From: a virus
Direction: 5' to 3' (one strand)
Length of the DNA stretch: 27,766 bases
IMG/VR virus record: IMGVR_UViG_3300021378_000128
Coordinates: 1-27,766 of that record
In this document: positions 1 through 27,766 of the stretch, piece after piece
Layout of the letters: each line of letters begins with the position of its first letter
How positions within the stretch are numbered: position 1 is the first letter of the stretch
Program-made: the position numbers and the translations under genes
The notes under the pieces: generated by a model
What the model was told of the DNA's origin: nothing
The model's database searches: none
The model's input: only the letters and a program-made list of their open reading frames with translations

Positions 1-3000
1 ATTTAATTTCATATAGATCACCGAATAGTTTTTCAGGATCATCTGAAACAAGTATAACCGAACTCACTAGTTCTCCTATTTGTTCATGTAGATACGCACT
101 TAATTCTGTAAAGAAGAAAGTATCGCCAAAGTTCCAATTATTAATATCAAAATAACTATCCATTGCTGATAACACTGAACTTCTAATTTCACTGTCAGAT
201 GCATTAGTTGTCTGTGCTTTTACTACTTTAATAGTTGCTCTCAATGATTGATCTGCTTTCGCACCGAACAATGGTTTGAACGTAACACTATTTAATATGA
301 CTGAATCTGACAGCATTTTAAAATCTTGTACTTTGGGATATATTGTATTCAATTCATTAAGTGTTGGTTGATCTGGTTTCTTAACTGTGTCAGTTGTGTC
401 TTTGATATAATTATTAAATGCTGTGTAATATGATTGTGTAACCAAATATAGATCAACAATGTTTGTTGTTGCTGGATCGATACGAGTAGTGTTATTAGCA
501 TTATGTCTATATTGATAATCTAATCCTTGTCTACCTGACTTGACAGAATAATCTAACTGTTCAGTCATAATATAGTTAGGTGTAGTTATTGTAGGATCTT
601 GCACTGACTTATAAAATTTATTGTCAGTGTATGCATAAAATAATTGTCCTACAGGGAATTCATATTTTACAATTTCAATTTGATTTTTAGTTCCGTATGT
701 AAAAACAATATCAGAACTAGGTACAATAAGTTGTCTTGTTAAGTTAACAGGATCTGTAATTGTTCTAAAGAATACATACACGCCTGTGTTTGCACCGTTG
801 TTTACAAAACCAGTAATGTCATTAAAGAAGTCTGGGTCTAAAATTAGTTGACCATTGTTAACATCAGTTGCGGCCACTTCTACTTGAAAGTCATTTACAT
901 AACCGTCTGACTCAACTGTTTGTCCTAAGATATTAACTTTAGTGTCTGCGCCTAATGGTTGTGCAGTATTAAACACTGTGTTGATACCTAACATGTTAAT
1001 AAAGTCTTGTATGATTTTACCTGTAAACGGATCATATACTAATTCATCTTTATTATAAGTGAAACGAGTATCAGCAACACTACCGAAGTAGTATGTTAAC
1101 GATCTGTAAGTTACTGTGTAACGATTGTTTCCTAAACTCGTAAACTTAACAAAGTAATTTGCATTTGATGCCGCACCAATTGACCAACGTTCTTGGTTAA
1201 TCAATAGTGAGTTGTTAAAGAGTAAAGTAAAGTCTTGTTGTAATTCAATTTTAAGAATTGCTTGTTGTATAATTGTGCTTGACAATGAGTTATCAAAGAC
1301 AGGAATAATTTCTGTTATTGTTACGCCGTTTGGTACATACCCGTTTACTGTAACTGGTCCCTGTCCGTTTGCAAATTTGCCTTCACCATTGTTGTTACCA
1401 TCACCGACAACATTTAATATTGTTGACCATATATAAGTTTTCTCTCCACCAGTTGGTGCACCTGCTACTAATCGATTTTCAGAATCAAAATAACTACCGA
1501 CTGGAGCAACAAATTTTAATAATGCTCCTGTTGTTATATACTTTGCATTAGTTGTTGTAAATGTTCCTAGTGGTTGTGGTTGTTCTATTGTTCCAGCAAG
1601 AGAATAAAAATATCCTGTTTCACTTGAAGAATCTACTGAACTTGTTTTCCAATATAGAGTAGTGCCTCCACCTGTGCCTGGATATGCATAACGTGTGTAA
1701 TTCTGAATATAATACTGATTAGCACGATTCAATGCAAGTACAGAGGCTAAATCATCTGTAAAGAACTGAATAATATCTGATGTGTTACTTGCTTGTAATG
1801 TTAAGAAGCCATCTGTACCATCTTGGTATAATGCTCCGTCATCTCCAAAAGAGTTTGTACTTGAATACTTGCCAGTTGGGTCAAGTAAATCTAAGTTTTT
1901 AGATACACCAATAGAACTTCTATTGATTGCTTTTGATTTAACAATAGAGTTATATAAAGTATAAGGGAAGTTTGTGTAGTCTTCTCCGTTTACCATACGA
2001 TTTTGTGTGTAGTATCTTGTTGGTGCTCTTTGTTTAATTGCTGATAATGATTCTCTACCTTGTGCATTTGTTACTGATACAGGTAATGCTAAGTTCATTG
2101 TCAGAGTTTCATTTTGTCCTGTTCTGCTTACGTATGTAATAGCAACTGCTACACCATTCATTTCTGAAGGGTCGATAGTATATGTCAATGCATTACTTGA
2201 TCTTACAAATGCTCTAAAGTTGCCTACAGGCATTTCTGAAAATACACCGTCGCCGAATACATAAGTTACTTCATCGTTTGCACGTGAGCCTACAGAGAAG
2301 ATTTTTTTAGTGCTAGATTCTGTTTGCAAGTATGCATCTGCATAAACATTTTCTACTTGTTTCCATAGCCCTAAAGTATTATCAACTGTAGTTTGATATA
2401 ACCAAGTGTCAGTTTGATTGACTCCTGCTATATCTATATTAATTGTCTGATTAGAAATCTGTTGTTGAAAGTTAAAGTTATAAGGTTGTAATGTTCCTTG
2501 TTTAAAATAGAACATAAAGCCTGTGTTAGGACTCCCAAAGCCCAACTTATCATTTCTATATAGCATGTTAATTTGCGATGTTGGAGCAGGTGGAATCTCA
2601 TAAATATAGTCTTGGTCTAATGACGTTGCACTTACTAGTTCAAAGTTCATTGATGTTCCGTCAACCTGTGTTGTAAATGGTACAATCGGTGTGCTGTTAG
2701 CAGGTATCTGTATACCATACTCACTTGTTGTTACACCTAAGATATCAGCACTGTTTCCAGGTCTTCCTATTTTTTGTGAGTCAACTAATGCCGCATTAAT
2801 TACTGAATTCATTTGATCTAACCAATTACGATTAGAAGGGTCATTCCAACTAATAGGAACATTACTTAAGTTTACTCCGTTTGAGTCTATTACATTTTCT
2901 GATGTTCTTATAGAAGATATTTTTAAATATCCTGATGCACATGTATTTCTTTTAGGGGTATAACTAACTAAATCAGCAAGTTTAACTACTGAGTCTCTAC

Positions 3001-3277
3001 GTTCAGCCGTGTCAATGAAATTTTCACGTGTGTTTAAATCATTTCTAAAAGCAAGACCTTGACCCATAAAAGCCATGACATCAAGCAGAGCAATAAACTC
3101 TGAACTTTCAATATAATCGTTGTAGGTTTCAGGATAGTAAAGACGTAGATAATCGATAAAACTTTTTCTTAGTGTCTCATAATCATATGATCGGAAGTCT
3201 GCCTCACGAAAGGTTTCGTAAATTGCTTTCCAATCATTTACTCCAAAGAGTCCTGATTGCCTTGAACTTGTAGCCAT
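1..3277 (-). CDS. 6: Baseplate wedge protein gp6-like (3' end cut off)
   Basis: The reading frame is open without a stop from the ATG at 3277 to the left edge, 1092 codons, so the C-terminus lies outside the window. In T4, gp6 forms the wedge ring that links baseplate wedges around the hub and changes shape during sheath contraction. The N-terminus (MATSSRQSGLFGVNDWKAIY, then an ESSEFIALLDVMAFMGQGLA-type stretch) matches my recollection of gp6 in marine T4-like phages, and gp25 lies directly upstream as in T4. T4 gp6 is about 660 residues, so this protein is much longer, presumably with inserted or added domains in the C-terminal half. An AGGG ribosome binding site sits about 8 nt before the ATG, and a GATAAATA late-promoter motif lies 19 nt upstream. 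The N-terminal identity is firm; the function of the extra length is unknown. Confidence 0.85.
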   Translation of the reverse strand, partial: MATSSRQSGLFGVNDWKAIYETFREADFRSYDYETLRKSFIDYLRLYYPETYNDYIESSEFIALLDVMAFMGQGLAFRNDLNTRENFIDTAERRDSVVKLADLVSYTPKRNTCASGYLKISSIRTSENVIDSNGVNLSNVPISWNDPSNRNWLDQMNSVINAALVDSQKIGRPGNSADILGVTTSEYGIQIPANSTPIVPFTTQVDGTSMNFELVSATSLDQDYIYEIPPAPTSQINMLYRNDKLGFGSPNTGFMFYFKQGTLQPYNFNFQQQISNQTINIDIAGVNQTDTWLYQTTVDNTLGLWKQVENVYADAYLQTESSTKKIFSVGSRANDEVTYVFGDGVFSEMPVGNFRAFVRSSNALTYTIDPSEMNGVAVAITYVSRTGQNETLTMNLALPVSVTNAQGRESLSAIKQRAPTRYYTQNRMVNGEDYTNFPYTLYNSIVKSKAINRSSIGVSKNLDLLDPTGKYSSTNSFGDDGALYQDGTDGFLTLQASNTSDIIQFFTDDLASVLALNRANQYYIQNYTRYAYPGTGGGTTLYWKTSSVDSSSETGYFYSLAGTIEQPQPLGTFTTTNAKYITTGALLKFVAPVGSYFDSENRLVAGAPTGGEKTYIWSTILNVVGDGNNNGEGKFANGQGPVTVNGYVPNGVTITEIIPVFDNSLSSTIIQQAILKIELQQDFTLLFNNSLLINQERWSIGAASNANYFVKFTSLGNNRYTVTYRSLTYYFGSVADTRFTYNKDELVYDPFTGKIIQDFINMLGINTVFNTAQPLGADTKVNILGQTVESDGYVNDFQVEVAATDVNNGQLILDPDFFNDITGFVNNGANTGVYVFFRTITDPVNLTRQLIVPSSDIVFTYGTKNQIEIVKYEFPVGQLFYAYTDNKFYKSVQDPTITTPNYIMTEQLDYSVKSGRQGLDYQYRHNANNTTRIDPATTNIVDLYLVTQSYYTAFNNYIKDTTDTVKKPDQPTLNELNTIYPKVQDFKMLSDSVILNSVTFKPLFGAKADQSLRATIKVVKAQTTNASDSEIRSSVLSAMDSYFDINNWNFGDTFFFTELSAYLHEQIGELVSSVILVSDDPEKLFGDLYEIK

Positions 3278-3296
3278 AGTTTTTCCCTGTTTCAAG

Positions 3297-3304
3297 TATT
3301 TATC
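3297..3304 (-). promoter_or_regulatory. Late promoter motif GATAAATA for gp6
   Basis: GATAAATA on the minus strand resembles the T4 late promoter core TATAAATA recognised by gp55. It lies in the short gp25-gp6 gap, 19 nt before the gp6 ATG. Transcription would start some 6 nt downstream, leaving a short leader that still contains the AGGG ribosome binding site. Confidence 0.6.
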
Positions 3305-3311
3305 TTTATGG

Positions 3312-3326
3312 AAAAACCGAGTTTTT
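3312..3326 (-). terminator. Small A/T-rich hairpin after gp25
   Basis: Directly after the gp25 stop, the minus strand reads AAAAAC-TCG-GTTTTT, a 6-bp stem with a 3-nt loop ending in a T run. It could be a weak terminator for the gp25 transcript, placed just before the gp6 late promoter. The stem has a single G-C pair, so termination is uncertain. Confidence 0.35.
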
Positions 3327-3776
3327 TTATGCTAGAGCGGCAGTATTAGTCTGTGAATTGAAGAATAATGCTAAATCTCCAGCATTATTGTATGGATTAA
3401 TAGATAGTTGAACTTCTATTAGAATACCATTTTCTTTAGGAAAAGCACGAATTGTATTAATATCGATTCTAGGGTCTAGGCTTGCTACTCGTCTAACTTC
3501 ATTTTGTATTTCTACTTGCACATCTGCTGTGTTAGGTTCAAACACAAAGTCCCATAATGTAGTACCATAACTCGGTTGTCCGACTTTTTCGCCTTTTCTA
3601 ATGTTTAAAGCATTAACTAAATCTTGTATAACAAGTTGTTCATCTACAAGTTTAAACTTTTTACCAAAAACTATAGGGTTTGTTATGCCGTTTGCTTGAT
3701 TATCGATTGCAGGAGGCGGATTAACCGTTCTAGGTTTATCTGCGTTTACTGTTGAGAATCCTACGTAAGTTGCCAT
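3327..3776 (-). CDS. 25: Baseplate wedge protein gp25
   Basis: A 149-residue protein of the gp25/TssE-like family. In T4 it sits at the inner baseplate, contacts gp6 and gp53, and helps start sheath assembly. The central and C-terminal part carries the family signature: a QDLVNALNIRKGEK segment (about residues 51-64), then SYGTTLWDFVFEP (about 69-81), then an amphipathic helix with ...VRRVASLDPRI. The length is close to T4 gp25 (132 residues). It lies between gp5 and gp6 on the same strand. No convincing ribosome binding site precedes the ATG; instead an exact TATAAATA late-promoter core ends only 5 nt before it (see findings). The assignment is secure. Confidence 0.92.
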   Translation of the reverse strand: MATYVGFSTVNADKPRTVNPPPAIDNQANGITNPIVFGKKFKLVDEQLVIQDLVNALNIRKGEKVGQPSYGTTLWDFVFEPNTADVQVEIQNEVRRVASLDPRIDINTIRAFPKENGILIEVQLSINPYNNAGDLALFFNSQTNTAALA

Positions 3777-3781
3777 AATAC

Positions 3782-3789
3782 TATTTATA
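3782..3789 (-). promoter_or_regulatory. Late promoter core TATAAATA directly before gp25
   Basis: An exact copy of the T4 late promoter core on the minus strand, in the 15-nt gap between the gp5 stop and the gp25 ATG, with 5 nt (GTATT) between motif and ATG. If used like a T4 late promoter, the transcript would start at or beside the start codon and be leaderless. Confidence 0.55.
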
Positions 3790-3791
3790 TC

Positions 3792-6700
3792 CTATCTTAG
3801 TTTCCAAGTTCCTACATGATCCCAGTACCAATACCCGCCACCGCCATATCCGGACATTGCGACAGAACCAACTTCACCTTCGTAAATGTAAACATTTTGA
3901 CCTACTCCACCTTGTCCGTCAGTCGGAGGAGTGCCACCAGAAACGATTGCTTCAACTGTATTCTCTACTACAGGTTCACCGTCATCAACTATTTCATTTT
4001 CAACAATAAATGATTCTTGTTGCGGAACAAATGTTTTTGTAGTTGTGGCTATAATATTTGAATATGTATTATTATATTCGTTACCATAAATGTTTGTAGG
4101 GTTTTCTCCAAATCCTAATTCAACTGGAGTACTAGGTCTATAATCATCTCCTGTTGGTTGTTGAGTATTACTTTCTGTAGTAATGTCCTGATTTTGTACT
4201 GAAGCAAGATTGACTGCTTGTTCGATTTCACTAAACGGATTGATCTCTGTTGTTTCTGGAGTTGCTTCTGCAACTGTTTGTGTTACAGAAGATCCGAACT
4301 GTGTTTTTGCAGTTTCAATTTTAGCAGTTAGTGCTTTAAGTTGAGGATCTGTAGCCGCTGATTGATATGATGCTTCTGCCGCTATTATTTCTGGAGAACC
4401 TGCTGGGAAGTTTGATTGTGCTTCAAACAATGCTCGTTGTTTAGATGCAACATCTGCTTGTGCTTTATTCAATTTCTTAACATCAGCACTTAATGTTTTT
4501 CTTAATGACAGTAAAGCACTTGCGGCAGTTAATGCTCCAACTGGTATTTCGCCTAATAAATTAGGTTTGGGTATAATTGATCCAGGACCACCTAGAACTC
4601 CATCAATTAAACTTGTAATGCTTGATCTATTATATGTGTTAAGTGCTACTGTAGGTAACTTGATAGTTGACCCGCCACCTGCTGTTAGTGCTGATAATGC
4701 AGATTCTAATGCGGCTGCCGCACCTGGACTTAATGCACTTGAGAGTGCAGTTCCTACTGCATCTGATACTCCACCAATTAAATTATCTTTAACTGATCCT
4801 AATGATGAAATATCACCTAATGCTGATTCTGCTGAAGCAACTAATCCACCTACATCTGTTCCTGAGAATGCAGATGATCCGAGACTTGATAGAGAGTCTG
4901 TTACTCCACCTATTCCGTCTGCAATTGCATTAACTGATCCAGTTGCATTGTCAACTACACTACTACCTAACTTCTGTCCACCTGGCAAGTTACTTACACC
5001 TGATGCAATCGTACTTGATATAGTTGCAGTTGCTCCGCGTTGAACTTGAGTTGCGGCATTCTGTAATGTTCCTTGTTGAGTTAATGACTCAACACTAGAT
5101 GAAACACTTTTTACATCAGATACAGCAGATGATATTGCTCCGGTTGCCACTGATGATGCTTGATCTGCTATTCCTTGTACAGAATCAGTTACCCCTGATG
5201 TTGCTGAACTAAATGCGCCTTCGACTGATCCTGCACCAACAGTTGTTGCTAATGCATCAGTAATAGTAGATGTGTCTGCTAAGTCTGGCGCTTTCATACC
5301 TGCACTTGCCCCTGCAACTTTGGCTGCCGCGGCTCCTGCTAGAGCAGTTAAGTCTTGTGGTTTGTCAGGGCCGGCTTCAAGTGTGCCAAATGATGCTACT
5401 ATTGATTTAAATGATGATGCTGAGGCTCCTATATTTGTATCTATTCCTACACCGAGTTCAGGCAACGCTCCGCCCAATGTGTTTAATGCTTTAGCAACTC
5501 CACCTACTCCACCTGATAATTGTGATGCTACAACTGATTCTGCACCTGCCTTCATTGTATCTAAGACACCTTGGGTTGCACCAGAAATTGCTCCTGAGAT
5601 TCCGCCTTCTGTAGCCTTACTAATGGCTCCACTAACTTCACTAACATTGTCTCCTAAATTACCAGTAGATGCTACAGATGAAATAGTTCCTGAAACAACA
5701 GCACCTAATCCTCCGGGTGCTTCTTTTCCTGTAATTGCTCCTACTGTTTGTAATGCTTTTTGTCCTTTTTGTAATGTTGACACTACACTTTTTGCTTGTG
5801 CAGAGTTTGAACCTATAAATTGCTCGGCTGTATTAATACCGCTTTTGCCTGTAAATGATGCAGACGGTAAAACATTAGTTGGTACTCTGCCTTGTGCCGC
5901 GCCTGTCGCACTGCCACCTACATTAGCAGATACTAAAGTGTTTACTAATGTATCTGCTCCTGGCTTAAGAATTCCACCATCAGCCATTTGAGATGCTGTT
6001 TGACCAAATTTTCCTAAAGTCACTGCTGGCCCGGTTGCTGTATCTACTATGCCGGCAACATCTCCAAACTGGGCAAGTTCACTAGCGGCCGCTTTACCAG
6101 AAAGCAATGTTGACGTAACATTTTTATCTAACGCATCACTGATTCCTCCTACTTCTGATATTGTGGCTGCCGCTGTTGGGTTAGTTACACCAGATACGTT
6201 TCCACCTAAATCACCAAGATTATTATTTAAATTACTTAAATTACCAGATGGTTCAGCCGGTAATGCCGCTTCAGCACTTGGATCTACTTCTACGTCTGCA
6301 CCTTGATTTGCACTCATCCAAGGCATGTGAGCAGGCGCACGTGAAGTAATACTAGGTATTTTAGCAAGTGCCGCCGCCCAGCCTACTGTTTCATCGAACA
6401 GTGTGTCTGGATGCATAATTATATCTATTGGTTCTACAACATCTGGACTTAAACTTGCGGCTCCGTCGTTCAAGTGTATTTTTGATCCTTCATTAAAAAT
6501 TTCTGCGGCTGATTTTATTCCTAATTGACCCTGTGCTTCCATTGCTAATGCCGCATCTGCTTTCATTTTTATATTCTGAAGTGTATATAAACTATAGTCT
6601 TCTCCTACTCTTTGATTAAATGCTTTGTCTGCGTTAAGAGTAGTATTTTCAGAGGAGTTAAGATTTACATTTTTAGCATTTAAATTGATATTATTATCTG

Positions 6701-7700
6701 CATGAAAATTAAGATCGCCTTGAGTACGTAAGTTAATAGAGTTTGTACTAAAGACATCTACTGTTCCTTCTTTACCTAATTCAATATATGATTGTCCATT
6801 TGAGTGTAGGATAGATAACATCTGTCCGTCATCACTCATTAGTATTTGATGACCTAATGCTGTACGCAATCTAATTAATTGATCTCTGCCAATGATGTCA
6901 CCGTCATCCATAACAAGTGAGTGTCCACCACGTCTTGTTACTACTCTAAGTTTGTCTGGATCTACATCTAAACTACTCGGTAAAGATTCGTCTGTATATC
7001 CACCTTGATAAACAGGTCGACCTGGAGTACTTACACCCCAACCTACTCTACTTGATGATTCTCTTGTTGCACTCGTACTGATAGGGCCTCTGTACTTGTC
7101 TCTGAGGATACCCTGTTGTTGCATAATCGATGCAGTATAACTGTGTACAGGTTTTGCGGCAGTAAGATAATCAGTACTATCCGCAACACTTTTGTTATTA
7201 GTATTAATGTTAGTAGCAGGTAGTCGAGGAGAACCTGCATATGATTGTGCTTCTCCTTCATTAAGAACTACTTTATCTGTTGACCCTACTGCAGGAATCA
7301 TTGACAATGTTTCTGGAGAAGGTGCTGATCCTATATAGAATCCATAGTTAGGATCTCCATTAACAAATATGCAAATTACTTTTGTTAATTTATCCGGTGG
7401 TGCATTCCATTGTCCATATGAACTTGGGTTGCCTGCATATGCTCCAAAATCAACGTCTGGACCTATAGCCTCTGTGTTGCCGAAGAATGTAGAAAGTTTA
7501 TTGACCCAAATCCAATTGTTTGAATCGTATGCATTTTTATCTAAGTTTTCTGAAGGGTAGACTGCAATACATCCTTGGTGTGTTGGGTCTACTGTACTCA
7601 TCACTGTAGCAACGATAGGTACTTGAATAACAGATGCTACTCCGGCACCGGGTGTATTTTTCTTTAATCGACCTCTAGGTTTAAAAAAATCGTTACTCAT
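3792..7700 (-). CDS. 5: gp5-like baseplate hub/spike protein with long low-complexity tail
   Basis: A 1302-residue protein. The N-terminal part resembles the gp5/VgrG OB-fold (valine-rich strands from about residue 25, then a conserved NWIWVNKL... ICIFVNGDPNYGFYIGSAP region to about 125). Around residues 250-420 comes a spike-like region (GGHSLVMDDGD, LRTALGHQILMSDDGQML) leading into short beta repeats such as NLNAKNVNLNSSENTTLNA, typical of the gp5 beta-helix needle. I see no T4-type lysozyme domain. From about residue 490 to 1010 the sequence is dominated by Ala, Ser, Gly, Val and Thr, followed by a helical segment (about 1040-1110) and a Tyr/Trp/Gly-rich end (GYGGGGYWYWDHVGTWKLR). T4 gp5 is 575 residues. 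In the virion it would be the central spike. The start overlaps the preceding stop (TAATG). The low-complexity half has no function I can assign. Confidence 0.8.
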   Translation of the reverse strand: MSNDFFKPRGRLKKNTPGAGVASVIQVPIVATVMSTVDPTHQGCIAVYPSENLDKNAYDSNNWIWVNKLSTFFGNTEAIGPDVDFGAYAGNPSSYGQWNAPPDKLTKVICIFVNGDPNYGFYIGSAPSPETLSMIPAVGSTDKVVLNEGEAQSYAGSPRLPATNINTNNKSVADSTDYLTAAKPVHSYTASIMQQQGILRDKYRGPISTSATRESSSRVGWGVSTPGRPVYQGGYTDESLPSSLDVDPDKLRVVTRRGGHSLVMDDGDIIGRDQLIRLRTALGHQILMSDDGQMLSILHSNGQSYIELGKEGTVDVFSTNSINLRTQGDLNFHADNNINLNAKNVNLNSSENTTLNADKAFNQRVGEDYSLYTLQNIKMKADAALAMEAQGQLGIKSAAEIFNEGSKIHLNDGAASLSPDVVEPIDIIMHPDTLFDETVGWAAALAKIPSITSRAPAHMPWMSANQGADVEVDPSAEAALPAEPSGNLSNLNNNLGDLGGNVSGVTNPTAAATISEVGGISDALDKNVTSTLLSGKAAASELAQFGDVAGIVDTATGPAVTLGKFGQTASQMADGGILKPGADTLVNTLVSANVGGSATGAAQGRVPTNVLPSASFTGKSGINTAEQFIGSNSAQAKSVVSTLQKGQKALQTVGAITGKEAPGGLGAVVSGTISSVASTGNLGDNVSEVSGAISKATEGGISGAISGATQGVLDTMKAGAESVVASQLSGGVGGVAKALNTLGGALPELGVGIDTNIGASASSFKSIVASFGTLEAGPDKPQDLTALAGAAAAKVAGASAGMKAPDLADTSTITDALATTVGAGSVEGAFSSATSGVTDSVQGIADQASSVATGAISSAVSDVKSVSSSVESLTQQGTLQNAATQVQRGATATISSTIASGVSNLPGGQKLGSSVVDNATGSVNAIADGIGGVTDSLSSLGSSAFSGTDVGGLVASAESALGDISSLGSVKDNLIGGVSDAVGTALSSALSPGAAAALESALSALTAGGGSTIKLPTVALNTYNRSSITSLIDGVLGGPGSIIPKPNLLGEIPVGALTAASALLSLRKTLSADVKKLNKAQADVASKQRALFEAQSNFPAGSPEIIAAEASYQSAATDPQLKALTAKIETAKTQFGSSVTQTVAEATPETTEINPFSEIEQAVNLASVQNQDITTESNTQQPTGDDYRPSTPVELGFGENPTNIYGNEYNNTYSNIIATTTKTFVPQQESFIVENEIVDDGEPVVENTVEAIVSGGTPPTDGQGGVGQNVYIYEGEVGSVAMSGYGGGGYWYWDHVGTWKLR

Positions 7701-10327
7701 TATCCGCCACCTGCATCGTCATTGTTGCCTTCACTTGTCTCTGCTTCATTTCTTGGACCTACAAAAGTGCCATCGACATCAGTTTTTGTTTCATTGTTTC
7801 CTTCGATTTTGTTACCTTCTCCTTCTTCTGCGTCTGTTTCTCTAGGGTTATCTCCTTTATCTGCTTCAGCATCCGGGAATGTATTTATAACACAAGACAA
7901 CTCTTGTTCAAATCTGCCACCCTGAAATGAACTCATAACTGTTACTACTTTATAACTTACACCTACAATTTTATCTTGTATATAGTCAGGGTATTTAAAG
8001 AACAAAATCGAATCGTTTAAATCTAAGACACCGGTTTTGTCATTATAGTCTACTGCTTCTTTAAAGTCAATTTCTATAAAGACTTGTCCTCCGTTAGCAC
8101 TAACTCTGTAACCATCTTCTCCATAGAATCTTAAATAAGCGGCGTCGGGTCCACTTCGATGTTCTTGCACAAGAAAGTCTGGATCCCCTAATAGTCTGAC
8201 TTTTGCTTCAGCATATGAGTCAGGAGAATACAAACTAGTCACATATTGATTCTGAGTTGCTCTACCTCCACCTACAGCATTCAATGATGGCTCGGGTGTA
8301 TTTTGATTTGGTGCAACAGGTGTCTGCTGACTTCCCCCAGTCCCTGCTCCTGATTCATTGATGTTTGGATTACCTAATACTTCATTATAAAATAAGTTGT
8401 CTAATTTTTGTTCGTATTGTAAAATTTCACTGTTTTCACCTGTATACCAATATGCATATCTTTTGTGAGGTCCATAATATTCTATGCCTGCATTTGTAGC
8501 AATAGAAGTAATAATAGGTGTTTCATATTTTTCTATTCTAAATGTTGTTTTGTAAGCCCAGTCTGCTACTACTGAGTCCCATTTAGCATCAGAGATATTA
8601 GTGGTTACTTTATACCAAGCAACTTTAGTAGCACTATTCGGATCTAAACTTGGTTGTTCTTTTCCTTCTACTTCAGGTGTTGGTTGACTTTTATATACAA
8701 GTTGTAAAGCATCATATATGTATGAACTTCCTTTGAGAACCTCATCAAAGCATTCTATAAAACTAGTATCACTGTTAAAAACAATTCTACGTTTTGCATC
8801 ATCAGCAACTGCCTTTGCGGCAGCCGCATCAGTTGCTTCCATTGTATTTTTAATATTGTCTGTGTACCATTTACTTTTGTCTGTATCTGTAGGTAATATA
8901 AGAGTTGCATCTTTTATGGCGTCAACTCCATCTCCGATATATTCGAGTTCAAATGCGTTTGCAAATTCTTGTGTTTTAGCCTCTTGAACTTTCCAATTTT
9001 CAAATTCATTTAATTGAGTAAAGAGTCCGTCTTCACCCATGAATGCTTCATCGAATGTTCTTCCACCAATTGTTTTAGTAGCATGAATTCTACCTCTCTT
9101 TGTGCCGAATGCTTTACCTGGTGCCAGTGCTACCCCTTTTAAATAATATGTTGTGGCTCCACCTACAATTGTAAATTTAACACTACTAATAGCAATGTCA
9201 TAATAAACTTGAAACAAATCGTTACCAGATGCATTAGGATCAATTGGTCCACCTGAAAATTCTAAGTCTCCGTTTGCAAGATTTCCATTCCCATCATAAC
9301 CAAGAAATTTTACTCCTAATATAAAAAATTGTCTACTTGGATTATTAATTGATCCTTTTCCTGAATAGCCAGAGTCGTTTGAGTATTCTTGTAATGCATC
9401 ACTGGCTTGTTTTAATTTTGTATTAAAAGAAAAACTATATGGTTCTATAACTTCAAATGATACTTCATATATGTTAGTAGAAGATTGTGTTGCTTCTCCT
9501 GAGATTGCTTGTTTTAATTTTAAGTTATCAATATAAAAATCATTATCAAAGCCTGGTGCACGTTGAGATTCATTGTTGTTAATACCTGCAGATTCTGCAA
9601 TAAGATAGGCTCCACCTTTTCCGTCTCCGATAGCAGTTTCTAAGGCGTCAATTTGTCTTCTTCCTGACGCAACAAAGGCATCATATGCATCTGGAGTAAT
9701 CATATATAAACTTAATTGATACGTATAAGATGATAAAGCACCTAGAGGATTTTTTAAACGTCTACCCGGTGCATCTGTACTTCCAGTATTAGCATTTGAT
9801 TGTGCATTCCCTTCACCTTCATTATTAGGACTGCTTGTTGTTTCGGTACCCTCATCTTTTTGTATTTCAGATTCTTGTGCCGCATTAGCATCACTAGTAG
9901 GGCTACTTCCTCCTGATACTTTTTGATCCTCGTCCACTGCATTTTCTCCATCAGATGGCTCATCAGTAGTATCTGGTTCATTTGAAATATCAATAGGTGC
10001 CGCTTCACGTTGAGGATCATCAGCCGGTAATGCGGCTACTTCGGCTAAAATTTCTGATTTTTGTTGATTTAAAACTTTTGTAACTTCTGTAGCGGCAGGC
10101 TCTGGGATATTTGATGCTTGAATAAGTTTATCATCTATAGTGCGAATTTGATTTACAGGTGGGGGTTTACCATTAATTGCAACTCCGGTTACTATGACAT
10201 CATTTTGTCCTTGCCACTCTCTATCAAATCCATAATACTCTGATCGTATTCTAAAGTTAGTAGTTACTGGTGGTGGACCGGGCGATGTTATAACGTCAAT
10301 GTCAGTGTATCTGAAAATTTCAGCCAT
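7700..10327 (-). CDS. Large baseplate hub protein, gp27 position
   Basis: An 875-residue structural protein. Globular parts with NPLGALSSYTYQLSLYMITPD (about 192-212) and NPSRQFFILGVKFLGYDGNG (about 328-347) resemble a virion protein found beside gp5 in marine T4-like phages. The C-terminal globular part ends with strands like GVSYKVVTVMSSFQGGRFEQELS, a pattern seen in gp27/XkdQ-type hub proteins. Three acidic, Asn/Ser/Gly-rich and probably disordered stretches separate or end the domains: about residues 95-190, 655-685 and 820-875. It overlaps the gp53 stop and the gp5 start by TAATG junctions, so the three are translationally coupled. I infer that it fills the hub role of T4 gp27 (391 residues) on which the gp5 spike stands. 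The domain pattern supports this, but I cannot prove homology. Confidence 0.6.
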   Translation of the reverse strand: MAEIFRYTDIDVITSPGPPPVTTNFRIRSEYYGFDREWQGQNDVIVTGVAINGKPPPVNQIRTIDDKLIQASNIPEPAATEVTKVLNQQKSEILAEVAALPADDPQREAAPIDISNEPDTTDEPSDGENAVDEDQKVSGGSSPTSDANAAQESEIQKDEGTETTSSPNNEGEGNAQSNANTGSTDAPGRRLKNPLGALSSYTYQLSLYMITPDAYDAFVASGRRQIDALETAIGDGKGGAYLIAESAGINNNESQRAPGFDNDFYIDNLKLKQAISGEATQSSTNIYEVSFEVIEPYSFSFNTKLKQASDALQEYSNDSGYSGKGSINNPSRQFFILGVKFLGYDGNGNLANGDLEFSGGPIDPNASGNDLFQVYYDIAISSVKFTIVGGATTYYLKGVALAPGKAFGTKRGRIHATKTIGGRTFDEAFMGEDGLFTQLNEFENWKVQEAKTQEFANAFELEYIGDGVDAIKDATLILPTDTDKSKWYTDNIKNTMEATDAAAAKAVADDAKRRIVFNSDTSFIECFDEVLKGSSYIYDALQLVYKSQPTPEVEGKEQPSLDPNSATKVAWYKVTTNISDAKWDSVVADWAYKTTFRIEKYETPIITSIATNAGIEYYGPHKRYAYWYTGENSEILQYEQKLDNLFYNEVLGNPNINESGAGTGGSQQTPVAPNQNTPEPSLNAVGGGRATQNQYVTSLYSPDSYAEAKVRLLGDPDFLVQEHRSGPDAAYLRFYGEDGYRVSANGGQVFIEIDFKEAVDYNDKTGVLDLNDSILFFKYPDYIQDKIVGVSYKVVTVMSSFQGGRFEQELSCVINTFPDAEADKGDNPRETDAEEGEGNKIEGNNETKTDVDGTFVGPRNEAETSEGNNDDAGGG

Positions 10328-10644
10328 TAGATACCCAAGATACGTTTAAGAGTGTCCATTCTAGGAACAAATATATTTACACCTGTTTTAAAATTAAAGT
10401 AAGGATCTGGTCCTAATTGATTAGGGTTGCGTGATGCAAACACCCACCATAAACGTGAGTCGTTGTATAAGTCTTGTGCTAACATGTCAGGTCTAAATTC
10501 ATATTGAGGTGTAATCGTAAAAGAGGCATCTGATGCATCTCTTGGTATTGCTGTGTATGGCTCCATTACATCTAAATATTGACCTTCGATTAATCCTGTT
10601 CTGCTGTACGGACTTGTTTTTGGATATATATTATTAGTAGCCAT
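10327..10644 (-). CDS. 53: Baseplate wedge protein gp53
   Basis: A 105-residue protein. The conserved core YEFRPDMLAQDLYNDSRLWW, followed by VFASRNPN and ...GVNIFVPRMDTLKRILGI, matches gp53 of T4-like phages, including the LysM-like end. In T4, gp53 joins wedges around the hub during baseplate assembly. I place the start at the ATG at 10644, which shares its A with the gp48-like stop (TAATG). A TTG two codons upstream is in frame but would lose this overlap, which recurs at the next two junctions. T4 gp53 is 196 residues, so this is a short form, as I recall for marine relatives. Confidence 0.85.
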   Translation of the reverse strand: MATNNIYPKTSPYSRTGLIEGQYLDVMEPYTAIPRDASDASFTITPQYEFRPDMLAQDLYNDSRLWWVFASRNPNQLGPDPYFNFKTGVNIFVPRMDTLKRILGI

Positions 10645-11438
10645 TACCAAATACCCGGAACGTTTGCATTTTGTGAACCACGTAGTAGTTTGCCAGTTGC
10701 ATAATCTTTAAGACTAAAGTTATTACTAATTTGATTTCTGCTAATAACTGGAATACATGTGATTGTCATTGTAATCTTTGTAGGTACGTATGTAATTGGT
10801 ATTTCACTGTCTTTTGATGCAAAAGATGGGGGAGGTCTTTCTCCTCCTGGTCTTAACTGTCCGCCTATTAATGAAAAATCACCGCTCTTATCACTCGCAG
10901 TACTTGTTGCTCTAATATAATCTACGTTATTAGGTAAGTTATATGCAAAACTAGTTACAGCAACAGGGTGTTGATCTAATTGAAATGAGCCTAATCCATA
11001 AAAATAACCTAATGGAGGAGGAGTACCTTTTGTTGGGTCTTCATCTTGTCCATAAAACATTTTAGTCATTGTCTTAAAAAATTGTATACATGCTAATACA
11101 TAGTTTGCTTCTTTTGTATCCTGTGCTGTGAAGTCAGCAGTGACTGAGATTGCTTCAACAGAACTATTCATATATTGTTGAATTTTATAGTTAGAGTGAG
11201 TTGGAAGTACACCATCATAGTTTGCTACATAACTAGTGTTTACTGTAGGTGTATATGGAAAGACTACACCGTCAGTTTCTGCTAAGGGTGCAAGAATTCC
11301 AGGTGTCGTTCCTTTATAAAGGTAGTTTGCAGTTTCTGCTAATGCTAAACGTACTCTCCAATCTTGTCCAATTGCTACCTGATCAGAGTTAGTGGCGCCT
11401 TCTCCCGCTTCGATTGCGTTATTGTTTACTTCAGGCAT
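10644..11438 (-). CDS. 48: Baseplate tail-tube cap/initiator, gp48-like
   Basis: A 264-residue protein, first gene of the minus-strand baseplate operon. It contains a central YVLACIQFFKTMTKMFYGQD segment (about residues 129-148), followed by GTPPPLGYFYGLGSF and a beta-rich HPVAVTSFAYNLPNNVDYIR stretch. I recall these from marine T4-like proteins labelled gp48, which in T4 caps the baseplate hub and nucleates tail-tube assembly. The neighbours gp53 and the hub genes support a baseplate role. A GGAG ribosome binding site lies 8 nt before the ATG. gp54 is the main alternative, since the two T4 proteins have related jobs; no separate gp54 candidate is visible nearby. Confidence 0.65.
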   Translation of the reverse strand: MPEVNNNAIEAGEGATNSDQVAIGQDWRVRLALAETANYLYKGTTPGILAPLAETDGVVFPYTPTVNTSYVANYDGVLPTHSNYKIQQYMNSSVEAISVTADFTAQDTKEANYVLACIQFFKTMTKMFYGQDEDPTKGTPPPLGYFYGLGSFQLDQHPVAVTSFAYNLPNNVDYIRATSTASDKSGDFSLIGGQLRPGGERPPPSFASKDSEIPITYVPTKITMTITCIPVISRNQISNNFSLKDYATGKLLRGSQNANVPGIW

Positions 11439-11477
11439 TTATATTTCTCCAAATATTTCCCAAGACTTATCTATTTG

Positions 11478-11485
11478 TATAAATA
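11478..11485 (+). promoter_or_regulatory. Late promoter core TATAAATA (plus strand)
   Basis: An exact TATAAATA on the plus strand in the divergent gp48/gp55 gap, about 137 nt before gp55. It could give late transcription of gp55 and the downstream recombination genes. It faces the opposite-strand motif at 11502-11509. Confidence 0.5.
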
Positions 11486-11501
11486 GTCATCTCACATGAT
11501 A

Positions 11502-11509
11502 TATTTATC
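11502..11509 (-). promoter_or_regulatory. Late promoter motif GATAAATA for the baseplate operon
   Basis: GATAAATA on the minus strand, 63 nt before the gp48-like ATG at 11438. It is the best candidate to start the gp48-gp53-hub-gp5 transcript. It lies face to face with TATAAATA at 11478-11485, so transcripts from the two would overlap at their 5' ends. Confidence 0.55.
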
Positions 11510-11543
11510 TATTACAAAAACCGTCAAATTTTACCCGATACAC

Positions 11544-11572
11544 TTGCATTCGGTTAAAAGTTGTTGTATACT
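11544..11572 (+). promoter_or_regulatory. sigma70-type early promoter for gp55
   Basis: A -35 box TTGCAT (11544-11549) and a -10 box TATACT (11567-11572) are separated by exactly 17 nt. Transcription would start near 11579, giving a roughly 44-nt leader that contains a TCGAC/GTCGA inverted repeat (5-bp arms, about 11580-11598) and the AGAGGA ribosome binding site (11611-11616). This suggests host polymerase makes gp55 early, before gp55-dependent transcription. Confidence 0.8.
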
Positions 11573-11622
11573 AGATATATCGACTCCACACTTGTCGAAC
11601 TAACTTAAATAGAGGATTATGA

Positions 11623-12576
11623 ATGCCAGCACCGCGAAAAACAACTAATTACCTAAACAATAAGGATATTCTTAAAGAGATCCATAAAAGCAAAACATCT
11701 TACTGCTACTTCACTAAGAAAGATTATCATCAGTTTGATTTAATTACTGACCTTGATCTTGCTACTGAAGGACAAAGTGGTATAGAAAAGAGTCTAGCCT
11801 GGGCAGTTAAGCCTGAACAGATTCAACAAGCAAAAGAAAACAAAGCCGCTAGACTCTCAGCAGAGCAAGGGTTGACTGGTAAGAACAAAATTGACCCAGC
11901 AACTATTGAGACTGACGGTCTAATGTTTAGAGTTATGACTTGGGATCATATTCCTGTTGCTCAAAAGCAACCTAGAAAAGTTGTTAAGAAAAAGAAAGCG
12001 GTTGACATTATTGATTTTGAAGATGATCTAAGTGCAAACAAAGATTTATTTGCAGATATTGAGGATAAGAAGACTAAGAAAGAAGTACAAGATTTAGTTC
12101 ATGTAAAAGTTAACTTCCCTCCTTTTCAGCACTATCGTTTAGATGCTGAAACAATGTCTACTCCTTTAGTTGGCAAATCACATTGGAAAGGTGGATTAAA
12201 GACAGGCAAGTTTACTGCAACAGACGGTGCAATTACAGATAAATTAGCACGTATGTATATTATGTTGTGTGAAAAGTATGCTATGAAGTTTAACTGGCGT
12301 GGCTACACATACAATGATGAAATGAGACAAAGTGCTATACTTCAATTAACTTATGTAGGCTTAAGATTTAACGAAGCCAAATCAGCAAATCCGTTCGCAT
12401 ACTATACTGCGGCAATCACAAATAGTTTCTGTAGAGTTCTCAACTCTGAAAAACGCAACCAAAATATCAGAGACGATATTTTAGAAATGAATGGGTTAAA
12501 TCCTTCATTCACTCGTCAAATGAAAGACTACAACGGTCTAGGTTACGAAAAGAAAACAGAAGCATACTCTGAATAA
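11623..12576 (+). CDS. 55: Late-transcription sigma factor gp55
   Basis: A 317-residue protein. The C-terminal part from about residue 185 matches gp55: LARMYIMLCEKYAMKFNWRG, then YTYNDEMRQSAILQLTYVGL, then ...NPFAYYTAAITNSFCRVLNSEKRNQNIRDDIL. This is the sigma region-2-like core that binds RNA polymerase and recognises TATAAATA late promoters. T4 gp55 is only 185 residues. Here about 150 N-terminal residues are added, with a basic patch (VVKKKKAV, about 122-129) followed by an acidic stretch. I chose the ATG at 11623 because AGAGGA lies 6 nt upstream; an out-of-frame ATG at 11619 is only 2 nt from it. The match to eight TATAAATA-like motifs in this window fits the assignment. Confidence 0.92.
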   Translation: MPAPRKTTNYLNNKDILKEIHKSKTSYCYFTKKDYHQFDLITDLDLATEGQSGIEKSLAWAVKPEQIQQAKENKAARLSAEQGLTGKNKIDPATIETDGLMFRVMTWDHIPVAQKQPRKVVKKKKAVDIIDFEDDLSANKDLFADIEDKKTKKEVQDLVHVKVNFPPFQHYRLDAETMSTPLVGKSHWKGGLKTGKFTATDGAITDKLARMYIMLCEKYAMKFNWRGYTYNDEMRQSAILQLTYVGLRFNEAKSANPFAYYTAAITNSFCRVLNSEKRNQNIRDDILEMNGLNPSFTRQMKDYNGLGYEKKTEAYSE

Positions 12577-12583
12577 TACTTTC

Positions 12584-12618
12584 GGGCAAACAAGGCATCC
12601 AAATGTCTTGCTTTGCCT
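12584..12618 (+). terminator. Strong hairpin between gp55 and gp47
   Basis: GGCAAA (12585-12590) pairs with TTTGCC (12612-12617). After one bulged C, the stem continues for 8 more base pairs with one G-U and closes on a CCAA loop. No T run follows, so a simple rho-independent terminator is not assured. The right arm overlaps the -35 box of the gp47 promoter. Confidence 0.5.
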
Positions 12619-12636
12619 ACCTTTGTCATGTATAAT
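12608..12636 (+). promoter_or_regulatory. sigma70-type promoter for gp47-gp46 operon
   Basis: The -35 box TTGCTT (12608-12613), a 17-nt spacer and a consensus -10 box TATAAT (12631-12636) lie just before gp47. Transcription would start near 12643, about 20 nt before the ATG. It should drive gp47, gp46, the radical SAM gene and the nuclease gene as one early unit. Confidence 0.82.
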
Positions 12637-12663
12637 AGATGTTGAATACTGGGAAAACTAATT

Positions 12664-13680
12664 ATGAGTAATCTTTTTAAGAAAGCGGCTGTATTCACAG
12701 ATATACATTTCGGTATGAAAAGCAATAGCATTCAACATAACCGAGATTGTAGTGATTTTGTGGATTGGTTCATTGAGAAATCAAAAGAAGAAGGATGTGA
12801 AACGTGTTTGTTCTTAGGTGATTGGAATCATCATAGAGCAAGTATCAATATGCACACCTTACAGTTCGGACTCAATGCATTAGAGAAACTAAATGATGCG
12901 TTTGAGAAAGTCTACTTCATTACAGGCAACCACGATCTTTATTATAGAGACAAACGTGATATTCATTCAGTCGAATGGGCTAAACATCTAAAGAATGTAG
13001 TCATTGTCGATCACTTTATCGAAGAAGGCAACTGTGTTATTGCTCCATGGTTGTGTGGTGATGATTATAAACTACTTAAAAAGAAGAAAGGCAAATATCT
13101 TTTTGCTCATTTAGAGTTGCCATACTTCTATATGAATGCTATGATAGAAATGCCCGATCACGGTGAAACAAATGCAGATCATTTAGGACACTTTGATAAA
13201 GTATTCTCAGGTCACTTTCACAAACGTCAAGCAAAAAAGAATATTTGGTATATGGGTAATGCATTCCCGCACAACTACGCAGATGCAGGCGATGATGCTA
13301 GAGGCATGATGGTATTAGAATGGGACGAAGAGCCAGAATTTCACTCATGGCCCAATCAACCTGTATATAGAGTATACAAATTAAGTGAAGTATTAGATAA
13401 CCCAGAAGGGTTGTTAATTAAGAATGCTCATGTTAGAGTACATTTAGATATCGATATATCTTATGAAGAATCTAACTTTATAAGAGAACAATTGATACCA
13501 GAATATCAATTACGAGAAATGTCATTGATACCTGTTAAGTCTGATGAACATGCACAAGACTTAGCACCCGGTGAGATATCATTTGAAAGTGTTGATTCAA
13601 TTATTATTGAACAAATTAAAAACATAGAATCTGATTTCTATGACAAAAGTGTACTATTGGAGATTTATCAGTCTATATGA
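12664..13680 (+). CDS. 47: Recombination endonuclease subunit gp47 (Mre11/SbcD-type)
   Basis: A 338-residue metallophosphoesterase-type nuclease, partner of gp46 in the Mre11-Rad50-like complex that resects DNA ends for recombination-dependent replication and, in T4, host DNA breakdown. Metal-binding motifs appear in order: TDIHFG (D13, H15), FLGDWNHH (D53), ITGNHD (N89, H90), LFAHLELP and SGHFHKR. The length is that of T4 gp47 (339 residues). Its last bases overlap gp46 in an ATGA junction, so the two subunits are translationally coupled, as expected for a complex. The assignment is secure. Confidence 0.95.
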   Translation: MSNLFKKAAVFTDIHFGMKSNSIQHNRDCSDFVDWFIEKSKEEGCETCLFLGDWNHHRASINMHTLQFGLNALEKLNDAFEKVYFITGNHDLYYRDKRDIHSVEWAKHLKNVVIVDHFIEEGNCVIAPWLCGDDYKLLKKKKGKYLFAHLELPYFYMNAMIEMPDHGETNADHLGHFDKVFSGHFHKRQAKKNIWYMGNAFPHNYADAGDDARGMMVLEWDEEPEFHSWPNQPVYRVYKLSEVLDNPEGLLIKNAHVRVHLDIDISYEESNFIREQLIPEYQLREMSLIPVKSDEHAQDLAPGEISFESVDSIIIEQIKNIESDFYDKSVLLEIYQSI

Positions 13681-15443
13681 TCAATTTAAAACATGTAACT
13701 CTCAGAAACTTCTTAAGTGTAGGATCAGTTACTCAAGCAATTGACTTACAAAACGAAGAACTTACATTAATCTTAGGTGATAACTTAGACTTAGGTGGAG
13801 ACGGTGCTAGAAATGGTACTGGTAAGACTACTATTATACAAGCAATCAGTTATGCATTGTATGGTGTCCCACTTAACAATATCAAACAAAACAATTTAAT
13901 CAATAGAACAAACGGCAAAGGCATGATGGTCACATTAGACTTTGAGGCTAATGGTGTTGAGTATCGTATTGAACGTGGTCGTAAGCCCAATGGCATGAAG
14001 TTCTTTATTAACGGAACAGAAGAAGAAGATAACGAAGCACAGGGCGAGAATAAAGAAACACAACAAGTTATCGAAGAAATTATAGGCATGTCTTCAGTGA
14101 TGTTTAGAAACATTGTTGTACTTAATACATACAGTCAGCCCTTCTTAAGCATGACACAAGGACAGCAACGTGATATTATTGAACAGTTGCTTGGAATAAC
14201 GTTGTTATCAGAGAAAGCAGAAAAGATTAAGATAACAATTAAGAATAACAAAGAAGAAATTCAACAAGAAGAATTCAAAGTCCAAGCAATAGAAGAAGCA
14301 AACAAAAGAATTGAAGAACAAATAGATAGTCTTAAAAAGAGAGCAAGACTATGGGATAACAAGACAGCAGAAGACATTAACACGTTAAAAAATCAAATTA
14401 AAAGACTAGAAGAATTAGATATTGACGCCGAATTACTTGGACACAAGCAACTAATTGTATACAATGCTTTAGTTAAGGATCATGCAGATATCGACAAATT
14501 GATTACTAGAACTAATAATGATGTTAACCGAGAAGCAAAGGCTGTTAGCAAGTTTGAGAAAGAATTAGAGATATTAAAACAGAACAAATGTCACACTTGT
14601 GGGCAAGACTTCCATGATGACGTACATACACAAGTGTTAGCAGACAAAGAAGAAAGTTTAGTAGAACATACTAATCACTTAACCGAACTAGCAGAAGTAC
14701 AAGTAGAATTAGAGCAAGAAAAGAATTCATTGTTTGAAATAGGGGAACGTCCTAATTTGTTTTATCAATCAGAAACAGAGGCGATTGAACACAAAAACAA
14801 GATCAAAGACCTTAAGGGGCAAGTGTCTCGTAAAGAGTCTGACGAAAATCCTTATACAGATCAAATACTTGAAATGGAAGAAAGTGCATTACAAGAAGCC
14901 AATTTTGACAAAATAAACGAGTTGTCACGTTTAGGTGACCATCAGAAGTTCTTATTAGACCTTCTTACAAGCAAAGATTCATTTGTGCGTAAAAAGATTA
15001 TTGATCAAAACTTGTCTTATCTAAACTCACGTTTAACAAATTACTTAGACAAGATGGGTCTCCCTCATCAAGTTGTCTTCCAAAATGATTTAACTGTAGA
15101 AATTACAGAGTTGGGTAGAGAACTAGACTTTGATAACTTATCTAGGGGAGAACGTAACAGATTAATCTTAGGACTATCGTTTGCATTCAGAGATGTCTGG
15201 GAAAACTTATACTTCCCAATCAATACATTGTTTATTGACGAGTTGATTGACTCAGGACTTGACACAATCGGTGTTGAAAATGCAATGGCTATTCTTAAAG
15301 ATATGACACGTAGACGTAACAAGTCTGTTTGGTTAGTATCACACAGAGAAGAATTAGCAGGTAGAGTTGCTAGTGTATTACAAGTTATTAAAGAGAACGG
15401 ATTTACAACATACAACTCGACAAGGGAGTTGGAGGAGTTGTGA
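13677..15443 (+). CDS. 46: Recombination endonuclease subunit gp46 (Rad50/SbcC-type ATPase)
   Basis: A 588-residue SMC-like ATPase, close to T4 gp46 (560). It has an N-terminal Walker A (GARNGTGKTT, about residues 43-52), a long charged coiled-coil arm, a zinc hook CHTC (C305, C308), a second coil, the ABC signature LSRGE (about 488-492), Walker B LFIDEL (about 518-523) and a switch histidine in LVSHREE (H556). Together with gp47 it forms the end-resecting nuclease. Overlapping junctions on both sides (ATGA with gp47; GTGA with the radical SAM gene) place it in one operon. All key residues are present. Confidence 0.95.
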   Translation: MINLKHVTLRNFLSVGSVTQAIDLQNEELTLILGDNLDLGGDGARNGTGKTTIIQAISYALYGVPLNNIKQNNLINRTNGKGMMVTLDFEANGVEYRIERGRKPNGMKFFINGTEEEDNEAQGENKETQQVIEEIIGMSSVMFRNIVVLNTYSQPFLSMTQGQQRDIIEQLLGITLLSEKAEKIKITIKNNKEEIQQEEFKVQAIEEANKRIEEQIDSLKKRARLWDNKTAEDINTLKNQIKRLEELDIDAELLGHKQLIVYNALVKDHADIDKLITRTNNDVNREAKAVSKFEKELEILKQNKCHTCGQDFHDDVHTQVLADKEESLVEHTNHLTELAEVQVELEQEKNSLFEIGERPNLFYQSETEAIEHKNKIKDLKGQVSRKESDENPYTDQILEMEESALQEANFDKINELSRLGDHQKFLLDLLTSKDSFVRKKIIDQNLSYLNSRLTNYLDKMGLPHQVVFQNDLTVEITELGRELDFDNLSRGERNRLILGLSFAFRDVWENLYFPINTLFIDELIDSGLDTIGVENAMAILKDMTRRRNKSVWLVSHREELAGRVASVLQVIKENGFTTYNSTRELEEL

Positions 15444-16456
15444 GTTTAGCCTTATGGCACTGGCACATTGAGATCAGCAGTAAGTGTACACTAAAATGTC
15501 CTCGATGTCCAAGACAAGAAGTACCTGACACATTAGTCAGTACTGAACTTAAACTAGATTTCTTTAAACAAAATTTTCCTGCGTTCTTTATATTAGAACA
15601 TGTAGAGAAACTCACATTCTGCGGTGACGATGGCGATCCTATCTATGCACATGACTTCATTGAAGTCATCCAGTATTTCAAATCTATAAAGCCTAGTATA
15701 GCAATCGTTATTGTCACTAACGGATCATATAAAAACGAAGACTGGTGGACAAGACTAGCAGAACTATTAGATGAACAAGATCAAATTCACTTCAGTATCG
15801 ACGGCTGGGACCATGAGAGTAATAATCTGTATAGAATCAATTCTAATTGGTCTAGCATCATCACAGGCGTCTCTATCATCAATGATAAGTCTAGTTGTTA
15901 CACCGTATGGGACGCAATAGGCTTTAAATTTAATGAAGATAAGATAGGTGACATGCAAAACTATGCAAGAGAGTTAGGCTTTGATGCATTTCAGTTAACA
16001 AGAAGCACTAAGTTCGGTAAGATATACGAAGACTCTTATGGGAAAGAAGATGCTTTACAACCACGTGACGATCTGTTATCATCTAGTCATAGATTTGAAA
16101 GAGAAGTGTTTACTTTTACAGACAAAACAATTAAAGAACCTTGGATGAAGACAAACATTAAGTTATATGATGAATCTAAGTTAGTAGGAAATGAACGACC
16201 TCTATGTCACATAGGCAATAAAGGTAGTTACATTAATGCTAGGGGAGAATTTTACCCCTGTTGTTGGGTCGCAACAAGATATGGACACAACAACAAATGG
16301 AACGAAATTGGCAAGAAATATAATCTCCATGAATTGAGATTACCCAAAATTGTAAAAGATAAATTCTGGGAAGCCGACTTCATACATGACTCTTACGAGT
16401 GCCAGACAAAGTGTGCCCATCATCGGGTAGATAAAAATTATGCCACCGAGTGGTAA
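15440..16456 (+). CDS. Radical SAM enzyme with twitch/SPASM-like end
   Basis: A 338-residue radical S-adenosylmethionine protein. The CTLKCPRC motif (C16, C20, C23) has the CxxxCxxC spacing that binds the catalytic 4Fe-4S cluster, and FCGDDGDPIY (about 59-68) corresponds to the SAM-binding GGE-like motif. C-terminal cysteines C256, C274, C275, C321 and C325 suggest an auxiliary cluster of the twitch/SPASM type. Enzymes with this layout often modify peptides or proteins, but no substrate is evident here. Such proteins occur in other marine T4-like phages as far as I recall, and their function is not established. The start is GTG, supported by GGAGGAG 2 nt before it and by a GTGA overlap with gp46, so it is co-translated with the recombination genes. 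Confidence 0.85.
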   Translation: MSLALWHWHIEISSKCTLKCPRCPRQEVPDTLVSTELKLDFFKQNFPAFFILEHVEKLTFCGDDGDPIYAHDFIEVIQYFKSIKPSIAIVIVTNGSYKNEDWWTRLAELLDEQDQIHFSIDGWDHESNNLYRINSNWSSIITGVSIINDKSSCYTVWDAIGFKFNEDKIGDMQNYARELGFDAFQLTRSTKFGKIYEDSYGKEDALQPRDDLLSSSHRFEREVFTFTDKTIKEPWMKTNIKLYDESKLVGNERPLCHIGNKGSYINARGEFYPCCWVATRYGHNNKWNEIGKKYNLHELRLPKIVKDKFWEADFIHDSYECQTKCAHHRVDKNYATEW

Positions 16457-16473
16457 GGAGATAACTACTAATA

Positions 16474-17061
16474 ATGCCATCACCGTCAAAGAATAAAGGA
16501 TCAGGATTTGAAAGAGAAACTGCAAAGTTTCTTTCAGAAACATATGAAGAAAGTTTTATACGTGCTCCTGGCTCTGGTGCTTATGTAGGTGGCAAGAATC
16601 AAAATCGTACAGAGATTTTACATGAAGGACAAATCAGAAGTTTCAAAGGGGACATTGTTCCTGGACAAAGTTTTCATAAATTAAATGTAGAATGTAAGTT
16701 CTACGCAGATTTCCCTTTTCATCAACTTCTATCTGGTTCATGCAGACAACTAGAAGAATGGCTCGACCAGTTAATGGACGTGCATGATGAAGGGGATTTT
16801 GACGTTCTCTTTATGAAGTTTAATCGTAAAGGACGTTTTGTATGTGTACCGAGTAAGTACACATTCGTAAGTGATCAATTCATTTATTACACATCAGATA
16901 ATCATGGTGACTGGGTAATGTTTGGATGGGATCACTTTTTCAAATTCAATAAAGATATATTTAAAGCATACGCAGGCGACACAGAGACCAACTCAGAACC
17001 CACCGATGACACCAAGTCACAACTAAAACTACAGACAACCACAACTAAACTAGACTTTTAA
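16474..17061 (+). CDS. PD-(D/E)XK nuclease, Holliday-junction-resolvase-like
   Basis: A 195-residue protein whose N-terminal half resembles archaeal Hjc-type resolvases: a KGSGFERE start (E13 or E15), RSFKGDIVP (D60) and the VECKFY strand (E73, K75), which together make the metal-binding PD-(D/E)XK set. The C-terminal 25 residues are Thr/Ser/Gln-rich and probably flexible. The gene closes the gp47-gp46 operon, 17 nt after the radical SAM gene. That position suggests a role in recombination or in resolving branched DNA before packaging, the job of the unrelated gp49 in T4. Another possibility is a restriction-like or DNA-repair nuclease. AAGGAG lies 13 nt before the ATG, rather far, but an in-frame stop excludes an upstream start. 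Confidence 0.7.
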   Translation: MPSPSKNKGSGFERETAKFLSETYEESFIRAPGSGAYVGGKNQNRTEILHEGQIRSFKGDIVPGQSFHKLNVECKFYADFPFHQLLSGSCRQLEEWLDQLMDVHDEGDFDVLFMKFNRKGRFVCVPSKYTFVSDQFIYYTSDNHGDWVMFGWDHFFKFNKDIFKAYAGDTETNSEPTDDTKSQLKLQTTTTKLDF

Positions 17062-17087
17062 CATATAGTATAGTCGTAATTTATACT
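17058..17087 (+). promoter_or_regulatory. Candidate sigma70 promoter for the structured RNA
   Basis: TTAACA (17058-17063, one mismatch to TTGACA) and TATACT (17082-17087) are 18 nt apart and overlap the nuclease stop codon. Transcription would start near 17094, at the beginning of the hairpin-dense region. The -10 box is also the right arm of a 6-bp inverted repeat, AGTATA/TATACT. Confidence 0.5.
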
Positions 17088-17093
17088 CGACTC

Positions 17094-17520
17094 TCCTTGA
17101 GGAACCCATTGTAGTGATGGGCAACAGAACTGGAGTAGTGTCTTACAGACATATAAACCGACAAGGCAATCGTTATGGTAGCGAACCTTGAATGAGTCTA
17201 TATCTATTTTGATTTGATGATATAGAACATGCGTTGCTGAGAGGTTACACTTATTAGTGTAATTGGCTCAACTACAACCCAGCAAACTTTACAGGGCAAC
17301 CGGTAGCAATTGATTATAGTAACGTAATCGATTGGGGATAATCAACATGGATGACAGGGGGTAATGACCTGAACCGTGGTAGTGTTTGATAGCACTACCA
17401 TGGCTTCTAAAAGGTAATAAGACTTAAACAATAACCATTTAGAATTTTTAATTAATCCTTTTAAAAAAGAAATTACGAATGAACGAAGTGAATGAGTAAT
17501 TGGGTCTTCTTTGAAGACCC
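17094..17520 (+). ncRNA. Candidate structured noncoding RNA
   Basis: No protein gene is visible between 17062 and 17538; instead about ten hairpins follow one another. The main stems are CCCAT/ATGGG (17105-17121), GTGTCT/AGACAT (17138-17152), CAAGG/CCTTG (17162-17190), TCTATATC/GATATAGA (17197-17226), TTGCTG/CAGCAA (17234-17285) enclosing GGTTACAC/GTGTAATT (17243-17264), a 10-bp stem (17307-17334), an 11-bp stem (17374-17403), TTCTAAA/TTTAGAA (17405-17444) and a final 8-bp hairpin (17502-17520). Five G-U pairs in four of these stems would be A-C mismatches in the opposite transcript, which points to the plus strand. It could be a stand-alone RNA or the structured 3' end of the early operon mRNA. 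I recognise no known family: no group I or II core, tRNA, tmRNA or RNase P signature. Confidence 0.6.
17502..17520 (+). terminator. Hairpin at the end of the structured region
   Basis: GGGTCTTC (17502-17509) pairs perfectly with GAAGACCC (17513-17520) around a TTT loop, between two convergent genes. It is the likely 3' boundary of plus-strand transcripts and may also stop minus-strand transcripts from gp26. Neither side has a good T run (TTAAGAATG follows on the plus strand), so termination is probable but not certain. Confidence 0.55.
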
Positions 17521-17538
17521 TTAAGAATGTTCTAGTGT

Positions 17539-17727
17539 TTAGAAGAATGGCAGTTGAGTTTTCTTAGTAGTTTCTAAGTGATCTTCTATCATATCGTTTA
17601 TGGCTTTTCTTTCTGATTGTGACATGTTAAGGACATCTTCATACGTGGCACCTCCACGCATATACCAGGATAAAGTCATTGCGTTTGACTTGATTCCCTG
17701 CGTGTATTTTTCGTAATCTGATATCAA
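17539..17727 (-). CDS. Small conserved tail/baseplate assembly protein, likely -1 frameshift extension of gp26
   Basis: A 62-codon frame with no ATG start; the earliest plausible initiator is a TTG at 17727, with AGGGG 9 nt upstream. The sequence NAMTLSWYMRGGATYEDVLN, then MSQSERKAIND and ...ETTKKTQLPFF, resembles a small conserved protein found next to gp26 in marine T4-like phages. The frame stays open upstream of the TTG into the end of gp26, where a TTTTTTC slippery site could join the two (see findings). I infer a tail or baseplate assembly chaperone part comparable to the T half of lambda gpGT, perhaps standing where T4 has gp51; homology to gp51 is not shown. It may be made both as a fusion and separately. 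Confidence 0.65.
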   Translation of the reverse strand: MISDYEKYTQGIKSNAMTLSWYMRGGATYEDVLNMSQSERKAINDMIEDHLETTKKTQLPFF

Positions 17728-17762
17728 CTCTCTTATCCCCTCAGGGTCGAGTGTAAGGAGTC

Positions 17763-18626
17763 TTAGGCGAAAAAATCCGATGCGTTCAATGTAAATGGTT
17801 GCTTGTACTCATGTCCACATTCTTCTTTTTCAGGATCATCTGCGCCTGCTGTGCATACGATAGTAAGAGGTTTGATAGTTGAATTTTCTCTAAGATCAGA
17901 GTTAAAGTCTCTGATTGCTTCATATGTTTTGGTATCTGCATGTTTTAAGAAATCAAGTATGTGTTCATTCTCTGTTACTTCTCCTTCAGGAGTTACAATT
18001 TTTGTAATAGCATTAGATAGTACTACCATAGTTAACTCAGTGATATCGATCAATGCTTGTTGACCTTGATCCATACGTTCTTTATCATCAATGATTTTAG
18101 TTAAGTCTTTGTATTTTGCTTGGATATCAAATTGAGCAAGTGCAGAATTATTCATTTCTTTATAATTTAGTGGAGCAAAATAAATTTCTAATCCATTTAA
18201 CTTCATCGGTATATGAAAGTCACCGGCTTTTAATGATTGTAATAGAACTTGTAGATTAATACCATATGTTCCTTCTTCTCCGCATTTCTCACATTTAGAT
18301 TCAACATCGATAGTTTCTTGTCCACCTGCGGCTTTGATTGAAATCAACACAGTATCTAAGTCAGTGCTTAATAATGCCCAAGGATTTTTAATTGCAGGAA
18401 TACAACTCTTAATGATTTCAGTAATAGCACTTCCATTAAACAATGCATCTGGAGTCTTTGTAGTGATCTCATCAATTGCTGTCATTGGATATACTGGTAG
18501 TTCTTTGCCTTCATCAGGCCATTCAATGTCTTCTGGCCCGTACGACTCTCCGCCTGAGGGCAGACTGATGTGTACTGCTGGTCTACGAAAAAATTGACGT
18601 AGCGGATTATTTTCATTCATGCTCAT
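17763..18626 (-). CDS. 26: Baseplate hub/assembly protein gp26
   Basis: A 287-residue protein. The N-terminal half has the gp26 pattern: NPLRQFFRRPAVHISLPSGG, YGPEDIEW, YPMTAIDEI, PDALFNGSAITEIIKSCIPAI. T4 gp26 is 208 residues and is needed for hub assembly. Cysteines C112 and C115 (CEKC), with C258, C270 and H272 near the end, could bind zinc. The ATG at 18626 has GGGG about 7 nt upstream and a late-promoter motif at 18682-18689. The gene ends in GAT TTT TTC GCC TAA, which contains a correctly phased -1 slippery heptamer. It is divergent from the tape-measure-like gene, and tail-assembly chaperones commonly neighbour tape measure genes. Confidence 0.85.
   Translation of the reverse strand: MSMNENNPLRQFFRRPAVHISLPSGGESYGPEDIEWPDEGKELPVYPMTAIDEITTKTPDALFNGSAITEIIKSCIPAIKNPWALLSTDLDTVLISIKAAGGQETIDVESKCEKCGEEGTYGINLQVLLQSLKAGDFHIPMKLNGLEIYFAPLNYKEMNNSALAQFDIQAKYKDLTKIIDDKERMDQGQQALIDITELTMVVLSNAITKIVTPEGEVTENEHILDFLKHADTKTYEAIRDFNSDLRENSTIKPLTIVCTAGADDPEKEECGHEYKQPFTLNASDFFA
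17769..17775 (-). promoter_or_regulatory. Candidate -1 ribosomal frameshift site TTTTTTC
   Basis: The minus strand reads T TTT TTC in the zero frame of gp26, three codons before its stop: the X XXY YYZ arrangement required for -1 slippage. Slipping yields a product of about 362 residues: gp26 residues 1-286, then 14 linker residues (RLRLLTLDPEGIRE), then the 62-codon frame. No strong downstream stem was found; only a short CCC-TGA-GGG lies nearby. Confidence 0.6.
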
Positions 18627-18661
18627 ATATGTTCCCCATAATTAAATACGGTATTTTTAAA

Positions 18662-18691
18662 ATACTAAATACTAGTGAATATATTTAGTAT
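18662..18691. promoter_or_regulatory. Face-to-face late promoters forming a perfect inverted repeat
   Basis: ATACTAAATA (18662-18671) and TATTTAGTAT (18682-18691) form a perfect 10-bp inverted repeat with a 10-nt spacer. Each arm holds ACTAAATA, a variant of the late promoter core: the plus-strand copy (18664-18671) drives the tape-measure-like gene at 18733, the minus-strand copy (18682-18689) drives gp26 at 18626. Confidence 0.6.
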
Positions 18692-18732
18692 ACCAAAACC
18701 ATGCTAAATTAAAACTTTAGGTAAAAGAGTAT

Positions 18733-21700
18733 ATGGACGATTTTGATCCGGAACAGTTGAGGGAATTTGAAGAAAATTTAAGATCCATGAATGCCTCTAT
18801 GGGCTCAACTACTAATGCCTTAAACTCATTAGCCGCACAATTAGAGAAGTTAGCCGATCAGCAAATTGATAGTTCAAAGAAACTAAGTAAAGGAATGGCA
18901 GACTTAAGTAATCAAGTCAGCCAAGAAACAGAATTAAAAAAAGCCGTTAATGAAGCAGATCAGGACGTAAAAATAGCCGCTGAAGCATTAGAAAGGTCTT
19001 TCAAATTAGCATCATCTGCTGTTACAGATTTCTCAGCACAGATATTATCAGGTAAAGAAGGATTTTCTAAATACGGATCTGCATTATCAGGATTAGGAGA
19101 CTCTACTGCTGAATTAACATCTACTATGGGTCCTCTTGCAAAAGGCATTGGTATTGCAATTGATCTCTTTACTAAACTAGCCGCTGTAATGATGGCTCAA
19201 ACTGACATGCAAAATCAGTTTGTAAAAGACATGAACAGAATGGGTGTTATTGCAGGCACTACTTCTGAAGAACTTACAGATTTAGCAAGAGACGCAGGCT
19301 ATGCCGCAACTGATTTAGAAAAACTAACTCCTATAGTGCAAAGTGTAGGTGAAGGACTCGCAACATTCGGTACTGGTACTACACAAGGTACAAAAGCATT
19401 ACTAGAAATGTTTAAGATGGTAGATTCCCAAGAAGCAGATATGCGTAGATATGGGTATACACTTGAAGAAGCACAAGAACAAATGGGCTTCTATGTCAAT
19501 CTTCAAAGACAATCAGGTATCATATTAAAGTCAAAAGACGTAGACGAAATTAAAATGCGTAAACTGACAATGGACTATGCTAAAAGTCTAGTCACACTAT
19601 CTGAATTAACAGGTAAACAAGCAGAGCAAATGAAACAGGAGCAACAAGTTGTTGCTATGGAAATGCAAAATCAAATTTCTAATGTTGCTCGACAGCAAGA
19701 ATTAAATGATTTACGTGAACAAATAGACCAAGAAACAAACTCTGCAAGAAAAGCAGAATTAACAGCAAGACATAAACAGTTACAAGACGAAGAAGACACA
19801 CGTGCCGCGGCTATGAACCGATTCAGTGCTACATTAGGTCCTCAATTTAATACACAATTGCAACGTGTTCTAAGAACAGGTGCATTTGACGAAAGTACTA
19901 AAGCATTATCAATGATGGGCTTCCAAGCAGGAGAACTTAAAAAGCAATTTGAAAATGTAAAAGTAGATACTCCTGAATATGATGCTCTTATGGACAGCAT
20001 AGAACAACAATTTAGAGACGGTGTAATAGGTCAAATAGAAACATTTGGTGGTGCGGCTCAATATATGGGAACAGAAGCAGAAGCCTTCTTAGCATCAGTT
20101 GGTGTATCCAGAGAAGCATTACAAGCAATGCTAGTCATAGAAGAAGATAGAGCCGGACAAGTTGCAGATGCTAATAAAAAAATATTAGGCTCAACAGAAG
20201 AAGGAGCAGATGCTCAAAAAGATACGGCAGCCGGATTACAAGTATTTGAACGTAATGTAAGAACAGGAGCAGACGAATTCTTAGACAGTATTAACATCTT
20301 TAATACTTCACTGAATGCTCAAATATTGGCTATGGGCGCCTTAACAGCGGCCGCAATTGCCGCTTCAGTAGCATTAGGTAGAATGGCAATGATGGGTGGC
20401 GCAGGGACGTTAGGCAAATTGTTTGGAATGGGAGGCAAAGGCGGTAAAGGGCAATATAGAGATCCTAAAACAGGCCGATTTGCAAAAGCTCCTGTCGGCA
20501 CGATGTCTAAAATAGGATCTAAACTTGCACCAATGGCAAAAGTAGGTGGCGGCTTAGTTGCTGGCGCAGTAGCAGTCGGTTCGGCCGCATATGAACGTCA
20601 TGGTGCTATGAATGATATTGATAGAAACTTCTTTGAGAAAACACAAGGCATGGATAAAAATTCTTCTCAATATCAAAGAGCAAAAGATGAAGCAGACATT
20701 GAGAGAAAAGGTGCAAATAGAAAAGCCGTAGGTCAAGGAGCAGGTGGAGCAGGTGGAGCCCTTGCAGGAGCAGCCATGGGAGCCGCAATAGGCTCTGCTG
20801 TGCCTATTATCGGAACAGCAATCGGAGGACTGATCGGTGCAGGTTTAGGTGCTTGGATGGGATCAGAATTAGGATCAACACTTGGTGAAGTACTATCTCC
20901 TGAAGAATTGAAAGCCCATGAAGCATCTGAAAAAGAAATTGCTTTAATGTCAACCGAAGAAAGAGAAGCATGGCAAAAACAATATGATCAGGCACAAAAG
21001 GCAATTGATCTTGCAGAAAAAGAATTAGAAGAAACAAGGAAATTAAATTCTGAAAACTTAAGATTAGCACAAGATGCTGAACTTTATGATAAAGACCTAA
21101 TAGGTGCTAGTGAAATCAATTGGCAAAAACTCGGAGAGTTAAAAGACGGCACTGATGAACAAAAAGAACAATTAAAAGGCATGCTTGCCGCTATCTTAGA
21201 TGATAATGACTTGAGAGATGCTGATAGAGCAACAATTGAGGAACAACTCAAGTTACTTGAAGGTGTTGAAGAAAATACATCTCCTGAAGAAGAAACAGAA
21301 GAAAAAAGTTTTGCTACAATGACTCAAGCAGAACTTTATGCTCACTTTGAGAAAGTAAGAGATGGCGAGCAACCAGACATTGCAGACGATAAAAACGTTA
21401 TTGGAACAGATAATGCCGAGGGTGATCAAGGTTCAGTAGGTCCAGACGGTATTGTTACACTTGCCGGGGAAGACGACGCCGTCGTTGCAGATAACGCAGA
21501 TATATCTGACGAATTAAAAGATGATGATCAATCTAAATCTTTTACTGAAAGGTTTGCAGATGCTAATAAGTCGTTAATAGGCTTCCTCAGAAACCCAATT
21601 GATACGATTAAAGGTGCTGGCAGTCCTGTAATGGCTGGTACTGAGGCTACGTATACACAAGAAGACATAGATGCACTTCCAGAAGATCAACAAGACTTAG

Positions 21701-22116
21701 TTCAAGTAGGAGAGAAGATACAAGAGGAAGCGGATGGGTGGGGTAAACTCGGCTCTGATCTTCTCAACGCATTCAACAATTCTCCACTAGTATTGGCTTA
21801 TCAGAGCATAGATGGAATAATGAATTCTGTTACTGAACTCCAAGGAGAAAAAGACGAAGAAATCTTAGCAATTGCTAAAGGAGCTGGTGAAAAAATTAAA
21901 GGCGATGACCCAGAAGAGAAACTTAGCACATCTGAGTTTGCCCAAACTGTTGATGGTGAAACACAAGGTGTAACAGAATATAATGAGCAAACGGATATTG
22001 CAAAACAGCAGTTAGCCGAGACAAGAAAGCAAAATGAACTGTTGGAAAGAGGTCTAGCACAGGGGTCTGAGCAAGTTGAGGAATTAAATAAAATTGTTAC
22101 ACGGGCCGCAGTTTAA
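18733..22116 (+). CDS. Tape-measure-like tail protein
   Basis: A 1127-residue protein. The first 400 residues are mostly helical and charged, with likely coiled coils (about 1-100 and 300-360). Three small-residue hydrophobic segments follow: about 527-545 (MGALTAAAIAASVALGRM), 603-620 (GGGLVAGAVAVGSAAY) and 665-715, a glycine-zipper stretch (ALAGAAMGAAIGSAVP, then IIGTAIGGLIGAGLGAWMG). The rest is acidic and helical. Long helices plus central hydrophobic segments are typical of phage tape measure proteins, which set tail length and enter the host membrane on infection. T4 gp29 does this job with 590 residues. gp26 on the other strand and the portal gene downstream fit a tail role. A membrane-active structural protein of another type is the alternative. 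Confidence 0.65.
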   Translation: MDDFDPEQLREFEENLRSMNASMGSTTNALNSLAAQLEKLADQQIDSSKKLSKGMADLSNQVSQETELKKAVNEADQDVKIAAEALERSFKLASSAVTDFSAQILSGKEGFSKYGSALSGLGDSTAELTSTMGPLAKGIGIAIDLFTKLAAVMMAQTDMQNQFVKDMNRMGVIAGTTSEELTDLARDAGYAATDLEKLTPIVQSVGEGLATFGTGTTQGTKALLEMFKMVDSQEADMRRYGYTLEEAQEQMGFYVNLQRQSGIILKSKDVDEIKMRKLTMDYAKSLVTLSELTGKQAEQMKQEQQVVAMEMQNQISNVARQQELNDLREQIDQETNSARKAELTARHKQLQDEEDTRAAAMNRFSATLGPQFNTQLQRVLRTGAFDESTKALSMMGFQAGELKKQFENVKVDTPEYDALMDSIEQQFRDGVIGQIETFGGAAQYMGTEAEAFLASVGVSREALQAMLVIEEDRAGQVADANKKILGSTEEGADAQKDTAAGLQVFERNVRTGADEFLDSINIFNTSLNAQILAMGALTAAAIAASVALGRMAMMGGAGTLGKLFGMGGKGGKGQYRDPKTGRFAKAPVGTMSKIGSKLAPMAKVGGGLVAGAVAVGSAAYERHGAMNDIDRNFFEKTQGMDKNSSQYQRAKDEADIERKGANRKAVGQGAGGAGGALAGAAMGAAIGSAVPIIGTAIGGLIGAGLGAWMGSELGSTLGEVLSPEELKAHEASEKEIALMSTEEREAWQKQYDQAQKAIDLAEKELEETRKLNSENLRLAQDAELYDKDLIGASEINWQKLGELKDGTDEQKEQLKGMLAAILDDNDLRDADRATIEEQLKLLEGVEENTSPEEETEEKSFATMTQAELYAHFEKVRDGEQPDIADDKNVIGTDNAEGDQGSVGPDGIVTLAGEDDAVVADNADISDELKDDDQSKSFTERFADANKSLIGFLRNPIDTIKGAGSPVMAGTEATYTQEDIDALPEDQQDLVQVGEKIQEEADGWGKLGSDLLNAFNNSPLVLAYQSIDGIMNSVTELQGEKDEEILAIAKGAGEKIKGDDPEEKLSTSEFAQTVDGETQGVTEYNEQTDIAKQQLAETRKQNELLERGLAQGSEQVEELNKIVTRAAV

Positions 22117-22123
22117 CTAAATA
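22116..22123 (+). promoter_or_regulatory. Late promoter motif ACTAAATA for the portal gene
   Basis: ACTAAATA lies just after the tape-measure-like stop codon, 26 nt before the portal ATG. It has the same sequence as both arms of the 18662-18691 repeat and would start a transcript with a roughly 20-nt leader. Confidence 0.55.
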
Positions 22124-22149
22124 CATAGTATAAGAGAACCTATAATCAT

Positions 22150-23940
22150 ATGTCATATAAAAAGAAATTTCTAAACAAGAGCGGAGTATCAAGTCCTATA
22201 TCAGGGGGCAACAGTAACTCTGGATCTTGGAATGGTGTAGGTGCTTCGGAAGCAGGTTACTCAAACACTGACTTCGGTTACAAAAATTACATGAGTAGAC
22301 TTCCTGAAGTTTACACAGGACATCCTAACAGAATAGAAAGATACAATCAATACGAGATGATGGATGTCGATGCTGAGATTAATGCATGTTTAGATATCAT
22401 TGCAGAATTCAGTACACAAAAGAACGATCACAATAAAACACCGTTTAACTTTGAGTTTAGAGATGATCCTACTCCTCATGAGATGGACTTGTTATCTAAA
22501 CAGTTACAACAATGGTGTAAGTTAAATGAATTTGATACTCGTATGTTTAAGATGTTTAGAAACGTCATCAAGTACGGAGATCAAGTCTTTGTAAGAGATC
22601 CAGAGAACTTCAAACTCTACTGGGTTGACATGGTTAAAGTCATTAAAGTTATTGTTAATGAGAGTGAAGGTAAACTTCCTGAGCAGTATGTTATTAAAGA
22701 CTTAAACATTAACTTACAGAACTTAACAGTTGCACAAAAAACAAACACAGATTTTGCCGCTAACCCAACAACAGGATTAGGTGGTACCGGTGGCGGTGGT
22801 GGAGCAGGTGGAGGCGGATATACTGTCCCGTCTATGCCATACAACACATCAGGTAGTAGATTTACATTAGGACAAGCAGAATCAGCAATCGATTCTAATC
22901 ATGTTGTTCACTTATCATTAACAGAAGGCTTAGATCGTTTCTGGCCTTTCGGACAATCAATCTTAGAGAACATCTTTAAAGTATATAAACAGAAAGAACT
23001 ATTAGAAGATGCTATCTTAATCTATCGTGTACAACGTGCGCCAGAACGTAGAATGTTTAAGATTGACGTTGGTAACATGCCTAGTCACTTAGCAATGGCA
23101 TTCGTAGACAGAATTAAAAACGAGATACATCAAAGACGTATTCCAAGTATTCATGGTGGACAGTCTGTAGTTGATGCTACATACAATCCATTGTCAATGA
23201 ATGAAGATTACTTCTTCCCAGTTACAGCAGAAGGTAGAGGATCATCTATCGAAGTTCTCCCAGGTGGACAGAACTTAGGTGAGATTGACGATCTTAAATA
23301 CTTTAATAACAGACTAGCAAGAGGACTACGTGTACCTAGTTCATACTTACCCACAGGTCCTGATGACAACACAACACCACTGAATGACGGACGTGTTGGT
23401 ACTGCTATGATACAAGAATTCAGATTCAATCAGTACTGTGAAAGACTACAGAACTACGTTTGTCAGAAACTAGATGAAGAATTCAAATTATTCTTGCGTT
23501 GGAGAGGCTTTAACATTGATACTCAAATGTTTGATATCACTTTTAATCCCCCACAAAACTTTGCCGCATATCGTCAGAGTGAATTAGACACAGCAAGAGT
23601 CAGCACATTTCAGGGTATGGAAGCATTCCCTTATATCTCTAAACGTTTTGCATTAGAAAGATTCTTAGGATTAACTGAAGAAGAAATCAATCAAAACGAA
23701 AAACTTTGGGGCGAAGAAAATACTGAAGCCCAAGACGCAGATCCAGAAGGTTCTGATCTTAGAAACATCGGAGTATCTACAGGAGACTTTGATGCAGACA
23801 TTGATACTAACGATGAAATCGAAGACCAAGAAAACTTAGATGACTTAGGTGACTTAGATGTTGCAGGCCCAGTAGGTGGTCAGGCATCAACGGCAACCGG
23901 ATCAGTAGATGGTGCAGGGGAAGTTGGCCCTGTATCTTAA
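22150..23940 (+). CDS. 20: Portal vertex protein gp20
   Basis: A 596-residue protein with clear gp20 features: YMSRLPEVYTGHPNRIERYN and DVDAEINACLDIIAEF near the N-terminus, the GLDRFWPFGQSILENIFKVY and RVQRAPERRMFKIDVGNMP helices in the middle, and LPGGQNLGEIDDLKYFNNRL towards the C-terminus. T4 gp20 is 524 residues. It forms the dodecameric portal through which DNA enters and to which the neck joins; it also starts prohead assembly. Extra features are a Gly-rich insertion (about residues 208-224, with runs of Gly) and a strongly acidic C-terminal tail from about 525. The ATG at 22150 has only a weak upstream AAGAGAA. Confidence 0.95.
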   Translation: MSYKKKFLNKSGVSSPISGGNSNSGSWNGVGASEAGYSNTDFGYKNYMSRLPEVYTGHPNRIERYNQYEMMDVDAEINACLDIIAEFSTQKNDHNKTPFNFEFRDDPTPHEMDLLSKQLQQWCKLNEFDTRMFKMFRNVIKYGDQVFVRDPENFKLYWVDMVKVIKVIVNESEGKLPEQYVIKDLNINLQNLTVAQKTNTDFAANPTTGLGGTGGGGGAGGGGYTVPSMPYNTSGSRFTLGQAESAIDSNHVVHLSLTEGLDRFWPFGQSILENIFKVYKQKELLEDAILIYRVQRAPERRMFKIDVGNMPSHLAMAFVDRIKNEIHQRRIPSIHGGQSVVDATYNPLSMNEDYFFPVTAEGRGSSIEVLPGGQNLGEIDDLKYFNNRLARGLRVPSSYLPTGPDDNTTPLNDGRVGTAMIQEFRFNQYCERLQNYVCQKLDEEFKLFLRWRGFNIDTQMFDITFNPPQNFAAYRQSELDTARVSTFQGMEAFPYISKRFALERFLGLTEEEINQNEKLWGEENTEAQDADPEGSDLRNIGVSTGDFDADIDTNDEIEDQENLDDLGDLDVAGPVGGQASTATGSVDGAGEVGPVS

Positions 23941-23945
23941 CAAAA

Positions 23946-23953
23946 GATAAATA
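23946..23953 (+). promoter_or_regulatory. Late promoter motif GATAAATA before the small head gene
   Basis: GATAAATA ends 5 nt (CTCTT) before the ATG at 23959, the same spacing as TATAAATA before gp25. No ribosome binding site lies between, so a transcript starting here would be leaderless or nearly so. Confidence 0.5.
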
Positions 23954-23958
23954 CTCTT

Positions 23959-24189
23959 ATGAAATTATTTGAAATGTTTGATGCGGCAGTACCAGGATAC
24001 CAAGAAGTTGGAGACGACAACTCCAAACCTATATGGAGAACATCTAGGAAAACAAAACTCACATTAAGTCAGATCAGAAAATTACGTAAGATGTTAGATG
24101 TAAGAAATTATGAAAAAGCAAAACATCTAACTAAAGTTAGAAATCAGTACGGAGCCAAGCCAGAAGCAGACGGCGCACCTGGTATCTAA
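23959..24189 (+). CDS. Small conserved protein between gp20 and gp67
   Basis: A 76-residue basic protein (MKLFEMFDAAVPGYQEV... then LTLSQIRKLRKMLDVRNYEK and AKHLTKVRNQYG). The middle is a predicted helical, Lys/Arg-rich segment; the ends look flexible. I do not recognise a T4 counterpart, although a short gene just after the portal is common in marine T4-like phages as I recall. Its position among prohead genes suggests a head-assembly or internal head role, and the basic charge would allow DNA or scaffold binding; both are inferences. There is no visible ribosome binding site; a late-promoter motif ends 5 nt before the ATG. A strong hairpin (24255-24284) follows downstream. Confidence 0.7.
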   Translation: MKLFEMFDAAVPGYQEVGDDNSKPIWRTSRKTKLTLSQIRKLRKMLDVRNYEKAKHLTKVRNQYGAKPEADGAPGI

Positions 24190-24200
24190 CTCTCTCAATA

Positions 24201-24220
24201 TTTCAGTAAAATCACTGAAA
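24201..24220 (+). terminator. Hairpin after the small head gene
   Basis: TTTCAGT (24201-24207) pairs with ACTGAAA (24214-24220) around AAAATC, 12 nt after the stop codon. A T5 run follows 7 nt later (24228-24232 region). It may be a weak terminator or an mRNA 3'-end stabiliser. Confidence 0.4.
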
Positions 24221-24254
24221 ATACACGTTTTTACCTCAAAATATCAAAAAACGC

Positions 24255-24284
24255 AAAAAAGTAGCACTTAAATAGTACTTTTTT
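24255..24284 (+). terminator. Terminator-like perfect inverted repeat
   Basis: AAAAAAGTA (24255-24263) and TACTTTTTT (24276-24284) form a perfect 9-bp stem ending in six T residues, with a 12-nt loop. It sits 9 nt before the ACTAAATA promoter of the gp67-like gene, so it would separate the two transcripts. The stem is A-T rich, with one G-C pair. Confidence 0.5.
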
Positions 24285-24293
24285 ATACTACAC

Positions 24294-24301
24294 ACTAAAT
24301 A
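24294..24301 (+). promoter_or_regulatory. Late promoter motif ACTAAATA for gp67-gp21-gp22
   Basis: ACTAAATA lies 41 nt before the chosen start of the gp67-like gene and just after a terminator-like repeat. No other late motif was seen before gp21, gp22 or gp23, so it may serve all of them. Confidence 0.55.
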
Positions 24302-24342
24302 TCTCTACAAAGCCATACTTATTATATCAGGAGAAGATGACA

Positions 24343-25152
24343 ATGGAAAACAAGAAATTTGAACAATTAATCGACCTCATTATTAATGAAGACGAAGAAC
24401 AGGCGAAAGAACTGTTCCACGATATCGTAGTTGCGAAATCAAAAGAAATCTATGAATCAATCATGGAAGATGAAATGAAAGACTCTGATGACCTTGAAGA
24501 AGGCATGGGCGGTCAAGTAGGTGATCTTGCTGATGAGATTCAAGCAGAAGAATCAGGCATTGCTGAAGACGAAGAAGAAATCGATATAGATTCTGAAGAA
24601 GTCTTTGACATTGAAGGCGATGACGATGTAGATGCAACACTTGATATCGAAGCAAACTCATCTGAAGAAGTAGAAGATGCAGTTGTAAGAATCGAAGACA
24701 AACTTGACACATTATTAGACGAGTTTGAAGCAATCATGGCAGACGAAGACGAATTAAAAGGCCGTGATGATGAGATGGATGCAGACTTGCATGACATCGA
24801 AGACGAAATTGATGACCAAGAAGTAGACGTAGACGTTTCTGTAGACGATGAAGAAGTAGTTGCTGAAGCAATTAATCTTCCTAAAGTTACAGCAAAAATG
24901 GGAGACAACGGTTCAAATACTAAGTCACCAGTAGACGCAAACTCAGGTCAAAAAGGAATGGACTCACACCCAGTTGATTTTGACAAAGGTAGTGATGAAA
25001 AAGGACGCCCAGCTCCGACTGCTAAAGACGTAGATGGCGCTTCTTCATTCCAAAACGTTCCTGGAAACAACAAGGGACCAAAACTTAGTCCAGCACCCAA
25101 GCCCGTGACATCGCAGGCTGAAGGTACTAATACTAAATCAGTAATAGATTAA
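24343..25152 (+). CDS. 67: Prohead core protein gp67-like, acidic and enlarged
   Basis: The N-terminus (MENKKFEQLIDLIINEDEEQ, then AKELFHDIVVAKSKEIYESI) resembles T4 gp67, which starts similarly (ME..., a LF...A/V..R/K helix) and ends in an acidic tail. T4 gp67 is 80 residues; this protein has about 269, mostly Asp/Glu to residue 170, then a Lys/Pro/Ser/Asn-rich, probably disordered end. gp67 is an internal scaffold component, cut by gp21 during head maturation. I place the start at 24343: AGGAG (24329-24333) is 9 nt before it but only 3 nt before the in-frame ATG at 24337. The order portal, gp67, gp21, gp22, gp23 follows T4 (gp68 not seen). Confidence 0.75.
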   Translation: MENKKFEQLIDLIINEDEEQAKELFHDIVVAKSKEIYESIMEDEMKDSDDLEEGMGGQVGDLADEIQAEESGIAEDEEEIDIDSEEVFDIEGDDDVDATLDIEANSSEEVEDAVVRIEDKLDTLLDEFEAIMADEDELKGRDDEMDADLHDIEDEIDDQEVDVDVSVDDEEVVAEAINLPKVTAKMGDNGSNTKSPVDANSGQKGMDSHPVDFDKGSDEKGRPAPTAKDVDGASSFQNVPGNNKGPKLSPAPKPVTSQAEGTNTKSVID

Positions 25153-25165
25153 GGAACTGATACAA

Positions 25166-25807
25166 ATGGCTTTGTATCTTAAAGAACACTTAACGTTTGA
25201 CAACTCAGAAATGGTTGTCGAATCAGTTAAAGAAGGTGATTCCGATCTGAAGACTCTTTATATGAAGGGTATCTTCATCCAGGGAGGGGTAAAAAACGCA
25301 AATGAACGTGTTTACCCTGTCTCTGAGATCGAAACTGCTGTAGACACACTGAATGCACAAATCAAAGAAGGCAATTCAGTTCTAGGGGAAGTAGACCATC
25401 CAGATGATTTAAAAATCAATTTAGATCGTGTATCACACATGATCTCAAATATGTGGATGGACGGACCAAATGGCTACGGCAAATTAAAGATTTTACCGAC
25501 TCCAATGGGTAAGTTAGTTCAGACCATGTTAGAGTCAGGGGTAAAACTCGGAGTATCTAGTAGAGGTAGCGGAAACGTTAACGATTTAGATGGCCGGGTC
25601 AGTGATTTTGAAATAATCACTGTAGACATTGTTGCCCAACCAAGTGCTCCTAATGCATACCCTAAAGCAATATACGAGGGCCTCATGAATATGAAGCACG
25701 GACATAAAGTTTTAGAAGTAGCAAGAGAAGCAAGAGGCAATAAACAAGTAGAACGGTTTTTGAAAGACGAAGTAATTCGTTTAATCAAAGACTTAAAAAT
25801 CGACTAA
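25166..25807 (+). CDS. 21: Prohead maturation protease gp21
   Basis: A 213-residue serine protease, matching T4 gp21 (212 residues). The catalytic histidine lies in GEVDHPD (H78) and the catalytic serine in GVSSRGSG (S131 or S132), the arrangement of herpesvirus-like prohead proteases. It resides in the prohead core, activates itself, degrades the scaffold and trims capsid proteins, in T4 after a (Leu/Ile)-X-Glu sequence. Candidate sites occur in neighbours here: LNE in the gp23 N-terminus (residues 41-43) and LNE and LTE in the gp22 C-terminal part. AAGGA precedes the ATG by about 10 nt. The gene lies 13 nt after gp67-like, so they are co-transcribed. Confidence 0.95.
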   Translation: MALYLKEHLTFDNSEMVVESVKEGDSDLKTLYMKGIFIQGGVKNANERVYPVSEIETAVDTLNAQIKEGNSVLGEVDHPDDLKINLDRVSHMISNMWMDGPNGYGKLKILPTPMGKLVQTMLESGVKLGVSSRGSGNVNDLDGRVSDFEIITVDIVAQPSAPNAYPKAIYEGLMNMKHGHKVLEVAREARGNKQVERFLKDEVIRLIKDLKID

Positions 25808-25825
25808 AATAGAGGGGAAATCAGC

Positions 25826-26932
25826 ATGTTAGATGCTATCAAACCATTAATTGATTCAGGTCTTATTAATGAAGACGTTGCAAGTGAACTAGAAAGCACT
25901 TGGAGCACTAAGTTAAACGAGGCTAAAGATCAAGTTCGTGGTGAACTCAGAAATGAATTCGCACAACGATACGAGCATGACAGAAGTGTGATGGTTGAAG
26001 CCCTTGATAAGATGATTACAGATTCTCTAAGTGAAGAAATTAAAGAATTTCACGAGGAGAAAACTGCAATTAACGAAGATCGTGTAAAAGCGAAAATGAA
26101 ACTTAAAGAAAGTGCGAAGAAATTTAATAACTTTATGGTAACTAAGTTAGCAGAAGAAATTAAAGAACTACGCGGTGACCGCAAGATTCAGTTGGAAAAC
26201 CAAGATAAACTTCAAAAGTTTATCACTCATGCATTGGCTAGAGAGATCAAAGAATTTGCTCAGGATAGACAAGCAGTGGTAGAACAACGAGTTAAGTTAG
26301 TAGCAGAAGGACGCACACAACTAGAAAAACTGAAAGAGAAATTTATCTCTGAAAGTGCCGCTAGATTGAGCAAATCTGTTGCATCTCATCTTAAAGGTGA
26401 ATTATCAACACTTAAAGAAGATATTCAAATTGCTAGGGAGAATAACTTCGGTCGTAAGATATTTGAAACATTCGCAGGTGAATTCAGCACAACTTATCTA
26501 AATGATAAGGCTGAAACACGTAAGATCGTTTCTGTATTGAATGACAAAGAACAAGAACTAGCCGAATCAAAAGTCAGACTTGCGAAAGCAACAAAGATTA
26601 TTGAATCAAAAGAACGTGAAGTTAACATTATCAAAGAATCTACTCAACGTGAAAAGACTTTAGACAATTTAGTGTCATCTTTAAACAAAGAGAAGGCTCA
26701 AGTAATGCGATCTTTATTAGAAAGTGTTCAGACGCCAAAACTGAAGAACGCATTTGATAAGTATTTACCAGCAGTATTGAACGAAGGAAGTGAAAAGAAG
26801 ACTGAAAAGAAATCTTTAACTGAATCTGTTTCGACTGCACAAACAGGTAATAAATCTGCCAAGAAAGAACAAGTTAGGGAAGATGACGTTAGTGATAACG
26901 TAATCGATCTTAAGCGCCTGGCAGGGCTTTAA
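25826..26932 (+). CDS. 22: Prohead scaffold protein gp22
   Basis: A 368-residue, charged and almost wholly helical protein with long predicted coiled coils (about residues 25-290) and the C-terminal DNVIDLKRLAGL-type ending I associate with marine gp22. T4 gp22 is 269 residues. It is the main scaffold of the prohead and is chopped by gp21 into peptides once the shell is complete. LNE and LTE sequences near residues 310-330 are candidate cleavage points. The helical part contains a rough repeat (EEIKEF/EEIKEL/REIKEF about every 35-40 residues), consistent with a rod. GAGGGG lies about 8 nt before the ATG. It stands between gp21 and gp23 as in T4. Confidence 0.92.
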   Translation: MLDAIKPLIDSGLINEDVASELESTWSTKLNEAKDQVRGELRNEFAQRYEHDRSVMVEALDKMITDSLSEEIKEFHEEKTAINEDRVKAKMKLKESAKKFNNFMVTKLAEEIKELRGDRKIQLENQDKLQKFITHALAREIKEFAQDRQAVVEQRVKLVAEGRTQLEKLKEKFISESAARLSKSVASHLKGELSTLKEDIQIARENNFGRKIFETFAGEFSTTYLNDKAETRKIVSVLNDKEQELAESKVRLAKATKIIESKEREVNIIKESTQREKTLDNLVSSLNKEKAQVMRSLLESVQTPKLKNAFDKYLPAVLNEGSEKKTEKKSLTESVSTAQTGNKSAKKEQVREDDVSDNVIDLKRLAGL

Positions 26933-26968
26933 TTTAAACTAGACATAGAATATTAGGAGAAAATAACC

Positions 26969-27766
26969 ATGTCACAAGTACTCTTAGAAAGCCGTTGGGA
27001 CGAAACAAAAGACGCCCTACTTGAAGGCTTAAAAGGCACTCGCCGATCAACAATGGGTGTAGTCCTTGAAAACACTCGCAAAGGTCTCTTAAATGAGAAT
27101 GCTACCGCTGGTAGTACCTCTGCAGGAAATATAGCAACACTTAACCGTGTAATCTTACCAGTAATCAGAAGGGTTATGCCTACTGTTATTGCTAACGAAC
27201 TAGTCGGCGTACAGCCAATGACTGGTCCTGTTGGACAGATTCACACTTTACGTGTACGTTATGCTCAGTCATTGACTGACAATTCAGCAGCCGCTACATC
27301 TGTAACTGCTGGTGAAGAAGCATTATCACCATTCAAAATTGCACAAGCATACTCACGTACTGCTAGTGGAACTGCGACAGCCGCTTCATATACTGGTGCT
27401 GATACAGCAACTTTAGAAGGTAACGGTGGTAAACAAATCAGTGTGCAAATCTTAAGACAGGCAGTTGAAGCCAAGTCACGTAAGTTACAAGCACGTTGGA
27501 CATTCGAAGCCGCTCAGGACGCACAGTCTCAGCACGGCATCGATGTTGAAGCAGAGATAATGGCTGCTTTAGCACAAGAAATCACTGCTGAAATCGATCA
27601 GGAGATTTTACTATCTCTTAGAACGTTAGCGGCAACTGAATTCACATATAACCAGGCAGCGGTATCAGGTACTGCTACTTATGTTGGTGATGAACATGCG
27701 GCACTTGCTGTATTAATCAACAGAGTTGCAAACTTAATCGCACAAAGAACACGTAGAGGCGCAGGT
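26969..27766 (+). CDS. 23: Major capsid protein gp23 (3' end cut off)
   Basis: The frame is open from the ATG at 26969 to the right edge, 266 codons; roughly half of the protein is visible. MSQVLLESRWDETKDALLEG, then NRVILPVIRRVMPTVIANEL, VGVQPMTGPVGQIHTLRVRY and KARWTFEAAQDAQSQHGID-like sequence (RKLQARWTFEAAQD here) are gp23 hallmarks. It forms the hexamers of the head shell. The first 43 residues end in LLNE, a likely gp21 cleavage point, which would give a shorter propeptide than the 65 residues of T4. AGGAG lies about 10 nt before the ATG. I see no late-promoter motif in the 36-nt gap after gp22, although the mRNA must be abundant. Confidence 0.96.
   Translation, partial: MSQVLLESRWDETKDALLEGLKGTRRSTMGVVLENTRKGLLNENATAGSTSAGNIATLNRVILPVIRRVMPTVIANELVGVQPMTGPVGQIHTLRVRYAQSLTDNSAAATSVTAGEEALSPFKIAQAYSRTASGTATAASYTGADTATLEGNGGKQISVQILRQAVEAKSRKLQARWTFEAAQDAQSQHGIDVEAEIMAALAQEITAEIDQEILLSLRTLAATEFTYNQAAVSGTATYVGDEHAALAVLINRVANLIAQRTRRGAG

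Follow-up and report, generated by a model that had tools for sequence, protein, structure and literature searches.

A conserved −1 frameshift signal at the end of a gp26-like gene and a predicted two-form tail assembly chaperone in relatives of phage T4

In this marine T4-related phage, the gp26-like gene and the −1 reading frame that follows it very probably act as one gene. Its two products would be the short and long forms of a tail assembly chaperone of the G/GT type (TAC-N/TAC-NC), the long form arising by −1 programmed frameshifting. The window, by which we mean the whole stretch of DNA that was analysed, comprises 27,766 nucleotides (positions 1 to 27,766 of the IMG/VR record IMGVR_UViG_3300021378_000128). 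The features on which the argument turns are these:

17542–17769, minus strand: −1 frame, putative C-terminal extension (TAC-C / T-like), 76 aa, stop codon at 17539–17541
17726–17762, minus strand: putative hairpin that would stimulate the shift, its start about 6 nt downstream of the heptamer
17763–18626, minus strand: gp26-like gene, putative short form (TAC-N / G-like), 287 aa, stop codon TAA at 17763–17765
17769–17775, minus strand: slippery heptamer T_TTT_TTC in the gp26 frame, in phase and invariant among relatives
18733–22116, plus strand: tape-measure-like protein, 1127 aa, the presumed client, matching phrog_794 and phrog_167 (tail length tape measure)

On the minus strand the gp26-like gene ends ...GCA TCG GAT TTT TTC GCC TAA GAC TCC..., which places T_TTT_TTC in the X_XXY_YYZ phase that −1 slippage requires. 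The −1 frame then stays open through the whole small frame, for 76 codons down to 17542, and its product reads RLRLLTLDPEGIRELISDYEK...PFF. Both the phasing and the open frame had been pointed out in an initial annotation of the sequence and are confirmed here. Slippery-type heptamers occur in frame 20 times among the 7,428 codons of all window genes; a slippery-type site no more than five codons from a given stop is a chance event of about 1%, and about 0.4% of random frames would stay open for 76 codons. For the extended pattern TTTTTTCGNNTRAG the window has a single occurrence, with none expected. By these numbers alone the combination of heptamer and open −1 frame is suggestive; a chance heptamer at the end of gp26 was ruled out because the motif is conserved in relatives.

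These relatives were fetched from viral contigs separately by gp26 and by the small frame, using search patterns that exclude the heptamer. Such a comparison had been suggested as a check, and both the heptamer and the open −1 frame proved to be conserved. TTTTTTC lies in the gp26 frame in 109/109 distinct relatives, with gp26 identities from 100% down to about 31%, and in 69/69 distinct junctions of an independent cyanophage-like set fetched with P-SSM2 gp26, counts that do not represent independent events as the sampled relatives share kinship. The codon before TTT TTC is GAT, AGT, GCT, AAT or CAT, such that the amino acid varies (D, S, A, N or H) and the codon always ends in T; in the rest of these genes C-ending codons are common (TTT 597 : TTC 330; GAT 1373 : GAC 616). 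The position of the gp26 stop varies from 3 to about 30 nt behind the heptamer, being shifted by 9 nt or more in distant relatives (27 nt at the extreme), and the relation of the heptamer to the −1 frame is unchanged. Among cultured phages, TTTTTTC is present in Atu_ph07, Phosso, PA5oct, 121Q, GAP32, RaK2, SCTP-2, Vibrio 2.275.O, XaC1, P-SSM2, S-PM2, phiW-14 and KVP40, with TTTTTTT at the site instead in phiM12, HTVC008M and Cr30, and in all of them an extension is encoded in the −1 frame.

Coding in the −1 frame begins at the slip site. The frame is open and homologous from the first post-slip codon in all relatives and is conserved from residue 1, with R1 and L4 invariant across 46 sequences. 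Cultured jumbo phages have a homologue of the window's 76-residue extension in this frame, matching over its full length (hhalign 99.8%). In codons 4–14, which lie between the gp26 stop and codon 15, dN is 0.12 and dS 0.60, a dN/dS of about 0.2; downstream of codon 15, dN is 0.19 and dS 1.27, and synonymous change is reduced where the hairpin lies. As this ratio of about 0.2 is found ahead of any usable start, protein-level selection is present before the TTG at codon 15, and judged by these substitution rates purifying selection acts on the −1 frame from immediately after the slip site onwards.

The small frame had been described as having no ATG start, only a TTG. This description is right for the window, where the only early start-like codon is the TTG at 17727 (codon 15) and ATGs appear at codon 31 or later, and no start codon proved to be conserved among the relatives either. 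ATG, GTG and TTG are absent from the first 12 codons of the −1 frame in 75 of the 109, and codon 15 is TTG or ATG in only 17. An ATG at codon 2 or 3, overlapping or touching the gp26 stop, is present in a further count of 16/109, and in relatives of this kind translational coupling could also occur.

A stem about 6 nt behind the heptamer can form in most relatives (for example GGCTTCT...AGAAGCT). The stem bases also code for LL and KKL, and for this reason its folding energy was compared with synonymous-codon shuffles of the −1 frame. The mean free energy across 94 relatives was −13.7 against an expected −7.6 (mean z −2.2), and the next stretch, taken as a control, gave a mean z of −0.6. For the cyanophage-like set the mean z was −3.6, with 98% of sequences at or beyond the 5% level. 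Compensatory pairs were tallied manually against slid and shuffled controls: the eight aligned pairs held 31 compensatory cells compared with 8.7 in shuffles (maximum 14), and pairing was 81% in the stem and at most 55% once the partner was slid. The hairpin in relatives is thus more stable than the amino acids demand. The window's own hairpin is modest (z −1.5 against synonymous shuffles), and the same test found no excess in 121Q, GAP32, RaK2 and HTVC008M.

The gp26-like protein matches PF12322 (T4_baseplate; 45 bits against a cut-off of 24.5) and phrog_150 (baseplate hub; E 8e-16). The same Pfam family covers all of T4 gp26 (216 bits) and residues 1–201 of T4 gp51 (178 bits), and the two T4 proteins are therefore paralogues. 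PHROG 150 likewise spans both, with gp51 extending about 45 profile positions further, and these alignments identify gp51 as the longer form, a gp26 domain with a C-terminal extension. The family has two genes in T4 and in Campylobacter phage CP220. It has one in the window and in each of 26 further records that were searched, nine IMG/VR relatives among them; several of the IMG/VR records, the window included, are fragments. The other records with one copy are Atu_ph07, Phosso, Cr30, PA5oct, 121Q, P-SSM2, S-PM2, HTVC008M, phiM12, KVP40, phiW-14, Vi01, GAP32, RaK2, Vibrio 2.275.O, XaC1 and LR756511; SCTP-2 gave no Pfam match in this search. T4 gene 26, which runs into gene 25, ends without a slippery heptamer.

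The −1 extension of cyanophages aligns with the C-terminus of gp51 (hhalign 89%; FYQIN...YSL...MIPAER against YYKIN...YSL...MMPWER). A suggestive, co-linear match connects the extension of the window with that of cyanophages (hhalign 29%, E 6e-4), and its direct profile similarity to the gp51 C-terminus is weak (hhalign 4%). The window's gene and the T4 pair have PF12322 in common, as well as the division, predicted for the window, into a short form and one lengthened at the C-terminus; they differ in that T4 has two paralogous genes and the window lineage one gene with a shift site, whose 76-aa extension has a suggestive and at best distant relation to that of gp51. The initial annotation had proposed gp26 and the small frame as the G/GT equivalents of this phage, and at the level of the family this is supported, as T4 gp26 and gp51 are paralogues, gp51 is the longer, and phages with the shift site have one gene. 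Sequence comparison establishes the conserved shift signal, the coding in the −1 frame, the single copy and the relation to T4 gp26/gp51.

Two further loci were noted during these searches. In Salmonella phage Vi01, a −1 frame behind the single PF12322 gene encodes a gp51-like extension and has no start codon nearby; its shift site would have to be A_ATT_TTC, a non-canonical heptamer. In Caulobacter phage Cr30, a second extension-like −1 stretch (record 96168–96284, fetched locus 4001–4117; E 0.003, 44% over 39 residues) lies a long way from gp26; it overlaps the last part of a hypothetical gene (111 aa) that sits next to the large terminase. It was rejected as a gp26 extension, being not at gp26, whose own −1 frame holds the gp51-like domain.

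We modelled gp26 and the extension as separate parts with AF2. The gp26 model is confident (pLDDT 86.6), and among its matches to BFVD viral models the best of those that carry a name are T4-like baseplate (hub assembly) proteins; the extension is modelled as two long helices (pLDDT 90.2). Searches of solved structures by sequence and by fold returned no chaperone, Foldseek giving no match at E≤0.001 and the VIA-align rows containing none, a null result that proves nothing about, for example, HK97 gp13-type chaperones.

The tape-measure-like protein had been named as such in the initial annotation, and PHROG matches together with synteny make it likely that the 1127-aa divergent protein is the tape measure. 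The PHROG matches lie partly in a Gly/Ala-rich stretch, and the gene is followed by that of the portal protein gp20 at 22150. Of 79 loci, 78 have a divergent open frame of more than 250 aa upstream of gp26; RaK2, 121Q and PA5oct likewise have a divergent gene for a structural protein.

In the mechanism that we propose, most ribosomes would halt at TAA and release the 287-aa short chaperone (TAC-N, G-like). A fraction would slip back one base on T_TTT_TTC, aided by the hairpin, and, with 76 residues added, would produce the long form (TAC-NC, GT-like; ...SDFF-RLRLLTLDPE...). If the two forms work as in lambda G/GT, the client, probably the divergent 1127-aa tape-measure-like protein, would be coated by the short one, and tube subunits would be recruited through the extension. 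Here we infer the slippage itself, its efficiency and the chaperone function on the tape-measure-like protein.

The small frame might instead be an independent gene, translated from the TTG at 17727 or by re-initiation coupled to the gp26 stop, with the polyT being mere codon choice. A purine-rich stretch does lie upstream of this TTG, and several annotations of jumbo phages assign the frame a separate start that overlaps the gp26 stop, as for 121Q gene 595 and Phosso 319. Such a gene would have no need for an invariant in-phase T_TTT_TTC with a wobble T in the preceding codon, and an own start is disfavoured by the start-codon counts and by the selection seen ahead of the TTG, which leaves only a slim chance for this explanation. 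A slip during transcription, with RNA polymerase stuttering on the six T's, has a slimmer chance still. Polymerases are known to slip on stretches of T or A, and a review (PMC5009743) covers both kinds of slippage jointly, but a run of six bases is short for such slippage to be efficient. The strict X_XXY_YYZ phase, the hairpin spacing and a seventh base that in nearly all relatives is C, not a further T, favour the ribosome over the polymerase.

It is also conceivable, and in our judgement unlikely, that the frameshift is real and that gp26 is a structural part of the baseplate hub, with the extension serving only to regulate its level or assembly. PHROG and GenBank both name the family baseplate hub, and the tape-measure gene, which in lambda follows downstream, is divergent here. 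The logic of short and long forms, the tape-measure-like neighbour and the T4 gp26/gp51 pair nevertheless fit the pattern of a chaperone, and published work cited in two papers (PMC10885494, PMC12846349) assigns a short and a long fused chaperone gene to T4-like phages. We retain the frameshifted tail assembly chaperone as our reading of the locus.

Comparable arrangements are known in other tailed phages. Lambda gpG/gpGT resembles the window in having a short and a −1-extended tail assembly chaperone near the tape measure gene, where the short chaperone coats the tape measure protein and the minor longer form links it to tube subunits. Lambda uses G_GGA_AAG directly upstream of its tape measure gene, whereas the window has T_TTT_TTC and a divergent tape-measure-like gene, and between the two systems no sequence relation is shown. 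The P2 E/E' tail chaperone pair is that of a myovirus which, like the window, uses a T_TTT_TT-type site for the −1 shift; P2 E is far shorter than gp26, and its small proteins are unrelated to those of the window. Within the T4-like phages, frameshifting is reportedly kept in several groups, T4's own group using genes 26 and 51. The TAC locus of Vandenendeviridae and Andersonviridae (phage Adele, PMC12846349) resembles the window in that TAC-N has an invariant polyT motif at its end and the −1 frame is uninterrupted in all genomes; its motif is GTTTTT and, unlike in the window, its chaperone gene lies upstream of the tape measure gene.

The surroundings of the locus hold several other features. 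The convergent intergenic region at 17062–17538, adjoining the end of the −1 frame, has no evident gene and no useful Rfam match. Within it, an element at 17082–17425 (read on the plus strand) is about 80–96% identical in near relatives, compared with about 62–81% for gp26, and was found by blastn at the same place in 143 fetched loci. The core adopts a branched fold in which, over 24 relatives, two-sided compensatory changes affect 27 of the 53 consensus pairs, and the element is probably an undescribed structured RNA of roughly 330 nt belonging to this phage lineage. Unannotated gaps of about 800 bases near the chaperone genes of 121Q (locus 5037–5874), GAP32 (3061–3866) and XaC1 (3983–4776) are placed like this intergenic RNA and gave no strong Rfam match. 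Further away, a radical SAM protein gene (15440–16456, plus strand) directly follows the gp47/gp46-like recombination nuclease genes.

A frameshift fusion in a T4-like phage had been considered notable in the initial annotation; it is less so, as the chaperone pair and polyT sites have been published. Vladimirov, Gautam and Davidson 2022 (Virology 566:9-15) reportedly named T4 gp26/gp51 as the chaperone pair. Citing this work, the PRFect paper (PMC10885494) says that some T4-like phages have, in place of frameshifting, a short chaperone gene and a separate long fused one, and PMC12846349 mentions polyT −1 signals in TAC-N genes of T4-like phages. With this pair and the cited polyT sites, the idea of a frameshifted chaperone is not new. 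As far as we have checked, what is added here is the large conserved uncultured set, the jumbo-phage members, the contrast between one and two copies, and the downstream hairpin.

We lean towards the view that a single frameshifted gp26-gp51 gene was the ancestral state of the T4 superfamily (cyanophages, pelagiphages, KVP40, Caulobacter and rhizobial phages, and jumbo phages). The shift would have been boosted by a hairpin 5–6 nt downstream, kept in at least two branches, and T4 genes 26 and 51 would represent a later duplication that fixed both products, after which the shift signal decayed. The finding corrects a mis-annotated gene pair in an abundant, mostly uncultured lineage and likewise in well-known jumbo phages, among them 121Q, RaK2, GAP32 and PA5oct, in which the extension is annotated as a separate hypothetical protein or missed. 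It also offers a natural series within one family, in which a single frameshifted gene stands at one end and a duplicated pair at the other, so that the origin of T4 genes 26 and 51 can be tested.
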